The notes below the pieces were generated by a model. It saw only the letters and a list, made by a program, of their open reading frames with translations. It had not been told where the DNA came from and did no database searches. The position numbers were made by a program, and so were the translations under genes. This document shows positions 1 to 41,586 of a DNA stretch of 41,586 nucleotides, piece by piece (the first letter of the stretch is position 1; each line of letters starts with the position of its first letter). The stretch comes from a virus, in the IMG/VR virus record IMGVR_UViG_3300050821_007357, positions 1 to 41,586 of that record; one strand, 5' to 3'.

Positions 1-18
1 GTCGAACAGCGCGCCGGT
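1..18. repeat. Terminal direct repeat, left copy (circular closure)
   Basis: The first 18 bases are identical to the last 18 (41569-41586). Merging them restores an intact leftward gene across the join, so this looks like the overlap left when a circular or circularly permuted genome was linearised rather than a biological terminal repeat. Confidence 0.9.
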
Positions 19-240
19 GAACTCCACCGAGAAGTCGCTGTTGTCGCACTTCAGCCCGCGCGCCAGGAGCGCGTCGCAGGCGGCGCCGTACACGTGGTCG
101 ACGATCTCCACGACCTTTTCCTCCGGGGTGTCGTCGGGCGGCGAGGTGTTGAAAGGCGAGCGCGCGGCGAGGGCGCGCTTCTCGACTGCGCCGTACTGAT
201 CGAAGAAGGCGCGCGGGTTGATGGATGATCTGACGGTCAT
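1..240 (-). CDS. Hypothetical protein, N-terminal 80 codons of a 97-aa protein spanning the genome join
   Basis: Leftward frame starting ATG at 240-238 (MTVRSSINPRAFFDQYGAVE...). It is open to base 1 and continues at 41568 through 17 more codons to a stop at 41515-41517 (...FICNSNPEIADRLRRAD). The start is chosen because it directly follows the repeated leader with GGGAAAGGACCCCC, which supplies the Shine-Dalgarno. It is the last gene of the leftward operon that begins near 3042. No family is recognised. The protein is small, acidic in the middle (a PPDDTPEEK stretch) and has two cysteines in the region YGAACDALLARGLKCD, with no membrane segment or signal peptide. The protein is real because the frame matches exactly over the join and shows strong third-position GC. 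Its function is unknown. Confidence 0.8.
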   Translation of the reverse strand, partial: MTVRSSINPRAFFDQYGAVEKRALAARSPFNTSPPDDTPEEKVVEIVDHVYGAACDALLARGLKCDNSDFSVEFTGALFD

Positions 241-316
241 GGGGGTCCTTTCCCGGTTGTGAGCACTGGCGCTCAGTTGAGAGGCGGCGCTGGGCCGCCC
301 CTCCGCTGAACGTCAG
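241..316 (-). repeat. Intergenic cassette copy A (hairpin, dyad, SD leader)
   Basis: 76-bp unit that on the minus strand runs from the stop codon of the upstream gene (TGA at 313-315), through a GC hairpin (GGCGGC/GCCGCC stem near 281-303, with one mismatch), a dyad TGAGC-6 nt-GCTCA (260-275) and the Shine-Dalgarno block GGGAAAGGACCCCC, to the ATG of the next gene. It differs from copy B (625-700) at only two positions. No U-tract follows the hairpin. Confidence 0.85.
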
Positions 317-624
317 TCGGCGAGCTTGAACTCGGCGCCGAAGACGTGGCCGTTGGGATTACCGTTGTTCTGCTTCACGTGCCACGCCGGCGGATCGAGC
401 AGGCGGCAACGGACGCCGAGCCAGCCCTCTTGCGTGAAGTAGCCGGTGACGACGGCGGGGCCGCAGCCGTTCATGGTGACGACGATCGCCGCGCCCACGG
501 CGGGCGGATCGAACGGCGCCGACCAGCGCGGCAACTCGCTCGGCTGGACCTTGCCGTCGACCCAGACGGCGCGAGTCCAGGCGGGCAGGGTGGCGTGATC
601 GGCGTAGGGGATGATCGTGGTCAT
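313..624 (-). CDS. Hypothetical phage protein (103 aa)
   Basis: ATG at 624-622, reached from the copy B leader that carries its Shine-Dalgarno, so the start is secure. The protein (MTTIIPYADHATLPAWTRAVW...) looks like a single compact beta-rich domain: hydrophobic stretches such as GAAIVVTMNGCGPAVVTGYF alternate with Trp, Pro and Gly turns, suggesting a small barrel or SH3-like fold. There is no membrane helix, signal peptide or catalytic motif I recognise. It sits in the leftward accessory operon between two copies of the same cassette, so it is a self-contained expression module. The family is unknown and no function can be assigned. Confidence 0.75.
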   Translation of the reverse strand: MTTIIPYADHATLPAWTRAVWVDGKVQPSELPRWSAPFDPPAVGAAIVVTMNGCGPAVVTGYFTQEGWLGVRCRLLDPPAWHVKQNNGNPNGHVFGAEFKLAD

Positions 625-700
625 GGGGGTCCTTTCCCGGTTGTGAGCACTGGCGCTCAGTTGAGGGGCGGCGCTCGGCCGCCCCTCCGCTGAACGTCAG
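625..700 (-). repeat. Intergenic cassette copy B (hairpin, dyad, SD leader)
   Basis: Nearly identical to copy A. Here the hairpin is perfect: GAGGGGCGGC (663-672), a 5-nt loop, GCCGCCCCTC (678-687). The dyad TGAGCACTGGCGCTCA lies at 644-659 and the Shine-Dalgarno block abuts the ATG at 622-624. The unit includes the stop codon of the 697-1290 gene. Confidence 0.85.
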
Positions 701-1290
701 CCGAACACGACGTCGAGCAGGGCGCCGGCGCGGCTCGGGGCGATGGCTACGCGGTCGATCCACACCTGGCCGTCAGAGCGCATCCGGCCGGTGAACGAGC
801 CGCCGTCCTTCGAGCCGTAGATCGTGGCGACGTCGGCCTTCACGTCGATGCGCAGGAACGGCCAGCGCGCTTGCAGCTTGGCGACGCAGCCGGCCAGCTT
901 GGCGTCGTCGGCGTCCTGGGCGGCCAGCTTCTCGGTGATGACGGCCATCGCGTCGCGCGCCGGGGCAATGACGCGGCGGGCGATTTCGGCGGCGATCTTG
1001 TCGAGCGGCCGGCTGGCGTCGAAGGTGATCGACGGCCAGCGGACGAAGCTCGCGCCGTAGTGCAAGCGGCTCTGGCGAGGATCATAGGCGTGAACCTCGA
1101 CGCGGCCCTTGCGGGCGCCGGACTCGGGCCGGAGCCAGAAGTGCACGCCGTCGAGATCGAACGATCCGCGCCAGTCGACGCCTTCGTCCTTGCCGGGCGT
1201 GGCGCCCAAGAGGGGCGCGAGGTCGCGGGTGATGGCGGTGATGTCGAGCCGGCGCTCGCCCCAACGGTCGGCGGTCATGTAATCGGTCAT
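697..1290 (-). CDS. Hypothetical protein (197 aa)
   Basis: ATG at 1290-1288 with GAGGAAC just upstream. The sequence TGAGGAACACCGC shows the stop of the preceding gene (1301-1303) running straight into this ribosome site, so the two are probably translationally coupled. The protein (MTDYMTADRWGERRLDITAI...) has an N-terminal part rich in aromatic and charged residues with a likely beta-sheet (GSFDLDGVHFWLRPESG), a central helical segment (PLDKIAAEIARRVIAPARDA and onward) and a C-terminal beta part ending LLDVVFG. I do not recognise the family. Position in the leftward early operon suggests an accessory or host-takeover role, which is inference only. Confidence 0.75.
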   Translation of the reverse strand: MTDYMTADRWGERRLDITAITRDLAPLLGATPGKDEGVDWRGSFDLDGVHFWLRPESGARKGRVEVHAYDPRQSRLHYGASFVRWPSITFDASRPLDKIAAEIARRVIAPARDAMAVITEKLAAQDADDAKLAGCVAKLQARWPFLRIDVKADVATIYGSKDGGSFTGRMRSDGQVWIDRVAIAPSRAGALLDVVFG

Positions 1291-1300
1291 GCGGTGTTCC

Positions 1301-1513
1301 TCAGAAGCTCAGTATGCGGTTGATCTTGTGGCGGTTGTAGGCGCGGTTGCGGGCGATATCGGATCGGGTCTGTTCACCCGTCCCGCCGCACGAATGACAG
1401 CGGCCGGAAAAGGCCGTTCGTCCGTTCACGGATGCGCCCCATCGGTACTCGCCCGAACCCTTGCACTTGCTGCATTGGCCCGGCTTCGCGTTGGGTTGGC
1501 TCAGGTCGTACAT
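1301..1513 (-). CDS. Small DnaJ-type zinc-finger protein (70 aa)
   Basis: ATG at 1513-1511 preceded by GAGGGGACC, a good Shine-Dalgarno. The frame is open much further upstream, but that extension is Arg/Pro-rich and overlaps other genes, so this start is preferred. Two CxxCxGxG motifs are visible, CSKCKGSG at residues 14-21 and CHSCGGTG at about 39-46. These are the zinc-binding repeats of the DnaJ central domain, here without a J domain. One pair of motifs can bind one zinc ion. Such stand-alone modules occur in many phages, where they are thought to bind protein or nucleic acid. The basic C-terminus (RSDIARNRAYNRHKINRI) fits nucleic-acid contact. It is the first gene after the promoter at 1631-1659. 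Confidence 0.75.
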   Translation of the reverse strand: MYDLSQPNAKPGQCSKCKGSGEYRWGASVNGRTAFSGRCHSCGGTGEQTRSDIARNRAYNRHKINRILSF

Positions 1514-1630
1514 GGTCCCCTCGGGAGAGGGTTGGCGGGGGAAGTAGTGACGCCCCCGCGTCCGCCGCCCTTGCGCCGGATTGTCTGGATCGGCCGGAGC
1601 CGCCCAGGTCCGCAACGGCCTGCAACTGGA

Positions 1631-1659
1631 TGTGTAAAGCGACAGATAGTGTCGGTCAA
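1631..1659 (-). promoter_or_regulatory. Predicted promoter for the 1513-leftward genes
   Basis: Minus-strand TTGACC (1659-1654), a 17-nt spacer and TACACA (1636-1631), about 118 bp upstream of the ATG at 1513. The box CTGTCGCAC (1668-1660) abuts the -35, and a second CTGTCGC (1645-1639) lies in the spacer, forming CGACA-5 nt-TGTCG. The same box occurs at two other leftward promoters. Confidence 0.5.
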
Positions 1660-1674
1660 GTGCGACAGTACGAC

Positions 1675-1932
1675 TCAGCCGAACAGGTCGAGCTGGTCGC
1701 GGCTCACGGTGTCGAACAGGCCGCCCTCGCGCATGGGCGCCGCGCCGCGCCGGGCGTCGAGCTGGGCGCGGCGGGCGGCGATCTGGCGAGCGGCCAGGCC
1801 GACCGCCTCCACGCCGGGGATGAGCCCCTGGTCGACGGTGACGCCGGCCAGGGTCTCGCGCTCGGTGGCGGGCGGGGCGACGCCGAGCGGCGTCATCCCG
1901 GCCAGCGGCGGGATTTGCGGGGTGGGCGGCAT
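1675..1932 (-). CDS. Hypothetical protein (85 aa)
   Basis: ATG at 1932-1930 in a TAATG junction, sharing one base with the stop of the upstream gene (1934-1932), which indicates translational coupling. The protein (MPPTPQIPPLAGMTPLGVAP...) has a proline-rich N-terminus and a short helical middle (GLAARQIAARRAQLDARRG). It ends in DQLDLFG, which resembles the QLxLF beta-clamp-binding motif. Many phage accessory proteins carry such C-terminal clamp-binding tails, so recruitment to the host sliding clamp is possible. That reading comes from the motif alone, and no enzymatic domain is visible. Confidence 0.7.
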   Translation of the reverse strand: MPPTPQIPPLAGMTPLGVAPPATERETLAGVTVDQGLIPGVEAVGLAARQIAARRAQLDARRGAAPMREGGLFDTVSRDQLDLFG

Positions 1933-2255
1933 TAGTCAGCCTCGCAAAGCCGGTCCATCGCCTGAGCGGCGCCATCGGTCGCGGCGGCCCACGAGTAATC
2001 GCTGATGACGTCTTCGCCGTTGCCGTAGATCAGGACCACGGAGCCGAGGCGCACGCCGTCGGCGCGGTGGATGTTCAGGTTGTCGGCGTCAGTCGTCGCC
2101 ATCGCGTCGAAGATCGCCGCTTCGTCGCGGCTCTTGCGCAGGGTGACGAGTTCGCCATCGGACACGCTGACGAAGTAGCCAGCGGCCAGGGCGCGGCGGA
2201 CGACGGCGGCACAGATGCGGCGCTCGCTGGCGTCGCGGATTGCGGTGATGGTCAT
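1932..2255 (-). CDS. Hypothetical protein (107 aa)
   Basis: The start is placed at ATG 2255-2253 (MTITAIRDASERRICAAVVR...) because it directly follows the copy C leader with GGGAAAGGACCCCC. The frame extends upstream to 2342, but that part would translate the cassette itself. The protein begins with a helix (ASERRICAAVVRRALAAGYF) followed by alternating strands (VSVSDGELVTL; GSVVLIYGNG) and ends in a helix (AAQAMDRLCEAD). It is likely a small alpha/beta domain, with no recognised motif. It lies downstream of the RadC-like gene in the same operon. Function unknown. Confidence 0.75.
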   Translation of the reverse strand: MTITAIRDASERRICAAVVRRALAAGYFVSVSDGELVTLRKSRDEAAIFDAMATTDADNLNIHRADGVRLGSVVLIYGNGEDVISDYSWAAATDGAAQAMDRLCEAD

Positions 2256-2338
2256 GGGGGTCCTTTCCCGGTTGTGAGCAGTGGCGCTCAATCGCCCGCC
2301 AGACGCGCCTTGGGAGCGCGCTGGCGGGCGGATCAGCG
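2256..2338 (-). repeat. Intergenic cassette copy C (divergent hairpin)
   Basis: The 35 bases next to the ATG (2256-2290) match copies A and B except for one base in the dyad loop (TGAGCAGTGGCGCTCA, 2275-2290) and one flanking base. The rest is replaced by a different hairpin (arms CGCCCGCCAG and CTGGCGGGCG). The order is the same: stop, hairpin, dyad, Shine-Dalgarno, start. Confidence 0.8.
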
Positions 2339-2851
2339 TCACATGAGCCCGAGCGCCTTGAAGCTGGCGACGCCTTCGGAGCCGACGACGAGGTGATCGT
2401 GGACGCCGATCCCGAGCGCCCGGCCGGCGGTGATGACCTTTTTGGTCATGTCGATATCGGCGCCGCTCGGGTTCGGATTCCCGGACGGGTGGTTGTGCAC
2501 AAGGATCACGTTCGCGGCGTCCAGCTCCAGGGCGCGGCGCATGACTTCGCGGGGGTAAACCGGCGCGTGGGCGATGCTGCCTTCGTTCATCACTTCGTCA
2601 GCGATCAGGTGGTTGCCGTGATCGAGGAACAGCACCCGGAAGCGCTCGCGCCCCAACCCCGCCATATCGACCTTCACGTAGGCGAGCAGGGCCGACCACG
2701 ACGAGATCGTGATGAGGCGGCGGCGGACGTGGGCGTTCCAAGCGCGCTCGGCGTACTGGAACAGGAAGTCGCGCTGCGTCTCGCTCAGCTCGGCGGGATT
2801 CGACGGGAACGAGACCGGGGCGAACAGGTCGCCTTCGAGGGCGCGGCTCAC
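2339..2851 (-). CDS. RadC-like JAB/MPN-domain protein (170 aa)
   Basis: The start is set at GTG 2851-2849, which overlaps the stop of the previous gene as GTGA. The longer ATG frame to 2905 overlaps that gene out of frame and is Arg-rich. The RadC core is clear: FLDHGNHLIADEVMNEGSI, then YPREVMRRALELDAANVILV, then the metal-binding signature HNHPSGNPNPSGADIDMTK, and DHLVVG near the end. The JAB/MPN fold binds zinc through the HNHPSG histidines and the following D. The N-terminal helix-hairpin-helix region of bacterial RadC is absent, so only the JAB domain plus a short helical leader remains. Phage and plasmid copies are common. The true activity of the family is unsettled (an old DNA-repair claim was withdrawn), so the role here is open. 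Confidence 0.85.
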   Translation of the reverse strand: MSRALEGDLFAPVSFPSNPAELSETQRDFLFQYAERAWNAHVRRRLITISSWSALLAYVKVDMAGLGRERFRVLFLDHGNHLIADEVMNEGSIAHAPVYPREVMRRALELDAANVILVHNHPSGNPNPSGADIDMTKKVITAGRALGIGVHDHLVVGSEGVASFKALGLM

Positions 2852-3042
2852 GCCGCGACCTCGACGGAGCCGTCCGCGAACAGGGTGGCGAGCGGCGTGT
2901 GGCAATCGTCGGCGCCGTAGTAGCGAACCGCGTCGTCGTCAGCCTCGGCGTAGGCGATGAGCGCCAGGAGCGAGGCGCTGGCGAAGGCGGCCAGGTGGAT
3001 CAGGACGCCGGAGAGATCGGCGGGGTTGTTGAAGTAGGTCAT
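2848..3042 (-). CDS. Small hypothetical protein with hydrophobic segment (64 aa)
   Basis: ATG at 3042-3040 (MTYFNNPADLSGVLIHLAAF...). The upstream sequence GGGAACAGACCC looks like a worn copy of the repeated Shine-Dalgarno block GGGAAAGGACCCCC. The frame is open to 3159, but the extension is unlikely. Residues about 12-30 (LIHLAAFASASLLALIAYA) form a hydrophobic helix that could be a membrane segment, followed by an acidic patch (EADDDAVRYYGADD). First gene of the leftward operon driven from 3093-3121. It overlaps the RadC-like gene by four bases (GTGA). No family recognised. Confidence 0.65.
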   Translation of the reverse strand: MTYFNNPADLSGVLIHLAAFASASLLALIAYAEADDDAVRYYGADDCHTPLATLFADGSVEVAA

Positions 3043-3092
3043 GGGTCTGTTCCCGTTGGGTTGCCGTGACGCCCTGTGCGTCAACGAATGTC

Positions 3093-3121
3093 TGTCTAGG
3101 CGGTCATTTGATGGCTGTCTA
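3093..3121 (-). promoter_or_regulatory. Predicted promoter of the main leftward operon
   Basis: Minus-strand TAGACA (3121-3116), a 17-nt spacer and TAGACA (3098-3093), 50 bp upstream of the ATG at 3042. Two tandem CTGTCGCAC boxes (3130-3122 and 3139-3131) directly abut the -35, as at the promoter near 1650. Confidence 0.5.
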
Positions 3122-3139
3122 GTGCGACAGGTGCGACAG
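3122..3139 (-). promoter_or_regulatory. Tandem CTGTCGCAC boxes (putative regulator sites)
   Basis: Two perfect head-to-tail 9-mers. A third perfect copy lies at 1660-1668 in the same position relative to a -35 element. Shorter CTGTCGC forms lie at 1639-1645 and 41456-41462. The regulator is unknown; the HTH proteins at 41141-41419 and 11793-12128 are candidates. Confidence 0.45.
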
Positions 3140-3328
3140 GCTGACTCACCCCCACCCATCCGACAGCCCGCACCCCGATGGATGATGGGTGATCGCCTTC
3201 ACGCCCGCACAGGCTGGCAACCGCGAGCGGCTGCACGCGGTTGCCGAGCGGTTGCCGTTCACCGGCCGGTTAGGGGCGTGATTTCAATGACTTAGCAGAT
3301 CGGCAACCGCGCAACCCGGCAACCGGGT

Positions 3329-3364
3329 CGCGCGCGCATACGGGATCGCGTGCGCGTGCACACA
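3329..3364. other. Alternating purine-pyrimidine tracts (Z-DNA-prone)
   Basis: Two strictly alternating runs, 14 bases at 3329-3342 and 18 bases at 3347-3364 (CGCGTGCGCGTGCACACA), sit between repeat clusters. The second is followed by CA-rich sequence to 3374. Such tracts favour left-handed DNA under negative supercoiling. Confidence 0.5.
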
Positions 3365-3432
3365 GACACACATACGCGAGCGGGTCCGGTTGCTGCGGTT
3401 GCCGGTTGCCGCGCCTCTCTGTCATCTAGAAG

Positions 3433-3450
3433 TGATTGATAGATCAATCA
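3433..3450. other. AT-rich perfect palindrome
   Basis: TGATTGAT-AG-ATCAATCA, 8-bp arms with a 2-base centre. It lies in the only AT-rich patch of the 3043-3556 control region, between two iteron clusters. It could be an operator or the melting element of an origin. Confidence 0.55.
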
Positions 3451-3556
3451 GTTAGGTGAGAGAGAGTCGCGCGAGGCGGCAACCGCTCGGCAACCGCTGC
3501 AACCGCCGATCCGGGCGGGCTGGCCGACACGTCCGCCCTGTGGGTATTTTGGCGGG

Positions 3557-4093
3557 GTGATACTCGATCCCGAGCTGCCGAGCGCCGAGACGCTGGATAA
3601 CCGGGCACTTCCACAGCGTCGGGCGGCTCCCGCGCGCGGGGGCCGGCCGGCCGGCGCGCTCAACAGGCGATCGCTCGACCTGGCGCGATGGGTCGCGCAC
3701 ACGTTCGGCGGCATGACGCCCGGACAGCAGGCGGCGCAGGTGGCGCTGGTCTCGCCCGAGGACGTCGACGCGGCGCGCGAGGACGCCCGCGCGCTCGGGA
3801 TGGTCGACCTGGGCCTTGAGCCGGTGACGCTGGCGCTGGCGGTCAAGGCGCGGCGCCTGGCGGCGGCGCTGCACTGCGATGCGGTCGACGCCTGGGCGAT
3901 CATGCAGAAGGAACGCGACTCGCTGATGAAGTACGTTCACCAGGTCCAGCCGCCGGCGAAGGAGCCGAGCGGTGTGCCGCCCGCGACGGTCTACATGATC
4001 CCGGAAGGCGAGGTGCACGAGCTGCCGGGCGAGCCGGGCGACGAAAGCCAAGACCCTGATTTCCCTGAGCTTTTTCCGATGGACGGCGCGTAG
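3557..4093 (+). CDS. Putative terminase small subunit or DNA-packaging accessory protein (178 aa)
   Basis: First gene of the late operon, starting at GTG 3557 (MILDPELPSAETLDNRALPQ...) after GGCGGG. The protein has a basic N-terminal stretch (LPQRRAAPARGGRPAGALNR), a helical core (SLDLARWVAHTFGGMTPGQQAAQVALVS; LGLEPVTLALAVKARRLAAA; DAVDAWAIMQKERDSLMKYV) and an acidic tail ending FPELFPMDGA. Small terminases of podoviruses are encoded just upstream of the large subunit and combine a DNA-binding N-terminus, an oligomerising helical core and a tail contacting the large subunit. Length, architecture and position all fit, but I see no diagnostic motif. The repeat cluster directly upstream would be a natural binding site. 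It could instead be an unrelated regulator. Confidence 0.55.
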   Translation: MILDPELPSAETLDNRALPQRRAAPARGGRPAGALNRRSLDLARWVAHTFGGMTPGQQAAQVALVSPEDVDAAREDARALGMVDLGLEPVTLALAVKARRLAAALHCDAVDAWAIMQKERDSLMKYVHQVQPPAKEPSGVPPATVYMIPEGEVHELPGEPGDESQDPDFPELFPMDGA

Positions 4094-4364
4094 CTCCCAA
4101 GCGCTCAGTCCCAAGACCGCGGCAACGCGCTGAAATCGCTGACGTTTTCGCGCTGGAGCCGCTGATCCAGAATTAGCGGCGGCTCGCGCGCTCGCTCAGA
4201 CCCGCGCTCAGAGCGAGCGGGGGCGCGCGGGTGACGCCCGCCCACCCCCTCCCGGACGCGCGCGCCCCTGGACTGTGGCCCTGGCTCCGTCGGCGCATGA
4301 GATTTTGAGTTTCATCCGACTGCGTGCTTGGCGGCCGATGATGACCCGAACCGAAGGGTGAGGG
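4094..4364. other. Intergenic region upstream of large terminase, with 9-bp hairpin
   Basis: 271 bp without a credible gene. It contains a perfect inverted repeat CGCTCGCTC (4189-4197) / GAGCGAGCG (4211-4219) with a 13-nt loop, a CCCAAG pair at about 4098-4115 and one degenerate GGCAAC repeat near 4122. The Shine-Dalgarno GGTGAGG precedes the ATG at 4365. A packaging (cos/pac) or attenuation role is possible. No clear promoter is seen. Confidence 0.4.
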
Positions 4365-5891
4365 ATGCTGCAGGAGCCGCCTTCCGAGGTCGACGTGAGG
4401 AGCTGGACGTTCGCGGGTCCGGTGGAGCGGGCTTACGAGCTGTCGCGGGCGCCGGTCAACATGATCGTGGGGCCGACCGGGGGCGGGAAGACGACGGGAT
4501 CGGGCCGGCGATGCCTGCGGGTGGCGCGCTGGCAGGACCCGAGCCCTCGGGATGGGGTGAGGCGCGCCCGGATCGTGGTGATCTGCCCGACCTACCGGCG
4601 GGCGTGGGACACCGTGATGCCGAGCTATTTCAAGGTGTTCAGCCGCTCGATCGGCGAGTTTCGGGGGAGCCGCGGCGACCCCGCCGACCACATTTTCGAC
4701 GCCGTGCTGAACATCGACGGCACGGCCAGCCGGATTCACGTCGAGGTGCTGTTCCGCGCGGTCAACGACCTGGATATCGAGGACTTCTTTCGCGGATTCG
4801 AGTTCACGGCGGCCTGGCTCCCCGAGGCCGACACCAACGCCGACCTGGACGCGATCCTGTCGTTCGGCGCCAACCGCGCCGGGCGCTACCCCGAGCCCGA
4901 AGACCGGCCCGACCATTCCGAGATCGCGCCGTTTCGCGGGATTTGGGGCGACGCCAACGCCCCGCTGATCGGCACGCCGTTCCACCGGCGGTTCTACATG
5001 AAGACCATGCCGACCGGCCGGCCGGCGCCGACGACCGATCGGCTGTGGATTCAGCCCGGCGGGCGCTCGCCCAACGCCGAGAACATGGCGAACCTGCGCA
5101 AACTGGACCCGAACTACTACGGGTCGATGGCGGCGCAGCTCGACAGCTACGACGAGCGCCGGCTGATCGACAATCGGCCCGGCTACGGGCGCCACGGCCA
5201 GCCGGTGCACCCCAACTTCGACGACCAGCTCCACGTGGCGACGCAGGAGATCGCGGTCGACCAGTATTCGGATCTCATTTTCAGCGTCGACTGCGGCTCG
5301 GGCTCGATGATCCCGGGCGCAACGGCCGAGCAGCGCGGCTACAGCGGCCAGTGGAAGTTCCTCGACGAGGTGTTCCTGCGCGAGGGGCAGATGAGCACTC
5401 AGGAGCTGGGCGGGCGTCTGCGCCAGTTCGCCGAGTCGCCGCGCTTCGCCAAGGCCCGGGGCGCGGTGATCTGCGTCGACCCGGCGGCGACGTCGCGCAA
5501 CCCGCAAACCGAGTTCACCGACGCCCAGGCGCTGCAGACCTACGCCGGGATCGAGGTGCTGCCGGCGCCGACCAACGTGCCGAAGTACCGCCGCCAGTCG
5601 CTCGATCGCCTGTTCCTGGCCCGGGTGCCCGGAAACCCGCGCGAGCCGATGATCCTGATCGACCCGGCGTGCCAGGGGCTGATCGAGGGCCTGGCCGGCG
5701 CCTGGCACTACCCGCGCCGGGCCGGGCTGGTGTCGCCGACGCCCGACAAGGGCCGCTGGAGCCACGTCTGCGAGGCCGCCGAGTACGGGCCGCTGACGAT
5801 CGACGGAATCGACGCCCACGAAGGCCGGCTGATCCGACCGGCGTTCGAGGGGGGCGATGATGAGGTCCGCTCGATCCTGCCTGGAGCCTGA
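4365..5891 (+). CDS. terL: Terminase large subunit (508 aa)
   Basis: Packaging motor: ATPase plus headful or end-generating nuclease that acts at the portal. The Walker A motif GPTGGGKT is at residues 36-43. A Walker-B-like LPEAD lies at about 151-155 after a hydrophobic strand (GFEFTAAW). Nuclease-domain acidic residues are visible in DLIFSVDCGSG (about 303) and VICVDPAATS (about 368). A conserved HVCEAAEYG box lies at about 467-475. ATG 4365 has a good Shine-Dalgarno (GGTGAGGG). A rival 510-aa frame starting at 4328 lacks these motifs and is an Arg/Pro-rich shadow. Length is normal for podoviral TerL. It precedes two tiny genes and the portal, as in many non-T7 podoviruses. Confidence 0.93.
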   Translation: MLQEPPSEVDVRSWTFAGPVERAYELSRAPVNMIVGPTGGGKTTGSGRRCLRVARWQDPSPRDGVRRARIVVICPTYRRAWDTVMPSYFKVFSRSIGEFRGSRGDPADHIFDAVLNIDGTASRIHVEVLFRAVNDLDIEDFFRGFEFTAAWLPEADTNADLDAILSFGANRAGRYPEPEDRPDHSEIAPFRGIWGDANAPLIGTPFHRRFYMKTMPTGRPAPTTDRLWIQPGGRSPNAENMANLRKLDPNYYGSMAAQLDSYDERRLIDNRPGYGRHGQPVHPNFDDQLHVATQEIAVDQYSDLIFSVDCGSGSMIPGATAEQRGYSGQWKFLDEVFLREGQMSTQELGGRLRQFAESPRFAKARGAVICVDPAATSRNPQTEFTDAQALQTYAGIEVLPAPTNVPKYRRQSLDRLFLARVPGNPREPMILIDPACQGLIEGLAGAWHYPRRAGLVSPTPDKGRWSHVCEAAEYGPLTIDGIDAHEGRLIRPAFEGGDDEVRSILPGA

Positions 5892-5894
5892 CCG

Positions 5895-6155
5895 ATGGCC
5901 GGCCTGTTCAACCCGCCCAAGCTCGACACCCCGACGCCGCCGAACCCCTACGACACCGCCAACCGCCTCGCCGACCAGATGACGCGCCGGCTGCAGACCG
6001 GCGGCTCGCAGGGCGACACCCTCTCGGGGACCGGCCCGGGGAGGGGGCTGGGCCTGCCCGGCGGCGGGGCGATGATGCCGGGCCAGCCGCCCCTGGTGAG
6101 CGGCGGCGGCGGCGGACTGTTCTCGGGGCTCTCCGCGCGCACCGGGCTGAGCTGA
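5895..6155 (+). CDS. Small Gly/Pro-rich hypothetical protein (86 aa)
   Basis: ATG 5895, three bases after the terL stop. The N-terminus has a proline-rich lead (LFNPPKLDTPTPPNPYDTAN) and a short helix (RLADQMTRRLQTG). The rest is Gly/Ser/Pro low complexity (residues about 44-80). Its stop overlaps the next start as TGATG. Short disordered proteins encoded between terminase and portal occur in several podoviruses and may act in head assembly. Nothing in the sequence decides this. Confidence 0.65.
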   Translation: MAGLFNPPKLDTPTPPNPYDTANRLADQMTRRLQTGGSQGDTLSGTGPGRGLGLPGGGAMMPGQPPLVSGGGGGLFSGLSARTGLS

Positions 6156-6376
6156 TGCGCGAGGCCGACCTGGTGCTGTCGCTGCGCAGCCTGGCCGACC
6201 AGGGCCACCCGACCGCGAACCTGCTGCGCCTTCGCGCCGAGGAGCTGGAGGCGGCGCGGGCTCGCTACCTGGCCGCGCCCGCGCCGTACGACGGCCAGCC
6301 CTTGCGCGAGTTCAACCGCGCGTTCGGCTCGGCCTACCACCTGTGGAGCGTCTGCAGCGGCGCGGCGGTGAGCTGA
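6155..6376 (+). CDS. Small helical hypothetical protein (73 aa)
   Basis: ATG 6155 in a TGATG junction. The stop again overlaps the portal start as TGATG at 6374-6378, so three genes are translationally coupled. The protein is mostly helical (LVLSLRSLADQGHPTANLLR; RLRAEELEAARARYLAA) and ends in a Cys-containing hydrophobic tail (HLWSVCSGAAVS). No family recognised. Placement between terL and portal suggests a head-assembly or packaging accessory role. Confidence 0.7.
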   Translation: MREADLVLSLRSLADQGHPTANLLRLRAEELEAARARYLAAPAPYDGQPLREFNRAFGSAYHLWSVCSGAAVS

Positions 6377-8208
6377 TGGCGGACGACTCCTCAGGGCTCC
6401 CCAAGGCGCCGGCGCTCCGACGCGACGGGGTGAACGAGGTCGACCACTACCTGCGATATTTCCACAGCCTGCGCGTCGACCGGGCGCACTACGACCGCAA
6501 ATGGCAGCTCTGCAGCGACTACATTCTGGCCCGGCGGGATTTCACCGTGGCGACGCGGCCGAACCAGCTCCGGCCGCACCGGATCACGAGCCAGGTGGCG
6601 ACGCAGGCCAACGCCAGGTCGGCCGCCTTCGTGCTGGCGTACCTGATCGACCCGACGCGGCCGAACCTGCTGCCGAACGTCAAGCGGGGCCTGGCGATGG
6701 CCGGCCGCGAGACGTGCCTCGACGACGACAGCCTGCAGTACGTCAACGACGTGGCCTGGTCGGTGTTCGACCGGATGATGCTGCCCCGGGCGCGGCTGAT
6801 GCTGAGCCTGAACGCGATGCTGCAGGAGTTTTGCTGCTTCGGCTGCGGCGTGATCTGGACCGGGCGCAAGCGCGGCTTCGGCCCGTACTACCAGGCCCGG
6901 CCGCTGGAAGCGTGCTGGTGGTGCGAGAACGAGGAGGGCGAGGTCGACACCCTCTATTTCCGCCAGCTCATGCCGGTCTGGCGGATCATCCAGCGCTGGC
7001 CGAAGGCCGGGCGGTGCGAAGGCTGGGAGCACCTGGCCGAGCGGCCTGATTCGCACGACGAACAGACCATGAGCCCGGTGCTGGTGTGCGTGGAGCCGCG
7101 CGAGGGCGGGCTCTACGGCGCGGTGGGCCAGGCAAAACCGTTCAAGTACGTGGTCATCGCCGAGGAAAAGAAGGCGATCCTGGACGAGAGTGGGTTTGAT
7201 TCGTTCCCCTACGCCGTGTTCCGCTACAACAACTTCCCCGGCCGGGCCTACTCCGAGGGGATGGGCGTCGGCGTGCTCGCCGAAGTCATGGTGCTGAACC
7301 ATCTGCAGATGGCGATCGAGGACATCGTAGAGCAGAAGGCGATGCCGCCGCTGGCCTGGCCGGCGCGCATGTTCCCGAAGCCGCTGGATCGGCGGCCAGG
7401 CGCGCCGAACGCGTACAACCCCGCCGGGCTCGGTATTCAGAGCGCCAAAGACGCGATCATCAAGCTCGATCTGACCGGCGATCCCTCTGGAGTGCTGGAA
7501 CACATCAAGTATCTGACCGATGTAGTTGAGCGCGGTTACTTCGTGGACTGGATGAACCTGCGCGAGAGCGGCGACATGACTGCCGAGGAGGTCACGGAGC
7601 GCCGCGACATCAGACTTCGTGGCATGGCCTCAATCGTGTCCAATTGCGAAATGCCTATGACGACTTTGGGCGACCGCACCTTGGATGGACTCAGGGAAGA
7701 GATGATGCTACCTAGACCTGTACCGGCTGGGGTGGCTGGTGCTCTGGTTGATTGGGAATATGCGGGGCCTCTCGCAATCGCTCAGCTCCGTGGCAACGTG
7801 CAGTCCCTGCTGCAGCTCATCCAGGCGCGCGGCCTGGTGGCCGGGCAGGACCCGCCGGCGGCCCAAGTCGTGAACCTCGAAACCACCCTGCGGGCGATTC
7901 ACTCGGGCCTCGGCCTGCCGCAGGGCGCCGTGAACTCGGAAAAGACCGTGCAAGCCTTCCGCACGCAGATGGAAGCACAGCAGCAGCAGGCCGCAGATGC
8001 CGCAAAACTCAAGACCGTCGCCGACGCCGCCAAGAGTGGCGCCGGAGCTGCCTCGGACCTGGCCGACGCCCACAGCACGATCGCTGGCGCCGGAGGAGCT
8101 GGAGGCCCTGCTGGCGGCGGCGCACCGCCGGGGCTACCGGCGCCCGCCGGCGCTGCGCCTTTCGCCCCAACCAACCCGCTCGCCGCCGCGCTCGCCGCTG
8201 GCGGCTGA
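6376..8208 (+). CDS. Portal (head-to-tail connector) protein (610 aa)
   Basis: Forms the dodecameric ring through which DNA enters and leaves the head. The sequence matches the podoviral head-to-tail connector family: N-terminal DHYLRYFHSLRVDRAHYDRK and WQLCSDYILARRDF, a central DPTRPNLLP region, FRYNNFPGRAYSEGMGVGVL at about 285-304, a long connector helix followed by the stem, and an Ala/Gly/Pro-rich C-terminal tail (about 560-610). The start is set at ATG 6376 (MADDSSGLPKAP) because of the TGATG coupling. Length is typical for this family. A stretch of about 320 bp near the middle to C-terminal part (7480-7800) has clearly different codon use, suggesting allele replacement. Confidence 0.9.
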   Translation: MADDSSGLPKAPALRRDGVNEVDHYLRYFHSLRVDRAHYDRKWQLCSDYILARRDFTVATRPNQLRPHRITSQVATQANARSAAFVLAYLIDPTRPNLLPNVKRGLAMAGRETCLDDDSLQYVNDVAWSVFDRMMLPRARLMLSLNAMLQEFCCFGCGVIWTGRKRGFGPYYQARPLEACWWCENEEGEVDTLYFRQLMPVWRIIQRWPKAGRCEGWEHLAERPDSHDEQTMSPVLVCVEPREGGLYGAVGQAKPFKYVVIAEEKKAILDESGFDSFPYAVFRYNNFPGRAYSEGMGVGVLAEVMVLNHLQMAIEDIVEQKAMPPLAWPARMFPKPLDRRPGAPNAYNPAGLGIQSAKDAIIKLDLTGDPSGVLEHIKYLTDVVERGYFVDWMNLRESGDMTAEEVTERRDIRLRGMASIVSNCEMPMTTLGDRTLDGLREEMMLPRPVPAGVAGALVDWEYAGPLAIAQLRGNVQSLLQLIQARGLVAGQDPPAAQVVNLETTLRAIHSGLGLPQGAVNSEKTVQAFRTQMEAQQQQAADAAKLKTVADAAKSGAGAASDLADAHSTIAGAGGAGGPAGGGAPPGLPAPAGAAPFAPTNPLAAALAAGG

Positions 8209-8222
8209 GATCGGAGGGGGCG

Positions 8223-8429
8223 ATGAGTGAGCCGGCGGAAGGCCCGGCCCCGGTCTATGACTGGCTCCCCTACCAGGACACCGAGCGGCCGGCGGACCTG
8301 GCCCGCTGCAGCTTCACGCTGCACGCCGCCTTCGGCGGGAGGATCGTGGTCGAGGCCGAGGACTACGAGGCCGCCGGCCGGGTGTACCGCTGGCTGATCG
8401 GCCAGATGATGCTGGAGAAGGGGCAGTGA
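8223..8429 (+). CDS. Small hypothetical protein (68 aa)
   Basis: ATG 8223 with a strong GGAGGGGG Shine-Dalgarno. MSEPAEGPAPVYDWLPYQDT, then a beta-hairpin-like part (CSFTLHAAFGGRIVVEAEDY) and a helix (EAAGRVYRWLIGQMMLEKG). It begins a run of eight overlapping small genes (GTGA, ATGA and TTGA junctions) between portal and scaffold. No known domain. Confidence 0.7.
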   Translation: MSEPAEGPAPVYDWLPYQDTERPADLARCSFTLHAAFGGRIVVEAEDYEAAGRVYRWLIGQMMLEKGQ

Positions 8430-8719
8430 GCGGCCTAGGGCGCACGACGCGGATGCCGGAGTGCCGCTGCCCGTTTTGCGGCCACAAGCTCGACGGGGTG
8501 ACGTCTGGCCCGGGCCAAGACCCGGACGCTACGCCTCGGCCAGGCGACGTGACGTACTGCATCCAGTGCGCGGGGGTGCTGGTATTCGAGGGCGATCCTC
8601 TCAGCGTGCGCAAGGCGGCGGCCGAGGAGGTGCGGGAGATCATGGCGGAGCTGCCGGCGGCTTCGGTGCTGGCGACGGCGCTCGCCATGCTTCATCACGG
8701 ACGGGAACGGCCGCAATGA
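8426..8719 (+). CDS. Zinc-ribbon-like protein (97 aa)
   Basis: The start is GTG 8426, overlapping the previous stop as GTGA. Four cysteines form a zinc-ribbon pattern: CPFCGHKL near residues 15-22 (with an extra C two residues before) and YCIQCAGV near 44-51. The rest is helical (PLSVRKAAAEEVREIMAELP). Zinc ribbons of this kind usually bind nucleic acid or mediate protein contacts. It overlaps the following gene by ATGA. No specific function is known to me. Confidence 0.7.
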   Translation: MSGLGRTTRMPECRCPFCGHKLDGVTSGPGQDPDATPRPGDVTYCIQCAGVLVFEGDPLSVRKAAAEEVREIMAELPAASVLATALAMLHHGRERPQ

Positions 8720-9375
8720 CCGACCTGGCGGCGGCCATCCGCTTCGTTCCGTTGCCGTCGACCATGATCTCGCTGCCGATCGACCGGCGCGGCTTCCCGG
8801 TGCCGTGGTTCGTGAGCTGGGAGGATGGCGAGCCGGATTTCCGGGTGATCGGCCCGGGCAAGCTGGTGCGCGCCGTGCGCGAGGGGCGCTGCTGGGTCTG
8901 CGGCGGCAAGATCGGGCGGGTCAAGGTCTCGGTGATCGGGCCGATGTGCGCGATCAACCGCGTCACCAGCGAGCCGGCGTCGCACCCGGCGTGCGCCAGG
9001 TACGCGGCGCAGACGTGCCCCTTCCTCGCTAACCCTCGGATGCGCCGCAACGAGAAGGACTTGCCCGAGCAGCGGCGCGAAGCGCCCGGTATCCACCTGG
9101 ATCGCAACCCCGGCGTGATGGCGCTGTGGGCGAGCCTGCGGCCGAGCAAGCCGTTCCGGGCGGAGATCGGCATGGCCGGCGTGCTGTTCCAGCTCGGGCC
9201 GCTGCACGGCATCGAGTGGTGGGCGCGCGGGCGCCAGGCCAGCCGCGCCGAGGTGATGGAGTCGATCGAGAGCGGCCTGCCGAGCCTGCGCGAGGTCGCC
9301 GAGCTGGAGGGCAACGGCGCGGTTGAGGCGCTGGCGAGCGCCACGGTGAACGCCATGCGGCTGTTGCCGGCATGA
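8716..9375 (+). CDS. Conserved Cys-rich phage protein (219 aa)
   Basis: ATG 8716 in an ATGA overlap. After a PWFVSW box (about 35-40) comes a Cys cluster: RCWVCGGKIG (about 60-69), IGPMCAINRVTSEPASHPAC (about 80-99) and AAQTCPFLANPRMRRN. The pattern CxxC...C...HxxC...C suggests a structural zinc site. Proteins with the same FxVIGPMCxxNR...EPxSHxxCA...CPFL spacing recur in phages and bacteria as an uncharacterised family; this is recalled, not searched. The C-terminal third is helical (SRAEVMESIESGLPSLREVA). Role unknown. Its place in the accessory run suggests an anti-host or regulatory function rather than a structural one. Confidence 0.75.
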   Translation: MTDLAAAIRFVPLPSTMISLPIDRRGFPVPWFVSWEDGEPDFRVIGPGKLVRAVREGRCWVCGGKIGRVKVSVIGPMCAINRVTSEPASHPACARYAAQTCPFLANPRMRRNEKDLPEQRREAPGIHLDRNPGVMALWASLRPSKPFRAEIGMAGVLFQLGPLHGIEWWARGRQASRAEVMESIESGLPSLREVAELEGNGAVEALASATVNAMRLLPA

Positions 9376-9653
9376 GCGACCACTACGTCCTGAACGCGGA
9401 TCACAGCGTCACGCGGGTCGACGATCTGCTGGCCTGGGCGGCTTGGTTCGAGACCGCCGACCGGACGGTGGCGAAGGCGCACCGCCAGGGGTTCGAGGTT
9501 TCGACGGTGTTCCTGGGGCTCGATCACAGTTTTCGCGGTGGCCCGCGCCAGCCTGGCGAGCTGTACTGCGAGCGCTACTCGACGTGGGACGAGGCCCTGG
9601 CCGGGCATCGCCGCGCCCTGGAGGCGGTCGCGAACATGGAGGTCGCGGAGTGA
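9372..9653 (+). CDS. Conserved small phage protein (93 aa)
   Basis: ATG 9372, ATGA overlap. MSDHYVLNADHSVTRVDDLL, then AWFETADRTVAKAHRQGFEV, the block STVFLGLDHSFRGGPRQPGE followed by LYCERYSTWDEALAGHRRAL. The VSTVFLGLDHxF...G.P...ET...W..A..GH pattern is a widespread small phage family of unknown function. No catalytic residues are obvious. Confidence 0.75.
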   Translation: MSDHYVLNADHSVTRVDDLLAWAAWFETADRTVAKAHRQGFEVSTVFLGLDHSFRGGPRQPGELYCERYSTWDEALAGHRRALEAVANMEVAE

Positions 9654-9898
9654 CGTTGTTTCGGGAACATCGAGGGGACTTGGACGAAAGTATGCGGACG
9701 GTCGCGTGGGTGAAGGATCGAGACGAACTCGTGCAGCACCTGCGCAAAGTCTTGGAACCATGGCCGACAGCACCTGATCCCGCGCCGCTGACGATCCAGA
9801 AATACTATCCAGACAAGCAAGTCGGGTGGCCCAACTGTCATATTGTGGTGCTGGAGGGCTACGGCGTGCTTGGTTACACAGATGGGCCGGTCAAATGA
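9650..9898 (+). CDS. Hypothetical protein of atypical composition (82 aa)
   Basis: GTG 9650, GTGA overlap. MTLFREHRGDLDESMRTVAW, a helix (DRDELVQHLRKVLEPW), then a beta-like C-terminal half with Trp, Tyr and Cys (KYYPDKQVGWPNCHIVVLEG). Many codons end in A or T (TTG, CGA, GAA, CCA, AAA, CAT), unlike the genes on either side, so it was probably acquired recently. No family recognised. Confidence 0.7.
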   Translation: MTLFREHRGDLDESMRTVAWVKDRDELVQHLRKVLEPWPTAPDPAPLTIQKYYPDKQVGWPNCHIVVLEGYGVLGYTDGPVK

Positions 9899-10254
9899 GC
9901 GAGCCGACCGCCCGCGAAGCGTTCCTGACGGCGATGAGCAAGACCCTGGCCGACGAGGGCAAGCTGATCGAGGCGGGGTGGTTTTCGCTGCAGGCGGCGA
10001 TCATGCCGGCGGACCCGCCGCCGGTGCAGATCAGGGAAATGCGGCTGGCGTTCTTCGCCGGGGCGCAGCACCTGTTCGCCAGCATCATGACGATCCTGGA
10101 GCCCGGCGAGGAACCCACCGACGCCGACATGGCGCGGATGGGCTTGATCGCCGCCGAGCTGCAAGCCTTTGCCGAGCAGCTCAGCCGCGACGCGCGGTTC
10201 GCGGAGGGCCGGCCACATCGCCGGCGGCGCCCGCCGGAGGGGCTCGGCCGATGA
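9895..10254 (+). CDS. Conserved small phage protein (119 aa)
   Basis: ATG 9895, ATGA overlap. Almost wholly helical: AREAFLTAMSKTLADEGKLI, EAGWFSLQAAIMP, IREMRLAFFAGAQHLFASIM, then DADMARMGLIAAELQAFAEQ and a very basic tail (RPHRRRRPPEGLGR). The MRxAFFAGAQHLFxSIMxxL...EPTxxDMxRM pattern is common in alphaproteobacterial phages and is usually unannotated. Function unknown. Confidence 0.75.
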   Translation: MSEPTAREAFLTAMSKTLADEGKLIEAGWFSLQAAIMPADPPPVQIREMRLAFFAGAQHLFASIMTILEPGEEPTDADMARMGLIAAELQAFAEQLSRDARFAEGRPHRRRRPPEGLGR

Positions 10255-10469
10255 CGATGAGCCGCGCCGAGTACGTCGAGTGGTGCAAAGAGCGCGCCCT
10301 GGAGTATTTCGATCGCGGTGATCTTGCTGAAGCTGTCGTGTCGATGATGTCGGACATGCAAAAGCGAGAGGACACTCAGTATCCCGCTGCCTTGGACCAG
10401 CTCGCGATGCTTGATCTGATGACGGGGAACCGCGAGGGCGTGCGGCGCTGGATCGTGGGGTTCAATTGA
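10251..10469 (+). CDS. Conserved small helical phage protein (72 aa)
   Basis: ATG 10251 in an ATGA overlap. MTMSRAEYVEWCKERALEYF then DRGDLAEAVVSMMSDMQKRE, a TPR-like helix pair, followed by ALDQLAMLDLMTGNREGVRR. This WCKERALEYxxxGD..EA..SMxSDL..xxET pattern is a common phage family without known function. Parts (about 10310-10400) show relaxed codon use. Confidence 0.75.
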   Translation: MTMSRAEYVEWCKERALEYFDRGDLAEAVVSMMSDMQKREDTQYPAALDQLAMLDLMTGNREGVRRWIVGFN

Positions 10470-10846
10470 CCGACGCCGCCCCCGTCATCGACGTGCCCTA
10501 CCTGCTGGCGATGGCCCGCCAGGGCGAGGCGGCGCCGGCGGGGCTGGCGGCAACGCGGCAAGCCTACCGCATGGTGTTCGGCTCCGAGCTGGGCCGCTTC
10601 GTGCTGCTGCATCACCTGATGGCGTGCGGCGTCGGCCGGCGGATCGGCCCCGACGCCAGCGACGCGGCGCTACGCTACTCGGCCGGGATGATGGACTCGG
10701 CAATCTCGCTCGCCAACGAGGCGGGCTACGACGAGGCGGCGATCGCCGCCAGTGTGCTGACACAGGAGTTGGTCGATGAGCGAAACCCACCAGACGCCGG
10801 GTTCGGAACAATCCTCGGCGACGACGACACAGACTTCGACGCCTAG
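10466..10846 (+). CDS. Hypothetical protein, possibly Bbp19-like (126 aa)
   Basis: Start at TTG 10466, sharing bases with the previous stop (TTGA). No ATG gives a better fit. The segment QAYRMVFGSELGRFVLLHHLMACGV resembles the core of Bbp19-type phage proteins, small proteins encoded next to the head genes. A helical C-terminal half follows (YSAGMMDSAISLANEAGYDE; AAIAASVLTQELVDER). The last 71 bases overlap the start of the scaffold gene. The family assignment is tentative. Confidence 0.65.
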   Translation: MTDAAPVIDVPYLLAMARQGEAAPAGLAATRQAYRMVFGSELGRFVLLHHLMACGVGRRIGPDASDAALRYSAGMMDSAISLANEAGYDEAAIAASVLTQELVDERNPPDAGFGTILGDDDTDFDA

Positions 10847-11675
10847 CGCCAACGGCGGCGCGGCCCCCGAGCCGGCGTTCTGGGAAGGTTTCACCGACAA
10901 GTCGCTGGCGCAGAGCAACAGCGTCACGCGCTGGAAGTCGGTGGAGGAGATGGCGAAGGGCTACGTCAACCTCGAACAGCGGTTCGGCGTGCCCCCCGAG
11001 CGCCGGATCGACCTTCCCGAGGACATGACCAAGCCGGAGGCCATGCGGGAGGTGTTCACCAAGCTGGGCCTGCCGGAGAAGCCGGAGGGCTACGGCTTCA
11101 AGCTGCCGGAGGGCGCGAGCGAGCAGGACAACGCCATGCTCGGCAAGTACGTCGAGGCCGCCCACAAGGCCGGCGTGCCGACCAGCCAGGCCAAGCAGAT
11201 GCTCGATTGGTGGGTGGAACAGAACGCGGCGGCGCAGACGGCGGCGGCCGAGGCGCTGACCGCCCGCAAGACCGAAGGCGAGACCCAGCTCAAGACCGCG
11301 TTCGGGGGCGCCTACGAGGCGCGGATGCGCGAGGCGAAGAACCTGCTCGGCCGGTACGATCCCGAGGGCAAGACCGGGCTCACCGCCGACAACCTGACCA
11401 CCTTCCCGGCCTGGACGCAGATGCTGATCCGCATGAGCGACCGGATGCAGGAGCCGGGGGGCCTGCCGAACGGCGAGCTGCCGGACGGCGAGCGGCCGCT
11501 GACGCCGGCGCAGGCGCAGGCGCAGCTCAACACCTTCAACCTCGACCAGGCCAAGCAGCTCGCGCTGTTCGATCCCAAGCACCCCTCGCACAAGGCGGTC
11601 GTCGAGGAACGCAACAAGCTGCTGACGGCCGCGCACCCGCGCGGCGAAGCGCCGGCGGCGATCGCGGTGCGATGA
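10776..11675 (+). CDS. Putative capsid scaffolding protein (299 aa)
   Basis: ATG 10776 with CAGGAG nine bases upstream, inside the 3' end of the previous gene. The N-terminus is Ser/Thr/Gln/Ala-rich and disordered (residues 1-30). Then come FWEGFTDKSL, SVEEMAKGYVNLEQRFG and a VPPERRIDLPEDMT segment, a long coiled helical region (about 110-190, including KQMLDWWVEQNAAAQTAAAE), and a charged C-terminal helix. Position between portal and major capsid protein, composition and length fit podoviral scaffolds, which guide procapsid assembly and then leave. No enzymatic motif. Confidence 0.75.
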   Translation: MSETHQTPGSEQSSATTTQTSTPSANGGAAPEPAFWEGFTDKSLAQSNSVTRWKSVEEMAKGYVNLEQRFGVPPERRIDLPEDMTKPEAMREVFTKLGLPEKPEGYGFKLPEGASEQDNAMLGKYVEAAHKAGVPTSQAKQMLDWWVEQNAAAQTAAAEALTARKTEGETQLKTAFGGAYEARMREAKNLLGRYDPEGKTGLTADNLTTFPAWTQMLIRMSDRMQEPGGLPNGELPDGERPLTPAQAQAQLNTFNLDQAKQLALFDPKHPSHKAVVEERNKLLTAAHPRGEAPAAIAVR

Positions 11676-11755
11676 GGCGGTGGGCTGAGTTCGTGCTGGC
11701 GCTGGCGCTGGTGGCAGTGGGCCTGCTGTCGGCGCTGACGGTGACGAGGATCTGA
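11672..11755 (+). CDS. 27-residue single-helix membrane peptide
   Basis: ATG 11672, ATGA overlap with the scaffold stop. The peptide is one charged lead (MRRWAEF) plus a hydrophobic helix (VLALALVAVGLLSALTV). It is too short for most gene finders but has the coupled start and matching codon use. It could be a micro-holin or an inner-membrane regulator peptide. Alternatively it is spurious. Confidence 0.45.
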   Translation: MRRWAEFVLALALVAVGLLSALTVTRI

Positions 11756-11792
11756 TTTCGAGAGCGGGAACAGTAAAAGCAAAGGATTGGGA

Positions 11793-12128
11793 ATGAGCAC
11801 GGCGCACGTAATACTCACCGCGGACGAAGTGAAGGCGCGTCTCAAGGCGCATCGGACCAAGAGCGCGATCGAAAAGCGAGAGTTCGAGCGAGCACAGGCC
11901 GTCTTGGAGAACTATCAGGACCTACGGGACGACGTGATGAGCTTGGTCAAGAACTCGCGCCTGAGCTACGAGGAAATTCACAACCGCTGCGGCCCGACGC
12001 CGACGACGCTGGCGAAATGGCGCGATCACGAGATTGACCAGCCACGGCTCTCCAAGCTGCAGTCGACCCTGCGGATACTCGGTTACGACCTGGGCGTGGT
12101 CCCGGGCCGGCGGGCGCTGCAGCGGTGA
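11793..12128 (+). CDS. Helix-turn-helix regulatory protein (111 aa)
   Basis: ATG 11793 after AAAGGATTGGGA. An in-frame TTG at 11787 is a weaker alternative. The N-terminal half is a charged helix (EVKARLKAHRTKSAIEKREF). The HTH lies in the C-terminal half: LSYEEIHNRCGPTPTTLAKW followed by RDHEIDQPRLSKLQSTLRIL and GYDLGVV. The turn with PTPTTLAKW is the recognition helix. It binds DNA and is probably a regulator of late or accessory genes. It is preceded by a 37-bp AT-richer gap (11756-11792), the only break in this run, and its first half has lower GC than its neighbours, so it may be an insertion with its own control. Confidence 0.75.
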   Translation: MSTAHVILTADEVKARLKAHRTKSAIEKREFERAQAVLENYQDLRDDVMSLVKNSRLSYEEIHNRCGPTPTTLAKWRDHEIDQPRLSKLQSTLRILGYDLGVVPGRRALQR

Positions 12129-12502
12129 CGCAGGCGCCGCCACTGTCGCTGAGCAACCAGTTTGAGCGGCTGGTGGAGGCTGACGAGGCCGTGCGCCGGG
12201 CTTTGGCGGCGCTGGCGCTCAAGTGGATGGAGGAGGAGGCGGCGGGGCGGGAGGACGAGCTGCTCGACGAGGCGCTGATCTTCCGGCCGCTGGTGGTCGG
12301 CGGGATCAGATCGCTGGTGGAGCTGGCCGTTGATTGGGGACTCGTCGGCGAGACGGCCGAGGCGATCGGCGATGGCTTCAAGCGAACGGCCGAGGCCACG
12401 GTCGTCGTGTACGGCCGGGCGATCGGCTGGGCGCGGGACGAGGCGGACAAGGCGCTGAAGGAGAAGAACGATGAAAGTGGCGGAGATCAGGCGGGCGTTT
12501 GA
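12125..12502 (+). CDS. Hypothetical helical protein (125 aa)
   Basis: GTG 12125, GTGA overlap with the HTH gene. Acidic helices (VEADEAVRRALAALALKWME; EEAAGREDELLDEALIFRPL), then VVGGIRSLVELAVDWGLVGE. No membrane segment of full length and no motif known to me. The 3' end overlaps the next gene by 32 bases. Confidence 0.65.
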   Translation: MTQAPPLSLSNQFERLVEADEAVRRALAALALKWMEEEAAGREDELLDEALIFRPLVVGGIRSLVELAVDWGLVGETAEAIGDGFKRTAEATVVVYGRAIGWARDEADKALKEKNDESGGDQAGV

Positions 12503-12719
12503 GGACGTCGCCAAGCGCATCGACGACGAGACCTACATCAGCGCGGCGGCGCACTACACGACCGGCTTCCTGCTCGGCGGCGACAACGCCTGGGGCGCGG
12601 CGCTGGTGATCGCGCTGCTGGAGCGGACTTACGGGGCCGCGATGCCGGGCCTGACCGACCTCAAGTACAAGATTGGGCTCGCCTCGCACGTCGACTTCGC
12701 GGCGCCGTCCGATGACTGA
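12471..12719 (+). CDS. Hypothetical protein (82 aa)
   Basis: ATG 12471 behind AAGGAGAAGAACG, a strong ribosome site lying inside the previous gene. MKVAEIRRAFEDVAKRIDDE, then TGFLLGGDNAWGAALVIALL with moderate hydrophobicity, and a polar tail. Family and role unknown. It overlaps the next gene by eight bases. Confidence 0.65.
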   Translation: MKVAEIRRAFEDVAKRIDDETYISAAAHYTTGFLLGGDNAWGAALVIALLERTYGAAMPGLTDLKYKIGLASHVDFAAPSDD

Positions 12720-13182
12720 CCTGGCCGAGCTGATGGACGCGGCCGAGGCGCTGGCGCGCGGGTACCTGGCCAAGGTGGACGAGGTAGGCCCGGCCGTCCT
12801 GGTGCAATTCCCGAGCGGCGAGACCGGGCTGCTGGCGCTGGAGTGGGGGAACGACCAGGACAAGGCGTTGCGGCTGGCGGCGCTGCGGCTGCTGTTCCGG
12901 GAAACGGGCGTGACCGCCTACGCGCTGTGGTCGGAGTGCTGGATGGCCTCGCACGTCGTCAAAGCGGGCGAACCGCCGCCCGATCCCGCCAAGTGGAAGG
13001 GCGTGATGCCGCGCGACAACCCGGAGCGGGTCGACGCGCTGATCCTCATCGGCGCGGAAAAGGGCCGGCCGGCGGTGATCCGAAGCTACCGGAAGGTGAA
13101 GCGAGCGGGCGGCGCGACGCTGGAGCCGCTGCTCGATGGCCCGGATCGGGCCGCCGGCCGGCTGACCGATCTGCTGGCATGA
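12712..13182 (+). CDS. Hypothetical protein (156 aa)
   Basis: ATG 12712 (MTDLAELMDAAEALARGYLA). Alpha/beta pattern: an N-terminal helix, strands VGPAVLVQFPSGETGLLALE, a helical block (DQDKALRLAALRLLFRETGV), then AYALWSECWMASH and ERVDALILIGAEKGRPAVIR. Conserved-looking Trp and Cys residues but no known catalytic site. It overlaps the following gene by ATGA. Confidence 0.7.
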   Translation: MTDLAELMDAAEALARGYLAKVDEVGPAVLVQFPSGETGLLALEWGNDQDKALRLAALRLLFRETGVTAYALWSECWMASHVVKAGEPPPDPAKWKGVMPRDNPERVDALILIGAEKGRPAVIRSYRKVKRAGGATLEPLLDGPDRAAGRLTDLLA

Positions 13183-13571
13183 GCGACGACGGGCGCGAGG
13201 CCGCTCTGGCGGGGCTGGAGCGGGAGCTGGGGCGGCTGTCGCGCGCCACGCGCCGGCTGATCGTCATGCAGGTGTTCGCGCTCTGCGGGCTCGCCGGCGC
13301 CGAACTTGGCCTGGTGTGGGCGGGCGGCGGCCCGTTCGTGTGGCGCGACGCCTGGGCGATCCTCGGCCTGACGGTGGTGGGGCTCTTGATCTGTGGCACG
13401 CGCGTCAGCGACTGGCTCTATGAGCGCCGGCGCGATGCGCGAGAGCTGCGCGTCCTGCGTGAGCTGGACGAGGCGCTGCCGCTGATGGTGGCGATCCGGG
13501 TGATTCGGGGCCACGCGGCCGAGCGCCAGGCCGCATCGCCGGAGCCGCCGGCGGCGCCGACCGTCCACTAG
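13179..13571 (+). CDS. Two-helix membrane protein (130 aa)
   Basis: ATG 13179. After a charged lead (DDGREAALAGLERELGRLSR) come two membrane segments, LIVMQVFALCGLAGAELGLV (about 28-47) and DAWAILGLTVVGLLICG (about 58-75), then a long charged cytoplasmic helix (WLYERRRDARELRVLRELDE) and a Pro/Ala tail. The topology would allow a holin-like or membrane-regulator role. Position just before the capsid gene, away from the 3' lysis area, makes holin only one of several options. Last gene before a 239-bp gap. Confidence 0.65.
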   Translation: MSDDGREAALAGLERELGRLSRATRRLIVMQVFALCGLAGAELGLVWAGGGPFVWRDAWAILGLTVVGLLICGTRVSDWLYERRRDARELRVLRELDEALPLMVAIRVIRGHAAERQAASPEPPAAPTVH

Positions 13572-13810
13572 CGCGCCCTTCAACCCCTAGAACTCGCAGA
13601 GCCGATCGTTGACGCCGCCCGGGCATGGGCGGCGTGATCGCGGCGCTTCTTCACAGAAGACAAATCCCCTCCGTAGCCAGGCAATCGAGGCTCCCGCCCG
13701 ATCTGGCGCGGGGGGGACGGCCAGGGCCGTAAAGCCAGGCTCGCGTCCGGTCATCGAAGCCGGGGATCGCCGCCGATCGAAGTCTTCACTTCTCGATCGA
13801 CAGGTGATCC
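13572..13810. other. Non-coding leader of the capsid gene
   Basis: 239 bp with no credible gene. A perfect hairpin, ACGCCGCCC (13612-13620) / GGGCGGCGT (13627-13635) with a 6-nt loop, could be a terminator without U-tract. A smaller dyad ACGGCC-AG-GGCCGT follows near 13719-13732. The capsid gene Shine-Dalgarno is AGGTGAT just before ATG 13811. A strong separate promoter for capsid would be expected, but no convincing -35/-10 pair is seen. Confidence 0.5.
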
Positions 13811-14818
13811 ATGCCCGACCCGACTGGCGCAACTGCACAGTCCCTGTACGTCCCAGGGTTTCGCGCCAACCTCAACCTGCTGCCCCAACAAACCAAGAGC
13901 CGACTGCTTGCCGCCGTCGACTCCGATCTCGCCTACGACACCCCCGGGCAATACTTCAACGCCGATGACGTCGGCACCAGCGACCCGCAGCTCGTCACCA
14001 CCCGAGTCCCCGACAGCCCGTCCGGCTTCGTCGACATGTACCGGCGCTTTGGTAGTTTTCTCCCGTACGCTGACGGTCGTTTCATCGACAACGAAGACCT
14101 CGTGCGCCAGTTGGAGGACCCGACGTCGAAGGTGATGCAGTCGATGCTCGCCGGGCTCGGGCGCAACCGCGACGTGGTGATCCTGGGCGCCGGCGGCGTC
14201 GGCGGGATTTTCGGGACCTACCAGTACCAGAACGCGCAGGGCGCCTACGCGCAGGGGACGGCCAACGCCAACGTCATCCCCTCGAACACGATCTTCGCCC
14301 ACGAAGACGAGACGATCGCCACCACGGAGGGCGGCGACGGCTTCCCTGGCCTCACCATCGGCAAGCTGATCCTGGCGAAGATGCAGCTCGACAACGCCGA
14401 AATCGAGGAAGCCGAGCCCGGCGACCGGCCGAGCAACTACCACATCGCGGTCACCGCCAATCAGCTCGGCAACCTGCTGCAGTCGGTCCCGGCCACCAGC
14501 TCGTTCTACAACGACGTGAAGGGCCTGATCGCCGGCACGCTGACCTACTTCATGGGCTTCAACTTCCACCGCCTGCCGTCGAACTCGCTGTTCAACCCGA
14601 TCCCGAAGTCCGGCTACACGCGGCGCTGCCCGGCGTGGGTGCGCTCGGCGATCCTCTACCGGGGCCGGACCATCATCCCGGAGGAAGTGGTCAAGCGGGC
14701 CGACAAGTCGTTCCGCTGGTACGCCTACTACGAGTTCAACCACGGCGCGGTGCGGCGCTACGACGGCGGCGTGGTCGAAGTGCAGTGCTCGACGGCCGAC
14801 CAGACGGCCTTCACCTGA
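13811..14818 (+). CDS. Major capsid protein (335 aa)
   Basis: ATG 13811 (MPDPTGATAQSLYVPGFRAN...) with AGGTGAT upstream. The motifs NLLPQQTKSRLLAAVDSD near residues 20-38, then YDTPGQYFNADDVGTSD and FVDMYRRFGSFLPYADG belong to the podoviral capsid protein family found after a scaffold gene. Later blocks are NLLQSVPATSSFYNDVKGLI and FMGFNFHRLPSN, and the C-terminus WYAYYEFNHGAVRRYDGGVV. It forms the HK97-fold shell. Length fits the family. The own leader, placement and rich codon optimisation agree with high expression. Confidence 0.9.
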   Translation: MPDPTGATAQSLYVPGFRANLNLLPQQTKSRLLAAVDSDLAYDTPGQYFNADDVGTSDPQLVTTRVPDSPSGFVDMYRRFGSFLPYADGRFIDNEDLVRQLEDPTSKVMQSMLAGLGRNRDVVILGAGGVGGIFGTYQYQNAQGAYAQGTANANVIPSNTIFAHEDETIATTEGGDGFPGLTIGKLILAKMQLDNAEIEEAEPGDRPSNYHIAVTANQLGNLLQSVPATSSFYNDVKGLIAGTLTYFMGFNFHRLPSNSLFNPIPKSGYTRRCPAWVRSAILYRGRTIIPEEVVKRADKSFRWYAYYEFNHGAVRRYDGGVVEVQCSTADQTAFT

Positions 14819-14828
14819 GACTGCCGCG

Positions 14829-15317
14829 ATGGCGAAGCTCTACGGGAACCTCGTCGGATCGCAGGTGCAGGCCCTCGCGCAGGGCCGCATCGGCATCGTG
14901 CCGCCGCACTGCAAGGACACGCCCGACCAGGTGCTGTGGCGCGACTACGCGGTGTTCCAGGGCGCGGCGGTCGGCGACACGATCTCGATGGGGGTGCTCA
15001 AGTCGACGGCGCTGGTCGACCCGCTGAACAGCGTGATCGCCAACGACGCGATGACCGGGGTGCGGTGGGATTTGGGCGACGTGAGCTTTCCCACCGCGTT
15101 CGCGGCGGCCCTCAACGTCGAGTGGGGCCAGACGGTCCCGCTGGTGGCGGCGATGAAGGCCAACCTGGTCGCCGCGCCGCTCTGGCAGTTGCTGGGCTAC
15201 CTGGCCGACCCGGGGCGGCCGATCGAGCTGCTGGCGCGGATCGCCGCCGCCAGCACGGCGCCGCCGGCGAACGGGACCGCGTTCATCTGGGCGCTCTACG
15301 GGCGGGCCGGCCTATGA
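14829..15317 (+). CDS. Tandem virion-protein paralogue 1 (162 aa)
   Basis: ATG 14829, ten bases after the capsid stop. First of four related ~160-aa proteins. The shared scaffold is present in divergent form: MAKLYGNLVGSQVQALAQG, then CKDTPDQVLWRDYAVFQGAA (the others have YKDGTD.VLVRD), VGDTISMGVLKSTALVDP, VRWDLGDVSFPTA, LWQLLGYLADPGRPIELLAR and a C-terminal W-aromatic-G tail. The pattern predicts a compact beta-sandwich. Directly downstream of the capsid gene, it is probably a head-decoration or head-tail structural protein, which is inference from position. It is the most diverged member: the YKDGTD motif is broken and it lacks the GANPxNGA box. Confidence 0.75.
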   Translation: MAKLYGNLVGSQVQALAQGRIGIVPPHCKDTPDQVLWRDYAVFQGAAVGDTISMGVLKSTALVDPLNSVIANDAMTGVRWDLGDVSFPTAFAAALNVEWGQTVPLVAAMKANLVAAPLWQLLGYLADPGRPIELLARIAAASTAPPANGTAFIWALYGRAGL

Positions 15318-15805
15318 CCAAGTTCCTCGGCCAGAACACCGGACAGGTGATCCAGTCGCTGCAGGCGGGCGCGCCGATCGGCGGCGTCTCGTCGCTCTAC
15401 AAGGACGGCACCGACCGGGTGCTGGTGCGCGATCAGGTCGTCACCGCCGGCAACGTGATCGGCGATCTGGTCTCGCTGGGGACGTTCCGGCCGACCGCCT
15501 ACCTAGATCCTTTTTTGTCGTCGTTTTCCTACGACGCGCTGGGGACCGGCGTGACGCTCAACATCGGCGACGCGGCGCATCCGGTGGCGATGCGGGTGGC
15601 CTTCCCGGCGGCGACGGCCGACCAGACCCTCATCATGATCGTGCCGACCATGCCGGCGGCGCTGATGGTCGCCGCGCCGCTCTGGCAGCGGCTGGGCTAC
15701 GCGGCGCCGCCAGGCGCGCCGATTGAGCTGCTGGCGTTCATCGCCGGCGCGAACCCGGTCAACGGCGCCAGGCTGAGCTGGCAGATTTTCGGGCGGAACG
15801 TGTGA
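15314..15805 (+). CDS. Tandem virion-protein paralogue 2 (163 aa)
   Basis: ATG 15314, ATGA overlap with paralogue 1. Blocks: GGVSSLYKDGTDRVLVRDQV, VIGDLVSLGTFRPTAYLDPF, LNIGDAAHPVA, APLWQRLGYAAPPGAPIELL, IAGANPVNGARLSWQIFGRN. Same length and block order as the others. The middle (about 100-120, TADQTLIMIVPTMPAAL) differs most between copies and may be the surface-exposed variable face. Probable virion decoration protein. Confidence 0.75.
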   Translation: MTKFLGQNTGQVIQSLQAGAPIGGVSSLYKDGTDRVLVRDQVVTAGNVIGDLVSLGTFRPTAYLDPFLSSFSYDALGTGVTLNIGDAAHPVAMRVAFPAATADQTLIMIVPTMPAALMVAAPLWQRLGYAAPPGAPIELLAFIAGANPVNGARLSWQIFGRNV

Positions 15806-16275
15806 TGGTGGCGACGCTTCGCGGTCAATTCGTCGCAACGCCGGTGCAGAGCCTGCTGGCGACCGGCGCGGGCTTCATCTCGTCGCTCTACAAGGACGGC
15901 ACGGACCAGGTGCTCGTGCGCGACTACGTGACCATGCAGGGCAACCTGATGGGCGACGTGATCTCGCTCTGCGTGCTGAAATCGACCGCCCTCATCGACC
16001 CCTACCGGAGCTGGATCGTCAACGACGCCTGCGGGGCCAGCGTGCGGCTGCGGGTCGGCGATGTGAACTTCCCGACCGCCGGGCTGGTGTCGCCGATCGG
16101 GCTCACGGCGGCCGGGCGGGCGACCCCGTTCAAGGGCGTGGCCCAGCGGCTGTGGCAGTGGCTGGGCTACGCCAGCGACCCGGGCGGCAACATCGAACTG
16201 CTGGGGACCATCATCGGGGCGAACCCGACCGATGGCGCCAGCATCGGCTGGGCCTTCTTCGGCCGGAACCTTTGA
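15805..16275 (+). CDS. Tandem virion-protein paralogue 3 (156 aa)
   Basis: Start at ATG 15805 in a TGATG junction. An in-frame GTG at 15802 would add one residue. Blocks: ISSLYKDGTDQVLVRDYVTM, GNLMGDVISLCVLKSTALID, VRLRVGDVNFPTA, LWQWLGYASDPGGNIELLGT, IIGANPTDGASIGWAFFGRN. The LYKDGTDxVLVRD box is shared exactly with paralogue 2 apart from one residue. The DPGGNIELLGT box is shared with paralogue 4, so the array looks like stepwise duplication. Confidence 0.75.
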   Translation: MVATLRGQFVATPVQSLLATGAGFISSLYKDGTDQVLVRDYVTMQGNLMGDVISLCVLKSTALIDPYRSWIVNDACGASVRLRVGDVNFPTAGLVSPIGLTAAGRATPFKGVAQRLWQWLGYASDPGGNIELLGTIIGANPTDGASIGWAFFGRNL

Positions 16276-16288
16276 GAGAGGCTTGAGC

Positions 16289-16768
16289 ATGGCAAAGCTG
16301 TATGGATCGCTGGTCGGCGCCCCGCTGCAGAACCTGGCGGCGACCGGCTTCGGGGCGGTGAGCAACCGCTACAAGGATGGGCACGACGCCATCATGGTGC
16401 GCGACGTCGCGGTCACGCAGGGCAACGTGATCGGAGACCAGATTTCCTTCGGGTCGCTCAGGTCGACGGCCTACATCGACCACGGCAACAGCTATCTGTG
16501 GTGGACCGCGTTCGGGGCCGGCTGCACGCTCAACATCGGCGACGTGAACCATCCCAGCGCGCTCGCCGCCGCGCTCAACCTGGCCGGCCAGTCGACCGCG
16601 GATTTCGAGGTGGCGTGGGTTCCGGCCTGGATCGGGCAACCGCTCTGGCAACACCTGGGCTACGCCGCCGATCCGGGCGGGAACATCGAGCTGCTGGGGA
16701 CCTTCGCCGGCGCCAACCCGGCCAACGGGCTCTCGATGGCCTGGCAGCTCGTCGGCCGTAACAACTGA
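16289..16768 (+). CDS. Tandem virion-protein paralogue 4 (159 aa)
   Basis: ATG 16289 after GAGAGAGG, separated from paralogue 3 by 13 bases. Blocks: MAKLYGSLVGAPLQNLAATG (like paralogue 1), NRYKDGHDAIMVRDVAVTQG, VIGDQISFGSLRSTAYID, CTLNIGDVNHPSALAAALNL, QPLWQHLGYAADPGGNIELL, AGANPANGLSMAWQLVGRNN. It combines N-terminal features of copy 1, IGD features of copy 2 and C-terminal features of copy 3, as expected if gene conversion has mixed the copies. Probable structural protein. Confidence 0.75.
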   Translation: MAKLYGSLVGAPLQNLAATGFGAVSNRYKDGHDAIMVRDVAVTQGNVIGDQISFGSLRSTAYIDHGNSYLWWTAFGAGCTLNIGDVNHPSALAAALNLAGQSTADFEVAWVPAWIGQPLWQHLGYAADPGGNIELLGTFAGANPANGLSMAWQLVGRNN

Positions 16769-16769
16769 G

Positions 16770-17471
16770 ATGGCGTGGGACGCTCAGACCCGGGCGATGA
16801 ACATAGCCCTGGCGCAGCTCGGCAAGCTGCCGGTCGCCGACCTCAACGAGCAGTCCCTGCGCGCGTCGAGCGCGGCGATGAAGCTGTACGCCTTCATGGA
16901 CGACGCGCTGGAGCACGTGCTGGAGCGTCAGGGCTGGCTCTGCGCCATGACCTACGCCCTGCTGAACCCCGCCACGGACGCCCAGATCGCGGCCGACGGC
17001 AACTGGCGCTTCCCGGTGTACTACGTGCTGCCTGGCGGGTGTCTGCGCGTCTGGGAGGTTCGCACGCCGACGCTGATCCAGCCCTGGTGGGGCGACATCG
17101 ACTGGATCGCCTTCTCCGAGCTGGGGCCGCCGGTGATGGAGGGCGAAGCCTGGCAGGTGACGACGATCGACAGCCCGGACGGCTCGACCCAGAAAATCCT
17201 GCGCACCGATCTGCAGGTGGGCCTGGCGATCTCCTACACCCGCCGGTGCAATTGGGCGGCGCTGCCGTTCATCATGCTGCAGGCGATCGGCTTCGAGCTG
17301 GCCGCGCTCGGCTGCTACACGGTGACGGCCGACCAGAGCCGCCAGCAGAAGCTCGAACAGCTCGCCGAGTCGAAGGTGCAGCTCGCCCTCTCCGTCGAAG
17401 CGACGCAGGAGGCCGGCATGGCGGCGATCGCCCCCTCGATCCCGGCCCGAATACGCGCGATCTCGCGCTGA
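16770..17471 (+). CDS. Head-tail adaptor (T7 gp11-like tail tubular protein A) (233 aa)
   Basis: ATG 16770. Adaptors of this family bind under the portal and connect it to the nozzle. Typical start: MNIALAQLGKLPVADLNEQS with LRASSAAMKLYAFMDDALEH and QGWLCAMTYALL, matching the LGxxPIxSLxExSxxA...yxxxxdxxLxxxxWxxA pattern. The middle has aromatic-rich strands (GNWRFPVYYVLPGGCLRVWE). The C-terminal helices (QSRQQKLEQLAESKVQLALS) are typical of the family's helical bundle. It is encoded between capsid-associated genes and the nozzle gene, as in other podoviruses. Confidence 0.8.
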   Translation: MAWDAQTRAMNIALAQLGKLPVADLNEQSLRASSAAMKLYAFMDDALEHVLERQGWLCAMTYALLNPATDAQIAADGNWRFPVYYVLPGGCLRVWEVRTPTLIQPWWGDIDWIAFSELGPPVMEGEAWQVTTIDSPDGSTQKILRTDLQVGLAISYTRRCNWAALPFIMLQAIGFELAALGCYTVTADQSRQQKLEQLAESKVQLALSVEATQEAGMAAIAPSIPARIRAISR

Positions 17472-17514
17472 CCCTCTCCCAAGGTGGTCTCCTCTGGGAG
17501 CTGCTGAACTAACT

Positions 17515-17546
17515 GGCCCCGGCGCCTCGGCTCCGGGGCCGCTTTT
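17515..17546 (+). terminator. Rho-independent terminator or attenuator
   Basis: GGCCCCGG (17515-17522), 10-nt loop, CCGGGGCC (17533-17540), then GCTTTT. It sits in the 111-bp gap between adaptor and nozzle genes, so it may lower expression of tail relative to head genes rather than end the operon. Confidence 0.7.
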
Positions 17547-17582
17547 CATCCGACCAGGCGCTGACGGCGCCATCCTGACGGG

Positions 17583-19868
17583 ATGCCCGGCCCCTTCGGT
17601 TTCACCAACGCGTTCACGTCCGGCGAGGTTGACGACAACGCCTATGACCGCACGGACCTGCAGCAAGTCGCCAAGGGCTGCGCGCTGGGCCAGAACCTGC
17701 TGATCCAGGTGGCCGGGCCGCTGGCGAAGCGGCCGGGCTTCTGGCTGGTCGGCCTGGCGCAGGACCAGGCGGCGGACGGGGGCACGCGGATCGTGGCCTT
17801 CCGCAAGAGCTGGGGCGACTCCTGCCTGCTGGAGTTCAGCGATTCGAGCTGCCGGGTCTGGCAGATCGACGGGACGCCGCTGATCGACCCGGGGACCTCG
17901 GCGCAGCTCACCTTCCCGACACCGATCCCGGCCGCGCGCCTGCCGCTGCTGCGCTGGAAGCAGGTGCAGGACGTGATCTATTTCCGGTCGATCGACGGCA
18001 TGGTCCCGCAGAGCCTGGCGCGGGCGAATGGCGGGGTGACGGCGGCCGATTGGACCTTCGCGGCGACCCAGCTCACCAACGGCCCCTGGCTCAGCGAGAA
18101 CAGCGACCTGACGCAGACGGTGACGGTGACGTGGGTGTCGGGGCCGACCACGATCCACGACAACCTGCCGACCGGCGCCGGCGCGATCCTGGCGGGGTCT
18201 CAGGTCACGTTGCTGGCGACCGAGGCGCTGTTCGATCCCACCCTGATCGGCTCGTCGCTGCGGGTGCGCGCCAACGGCTCGTCGGTGAGCAGCATGGCCT
18301 GGGCGCCGGCGTTCAAGTACTTCCCCGACAACTTCGTGACCTCGGTTGGCAACGTCTATTACAGCACCGCCGGCGCGACGGGCGGCGTCGCCAGCGGGAC
18401 CAACCCGCCGGTGCAAGACCAGGGCGACCAGAGCGACGGGACGATCACCTGGACCTTCCTGCACGACGGCGCGGGGATCATCGACATCACCGGCGTCACC
18501 GACCCGACGCACGCGACGGGGACGGTTCGGCGCACGGTGCCGCTCAAGTCCGGGGTGGCGACGAGCTTCTGGGCCTTCGCCGCGTACTCGGCGGCGGACG
18601 GCTGGCCGACCGCCTGGCCGGAGATTCGCGAGGAGCGCCTGGTCGACGGCGCCTGCAGCGGCAATTGGGATTGGGCCGATCTCACCCGCACCGCCGGGTT
18701 CAGTCCGACCAGCGAGGACTTCACGCCGGGGACCGGGCTCGGCGTGATCGAGGACGACGACGCGGTGCGCCGGCGCGTCGGGACCAAGGGCGGGCGCATC
18801 CAGTGGTTCCACACCGCGACCTACCTGTTGGTCGGCACGGAGACCGGCGAGCACCTGATCTCAGGGCCGGTGCTGGACGAGCCGATCAGCCCCTCGGGCG
18901 TCGTCGTCAAAGACCTCTCGGAGTTCGGCTGCGCGCCGATCGAACCGGCCAACGCCCAGCGCGGGCTGATGTACGTGACCATCACGCGGAAGACCCTGCG
19001 GGAGATCGGCGTCGACCCCAACCAAGGCACGTTCGGCGAGGATCACTCGTACCTGGCGCGGCACATCGCCGATCGCAACTTCGCCCGGATCAAGTGGACC
19101 AAGGCCCCGTCCAACAATCTGTGGTGCCAGCTCGGGGACGGCGGCCTGGCCTGCTACACCTACCACGTCGAGCAGCAGGTGAAGGGCTACACCAGCCAGG
19201 CGCTCGGCCTCGGCGCCCTGGTGCTCGACATGGCGGTGCTGCCGAGTCCCGGGGACTACGAGGCGCTATGGATCGTGGCGCAGCCGCCAGGCGGCCCGAA
19301 GCTGATCCTGCGCATGAGCGACCCTGACGCCGGGCTCTACCTCGACGCGGCGACGACCTACACCGCGCCGGCGCCGACCGGCGTGTTCCCGGCCAACCCG
19401 CTGATGAACGGGTGGCTGGTCGACGTGCTGGCGGATGGGACCTGGTACGCCGACCTGGCGGTGAACGCCGGGGAGGTGACGCTGCCGGACGGCGAGACCG
19501 CCTCGACGGTGCAGATCGGCCAGACCTACCCCGTCGCCTTCAAGAGCTTGAAGCTCGATCTGCGCAACCTCTACGGCGGGGCGCTGCTGCAGGCGCAGCG
19601 GATCACCGAGGCGCTGATCGACGTCTTGACGGTGCTGTGCACGGTCAACGGCGACAACCCCAACTGGCCGGGCGAGGACATCTCGACCCGCCTGGCGAGC
19701 GACGTCCCTGGACCGATCCCGCGCCGTGTCACCAAGCGCGTGACGATCGTGCAGGACGAGAGTTCGGAGACCGACGACCATGACCCTCGCATCACCATCA
19801 CTGAGCAGTCACCCTACCCCTTCACCCTCTACGCGATCCGCCAGGATAAGGTTGCGATCGGTGAGTAA
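17583..19868 (+). CDS. Tail nozzle protein (T7 gp12-like tail tubular protein B) (761 aa)
   Basis: ATG 17583. The N-terminus FTNAFTSGEVDDNAYDRTDL, followed by CALGQNLLIQVAGPLAKRPG, matches the nozzle signature (FxxGExsxxxxGRTDLxxYxxGxxxxxNxxVxxxGPxxxRPG). Long beta-rich body with Ig-like insertions (about 180-330) and a C-terminal part (about 500-740) ending in ITITEQSPYPFTLYAIRQDK. The protein forms the hexameric short tail tube and mates with the adaptor encoded upstream. Length is in the usual range of 700-900 aa. Confidence 0.83.
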   Translation: MPGPFGFTNAFTSGEVDDNAYDRTDLQQVAKGCALGQNLLIQVAGPLAKRPGFWLVGLAQDQAADGGTRIVAFRKSWGDSCLLEFSDSSCRVWQIDGTPLIDPGTSAQLTFPTPIPAARLPLLRWKQVQDVIYFRSIDGMVPQSLARANGGVTAADWTFAATQLTNGPWLSENSDLTQTVTVTWVSGPTTIHDNLPTGAGAILAGSQVTLLATEALFDPTLIGSSLRVRANGSSVSSMAWAPAFKYFPDNFVTSVGNVYYSTAGATGGVASGTNPPVQDQGDQSDGTITWTFLHDGAGIIDITGVTDPTHATGTVRRTVPLKSGVATSFWAFAAYSAADGWPTAWPEIREERLVDGACSGNWDWADLTRTAGFSPTSEDFTPGTGLGVIEDDDAVRRRVGTKGGRIQWFHTATYLLVGTETGEHLISGPVLDEPISPSGVVVKDLSEFGCAPIEPANAQRGLMYVTITRKTLREIGVDPNQGTFGEDHSYLARHIADRNFARIKWTKAPSNNLWCQLGDGGLACYTYHVEQQVKGYTSQALGLGALVLDMAVLPSPGDYEALWIVAQPPGGPKLILRMSDPDAGLYLDAATTYTAPAPTGVFPANPLMNGWLVDVLADGTWYADLAVNAGEVTLPDGETASTVQIGQTYPVAFKSLKLDLRNLYGGALLQAQRITEALIDVLTVLCTVNGDNPNWPGEDISTRLASDVPGPIPRRVTKRVTIVQDESSETDDHDPRITITEQSPYPFTLYAIRQDKVAIGE

Positions 19869-20334
19869 GCGCTGGCAGACCCTGCGGCTGCGGGCCTGGC
19901 GGCGCGGCGACGAGCGGGCGTTCACGCCCAGGCCGGACATGGCCGAGGACATGATGGCCGTCGCCTGGGCCTGGGGGCGCGGCCCGCCGGGGCCGACCTG
20001 GACCCTGGAGCGAATCCGCGGTGACCGGGTGCTCGGCATGGCGGGGGCGGTCGAACAGGCGCGCGGGGACTGGCAAATCTGGAGCGTGCTGGGGGCGCTG
20101 CGCTGGCGCGACTGGCCGGCGGCCCTGGCCCTGGCGCGGGGCGCGCTGCGCTCGCTTGAGCGCGATTGGGGCAGCACCCGCTTCACCGCCTACGCCCGCA
20201 CCGACTTCCCCGGCGCACACCTGGTCCTGCGGCGGCTGGGGTTCGAGCTCTACGCGGGGCGCGCCCCCGCGCCGAGCTGGCCGGGCACGGTGATGTACGA
20301 GCGGCGGATCACGTATCGGAAGAAAGCCCAATGA
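19861..20334 (+). CDS. GNAT-fold virion-associated protein (T7 gp13-like) (157 aa)
   Basis: Start at GTG 19861 (VSKRWQTLRLRAWRRGDERA), overlapping the nozzle stop by eight bases. The frame is open further upstream inside the nozzle gene, but that part is not credible. The order FTPRPDMAEDMMAVAWAWGR, PTWTLERIRGDRVLGMAGAV, DWPAALALARGALRSLERDW, RFTAYARTDFPGAHLVLRRL, GFELYAGRAPAPSWPGTVMY is an acetyltransferase-like fold (the RRLGFE helix-strand near the end). Phage homologues at this locus, such as T7 gp13, are assembly-related internal proteins. Active acetylation is not implied, because the acetyl-CoA loop Q/RxxGxG/A is not evident. Confidence 0.65.
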   Translation: MSKRWQTLRLRAWRRGDERAFTPRPDMAEDMMAVAWAWGRGPPGPTWTLERIRGDRVLGMAGAVEQARGDWQIWSVLGALRWRDWPAALALARGALRSLERDWGSTRFTAYARTDFPGAHLVLRRLGFELYAGRAPAPSWPGTVMYERRITYRKKAQ

Positions 20335-20936
20335 GCTTCCTGGACACCTCGGCCGACGTGCTGTCGGCGGCTGGCATGAGCGGGGGCGGCGCAGCGGCCG
20401 GCGCTGCGGGCGGCATGGCGGGGTTCGCCGGGATGCTGGGGCCGCTGGGGATGGCGTCACCGATCATCAGCGGGGTCGCCTCGGCGATCGGCGGCATCAC
20501 CAGCTTCGTCAGCGAGAACCAGCAGGCGAAGCAGGCCGAGCTGGCGGCGCGCCAGGCGTCGATCACCGGCGGGATCAACACGCAGGAGGCGCTGCTGCAC
20601 GGCATGGCGGCGACCGGCCGGGCGGCGACCCTGGCGGCGGCGTCGGGCGGCGGCCTCGGCGGGACCACGGCGGGGGTGCTCAACCAGATCGCCGAGCGCG
20701 GCCAGTTCAACGCGCGGGCGGCGGCCTACCGGGGCGCGACGCAGGCCGAGACCGACGAGTACATGGCGAAGGTCGACAAGGACAACGCGATGAACTCGCT
20801 GATCTCCGGGTTCACCGGCGCGGCCGGCCAGGCGGTCGCCGGCGGGCTCAAGCAGGGATTCCGCGAGAAACTGCTGTCGAGCAAAGCCTACCAGGCCGGC
20901 GAGATCGACCCGTACGCGCTCTCCACCGTCAACTGA
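20331..20936 (+). CDS. Internal virion protein, small (T7 gp14-like) (201 aa)
   Basis: ATG 20331, ATGA overlap. Ala/Gly-rich hydrophobic N-terminus (residues about 10-60; MAGFAGMLGPLGMASPIISG), then FVSENQQAKQAELAARQASI and a helical region ending GQAVAGGLKQGFREKLLSSK. Small ejection proteins of T7-like phages share this design: one amphipathic region that inserts into the outer membrane and Ala-rich helices. Position (nozzle, gp13-like, this gene, then two very large proteins) is the classic order. Confidence 0.7.
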   Translation: MSFLDTSADVLSAAGMSGGGAAAGAAGGMAGFAGMLGPLGMASPIISGVASAIGGITSFVSENQQAKQAELAARQASITGGINTQEALLHGMAATGRAATLAAASGGGLGGTTAGVLNQIAERGQFNARAAAYRGATQAETDEYMAKVDKDNAMNSLISGFTGAAGQAVAGGLKQGFREKLLSSKAYQAGEIDPYALSTVN

Positions 20937-20945
20937 GGCTGTCCC

Positions 20946-23900
20946 ATGCCTGCGCGCCTGCCTGACGAAGACCTGTCCCCCGTCGAGGGCGCCGCCCCGC
21001 CGAGCACGGCGGTCGCGCCGACCGAGCTGGGGCTGAACGCGGCCGGGGAGGCGCTGGGCCAGGCCGCGACGGTCGGCTACCGGGCGGCGGCGATCGCCAC
21101 GCGGGCGCAGGCGCAGGCCGACGAGCGGTCGATCGCGCCCACGGTCACGGACATGAAGGGCGCGCTGAACGGGGTGCTGGGCGATGCCGCCGGCGCCTAC
21201 CACGGGGAACCCGGATTCGTGCCGCAGATGCAGGCGGCCGGGCAGAAGGTGGTGGACAGCTTCAAGGCGCAGCGCGACGCGATGACGCCGGGCCAGCAAT
21301 CGCAGTTCGACCGGGCGACGCAGGCGGCGCTGGTGGAGCACCAGGCCGGCGCGCTGCACGTGCAGAACGTCCACCAGGCCACGGCGATCGCCGAGGCGAC
21401 CAAGGCGCAAGACCTGGCCCACCTGAACTCTGCGCTGGTGCCGTCGCTGACGCAGATGCAGGCGCTCGACAAGAACCTCGCCACCACCCACGCCGGCGAT
21501 CCGTCCGCGATCGCGACCTACACCGCCGGGGCCAAGGCGATCGGCGACGCCAATTGGGCGAGCTTCGCACAGTCGTCCGGCCTGCCGCAGCCGGTGCTCG
21601 ACAGCCTCAAGCCGCAGTTCGACGCCAAGGTGCAGGAGGAGATGCTGAACGGCGCCTCGCGGCTCGGCGACCAGCAGGCGACCTACGCCACCACGCACCT
21701 GATCTCGACGGTGGCGCCGACCGTGGACGCCGCCGCCAACGCGATCGCCAGTGATCCGAAGCTGTACGGGCCGGCGATGGCGCCGGGCGGGCCGATCGAG
21801 CAGTCCGTGGCGCCGCTCGGGAGTGGCGAGGCGCACGACGTCGCGCTGGCGCAGGCCAAGACGGCGGCGACGGTGAACTATGTGCAGGGGCTGATCCGGG
21901 AGAAGAACTACGGCCTGGCGCAGAGCGAGCTGGATAGCGGCAAGCTCGACCCGTACTTGAAGGGCGACACCAAGACCCAGCTTGAGAACGAGCTGGCGAG
22001 CCACGGCCCGGCGGCCGGCCAGGACGCGGCCGAGGCGTACACGTTCAGCCAGACTGCCCAGCTCGACGTGGAGAACCGCGCGGCCGAGGGCAGCTCGATC
22101 GTCACGCCGGCGCAGACCGCCGAGATGCAGCGGGTGATGAGCCCGGAGGCGTTCGCCAAGTACCAGGTGGACGCCCACAACGCCGACCTGGTGTTCCAGC
22201 AGATCGGCGGGCCGATCTCGAAGCAGCCGCTGGAGGCGCTGCGGGCGATCCAGCCGCCGACCGATCGCGCCGACCCGCAATTCCTGGTGAAGCAGGCCGC
22301 CTACACGGCGGCGCAGCAGCAGATCACCGAGCGCACCAAGGACCCGGCGAAGTGGGTGTTCGGCCAGGACCCGGGCATGGGGGTGAAGGGCGGCGGGCGG
22401 GCCGGCCCCGGCGGCTCGGGCTCGCTCGGCGATCGGGTCGCGGGGGAGCTGCAGGGCGTGTTGGCGCAGCCGGGCCAGGTGAACACGGCGGCGGGGCAAG
22501 CTTACGCCACGGACATGCTGCAGACGCAGCAGAGCAGCGGGATCGACGCCAACAGCCGCAACATGCGGATGCTGCCGGAGGCGATCGCGACGCAGCAGGC
22601 CGAGTCGTTCGAGAAGGCCCCGCCGCAGGGCAAGTACGACGCCGGCCTGAACCTGCGGGCCTTCATCGCCAGCTTCCCCTCGCAGCTCGCCCTGGCCCAC
22701 GGCGCCGTGGTCTCGCCGAGGGCGATGGTGGCGCGCGAGCTGCTGCAGGCCGGGATGAAGCAGGGCGACGTGGCGGCGATCGTCGACTCGACCGACTCGG
22801 CGGCCGGCAAGGTGGCGTGGGGCCGCTACGTCGCCGCCGTGAACGACCCGGAGCTGTCGAAGGCGCTGGAGCCGGGCATGGGACGCCAACTCTATCAGGC
22901 GGTGGCGGGCGCGATCTCCAAGTACCAGGCGACCAGCACGTCACCGGCCGACCAGCAGCTCAACGCCGGGCGCCAGGATCAGATTTACGCTCAGGCCCGC
23001 TACATCATGGCGAAGACGGGGGCGAGCGCGGTTGGCGCGGCGCAGCAGGCGGCGGCCAGTCTGACCGATGGCTTCCGGTTCGAGGGCGCGATGCGGATGC
23101 CGCTGGCGCAGGCGCAGGCGACCTACCAGAACAAGACGCAGCCGAGCATGATGGACATCGCCCAGACGGCGGCGGCGGCGGCGATCGGCGCGCCGGGGCT
23201 GGGCGCGGCGAGCATCCTGCGGCCCGCGCAATCGGGCTGGGATGCGGCCCACCAGGGCCTCGCGGCGGCGCGGAGCTGGGCGCTGGGGAACGGCGGCGCC
23301 AACCTGTCGGCCCCGCCGGGCGAGCTGGCGGTGGGCCAGAGCCGGGCTCAGTACGCCAGCATCATCGACCGCTCGGGCGTGTGGACCAACATCGGCGACG
23401 ACGTGGTGGCGCTGAAAGTGCCCCGGCCTGACGGTCAATGGGAGACAGTGACGGACAAGTACGGGCGGCCGATCAGCATGAAGTTCGAGCAGGCGATCCA
23501 GGACGGCCAGGCCGGGGGCACGTGGCTCGCGCACCCGCCGCCGCCGGCGGCTGCGCTGTCGACGCCGGACGGCCATCCGGTGCACGCGACGACGCCGGCG
23601 ATCGGCGCCGCCGCCCTGGCCGGGTCGATCGCCGCACACAGCCAGGGCCAGCCGCCTCCGCCCCCGCCGCCGCCCGCGCCGGCCGCGAACGAATCTGGAA
23701 CTCAGGGGTCTCAAAATGTTCCGCCGGGAACCGTGGGAACTGCGGGAACCGCGCCGGCGGCGGCTGGCATGAACGCCACGCAGCGCGCCCTGGCCGCTGT
23801 GGGGGCCTCGCCGGCGGTGCTGGCGATGTTCGGGGGCGCGGACGCCGCCGGTCCCGCCGCCCAAGCCGCGCCGAGGGGCTACGAGGGGCTGAACGTCGCG

Positions 23901-24404
23901 CCCAGCAAGGCGGTGCAGCTCCTGCTGCCGCAGGTGATCCACCGCGAGAGCGGCGGCGATCCTGCCGCGCACAACGCGAAGAGCGGGGCCATCGGCCTGA
24001 TGCAGCTCATGCCGGACACGGTGAAGGAGTGGGCGCCGCGCCTCGGTCTGCCGGTCGACCTCGGCAGGGCTCAGACCGATCCGGCCTATAACCAGGCGAT
24101 CGGGACCGCGCTGCTGAACAGCCTGACCCAGCACTACATGAAGGGCGCCGTGCCGAACGCGGGGATCGCCTTGGCGCTGGCGGCCTACGACGCCGGCCCT
24201 GGCCGCGTGGAGGGCTCGACCAAGAACGGGGTGCACACGCCGGGCTGGCTCTCGACCATCGGCGACCCGCGCTCAGGTAGCATTTCGACCGACGAGTGGA
24301 TCTCCAAAATCCCGTTTAAGGAGACCCGCGACTACGTGCGGGCGATCATGGATCGGACGACGCGCCGCCTGGCCGGCGTGGTCGGCGCGGGGCCGCCGGC
24401 ATGA
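20946..24404 (+). CDS. Internal (ejection) protein with C-terminal lytic transglycosylase (1152 aa)
   Basis: ATG 20946. Long helical Ala/Gln-rich body (about 1-880), a Pro-rich linker (about 900-920, PPPPPPPPAP) and a soluble lytic transglycosylase (SLT) domain at about 985-1140. The catalytic glutamate is E1001 in HRESGGD, followed by SGAIGLMQLMPDT and ALAAYDAGPGRV. These are the conserved SLT ESGG, GLMQ and AYNAG-type motifs. On entry the domain would cut peptidoglycan so that the ejected channel can cross the periplasm. In T7 the SLT is at the N-terminus of gp16, whereas here it is at the C-terminus of the first large protein. It overlaps the next gene by ATGA. Confidence 0.88.
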   Translation: MPARLPDEDLSPVEGAAPPSTAVAPTELGLNAAGEALGQAATVGYRAAAIATRAQAQADERSIAPTVTDMKGALNGVLGDAAGAYHGEPGFVPQMQAAGQKVVDSFKAQRDAMTPGQQSQFDRATQAALVEHQAGALHVQNVHQATAIAEATKAQDLAHLNSALVPSLTQMQALDKNLATTHAGDPSAIATYTAGAKAIGDANWASFAQSSGLPQPVLDSLKPQFDAKVQEEMLNGASRLGDQQATYATTHLISTVAPTVDAAANAIASDPKLYGPAMAPGGPIEQSVAPLGSGEAHDVALAQAKTAATVNYVQGLIREKNYGLAQSELDSGKLDPYLKGDTKTQLENELASHGPAAGQDAAEAYTFSQTAQLDVENRAAEGSSIVTPAQTAEMQRVMSPEAFAKYQVDAHNADLVFQQIGGPISKQPLEALRAIQPPTDRADPQFLVKQAAYTAAQQQITERTKDPAKWVFGQDPGMGVKGGGRAGPGGSGSLGDRVAGELQGVLAQPGQVNTAAGQAYATDMLQTQQSSGIDANSRNMRMLPEAIATQQAESFEKAPPQGKYDAGLNLRAFIASFPSQLALAHGAVVSPRAMVARELLQAGMKQGDVAAIVDSTDSAAGKVAWGRYVAAVNDPELSKALEPGMGRQLYQAVAGAISKYQATSTSPADQQLNAGRQDQIYAQARYIMAKTGASAVGAAQQAAASLTDGFRFEGAMRMPLAQAQATYQNKTQPSMMDIAQTAAAAAIGAPGLGAASILRPAQSGWDAAHQGLAAARSWALGNGGANLSAPPGELAVGQSRAQYASIIDRSGVWTNIGDDVVALKVPRPDGQWETVTDKYGRPISMKFEQAIQDGQAGGTWLAHPPPPAAALSTPDGHPVHATTPAIGAAALAGSIAAHSQGQPPPPPPPPAPAANESGTQGSQNVPPGTVGTAGTAPAAAGMNATQRALAAVGASPAVLAMFGGADAAGPAAQAAPRGYEGLNVAPSKAVQLLLPQVIHRESGGDPAAHNAKSGAIGLMQLMPDTVKEWAPRLGLPVDLGRAQTDPAYNQAIGTALLNSLTQHYMKGAVPNAGIALALAAYDAGPGRVEGSTKNGVHTPGWLSTIGDPRSGSISTDEWISKIPFKETRDYVRAIMDRTTRRLAGVVGAGPPA

Positions 24405-27265
24405 GCCCGATCGGCGACGCCGGCCCCACGGACGCCGAAGGCGGCTATCAGGCCGCCCAGACGCTGCCGATGCAGCAGACCCAGCGGTGGGGCCAGCAGT
24501 TGACCTCCGGCTTCCAGACCTTCGTGCAGCGCACGGCGCAGACGGTCGAAGAAAACCCCTGGCTCAAGGATGCGCTGGCGGCCTCGACCCTGGAGAGCGT
24601 GCGCGAGGGCGAAGCGCTCACCGGCGCTCAGCCCTATCAGCCCCGGCCGACGATCTCCTCGGAGGCGGCCAACCAGCAGTACGGCGTGCCGGGCTATCTG
24701 CGCTTCAACCAGCCGGTCGCCGAGGACGACGCGGCGCTGCAGAACGAGATGGCGCGCAACAAGCAGTGGTCGGACACGGTGATGGCGCGCACCGACCCGC
24801 ACCTGCTGAGCGACATCGGGTTCAGCCTGGCGGGCGCGATGACCGATCCGACCACGGCGGCGCTGATGCTGAGCCCGGTGGGCGAGGGGCTGGAGACCGC
24901 CGTATTCGGCGAGCGGGCGGCCGGCGCCGCCGCCGATGCGACGCGGGGCGTCGGCAAGGTCGGCCAGCTCTGGAACGGCGTGCCGCAGGCGCTGGGCCGC
25001 TCCGTGGTCGCCAACCTGCCGTACGTCGCGAAGGACGCGGCGCTGGACTACGGGACCGGCCACGGCGACGACTTCGACATGGGGCAGGAGCTGGCGAACG
25101 TGGCTGGGTTCTCCGTGCTGCACGCCGGGCTTCACGCCGGCATGAACGCGCTGGGTTGGTTCGGGACGCCGCGCGCGCCGCTGGAGCCCACAGAGGCCGC
25201 TGGAGGGGAGGCTGGTGTGCATGTACCGGGCGAGCCCCGGCCGCCGCCACAGGCCCCGGAAATCGGCCCTGGCGAGCCGGCTGCGGTGCTACCGCCGGCC
25301 GAGGCGCCGACCGTCGAGCCAGGCACGCCGGCGCCGCCGGCCGAGCGGGCGGCGCGGCCGGAGCCGTCGCCGGCGATCGCGCCGACCCCGAGCGGCCCGG
25401 CCCGGCCGGTGGAAGTCGACCGGCTGAGCCCGGACGAACAGCGGGCGGCTCACGTGCTGGCGGTAACGCGGGCGGCCAACGACGAGCCGGTGGACGTGGC
25501 GCGGCTGGTCAACCAGGCGCTCGATCGGCCCGCCGTGGAGCGGCTGGACGAGAAGGGCGCGATTACCAGCGTCGACTCCTGGCGGCCGATCCCGGAGGAG
25601 GCGCGGCTGGGCGACCGGGCCATCACGACGCGGGGCCGCGAAGTGCCGATCAAGTTCGGCCTGGTCGAAATGTCCGACCTGGTGACGAGCCACGGCGACG
25701 ACATGGAGGTGAACGGCCAGTATCCCGCCGAGCTGCAGCCGCGCGAGCGCGACCGGGCCGGCGCCCACGCCAAGAACCTGCAACTCGAAAAGGAGCTGAA
25801 CCCCAAGCGCTTGATGGGCGACGTAGGCGCCGAGTCCGGGGCGCCGCTGGTGAGCCCGGCCGGCGAAGTCGAGAGCGGCAATGGGCGGACGATCGCGCTG
25901 CGCCGATCGGCGGCGACGGGCACCGCGGCCTACCAGCGTTATGTGACCGAGCTGCAGGCGCAGGGCTTTCCTGTCGAGGGGATGCGCCAGCCGGTGCTCG
26001 TGCGGATGCGAACCGAGCCGATGACAGGGGCGCAGCGGGCCAGCCTGGCGCATGAGATGAACGCTGACGTGACCGAGCGGATGAGCGCGCCGGAGCAGGC
26101 GATGGCCGACGCTCAGAAGATGGACCCGGCCACGATGGCGGCGCTGGGCGATTCGGAGGACATCGCGGCGCGCCGCCGCTTCTCGCGGACCTTCATCGAG
26201 CGCGTGGCGCCCGATCAGATCAACGAGATGGTCGATCAACAGGGCCACTTGTCGGCCGCCGGCGAACGGCGGATCGCCGCCGCCCTGGTCGCCAAAGCCT
26301 ACGGCGACAAAGACCTGGTGGAGGCGCTGTACGACAGCAGCGAGAACACCCTGCGGGGGATCGGCAACGCGCTGCAGGGCGCCGCGCCGATCTGGGCGGC
26401 GATGCGCGCCAGCATCGAGCGCGGCGAGACGCCGGCGGCGTTCGACCTGAACCCGTCGCTGGTCTCGGCGGTGATGCTGGTGAAGGGGGCGCGCGACGCC
26501 GGCGAGGGCGTCAGCAAGTTCATCCAGATGCGGCTGATCGAGCAGGACATGTTCACCGGCGATTCGGTGTCGCAGGCGACCGAGGCGCTGCTGCGGCTGT
26601 TCTACCGCAACGAGGAGTTCACGCAGGCGCGCGGCGCCGATAAGGTGGCCGAGGTGCTGCGGGACTACGCCCGGTACGCGATGCTGCCGGAGCATCAAGG
26701 TGGAGCGGATATCTTTGGTCACGAAGCCAGCGCAGACGAGTCGGTCGCCGCTCTCCGAGCTACTTACGCCAAAGCCCAGCGCGGATGGGACGAGCGCGCC
26801 GGCGTCCAGCGCGCCCCCGGCGAGTCCTCTGGTGGGACCGCTGGCCTCGGCGGCGCGGCTGAAGGGCCTGGCGTTCGCTTTCGGGAACCTGGCGGCGAAG
26901 GAAACCAACCCCAAGACGGCGGACTACACGAGCCGGGTGGCGGCGGGCCTGACCAAGGCGGCGCAGGCGCACGAGGCGATGGCGGCGAGCCCATCGGCGA
27001 GCGTGCCGCTGACGCCGAAGCTGGGGGCGCCGGACCTGCCGTATCCGGGGAGTCCGGGCGGGAGCCCGCCGCCGCCGAAGCTGCAGTAAACCCGGCCACG
27101 GCCGCGCGAGTGATCGCGGCCGACCCCGAGCTGCAGGCCCTGCAGCGCGATCTCGACGGGATCGAGGCCGAGACCGGCGAGCCCATCCAGTACGAAGGCC
27201 ACGATCCGGCGACGCTGGCCGAGGCGGTGCGCGCCGCCGCCACCTGCTTGAAGGGAGAGCTGTAG
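24401..27265 (+). CDS. Internal (ejection) protein with ParB/DdrB-like nuclease domain (954 aa)
   Basis: ATG 24401. The N-terminal third is helical with a Pro-rich linker (about 270-340). A DdrB-type ParB-superfamily domain lies at about 400-500: RAITTRGREVPIKFGLVEMS, LEKELNPKRLMGDVGAESGA and the signature VESGNGRTIALRRS (ParB GNGR). The helical region DDSENTL/LLRLFYRNEEFTQA follows. Such domains occur in proteins injected with phage DNA (for example P1 DarB relatives) and may protect DNA or attack host functions. A low-complexity Gly/Pro stretch (about 766-895) overlaps a likely out-of-frame gene at 26700-27089. The last 60 residues return to normal codon use. Confidence 0.78.
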   Translation: MSPIGDAGPTDAEGGYQAAQTLPMQQTQRWGQQLTSGFQTFVQRTAQTVEENPWLKDALAASTLESVREGEALTGAQPYQPRPTISSEAANQQYGVPGYLRFNQPVAEDDAALQNEMARNKQWSDTVMARTDPHLLSDIGFSLAGAMTDPTTAALMLSPVGEGLETAVFGERAAGAAADATRGVGKVGQLWNGVPQALGRSVVANLPYVAKDAALDYGTGHGDDFDMGQELANVAGFSVLHAGLHAGMNALGWFGTPRAPLEPTEAAGGEAGVHVPGEPRPPPQAPEIGPGEPAAVLPPAEAPTVEPGTPAPPAERAARPEPSPAIAPTPSGPARPVEVDRLSPDEQRAAHVLAVTRAANDEPVDVARLVNQALDRPAVERLDEKGAITSVDSWRPIPEEARLGDRAITTRGREVPIKFGLVEMSDLVTSHGDDMEVNGQYPAELQPRERDRAGAHAKNLQLEKELNPKRLMGDVGAESGAPLVSPAGEVESGNGRTIALRRSAATGTAAYQRYVTELQAQGFPVEGMRQPVLVRMRTEPMTGAQRASLAHEMNADVTERMSAPEQAMADAQKMDPATMAALGDSEDIAARRRFSRTFIERVAPDQINEMVDQQGHLSAAGERRIAAALVAKAYGDKDLVEALYDSSENTLRGIGNALQGAAPIWAAMRASIERGETPAAFDLNPSLVSAVMLVKGARDAGEGVSKFIQMRLIEQDMFTGDSVSQATEALLRLFYRNEEFTQARGADKVAEVLRDYARYAMLPEHQGGADIFGHEASADESVAALRATYAKAQRGWDERAGVQRAPGESSGGTAGLGGAAEGPGVRFREPGGEGNQPQDGGLHEPGGGGPDQGGAGARGDGGEPIGERAADAEAGGAGPAVSGESGREPAAAEAAVNPATAARVIAADPELQALQRDLDGIEAETGEPIQYEGHDPATLAEAVRAAATCLKGEL
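26700..27089 (+). CDS. Out-of-frame nested gene, Pro/Ala-rich (129 aa)
   Basis: Starts at GTG 26700 (MERISLVTKPAQTSRSPLSE), with CCGGAG upstream, and ends TAA 27087-27089. It lies entirely inside the ejection-protein gene in the +1 frame. Over 26841-27086 only about 5 of 82 codons end in A/T in this frame against about 31 of 82 in the host frame (hand counts). That identifies this frame as the one carrying the genome's codon signature. The middle (LASAARLKGLAFAFGNLAAK, ADYTSRVAAGLTKAAQAHEA) looks like real protein, while the host frame here is Gly-rich filler. Function unknown. Alternatives are a pair of compensating indels or a frameshifted isoform. Confidence 0.55.
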   Translation: MERISLVTKPAQTSRSPLSELLTPKPSADGTSAPASSAPPASPLVGPLASAARLKGLAFAFGNLAAKETNPKTADYTSRVAAGLTKAAQAHEAMAASPSASVPLTPKLGAPDLPYPGSPGGSPPPPKLQ

Positions 27266-30097
27266 ATGGCCGACCGCGAGGAAGGGCTGGGCGCCTGCCT
27301 GATCGCCGTGAGGATGGCGGTCGGCGACAAGTTCACCGTCAAGGAAGTGGAAGACACCCTGTTCGGGCCGATGGCCTCGAAGATCAAGCGGCTGCAGGCG
27401 GCGAACCCGGACGTGAGCGAGGGCGCTGCGGTCGACGCGGCGGCGGCGGAGCTGGCGCGCGACAAGCTCAAGGAGGCGATGCTGAGCGCGAAGCTCAAGT
27501 ATTACGCCGCCAAGGCCGACACCGCGATGAAGCGCGAGATGGACGCGCGGGTCGCCGCCGGCCTCAAGCCGGACAAGGCGGCGCGGAGCTACCTCGTGGG
27601 GACCGAACATAACCTCTACGGGTCCAGCAACTCGGTGGACTCCTACGGGCTCAGCAAAAGCGCCGAGCTGATGCAGCCGCTGCGCGCGGCGATCGCCGCC
27701 GTGCCCGGCCTGTTCGATCGGATGTCCAGCTTCGTCGGCCTGCGGGGCGAGGAGGGTTTCTCGCGCAAGGTGGCGAACGAGCTGGCGCGGCTGAACGGGA
27801 ACACGTCGATCGACGTGACGCAGGACGAGGCGGTGATCCACGCGGCGCGGTCGTTCAAGGCGGCGCTCGACGCGGCGTACGACGGGCTGAACCGCGCCGG
27901 CGCGATCATCCCGCGACTGGAGGGCTACTTTGGCCGCCAGACGCACGACGCGATCAAGGTGGCCGGCGGCTTCTGGCGCGAGCTGGCGGTGCTGCGGGAG
28001 GGGTGGGGCGAGCCGGGCTCGGCGCTGTCGAAGCTCAACTTCTCCGACCTCGAGGACCGCGCTCGAGCCAAAGGTTTTCGCACCTGGGCGAACTTCATCC
28101 TGCCGAAGCTGCATCCCAAGACCTTCGCCGACCTGGATTGGGCGGACTTGGCCGGGCCGGAGGACCCGCAGGGCCGCTTCAACATCACCCCCGAGCTGGC
28201 GGCCGAGGCGGGCGACGCGGACGAGCAGCGGCTGCATGACCGGGCGCGGCTGGAGGCGCAGGCGCTCTACAACAAGGGCATCCTCTCCGACCCGCAGGAC
28301 ATGCGCGAGCTGATGCTCTACCGCGTGTGGACGCGGATCGTGGGCGGGGGCTCGGACGCCTACGGCGGGGCGCTCGATCACGCCGACTTCGTGCCGTCCG
28401 GGAGCAAGGCGCGGGCGCTCGGCAAGGCCCGGGTGCTGCACTACGCGACGCCCGACGACTGGATGGACTACGCCCAGCGCTATTCGCGCGGGACGCTGTT
28501 CGCCAACATCGTCAACCAGATCGACCGGGCCGGGCGGAACATCGCCCTGCTGGAGCGGCTGGGGCCGGACCCCGGCCAGGGCTACCAGAACATGCTCAAG
28601 CACCTGGCGGACACCGCGACCGGGCGCGGCGAGGGCGGCAGCGCGGCCGTGCAGCGGCTGGGAACGTCGGCGACGCGGGCGCCGTACGAGGTGGTCAGCG
28701 GTGTCGCCAATATCCCGGTCAGCCTGCGAATGGCCGAAGTGTTCCGCAACCTGCGGAGCTGGATGGCGATGACGAAGCTGGGCTCGATCCCGCTCTCCAA
28801 GTTCGCCGACTACTCGTACGCCTCGCAGACGATGATGCGGTACGGCGCGAGCTTCCTGCAGGGACAGCAAGGGATTTGGTCGGCGATGGCGCGCCTGCCG
28901 AGCGAGGAGGCGAAGCTGGCGGGCGACTCGCTGGGCGCCGGGATGCGCAACTTCACCGGCCGCCTGGTGGCCGGGCGGATCGCCGACGACGGGCGGCCGG
29001 GAACGGTGTCGTGGGGCACGCAGCAAGCCTACCGGATCAGCGGCTTCACCGCGCTGAACGAGGTGGTGCAGCGCGCGCAGGGCAACGCGCTGCAGGCGCT
29101 CTATGGGTCGATGGCCGATCGGCCGTGGGAGGCGCTGCCGCGCGACGTCAGGCAGACCTTCCTGCGCTTCTCGATCCTGCCGAAGCATTGGGACATGGCG
29201 CGCGAGGGCCTGGCCCCGATGGACGAGGACGGCCAGCGATACCTGACGCTCGACCACCTGGAGGATCGCGTCGCGGCCGACCCGCACCAGGCGCAGGCGG
29301 TCGATGAGACGCGGGGCCTGTTCCACATGCTGTTTCACAACGCGATGGCCGACGCGATCAACGAGCCGCGCGCCCGGGAAGCGGCGGCGGCGAGGGCGCC
29401 GTTCTCAGCGCTCGGCGTGGCCGGCCCGACTGTCAAGCAAGGGGAGCTGCTGGGCGAGATCGCGATGTCATTCTTCCAGTTCAAGGGCTTCGTGAACTCG
29501 GCGGTCGGCCGCCATTTCGTGCCGGCGGTGCAGAGCCTCGGCACGCGGCCGGGGATGCTGGTGCACCTGATCCTGTCGACCACCCTGGCCGGCTACGCCT
29601 CGCTGGCGGCCAAGGCGCTGTCGCGCGGGGAGACGCCGCGCACGCCGCAAGACCTGGTGGAGTCGCAGGGCATCGGCACGCCCGAGGCGGCCGGCAAGCT
29701 GTGGCTGGCCGCGATGGCGCAGGGCGGCGGGCTCGGCATGTACGGCGACTTCCTGTTCGGGGAGATGGACCGCAACGGCGCGGACTTCGACGCTCTGAGC
29801 CTGGGCGGGCCGCTGCTGAGCCAGGGCGAACAGGTCGGCAAGATTTTCCGCCAGGCGATCAGCGGCGGGGAGGTCAACGGGATGGAGGGCAAGAGCCAGA
29901 TTCCCGGCGAGCTGGCGAAGATGGCGGCCTCGAACGTGCCGATCATCAACACCTGGTACACGCGCACCGCGCTCGACTACCTGCTGTTCTGGCGGCTGCA
30001 GGAGGCGGCGAGCCCGGGCTATCTGCAGCGGTATCAGAGCCGGATGCAGGAGAAGGCGGCGACCCACTACTGGCTGGCGCCCACGTCGGCGCAGTGA
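27266..30097 (+). CDS. Large internal (ejection/core) protein (943 aa)
   Basis: ATG 27266 immediately after the previous stop. Mostly alpha-helical. Early blocks LGACLIAVRMAVGDKFTVKE and YYAAKADTAMKREMDARVAA, middle blocks GWGEPGSALSKLNFSDLEDR and LRSWMAMTKLGSIPLSKFAD, later LLGEIAMSFFQFKGFVNSAV, and C-terminal NTWYTRTALDYLLFWRLQEA with ASPGYLQRYQSRMQEK. The C-terminal NTWYTRxALDYLxxxxxQExxxPGYLxR motif is characteristic of the core ejection protein in many podoviruses. It forms the trans-membrane DNA conduit with the two proteins upstream. No enzymatic site seen. Confidence 0.8.
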   Translation: MADREEGLGACLIAVRMAVGDKFTVKEVEDTLFGPMASKIKRLQAANPDVSEGAAVDAAAAELARDKLKEAMLSAKLKYYAAKADTAMKREMDARVAAGLKPDKAARSYLVGTEHNLYGSSNSVDSYGLSKSAELMQPLRAAIAAVPGLFDRMSSFVGLRGEEGFSRKVANELARLNGNTSIDVTQDEAVIHAARSFKAALDAAYDGLNRAGAIIPRLEGYFGRQTHDAIKVAGGFWRELAVLREGWGEPGSALSKLNFSDLEDRARAKGFRTWANFILPKLHPKTFADLDWADLAGPEDPQGRFNITPELAAEAGDADEQRLHDRARLEAQALYNKGILSDPQDMRELMLYRVWTRIVGGGSDAYGGALDHADFVPSGSKARALGKARVLHYATPDDWMDYAQRYSRGTLFANIVNQIDRAGRNIALLERLGPDPGQGYQNMLKHLADTATGRGEGGSAAVQRLGTSATRAPYEVVSGVANIPVSLRMAEVFRNLRSWMAMTKLGSIPLSKFADYSYASQTMMRYGASFLQGQQGIWSAMARLPSEEAKLAGDSLGAGMRNFTGRLVAGRIADDGRPGTVSWGTQQAYRISGFTALNEVVQRAQGNALQALYGSMADRPWEALPRDVRQTFLRFSILPKHWDMAREGLAPMDEDGQRYLTLDHLEDRVAADPHQAQAVDETRGLFHMLFHNAMADAINEPRAREAAAARAPFSALGVAGPTVKQGELLGEIAMSFFQFKGFVNSAVGRHFVPAVQSLGTRPGMLVHLILSTTLAGYASLAAKALSRGETPRTPQDLVESQGIGTPEAAGKLWLAAMAQGGGLGMYGDFLFGEMDRNGADFDALSLGGPLLSQGEQVGKIFRQAISGGEVNGMEGKSQIPGELAKMAASNVPIINTWYTRTALDYLLFWRLQEAASPGYLQRYQSRMQEKAATHYWLAPTSAQ

Positions 30098-30131
30098 TCC
30101 GACCGGCCGCCGGCGGCGTCATGCTCTGCGC

Positions 30132-33095
30132 ATGACCGTCACCGCGATCTCGACCGAGACCACCTATGCGCTGAACGGCGCGACGCTCGGACCCTTCAAC
30201 ACCGTCTGGCCCTACCGGGTGGCGAGCGACGTCACCGTGGAGCTGGACATCGGCGACGGGAACGGCGCGCGGCTGCTGACGCAGGGCGCCGACTACACGC
30301 TCACCGCCTTCAACCCGACCCTGACCAACGGCGGCCAGGTGATGCTCGCGGCGCACCTGCTGACGACGCCGGCGTGGGCGCCGCTGGCGCAGGTGGCGCT
30401 GGCGCGGTTCACGCCGCGCAGCCAGCCCTCGGCCTACGGCGAGCAGGTGGGCTTCAGCCCGCAGTCGAGCGAGCAGGCGCTCGATAACGTCGAGCGCCAG
30501 GTGCAGGAGCTGACGACGGAGTTCACGCGGGCGCTGGTGGTGGAGCAAGGCCAGCCGCCGCCGCGCCCGCTGGTGCTGAACCCGGACTCGATCCTCATCA
30601 CCGACGATGACGCGGCGGTCGTGTGCTTCGAGTACGGCGAGGAAAGCCTCAAGCTGCTGGGGACCGCGCAGGGCGAGCTGCGTTGGTTCGATCCGCCCGC
30701 GCCGCTGGCGCCGCCCTATCCGGTAGGCGCCTCGAACGTCATCACCGCGCCGAGCTACGATTCGATCCGCCAGTCCGGCTACGTGCCCGCCGGATCGCCG
30801 GCGGCGATCCTGCTGGTGAGCGGCGATCGCAGCGGCATCTTCGTGCAGTCGCCGGGGACCATGACGGACAACGGCGGAACGGTGCTGGTGGACATGCTGG
30901 GCCAGCGCTGGGTCCGCATCGTCGACCGGCGCGTCAACGCCGGCTGGTTTTTCAACGCGCCGAGCGGGGCGTTCGGCGACGGCCTGGGCGAGGGGATCAC
31001 GGCGGCCGACCTGGCGGCCAATCCGCAGTGGATCGGCCTGCCCTCCGGCGGGGCCTACCCGGTCGGCACGACCTGGGATTACGTCGCGCTGCAGGAGACG
31101 CTGTACGCCTGCTTCGCCAGCGCCAGCACGCCCGGCCATGTGGTGTGGAACGGCAACAGCGTCACCCTCAACCGGCCCATGTTCGTGCCGCCCGGCAACT
31201 TCCGCATCAATCAGGGCCTGGTGCTGGTGGCGTCGGGCGTCGACATCGAGTTCGCCGAGCGGCGCGGGTCGCAGATCACGTACATCGGCCCGCTCAACAT
31301 CACGCCGCTGACCTTCGACTCGATCTCGTACGGCAAGATCAGCAACCTCGGCCTGACCGATGGAACCGAGGGCGTCACCGGCCAGCTCATCGACATGAAC
31401 CACACCGGGGCCTACCCCGGCCTCGCGACGCAGCAGCTCACCTTCTACGATTGGGCCGTGGGCGGGGTGTCCCTGGTCGACCAAGTGGGGATCTATATTT
31501 CGCGCGCCGGCGGCTCGGCGCAGGGCGACACGATCACGTTCATCAACCCGCTGGTGCTCGGCTGTATGCAGGGCCTGGTCGCCGGCGGGCCGAACGCGCT
31601 GTCGATCACGATCATCGACGGCGACTTTCAGAGCTGTTGGAAGGACGCGATCGCGACCGGCGGCGGGACGATCTTTTGCTACGGGACGTCGTTCCAGAAC
31701 CAGGGCGCGTCTTACTTCTCCTACCCGCAGCAGAACCAGGTGACGCTCGGCGGCGCGGACTTCCACGTGTACGGCGGCTCGGGGGGCACGGCGCGCAACA
31801 AGCTCGACGCGGTGCGCTCGGAGAGCAACGTCCTGATGACCGACGTGAGCGCGAACACCGGCATGAGGGACTGCGGGATCGGCCCCGGCTTCGGCGGCTG
31901 GAGCGCCGGCGTGCAGTACCACCTCGGCATGGCGATCGACACGCAGGACCCGGTGAACGGGACGGTGATCCTGGTCGACGACGGCGGGCCGCAATGGTTC
32001 GTGGCGCAGCCGGGGTCGACCGTGAACAAGGCGATCGCGCCTGGCGCGCCGGGCTGGGCGGCGAACCAATGGGTCGGCAAGAAGGGGTGGTTTCGCTACG
32101 GCAACGGGTACTGCGTCGCCTTCAACGTCACCGCCAGCGACGCCAACAGCTTCACGCCCGACGCGCCGTTCCCGATCGACCCGACCACCTACCTCGTGCA
32201 CGTCGGCGGCTTCACCGGAAGCACGATCCCGGGCTGGGCGACGGCGCCGGCGGCGCACGTGACGCCGGTGAACCAGACCGGCCAGGCGTTCCAGACGACG
32301 GCAGGCAGCAACGCCGTGCAGATCGGCTCGACGATCCTCTCCTACGGGATCGCGGTCGGCTGGTACGTGGTCATCACCGGGGCGAAGCTGATCCAGGCGC
32401 CGGTGCCGCTGGGCGCGCCCTGCCGTGGGCCGATGATCGGCAAGATCGGGTCGATGGACACGCCGTCCGGCGGGGCGACGATGATTCACATCGTCGATCC
32501 GCTGGGCCAGCCGGTGAACGCCGACTTCACGATCAGCGACGCGCTGGGCTACTTCGGCCCAGGCTTCGCGGACGGCGGGCTGACGTGGATGGTGCTCGAC
32601 TTCAACGTGGTGCTCGGCGTCTCGGACGCCTCCAACTGCTACTTCGGGGTCGGCCGCTGCGAGCTGTGCCGGCACATGCAACTGCAGCAGCCGGTGCCCC
32701 CCAACTTCTTTCGGGAGTACCCGCCGCCCTCGACCGACCTGGCGCTGCTGACGTGGGACAACGGCAACAGGGCGGTGCAGGCGGCGACCGCCATCAACGC
32801 CAACCAGTCGCCGATCAACATCGCGGTCGGCCAGGTCACGGACTTGCCGGAGGTCAGGCTGGACCTGGGCATCACCCCGCTGGTGGTGAACCTGCCGCTG
32901 CTCAGCGTGGCGATCTGCGTCTCGATGATCTTCGTGCTGCACAACGGGACCGCCGTGCCGATCACGGTCAATTGGGGAACCAACGTCATCGCCGGATCGA
33001 GCACGACGGTCCCGGCGACCAGCGGGAAGGTCGTCACCCTGACGTGGGCGGGCGACATGCTGCGCGGCGGCTCGGGCATTTGGTACGTCCACTGA
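30132..33095 (+). CDS. Tail fibre or tailspike (987 aa)
   Basis: ATG 30132. N-terminal adaptor domain of the T7 tail-fibre type (about 1-145): FNTVWPYRVASDVTVELDIG, GADYTLT, RFTPRSQPSAYGEQVGFSPQ and a helix QALDNVERQVQELTTEFTRA that docks to the tail. The central part (about 290-600; VPPGNFRINQGLVLVASGVD, IEFAERRGSQITYIGPLNIT) has the strand-turn periodicity of a pectate-lyase-like right-handed beta-helix, so it may be an enzymatic spike that cuts surface polysaccharide. The C-terminal beta-sandwich (PLVVNLPLLSVAICVSMIFV) probably trimerises. It is the receptor-recognition protein. Catalytic residues cannot be assigned by eye. Confidence 0.82.
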   Translation: MTVTAISTETTYALNGATLGPFNTVWPYRVASDVTVELDIGDGNGARLLTQGADYTLTAFNPTLTNGGQVMLAAHLLTTPAWAPLAQVALARFTPRSQPSAYGEQVGFSPQSSEQALDNVERQVQELTTEFTRALVVEQGQPPPRPLVLNPDSILITDDDAAVVCFEYGEESLKLLGTAQGELRWFDPPAPLAPPYPVGASNVITAPSYDSIRQSGYVPAGSPAAILLVSGDRSGIFVQSPGTMTDNGGTVLVDMLGQRWVRIVDRRVNAGWFFNAPSGAFGDGLGEGITAADLAANPQWIGLPSGGAYPVGTTWDYVALQETLYACFASASTPGHVVWNGNSVTLNRPMFVPPGNFRINQGLVLVASGVDIEFAERRGSQITYIGPLNITPLTFDSISYGKISNLGLTDGTEGVTGQLIDMNHTGAYPGLATQQLTFYDWAVGGVSLVDQVGIYISRAGGSAQGDTITFINPLVLGCMQGLVAGGPNALSITIIDGDFQSCWKDAIATGGGTIFCYGTSFQNQGASYFSYPQQNQVTLGGADFHVYGGSGGTARNKLDAVRSESNVLMTDVSANTGMRDCGIGPGFGGWSAGVQYHLGMAIDTQDPVNGTVILVDDGGPQWFVAQPGSTVNKAIAPGAPGWAANQWVGKKGWFRYGNGYCVAFNVTASDANSFTPDAPFPIDPTTYLVHVGGFTGSTIPGWATAPAAHVTPVNQTGQAFQTTAGSNAVQIGSTILSYGIAVGWYVVITGAKLIQAPVPLGAPCRGPMIGKIGSMDTPSGGATMIHIVDPLGQPVNADFTISDALGYFGPGFADGGLTWMVLDFNVVLGVSDASNCYFGVGRCELCRHMQLQQPVPPNFFREYPPPSTDLALLTWDNGNRAVQAATAINANQSPINIAVGQVTDLPEVRLDLGITPLVVNLPLLSVAICVSMIFVLHNGTAVPITVNWGTNVIAGSSTTVPATSGKVVTLTWAGDMLRGGSGIWYVH

Positions 33096-33166
33096 TGCGC
33101 TGGGTCGCGCCGCTGGTGACGGTCGCCGCGCTGATGTTTCTGGTGTGGTGGATGGCCCACCACTGA
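33095..33166 (+). CDS. 23-residue membrane peptide
   Basis: ATG 33095 overlapping the tail-fibre stop as TGATG. The whole product is one hydrophobic helix (MRWVAPLVTVAALMFLVWWM followed by AHH). Position between fibre and a two-helix peptide gene suggests a lysis or membrane role. It could be a short holin or antiholin. Because it is so short it is uncertain. Confidence 0.5.
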   Translation: MRWVAPLVTVAALMFLVWWMAHH

Positions 33167-33181
33167 CAGAGGAGGCAGGTC

Positions 33182-33334
33182 ATGCCGCTGCATCTGGTCT
33201 TCGTGGTGCTGGTCGTCGCCGGGTTCGTGGCGATGTTCGTCAGCACCTGGCCGACGTCGTTCCCGGCCGCGCGTGTCGCCTGGGGCTGCTGGCTGGTGGC
33301 GTCGCTGCTCTGGGCGATCGCGGGGGTGGGATGA
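33182..33334 (+). CDS. Putative holin (50 aa, two membrane helices)
   Basis: ATG 33182 with a very strong GAGGAGG Shine-Dalgarno. Two predicted helices, LVFVVLVVAGFVAMFV (about 5-20) and VAWGCWLVASLLWAIAG (about 33-49), are linked by STWPTSFPAAR. Size and topology fit class II holins, and it is at the 3' end of the late operon. No endolysin is adjacent. The stop overlaps the next start (ATGA). Confidence 0.6.
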   Translation: MPLHLVFVVLVVAGFVAMFVSTWPTSFPAARVAWGCWLVASLLWAIAGVG

Positions 33335-33588
33335 AAGAGACGCCGTTCAACGGCCCCTATCGCTACTGGCTGCGGCAGATCGTGGAGGCGACCAAAATCC
33401 CCCGCGACAAGCGCCACGACGCGAAGGTGCTGCACCGCGCGACGATGCTCGCCCACGCGTACGCCAACGCCGCCCTGAACGGCGCCCCGCCGCCGCCGCC
33501 CCCCGAGGTGAAGGGCCAGCAAGACCTGTTCGCGGAGCGGGATGGGACTACGCTTGGGAGCGAGGAAGTCCCACGTGGGAGCAATTAA
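33331..33588 (+). CDS. Hypothetical protein at end of late operon (85 aa)
   Basis: ATG 33331. The basic helical N-terminus (FNGPYRYWLRQIVEATKIPR, DKRHDAKVLHRATMLAHAYA) is followed by a Pro-rich linker (GAPPPPPPEV) and a polar tail with QQDLF, a possible beta-clamp-binding peptide. The tail codes through a perfect 12-bp palindrome TCCCACGTGGGA (33569-33580) and the first candidate attP arm site, so part of the attachment region is coding. No family recognised. Confidence 0.65.
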   Translation: MKETPFNGPYRYWLRQIVEATKIPRDKRHDAKVLHRATMLAHAYANAALNGAPPPPPPEVKGQQDLFAERDGTTLGSEEVPRGSN

Positions 33589-33597
33589 AACTCCCAA
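33554..33597. other. Candidate integrase arm sites, left arm
   Basis: TTGGGAGC (33554-33561) and ACTCCCAA (33590-33597), matching the octamers found on the other side of the attP core. Spacing and flanking position resemble arm-type integrase sites. A palindrome TCCCACGTGGGA lies between them. Confidence 0.4.
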
Positions 33598-33631
33598 AAG
33601 TTCTAGGCTTGTTCTTGATCGAGGAGGCTAA

Positions 33632-33729
33632 GTCATTGATTTTATGGTGCCGGTTGAGGGGCTCGAACCCCCGCCCTTCTGATTACAAATCAGCGGCACG
33701 CCAGAGGGAAGTCCTATAAAATCAATGAC
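33632..33729. other. attP: attP region with 14-bp inverted repeat flanking a tRNA-derived core
   Basis: GTCATTGATTTTAT (33632-33645) and ATAAAATCAATGAC (33716-33729) form a perfect 14-bp inverted repeat that brackets the tRNA-Thr 3' fragment. It lies just downstream of the integrase stop. The position, the tRNA core and the flanking octamers together mark it as the phage attachment site. Confidence 0.8.
33645..33694 (-). other. 3' half of a tRNA-Thr(TGT) gene (attP core identity block)
   Basis: Read on the minus strand: CTGATTTGTAATCAG (anticodon arm, anticodon TGT), variable AAGGGC, T-arm GGGGGTTCGAGCCCCTC, acceptor end AACCGGC, discriminator A and encoded CCA. The 5' half (acceptor and D-arm, TAGCTCAGT...) is missing upstream, so this is not a working tRNA gene. 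It is the part that would restore the host tRNA 3' end after integration. The sequence resembles alphaproteobacterial tRNA-Thr(TGT). Confidence 0.85.
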
Positions 33730-33782
33730 ATAATGCGGGGTAAGCGGGGCTCAAAAGACGTAATATGGGACAAAATGGGGTG

Positions 33783-33815
33783 AAAACTCCCAAGGGTTTT
33801 GGCCTTGGGAGTTTT
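33783..33815. terminator. Bidirectional terminator between late operon and integrase
   Basis: AAAACTCCCAAGG (33783-33795), 7-nt loop, CCTTGGGAGTTTT (33803-33815): a perfect 13-bp stem with U-tracts on both strands. It would stop rightward late transcripts and leftward integrase transcripts. The stem contains two of the ACTCCCAA octamers; a third lies at 33814-33821. Confidence 0.8.
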
Positions 33816-33822
33816 GGGAGTG

Positions 33823-35139
33823 TCAGCCTGCGGCGGTGAGTTTCGGCGCCCGCTTGGCGTGGCGCAGCAGCCTCGCTTCGAGCTGGGCGTCGGTGTCGTC
33901 TTGGTCGTCCTGGTCGATCAGGTGGTAAAACTTCTTGTGCAAGGCGACGGCGGTTTCGGGGGTCTGCAGGGCGCGGGCCGCAACCTCATGCGTCTTGAGC
34001 TTGCCGACGTTGTAGAGCCGGGTGATCCCGGTGGGGCGCAAATCCTGAAAGGTCTTGCCGAGCACGGCGGGGCCGGCCTCGGCGCTGGCGATCTCGCGGA
34101 CCAGGGCGAAGACGTGGCGGAAGTAGTCAGGCTTCCAGAAGTCGAGGCCGCTGTCGGCTTCGGAGCGGATCACACAAGGCGGGCGCAGCTCGTCGGGGCC
34201 GGTCCAACGGGCGGCGATCGTGGCGAGCCTGGCGCGGCCCTCCGGCATGATGCGCGGATTGCCCTGCACGTTGGTCTTGACGCGCGTGGTGGCGGCGCGG
34301 TGGCGATCGTCGATTTGCGCCCACGTCAGGGAGAGAATGTCGACCTGTGACCAGGTGAGATCGAGCGCGAGGATGATGGCGTCGGCGACGGAGTCGAAAC
34401 CGATCCACTCGGCCGCCGCGATCAGCGCCTTGATCTCGTGGGGTTGCCAGACGACGAGGCGAGCGTCGGGTTTGACGACTCGGATGCTGGCGCAGGGGTT
34501 GGTGAGCAGCAGGTTTCGCTTCTTCTGGACCCACGAAAACCAAGCCTTCGCCGCGACGATCGTGGCGGCGGCGACGGCGGCGCCCTTGGTGGCAAAGAGG
34601 CGGGTGTAGGCGTCGGCCGAATAGTTGCGCTTGCCGCTGCCGGGCGTCGGTGCGGCCAGTAGCTCGATGTCCTGGGCGCGGATCGCCGCCGGCGGGACGC
34701 CGCGAACCTCGGCGATGGTGGCGACGTACTGCGCGAGATAGGTGCGGTAGTGGATCACCGTCTTGGGCTTGATCGGCTTGAAGTGCGGAACGGGGTCGGT
34801 GAGGTAGAGGTCGATCAGCCCGCCAATCGTGCGGTCATCGCGGGCAACTGGCCGAGGCGCGCCCGCTGCAGCGGCGCCGGCCGGGGCGAACGCGGCCATC
34901 CATTCGGGGAGCGGTTCGCCGAGCTTCGCGGCGGCGATGGCGTCGTTGATCTCGTTGATTTTGTCGACGGCCTGGCCCTGGCTCATCCACTCGCCATCGG
35001 CGTTGCGCAGTGCGTAGCCGCGCCAGCCAGCCAGACGCTGCTTGGGTTGCGGACGCCACATCGGGTGTCCGTCGCGCCACTCGCCGTTGGTCGGCAGGGG
35101 GTTCTTGCTGCGCTTGGGGCTGGGCTTCTTCGTGGTCAT
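33823..35139 (-). CDS. int: Tyrosine-recombinase integrase (438 aa)
   Basis: ATG 35139-35137 with AGGAG upstream (minus strand CCAGGAGCACGTAATG). The frame is open to 35598, but that extension is low-quality and overlaps the xis-like gene. Likely N-terminal arm-binding region, a core-binding SAM-like domain (about 115-230; KTVIHYRTYLAQYVATIAEV), then the catalytic domain. Box II is seen as TFQDLRPTGITRLYNVG (R368) and the nucleophile candidate is Y405 in KKFYHL. K288 (RVKTN) fits the beta-hairpin lysine. Box I reads ALDLTWSQVDILSLTW where TGxRxxE/D is expected, and box II has Q before DLR instead of H. It is next to attP, so an integrase role is clear even if the active site is unusual. Confidence 0.8.
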   Translation of the reverse strand: MTTKKPSPKRSKNPLPTNGEWRDGHPMWRPQPKQRLAGWRGYALRNADGEWMSQGQAVDKINEINDAIAAAKLGEPLPEWMAAFAPAGAAAAGAPRPVARDDRTIGGLIDLYLTDPVPHFKPIKPKTVIHYRTYLAQYVATIAEVRGVPPAAIRAQDIELLAAPTPGSGKRNYSADAYTRLFATKGAAVAAATIVAAKAWFSWVQKKRNLLLTNPCASIRVVKPDARLVVWQPHEIKALIAAAEWIGFDSVADAIILALDLTWSQVDILSLTWAQIDDRHRAATTRVKTNVQGNPRIMPEGRARLATIAARWTGPDELRPPCVIRSEADSGLDFWKPDYFRHVFALVREIASAEAGPAVLGKTFQDLRPTGITRLYNVGKLKTHEVAARALQTPETAVALHKKFYHLIDQDDQDDTDAQLEARLLRHAKRAPKLTAAG

Positions 35140-35218
35140 TACGTGCTCCTGGTGGAAAGAGGCACATAAAGCAGCTAATTCGTGGGAGCTGTAAAGCGGC
35201 GCCTTGCCGCAGCAGTTT

Positions 35219-35515
35219 CTAGCGGGCGAGGCGATCCAGGTTGCGCTCGGCCTGGCGCCGCCGATCCTCGGGCGCGGTCGCGTCGGTGCTGCGCGGCCGG
35301 CCGCGCGCGGGGGGCGGCGGCGGGGGTTCGCGGCGGCGGATGCGCCAGGCTTCGATCGCCTCGGCTTCCCAGCGCAGGCCGACCAGCGGCAGCGGGAAAC
35401 CGTACTCGCGCACCCACCCGCGCCAGGAGCGGCGGACGTGATCGGGCGTGTATTCGAGGATTTTGGCGACGTCTTCGATCCGAAGCATCCGTTTGCTGGT
35501 GATGGGCTCGGGCAT
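35219..35515 (-). CDS. Excisionase/AlpA-like HTH protein (98 aa)
   Basis: ATG 35515-35513 (MPEPITSKRMLRIEDVAKIL). The winged-helix MerR/excisionase core MLRIEDVAKILEYTPDHVRR, WRGWVREYGFPLPLVGLRWE and AEAIEAWRIRRRE is the usual pattern: a helix-turn-helix, then a wing with GLRW. The C-terminal tail is Pro/Arg-rich and ends in a helix. Encoded 80 bp upstream of the integrase in the same direction, it probably controls the direction of recombination (excision factor) and/or int expression. Confidence 0.75.
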   Translation of the reverse strand: MPEPITSKRMLRIEDVAKILEYTPDHVRRSWRGWVREYGFPLPLVGLRWEAEAIEAWRIRRREPPPPPPARGRPRSTDATAPEDRRRQAERNLDRLAR

Positions 35516-35524
35516 GGGGTGATC

Positions 35525-35710
35525 TCAACGCATGAAAAGGTGAAGCGCCGGGCCGGCGATCGAGGCGGCGGCCAGGCAGAGGCAGAGCAGAGTGACAAGG
35601 ACGAATGAGAGCCGGTCTTGGACGGGCGAGGCCCGCCGCCGGCGTGGGCGAAATTCCCGGATCAGTGGCCCGGTCGCGGCCGGGGGTGTTTCAGGGTCGA
35701 TATTCTGCAT
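35525..35710 (-). CDS. Small single-pass membrane protein (61 aa)
   Basis: Start at ATG 35710-35708 with GAGGACGACC just upstream. An ATG at 35779 would add 23 residues but lacks a good ribosome site. A basic cytoplasmic N-terminus (IREFRPRRRRASPVQDRLSF) is followed by one membrane helix (FVLVTLLCLCLAAASIAGPA) near the C-terminus. First gene of the lysogeny operon, ahead of xis and int. It may be a superinfection-exclusion or lysogenic-conversion protein, which is inference only. Confidence 0.6.
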   Translation of the reverse strand: MQNIDPETPPAATGPLIREFRPRRRRASPVQDRLSFVLVTLLCLCLAAASIAGPALHLFMR

Positions 35711-35802
35711 GGTCGTCCTCGGGTGAAATACGGGGAACCGTGCGCCAACTAGGGAGACTCCGGGCGCGTTGTGTGTCAAGCAACCAGTTAAGCACTGTCG
35801 GG

Positions 35803-35818
35803 TGTTTCACGTGAAACA
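35803..35818. promoter_or_regulatory. parS: parS-type site (TGTTTCACGTGAAACA)
   Basis: Perfect 16-bp palindrome equal to the near-universal chromosomal parS consensus TGTTnCACGTGnAACA recognised by ParB. With this base composition a chance occurrence in 41.6 kb is very unlikely (of order one in 100,000 or less by simple multiplication). I see no parB or parA gene in the genome, so host ParB would be the reader. Confidence 0.85.
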
Positions 35819-35918
35819 TAGTAAGGGGAAATGCGGGCTGATCGTGGTTTCTAAGTAGGGACGCGGGAATAGCCGGGATAATTGGTGAATAGTGGGGGCC
35901 GCGGCACCGAAGACTGCG

Positions 35919-35927
35919 TTATCCACA
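35919..35927 (+). promoter_or_regulatory. Perfect DnaA box (TTATCCACA)
   Basis: Exact match to the strong R1-type DnaA box, 101 bp from the parS site and 160 bp upstream of the DnaA-IV-like gene. It is the only perfect copy I noticed. It suggests recruitment of host DnaA, or of the phage protein encoded next door, to a replication origin. Confidence 0.7.
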
Positions 35928-36016
35928 GAGGTTAGCGCAGATCGGGCCTTGTCAATTGGATGGCGTAGGGGTTGATTGATCGCTTCCCTTTAGGGGAGGG
36001 ACTTATGTCTGCTCAA

Positions 36017-36071
36017 CTAAGTCGCGATTTTTGTAACTTAAGCGACATCGAGCGTCGGGATAAACCTTAAG
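36017..36071. repeat. CTTAAG / TAAGTCG repeats upstream of the initiator-like gene
   Basis: CTAAGTCGCG (36017-36026), CTTAAGCGAC (36037-36046) and CTTAAGTCGG (36066-36075) lie 20-29 bp apart just before GTG 36087. They may be operators or short iterons for the adjacent HTH protein. A possible promoter is TTAAGC, 17 nt, TAAACC within this block. Confidence 0.4.
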
Positions 36072-36086
36072 TCGGGGGCGACGGCC

Positions 36087-36617
36087 GTGCCAAAGCGGTA
36101 CGAGCCCAGCCGGCAGGCGGTGGAAACGGCCTGGTGGGCGGCGGTCCTGGTGACGGCGCGAGCTTACGCGGTGAACCGCAGGGTGCTCGGCGCGACGGGC
36201 GGCGGCGGGCGCGGCCCGATAACCCCCCCGGACTACTGGCGAGCCCGCAAGGTGGCGATCTACCTGGCGGTGCTGATCTGCGACTGCAGCTTTGCGGCGC
36301 TGGCGCGGGCGATCGGGATGCACCGCGACACCGTGACGACGCAGTGCGACGAGATTCGCGAGCTGCTGGAAGGCGAGCCGCTGCTCGCTAAGCGCATGGA
36401 CATCATGGAGCGGGACGGTCGCAACTTGGCGCTGGGCTCGCTGGCCGCGTTTCACGCCACCGTGGCGGCTGACATGGCGATGATGGAGGCGTGGAAATCC
36501 GATCGCCTGCCGACGCGCAAGCCGCCGCCGCCGCGTCAGATGCGGGGCCAGTACCGACAAAAAAAGGGGGGGGTTTTTGACGATCACGAAAACTTTATTC
36601 CGGGTCCGGCGGAATGA
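36087..36617 (+). CDS. DnaA domain-IV-like DNA-binding protein, putative replication initiator or regulator (176 aa)
   Basis: GTG 36087 (MPKRYEPSRQAVETAWWAAV) preceded by GGGGGCGAC. The segment PDYWRARKVAIYLAVLICDC, SFAALARAIGMHRDTVTTQC, DEIRELLEGEPLLAKRMDIM matches the DnaA C-terminal domain: RxxAxYLaxxxxxxSfxxxaraxGxxRxTVxxxxxxiE, in which HRDTVT corresponds to the DHTTV signature helix that reads DnaA boxes. There is no AAA+ domain, so it can bind but not melt DNA by itself. First gene of the replication operon, next to a perfect DnaA box. Near its 3' end it carries the run A7-G8-T5 (36559-36578). The role could be origin binding or transcriptional control. Confidence 0.65.
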   Translation: MPKRYEPSRQAVETAWWAAVLVTARAYAVNRRVLGATGGGGRGPITPPDYWRARKVAIYLAVLICDCSFAALARAIGMHRDTVTTQCDEIRELLEGEPLLAKRMDIMERDGRNLALGSLAAFHATVAADMAMMEAWKSDRLPTRKPPPPRQMRGQYRQKKGGVFDDHENFIPGPAE

Positions 36618-37726
36618 GCGATCGCGCACCTTTGCCGTACGAGCCGGCGGACGTGCGCAGGCGGCTGCAGGATCGGCTGCACGATCTGCTGCCTCGGCTC
36701 GGCATCGACGACCGGCTGCGGGGCAAGGTGCTGCTGACGCGCAACCCGCGCCGGCCGGAGAACACCCGCAAAGGCAACTTCGCGATCTGGCTGACCGGCG
36801 AGGGCGCCGGGAGCTGGAAGGACTACGGCCTGGCCGGGGACACGCGCGGCGACGTGTTCCAACTGATCGAGTACCTGGCGAAGCTGAATAGCTGGATCGA
36901 CAGCTATTGGTGGGCGCTCGACTTCCTGAACCTGCAACGCGGCCAGGTGCGGTCGGCCGACCAGGCGAAGCTGGATCGGGAGCGGGTCGAGGCCGAGCGC
37001 AAGGCGCGGGAGATGAAGCGCCAGGCGCAGGACGAGCGGCGGTCGCGGTCGCTGTTCAGCTCCTGGCTCAAGCTGCCGGAGTCGATCGCGGACACGCCCG
37101 TCGAGACCTACCTGCGCGACGCGCGGGGGATACCGATGGAGCGGCTGGGCTCGCCGAAGTTCCGGCTGGCCGCGCTGCGCTACGCGGTGCGGCTGGAGCA
37201 CGTCGACCAGGACACGGGCGAGGTGACGTACTGGCCGGCGATGGTCGCGGCGATGACGCTGGGGCTCACCGTCACTGGCCTGCACCGCACTTGGCTGGCG
37301 CCGGACGGGCGCGGCAAGGCCCCGGTGCACATGCCGAAGAAGATGGTCGGCCGCACCAGCGGCGCGGCGATCCGGCTGACGACCGGGCCGAGCGGCCAGA
37401 ACCCGTCGCGCGCGGCGCGCAAGGGGATCGTCGGGCCGCTGGCGATCGGCGAGGGGATCGAGACCAGCCTCACGGTCGCCGCCGCCGTGCCGGAGTGGCG
37501 CGTGTGGGCGGCCGGATCGGTGTCGCACATGGGGCTGCTGGCGTGGCCGGCGTGCGCCGACCGGGTGATCCTGCTGCGCGACAACGACTGGAAGCCGGAG
37601 GCGCGTGAGGCGTTCGACCGCGTGGCCGAACACTGGCGGCGCCAGGCGCGCGGCCGGCGGGTCGACGTGGCGGCGAGCGAGGTCGGCAAGGACTTCAACG
37701 ACTGGCTCATCAAGGGAGCGGCGTGA
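36614..37726 (+). CDS. TOPRIM-domain DNA primase (370 aa)
   Basis: ATG 36614 in an ATGA overlap. The N-terminal region (about 45-90; KGNFAIWLTGEGAGSWKDYG, DVFQLIEYLAKLN) resembles the part of P4/T7-type phage primases that precedes the catalytic core. A charged coiled helix (about 115-145) follows. The TOPRIM fold is at about 270-360: LAIGEGIETSLTVAAA with the catalytic Glu, VILLRDND with the DxD metal site, then RRVDVAASEVGKDFNDWL. A classic N-terminal CxxC zinc site is not visible. It would lay RNA primers at the phage origin with the helicase encoded three genes downstream. Confidence 0.83.
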   Translation: MSDRAPLPYEPADVRRRLQDRLHDLLPRLGIDDRLRGKVLLTRNPRRPENTRKGNFAIWLTGEGAGSWKDYGLAGDTRGDVFQLIEYLAKLNSWIDSYWWALDFLNLQRGQVRSADQAKLDRERVEAERKAREMKRQAQDERRSRSLFSSWLKLPESIADTPVETYLRDARGIPMERLGSPKFRLAALRYAVRLEHVDQDTGEVTYWPAMVAAMTLGLTVTGLHRTWLAPDGRGKAPVHMPKKMVGRTSGAAIRLTTGPSGQNPSRAARKGIVGPLAIGEGIETSLTVAAAVPEWRVWAAGSVSHMGLLAWPACADRVILLRDNDWKPEAREAFDRVAEHWRRQARGRRVDVAASEVGKDFNDWLIKGAA

Positions 37727-37905
37727 TGGCGATCGAGCTTCAAAACCCGCCGGCGACGCACGTGTGGACCGGCGAGAAGATGGTGAAGCGGATCGACAAG
37801 CTGACGCTGGAGGAGGCGCGCGAGGTGATCGTGCGCCTGTGCGACGATCTGCAGGAGGCCCGCGACGCGCTGCTGGCCGAGCTGCGCAAGCAGGGGCACG
37901 ACTGA
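37726..37905 (+). CDS. Small helical hypothetical protein (59 aa)
   Basis: ATG 37726 in a TGATG junction behind AAGGGAG. An in-frame GTG at 37723 is the alternative. MAIELQNPPATHVWTGEKMV, then a helix KLTLEEAREVIVRLCDDLQE with ARDALLAELRKQGHD. Likely a small helical adaptor. It overlaps the next start (TGATG). Unknown function. Confidence 0.65.
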   Translation: MAIELQNPPATHVWTGEKMVKRIDKLTLEEAREVIVRLCDDLQEARDALLAELRKQGHD

Positions 37906-38474
37906 TGCGCAAGCGGATCGCCGAGGCGAACAAGCGAGCCCGCGAAGCCCGGCGCCGGCGCCGCCAGAGCCTCGCCCTCAAGCGTCGCTGGGCCGATCCC
38001 GAGCTGCGCGACAAGTGGGTCTCGGCGATGCGGATCAACGCCGCCGACCCGGAGGTGCTGGCGCGCCGGCGCGAGGGCATGAACACGCCCGAGGCGCAGG
38101 CCAAGCGCAAGGCGAGCTGGGATCGGCGGCTCATGCGCCGCTGGCGGCTGCTGCCGGACGAGCTGGCGATGTTCCGCGTGCTGCGGGCCAAGCTGAACAG
38201 CCCCGGCCTGGCGGCGGCGGCGATCAAGCGCTCACGCAAGCAACAGGAGGCGAGAGATGAAGGTGACGGAGGACGACGCGCTGTCGCTCATGTTCCTGCT
38301 GGCCGAGGCGCCGGGGGTGTGGCGGCTGACGCCCGCCTGCTTTCGGCCGAATCCGCGGTGCCTCGATCAGGAGGCGCGCGGGCTGCTGGAGATCGTCGCG
38401 ACCGGCGAGCAGACCCACCTGCGGCTGACGCCCGAAGGCCGCCGCTCGCTGGATGCCTACCTCGGGACGTGTAG
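37905..38474 (+). CDS. Basic repeat protein with out-of-frame C-terminal extension (189 aa)
   Basis: ATG 37905. Residues 1-117 are strongly basic with repeats: LKRRWADPELRDKWVSAMRI, NAADPEVLARRREGMNTPEA, KASWDRRLMRRW. These resemble the DNA-binding repeats (NUMOD3-like) found with phage endonucleases, here without a nuclease. From about residue 118 the frame overlaps the gene at 38257-38484 and its codon use becomes random, so the tail (72 residues) appears to be extension past a lost stop. The functional protein is probably the first 117 residues or so. Confidence 0.6.
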   Translation: MRKRIAEANKRAREARRRRRQSLALKRRWADPELRDKWVSAMRINAADPEVLARRREGMNTPEAQAKRKASWDRRLMRRWRLLPDELAMFRVLRAKLNSPGLAAAAIKRSRKQQEARDEGDGGRRAVAHVPAGRGAGGVAADARLLSAESAVPRSGGARAAGDRRDRRADPPAADARRPPLAGCLPRDV

Positions 38475-38484
38475 CGATGCCTGA
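38257..38484 (+). CDS. Hypothetical protein (75 aa)
   Basis: ATG 38257 behind AGGAGGCGAGAG, a very good Shine-Dalgarno. MKVTEDDALSLMFLLAEAPG, then TPACFRPNPRCLDQEARGLL, EIVATGEQTHLRLTPEGRRS and LDAYLGTCSDA. The helical TPEGRRSLDAYL end looks like the wing and helix of a winged-helix domain, so it may be a small DNA-binding protein. Typical codon use shows this is the true coding frame in the overlap. The stop overlaps the helicase start by eight bases. Confidence 0.7.
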   Translation: MKVTEDDALSLMFLLAEAPGVWRLTPACFRPNPRCLDQEARGLLEIVATGEQTHLRLTPEGRRSLDAYLGTCSDA

Positions 38485-40402
38485 CCGCATCGAGGAGATC
38501 GGCCAGGCGCTGCGCTCCTTCGATGAGGAACAGCAGGCCAGCCTGCGCCAGACGGGGAAGAACGACCCGCCCCCCGGGGCGCCGCTGCGCTACCAGCACG
38601 GCCGCGATCCGAACGACGTGGTGATGATCGAGCCCGGCCAGTGGGAGCCCGACGGCTGGGCCGACCAACGCACCGGCCTGCCGCCAGGCTGTCCGGTGAT
38701 CCCGCTCGGGAAGGAAGGGCCGACCTGTTACTTCCTCGACACGCTGGGCGCTGTGTACGAGCTGCACGCTCAGTCTTCGGGCAAGGGTCCGATCGAGTCG
38801 ATGTTCGGCGGGCGCACGCGCTACCTCGAATGGGCCTGGCCGCGCTGGAGCCAGCCGCGCCGGGTCAAGCGCACGATCGAGAACGCCGAGGGCGAGACGA
38901 TCGAGGAGTTCATCACGGTGCCCTCGCGCGTGATCGGCTGGGAGGCCGACCGGGCGCGGCAAGACCTGGTGAACGCCTGCGCCTACACCGGCGTCTATAG
39001 CTACGCCGAGCTGGTGCGGGGGCGCGGCGCCTGGCGCGCGGCGGACGGGTCGCTGATCTACCACGCCGGCGACCGGGTGCTGGCCGGCGGGCGCTGGCGT
39101 GATCCGGGCGAGATCGACGGGATGATCTACCCGCGCCGGCCGCCCATCGGCCGACCGAGCGCCAGGCCGCAGCCGGCCGGGCCAGGCAGCGCCGGCGACG
39201 AGCTGTTCGAGATGCTGCAATCGTTCAATTGGGACCGGCCGGACTTGGACGCGCGCCTGGTGCTGGGCTGGCTGATGACGGCGAAGATCGGCGGGGCTTT
39301 GCCGAGGCGGCCGGTGCTGTTCGTGCACGGCGGAGAAGGATCTGGAAAATCCACGTTACACGAGCTGATGCGCGGGGCCATGAACGGCGCGCTGATCGCC
39401 ACGGCCGAGACCAGCCAGGCGGGGATTTACCACCACCTGAAACAGGACTCGGTGGCGATCCTGATCGACGAGCTGGAGGCCAAGGACGACACCCGCGCGA
39501 TCCACAAAATCCTGACGCTCGCGCGCATCGCCTACAGCGGCGACAAGATGCACCGGGGCGGCAAGGATGGCGTCGGCCAGGAGTTCACCCTGATGTCGAG
39601 CTTCATGGCGTCGGCGGTCTCCAAGCCGGCGACCGAGGCGCAGGACGACTCGCGGATGGCGGTCGTCATGCTGCGCGAGCGCGAGGCCGCCGGCGCGAAG
39701 CTGGAGATCAAGCCGGCCTGGATCGACGCGACCGGCCGCCACCTGCTGCGCCGGCTGTTCGATTGGTGGCCGCGCTGGGCCGAGCTGGTGGGCGTGATCC
39801 GCGCCGCGCTGATCGAGGTCGGCCACAACGACCGATCCGCCGACACCTTCGCGCCCCTGGCCGCCGGCTGTCACGCCGCGCTGCGCGACGACATGCCGGA
39901 GCCCGGCGAGCTGGTCGACTGGCAACGCTGGCTGAACCCGGCGCTGCTGGATGAGATCGCGAACCGCGAACGCACCTGGCGGCGCTGCCTGCTGCAACTG
40001 CTGAACGCGGCGCCGGACGCCTGGCGGCAGTACACGTCGAAGACCGTGGGCGGGGTGCTGACCGAGCTGCGCGACGGGGTGATGAACGCCAAGGAGGCGG
40101 ACACGCGGTTGCAGCAGATCGGGCTGTCGCTGAGCTGGCCCAACGAGCACGGCCAGGACTACGAGTCGGCGCGCCTGTTCGTGCCGAGCAATCACCCGGC
40201 GGTGCAGGCGCTGTTCGAGGGCACGTCATGGGCGGGCAGCGCGGGGTCGCCGGGGCCGTGGGCCGGCGTGCTGCGCCAGGCGCCGCGCGAGCTGTGGGAG
40301 CGCGGCGTCAGCGGCAAGGGTTTGGACAAGAAGGCCAAGGGGTTGTTGATTGACGTCGCGCGCGCGCTCGACGCGTCCGACACCCCGGCCGAGCGGGCAT
40401 GA
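38477..40402 (+). CDS. Replicative helicase, superfamily-3/P4-like AAA+ NTPase (641 aa)
   Basis: ATG 38477. The first 240 residues have no recognised domain (a PLRYQHGRDPNDVVMIEPGQ block and later FGGRTRYLEWAWPRW). The NTPase follows: Walker A GGEGSGKST (285-293; K291), ETSQAGIYHHLKQDSVAILI with Walker B ILIDELEA (about 328-335), then SGDKMHRGGKDG and VVMLR (Arg-finger region). Such helicases in temperate phages and satellites unwind origin DNA as hexamers. With the TOPRIM primase it makes the replication pair. Codons around the P-loop end unusually often in A/T. The C-terminal part (about 440-641) is unassigned. Confidence 0.8.
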   Translation: MPDRIEEIGQALRSFDEEQQASLRQTGKNDPPPGAPLRYQHGRDPNDVVMIEPGQWEPDGWADQRTGLPPGCPVIPLGKEGPTCYFLDTLGAVYELHAQSSGKGPIESMFGGRTRYLEWAWPRWSQPRRVKRTIENAEGETIEEFITVPSRVIGWEADRARQDLVNACAYTGVYSYAELVRGRGAWRAADGSLIYHAGDRVLAGGRWRDPGEIDGMIYPRRPPIGRPSARPQPAGPGSAGDELFEMLQSFNWDRPDLDARLVLGWLMTAKIGGALPRRPVLFVHGGEGSGKSTLHELMRGAMNGALIATAETSQAGIYHHLKQDSVAILIDELEAKDDTRAIHKILTLARIAYSGDKMHRGGKDGVGQEFTLMSSFMASAVSKPATEAQDDSRMAVVMLREREAAGAKLEIKPAWIDATGRHLLRRLFDWWPRWAELVGVIRAALIEVGHNDRSADTFAPLAAGCHAALRDDMPEPGELVDWQRWLNPALLDEIANRERTWRRCLLQLLNAAPDAWRQYTSKTVGGVLTELRDGVMNAKEADTRLQQIGLSLSWPNEHGQDYESARLFVPSNHPAVQALFEGTSWAGSAGSPGPWAGVLRQAPRELWERGVSGKGLDKKAKGLLIDVARALDASDTPAERA

Positions 40403-40430
40403 TGCGAGGGGTCAAGCGGAGGCGACGACC

Positions 40431-40811
40431 ATGCGATTTGTGACGATTCAGCGGCGCAGCGGCGAGGCGATCCCGGTCAACCCGGCGATGGTCTGTTACG
40501 TGCGCCAGGCCGGCAACCTGTCCACGATCTCGTTCGCCAACGGCAACGATATCCGGGTGGAAGTCGACGCGAAGCTGCTAGCCCAGGCGTTCGCCGAGGC
40601 GTTCGACGGCGACGAGACCGAGCTGCTGAAAGAGCCGCCGAGGCCGGGTGAGCCCGGCGCCCCGCCGGCGGAAGGGGCCGCCACGGCGGCAGGAGAGGCG
40701 GAGACGGCCGATCCGCCGAAAGACGATGATGAGGACGCCAAGGCCCAGGGACGCGCCCAGCGGGCTCAGGAGGCCGATCCTGGCGAGAAGCCCACCCCCC
40801 GCCACAAGTAG
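40431..40811 (+). CDS. Hypothetical protein with acidic tail (126 aa)
   Basis: ATG 40431 with GGAGGCGACGACC upstream. The N-terminal half (MRFVTIQRRSGEAIPVNPAM, STISFANGNDIRVEVDAKLL) is a compact beta domain. The order strand-NP-strand-NGxxIxVxxxxxxLxxAF slightly recalls FlbD, which is only a visual impression. The C-terminal half is low-complexity Glu/Asp/Ala/Pro (about 60-126). Last gene of the replication operon, followed by two terminators. Confidence 0.65.
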   Translation: MRFVTIQRRSGEAIPVNPAMVCYVRQAGNLSTISFANGNDIRVEVDAKLLAQAFAEAFDGDETELLKEPPRPGEPGAPPAEGAATAAGEAETADPPKDDDEDAKAQGRAQRAQEADPGEKPTPRHK

Positions 40812-40852
40812 AGTTTCGCGATAGACGTCAGCCCGCTTGTCTTATCGCGGAG

Positions 40853-40885
40853 CCGGCCGGAACCCCCCCAATCCTTTCCGGCCGG
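40853..40885. terminator. Hairpin 1 of a terminator pair
   Basis: CCGGCCGGAA (40853-40862) / TTCCGGCCGG (40876-40885), perfect 10-bp stem with a 13-nt loop. Upstream, CGCGATA (40817) and TATCGCG (40843) form a weaker stem. No U-tract follows. Confidence 0.6.
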
Positions 40886-40888
40886 GCG

Positions 40889-40935
40889 CCCCCCGGTTCT
40901 GACGCGCCCCAAGGTCAGAGCCGGGGGGTGTTTTT
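40889..40935 (+). terminator. Strong rho-independent terminator of the replication operon
   Basis: 15-bp stem CCCCCCGGTTCTGAC (40889-40903) / GTCAGAGCCGGGGGG (40914-40928) with one G-T wobble, 10-nt loop, then TGTTTTT. It ends the rightward replication operon. The leftward gene's stop codon (40915-40917) is inside the stem, so it also serves the converging operon. Confidence 0.85.
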
Positions 40936-41136
40936 GTCAGAAGCGATCTGGTCGATCACGGCGGCGATCTCGGACCATCGCTCGATCTCCGTGACCAGCT
41001 TGTCGGCGACCATGAGCCGGCGCAGCTCGGGCTCGCGGTACGGGAGCGCGCCGAACTCGGGCAGCTCGGCCAGGGTCTCGGCCAGATGGGTGACGAGGCG
41101 CGCGCGGGCGCCCGGTTCGTCAGAGACGTGGATCAC
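40915..41136 (-). CDS. Hypothetical protein (73 aa)
   Basis: GTG 41136-41134 (MIHVSDEPGARARLVTHLAE), four bases after the stop of the HTH gene upstream. Helical: TLAELPEFGALPYREPELRR, LMVADKLVTEIERWSEIAAV, IDQIASDKNTPRL. No known family. It is cotranscribed with the HTH regulator and terminates within the terminator stem, which implies a very compact 3' end. Confidence 0.65.
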   Translation of the reverse strand: MIHVSDEPGARARLVTHLAETLAELPEFGALPYREPELRRLMVADKLVTEIERWSEIAAVIDQIASDKNTPRL

Positions 41137-41140
41137 GGCG

Positions 41141-41419
41141 TCACGCGTCCGCTGCGTGGCGCGACCACGGCTTAAGCTCGGCGACGACGGGCGCCAGCTT
41201 GTCGTACAGCGCGGCCAGGACGCCGCGCGCGGCCGGATAGTCGCGGCCCTCGGCGACGGCGCTGGCGATGCGGTGCATGGTGCGCGGGTTGACGCCGGCG
41301 AGGCGGGCGATGCCGCTCGGCCAGTTGGGGCCGTGGATCGCCTGCCCGAACGCGGCCAGCACGGCGGCGTAATTGGGCGGCGCGACCTTGGGCGGCGGCG
41401 CTTTGTCGATGATGCTCAT
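41141..41419 (-). CDS. HTH regulator, possible phage repressor or Cro-like protein (92 aa)
   Basis: ATG 41419-41417 with GAAAGGACTGC upstream. After a Pro-rich lead (APPPKVAPPNYAAVLAAFG) the HTH reads HGPNWPSGIARLAGVNPRTM HRIASA: the helix IARLAGV, turn NP and recognition helix RTMHRIASAV are typical of lambda-type regulators. The C-terminal helix LAALYDKLAPVVAELKPW may dimerise. Its promoter (41450-41478) carries a CTGTCGC element as do the early leftward promoters, so it may be the switch regulator, with autoregulation. No peptidase domain for SOS cleavage is present. Confidence 0.65.
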   Translation of the reverse strand: MSIIDKAPPPKVAPPNYAAVLAAFGQAIHGPNWPSGIARLAGVNPRTMHRIASAVAEGRDYPAARGVLAALYDKLAPVVAELKPWSRHAADA

Positions 41420-41449
41420 GCAGTCCTTTCAGGTGTCAGCAGGTGGTCA

Positions 41450-41478
41450 GATAGAGCGACAGCCGGCGGCGCAGTCAA
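41450..41478 (-). promoter_or_regulatory. Predicted promoter of the 41419 operon
   Basis: Minus-strand TTGACT (41478-41473), 17-nt spacer, TCTATC (41455-41450), about 30 bp from the ATG. CTGTCGC (41462-41456) lies directly before the -10, as in the promoter near 1640. GTGACAG (41495-41489) is upstream. Confidence 0.5.
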
Positions 41479-41514
41479 GCGCGGCCGGCTGTCACGTAGG
41501 CGGGCGGGTGGACG

Positions 41515-41586
41515 TCAGTCGGCGCGGCGCAGCCGGTCGGCGATCTCGGGGTTGCTGTTGCAGATGAAGTCGAACAGCGCGCCGGT
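41515..41586 (-). CDS. C-terminal part of the join-spanning 97-aa hypothetical protein
   Basis: Continuation of the leftward gene that starts at 240. Bases 41569-41586 duplicate 1-18. Unique codons 41568-41518 encode FICNSNPEIADRLRRAD and the stop is TGA at 41517-41515. In the circular molecule this is one gene. The 95-bp gap to the next gene (41420-41514) contains the promoter for the HTH operon. Confidence 0.8.
   Translation of the reverse strand, partial: TGALFDFICNSNPEIADRLRRAD
41569..41586. repeat. Terminal direct repeat, right copy
   Basis: Identical to bases 1-18; see the left copy. It should be counted once in the circular genome. Confidence 0.9.

Follow-up and report, generated by a model that had tools for sequence, protein, structure and literature searches.

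An orphan chromosomal-type parS site in the gap that separates leftward xis/int genes from rightward replication genes in a temperate phage, and its probable loading by host ParB

The stretch of DNA analysed here in full (the window) is the IMG/VR record IMGVR_UViG_3300050821_007357, positions 1 to 41,586, a 41.6 kb temperate-phage record. Because structural genes could be identified in it (head-tail connector, major head protein, tail protein and an endolysin domain), we assign it to a tailed phage; its description as a closed genome in the first-pass annotation rests on an 18-bp terminal repeat. The features around the site are as follows.

33645–33697, minus strand: probable attP, read by eye as the 3' half of a tRNA-Thr(TGT)-like sequence
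33823–35139, minus strand: putative tyrosine integrase, divergent, assigned by sequence motifs
35219–35515, minus strand: excisionase-like helix-turn-helix protein (PHROG 66, E 4e-5)
35525–35712, minus strand: small putative membrane protein, first leftward gene
35713–36086, no strand: longest non-coding gap, 374 bp, holding parS (limits inferred from a rough gene set)
35803–35818, no strand: exact chromosomal-type parS, TGTTTCACGTGAAACA, a sequence common as the host form in Caulobacteraceae
35919–35927, plus strand: perfect DnaA box, TTATCCACA, the only copy in the window (0.025 expected)
36087–36617, plus strand: DnaA-domain-IV-like helix-turn-helix protein (weak; Bac_DnaA_C E 0.0037, under the curated cut-off)
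36614–37726, plus strand: Toprim primase (Toprim_3 E 1e-14; PHROG 510 DNA primase E 1e-35)
38453–40402, plus strand: primase-helicase-type ATPase (PHROG 21086 E 5e-62; PHROG 35358 DNA primase E 3e-35)

The gap at 35713–36086, which separates the leftward xis/int genes from the rightward replication genes, is AT-rich for this genome (55% G+C versus 70% in the window overall) and contains the palindrome, as expected from its earlier assignment to non-coding DNA. When the whole window was scanned with the 16-bp palindrome, TGTTTCACGTGAAACA was the sole match at ≤3 mismatches, with 0.01 matches expected from dinucleotide shuffles; first- or second-order Markov models predict ~6e-7 exact copies, which bears out the claim of an exact palindrome with negligible chance probability. 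By sequence the site is of the chromosomal type, the 16-bp palindrome being the parS consensus of the host group. It does not lie near parAB or oriC, a placement typical of such sites on chromosomes and not defining of them. Searches with ParB_N (PF02195), HTH_ParB (PF17762) and ParA-type AAA_31 (PF13614), identical to those that gave matches in control genomes, returned no domain match in the record, in agreement with the partition gene being reported as missing, and on this count the window is not a P1-like phage-plasmid, which has its own ParA and ParB.

On the leftward side, the ATG start of the small membrane-like protein lies ~91 bp from parS, and no CI gene was identified beside the site. 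The 'int' gene said to be adjacent stands as a putative integrase by its motifs and setting; it has no Pfam, PHROGs or PDB family match, and gave a short match (E 0.005) to the integrase-like protein of a related prophage, L130. The tRNA-Thr-like half, in which ARAGORN found no complete tRNA, is flanked by 13-bp inverted repeats (TCATTGATTTTAT / ATAAAATCAATGA, at 33633–33645 and 33716–33728), and judging from this arrangement the segment 33633–33728 is the probable attP. On the rightward side, the DnaA-domain-IV-like protein has a syntenic homologue in L123 (E 0.0016), and the DnaA box shares the gap with parS, upstream of the gene for this protein. No convincing iteron array was found around 35500–38500; the gap might contain a replication origin.

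Relatives were located using the primase-helicase-type ATPase; a search from a single sequence yielded one locus, and a nucleotide search of the window region against the phage collection gave no match. All relatives in named genomes belong to Caulobacteraceae, Parvularcula or an unplaced alphaproteobacterial MAG, so that the host of the window is probably of Caulobacteraceae type, and among 390 genomes of the family to which Caulobacter sp. BK020 belongs, 26 carry relatives of varying closeness. Five unrelated phage stretches (the window, L130, L132, L123 and the L122/L204/L206 group) have parS or a close variant with xis/int on one side and the CI repressor, or the position where one would be expected, on the other. 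L122, L204 and L206 were counted as one lineage because they share ~80% flanking identity over ~370 bp. This repressor-to-xis/int position is kept in L122, L123, L130, L132, L204 and L206. L130 has, in order, an integrase-like gene, an xis-like gene (weak HTH_17 match), parS and, abutting the site with its stop codon, a repressor-like gene, with the integrase and repressor named from sequence and setting, as neither had a Pfam match. In L132 a repressor-like gene and an integrase with Pfam support flank the site, and in L122, L123, L204 and L206 it occupies the same gap, with Pfam-supported S24-type repressors. The L122 and L123 forms differ from the exact site by 2 mismatches and the L204 form by 3; about 0.008 sites at ≤2 mismatches are expected per 15 kb. 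Comparison of the window with L130 gave no DNA match within 1 kb apart from 18 bp around the site, and in the best matches to all fetched loci, including the parS-cluster region of the BK020 host, only the site and a few flanking bases recur. Presence in related phages, proposed in the first-pass annotation as a check, was thus found, and its refuting condition of no conservation in any relative does not hold: unrelated prophage lineages have the site in the same position, with different flanking DNA and different CI operators. It is absent from the close relatives L129, L207 and L208, from L131 and from more distant relatives, and is therefore dispensable.

In three of these relatives the first leftward gene beside the parS-like site encodes a GapR-type nucleoid protein (L122:2110–2379, L204:9208–9489 and L206 near 8718–9365). 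The match to PF10073 has E 6e-32 in L122 and 1e-32 in L204, and the L206 copy was detected by a profile made from these two. One site in L122 ends ~18 bp from the gapR-like start codon. L207 and L209 have GapR-like genes too, there without a parS-like site.

We then compared the site with CI operators, which were identified by motif repetition at the CI–cro gap of each phage. The operator types across these phages are TCTAGAC, GGACnnnTGGTCC and AAAAATACGA. A TCTAGACGTCAAGTCTA-type motif occurs both at the CI–cro gap and beside the parS-like site in L122 and L204, as does GGACnnnTGGTCC in L206 and a AAAAATACGA...TCGTATTTTT motif in L132, so that in all four the CI operator is repeated next to the site, at the leftward promoter. 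The repeated motifs of these four phages are thus other than the parS-like site. Since operators vary among phages while the site persists, the site is not a CI operator, and that reading was rejected.

Sites at ≤1 mismatch were found in 74 of 80 Caulobacteraceae genomes, mostly two to four each, and none were found in the same 80 with a reversed control sequence. Where listed, they mostly form one short cluster, often including the exact window form; such host clusters we take to mark oriC, as is known for the family. G060 and G114, of the Caulobacter family, have 11 and 18 parS sites scattered over many contigs, unlike nearly all others listed. In three of three host genomes (BK020, a Parvularcula MAG and G337), all sites at ≤2 mismatches fall in the chromosomal cluster or at the same prophage spot: BK020 has four clustered within 3.6 kb and a pair spaced 64 bp apart in its prophage (contig 7), with none elsewhere; the Parvularcula MAG has six clustered, one exact in prophage L130 and one in prophage L132, with none elsewhere; and G337 has four clustered and one in a prophage. 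A 2-mismatch site in G052 (C6) was taken as chance, since the genes around it look by eye like housekeeping genes (secA-like and oxidoreductase-like). The form TGTTCCACGTGGAACA also lies, in G098 and G115, at most ~520 bp from other parS sites, and it therefore probably belongs to the native variants of the host.

Exact parS occurs in at least 120 stretches of IMG/VR, compared to 1, 6 and 33 for three control palindromes, which are few and uneven, so that they give a rough enrichment factor. Of the 120 listed parS loci, 17 contain more than one exact site, as against none of the control loci. ParB_N was matched in 5 and absent in 94 of 99 tested parS-bearing records, many of which are fragments, and was absent in 20 of the 25 tested records of at least 40 kb. 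Part of the enrichment reflects shared descent, since 33 listed loci share one terminase large subunit family, and in 13 of the 33 the site precedes that gene by 17 to 135 bp; in many listed loci it adjoins terminase or other structural genes. Because a tyrosine integrase match was found in just 8 of 50 long parS-bearing viral records, the general role of the site probably does not depend on integration, and a role in integration only is disfavoured as a general rule. Sites upstream of the terminase large subunit gene occur in L027, L042, L066, L083, L093, L097, L101, L119 and others, several of them embedded in an 18-bp palindrome, ATGTTTCACGTGAAACAT. Multi-site viral records include L017 and L044, with five exact sites each, and, at ≤2 mismatches, L087 with twelve and L116 with six.

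The reading we favour is that the site is a host-type parS, probably kept by selection so that host ParB loads onto phage DNA. The first-pass annotation had proposed an orphan parS that recruits host ParB; its conservation at the same place in unrelated prophages is observed, and the recruitment itself would follow from sequence identity and this conservation. Because the site has been retained at one position in distantly related viruses, the phage probably borrows the host's own ParB. Host ParB-CTP clamps would load at the phage palindrome and slide over the neighbouring kilobases, reaching the xis/int genes in one direction and the replication genes in the opposite one, much as ParB slides over DNA neighbouring parS (PMC7053999, PMC8367383). 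In the least certain step, the unintegrated phage circle would borrow host ParA, and SMC where ParB loads it, and this borrowed machinery would position the circle and share it out; ParB crowding next to the CI operator, at the leftward promoter, may also damp xis/int expression. The gain to the phage may lie in partition, positioning, SMC loading or local silencing. An integrated prophage has no need of partition, and close relatives do without the site, both of which count against this explanation. So does the harm that extra parS copies can do. In Caulobacter, two strong parS sites on one plasmid are lethal, and ectopic parS is tolerated within ~500 kb around ori, with mid-arm insertions disfavoured (PMC5815017). 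As extra parS can harm a Caulobacter host, a single phage parS would be a plausible compromise.

The position of the site is fixed at the leftward xis/int promoter, and several relatives have a CI operator beside it, which speaks for a local effect there or for placement within the immunity region. The site could then be chiefly transcriptional, host ParB silencing or tuning xis/int and gapR-like genes at the leftward early promoter and coupling the lysogeny switch to ParB, with no partition involved. This we consider rather unlikely as the whole account, and it stays a strong competitor because the place of the site is fixed. It draws on the adjoining second CI operator in L122, L204, L206 and L132, on the ~18 bp between the L122 site and the gapR-like start codon, and on two precedents, in which raised ParB potentiates repression of parS-adjacent promoters in Pseudomonas aeruginosa (PMC5521831) and KorB silences at long range (PMC11790492). 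It fits poorly with the few tyrosine integrases in long parS-bearing records, with the many loci where the site is beside terminase or other structural genes, and with the window itself, where the first leftward start codon is ~91 bp away and no CI gene was found alongside.

Titration is an improbable role for the window site, namely that many parS copies on replicating phage DNA act as a decoy, drawing ParB from the host origin and disturbing chromosome segregation or division. The lethality of a parS plasmid in Caulobacter (PMC5815017) and the five sites in each of L017 and L044 speak for a decoy, but the window is a temperate phage with a single site. We think it highly improbable that the palindrome only resembles parS and serves a phage-encoded regulator, CI or another, as its operator: its location within the immunity region would suit such an operator, and phage operators are often palindromes, yet the separately identified CI operators differ between phages, unrelated phages share the exact host parS, and the window has no ParB-type domain match. 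A functionless scar of captured host DNA, or a chance match, is hardly credible; the patchy presence among relatives would be explained, but not the ~6e-7 exact copies expected, the recurrence of only the site and a few flanking bases across the fetched loci, BK020 host cluster included, or its retention at the same place in unrelated lineages.

Returning to the preferred reading, loading of host ParB on phage DNA would mean that phages directly exploit the chromosome segregation machinery. Tentatively, the orphan host centromere could be a widespread strategy, with many unrelated phages, some without a detected integrase, loading host ParB, and perhaps SMC, via exact chromosomal parS. If so, Caulobacter lysogens, in whose host ParB biochemistry is advanced, would offer a simple test bed for ParB on a foreign replicon. 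Methods that locate oriC from parS clusters are also affected, because an isolated parS outside the cluster may mark a prophage.

Compared with the chromosomal parS of ParABS systems of the Caulobacter and Bacillus type, the 16-bp palindrome is identical, in a form common in Caulobacteraceae chromosomes, but the window site is on a phage, away from parAB/oriC, in single copy and with no ParA or ParB of its own found. We found no literature on orphan host-type parS in phages among open-licence papers. Phage-plasmids with their own partition genes are known, such as P1 and extrachromosomal mycobacteriophage prophages (PMC7157519). As in P1-type phage-plasmids, a centromere site is carried on phage DNA; these, however, encode their own partition proteins, whereas in the window phage no domain of ParA or ParB was found, and it has a probable attP and a putative integrase. 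The parS mimics of SGI1 use the ParABS of the IncC helper plasmid for SGI1 stability (PMC10954446). In sequence and gene content the window resembles SGI1, a mobile element without its own ParB that carries a parS matching the ParB of another replicon, but the partner would be the host chromosome system and not a helper plasmid, and the link was established by experiment for SGI1 and is inferred for the phage. SGI1 is the nearest experimental precedent for the phage parS.
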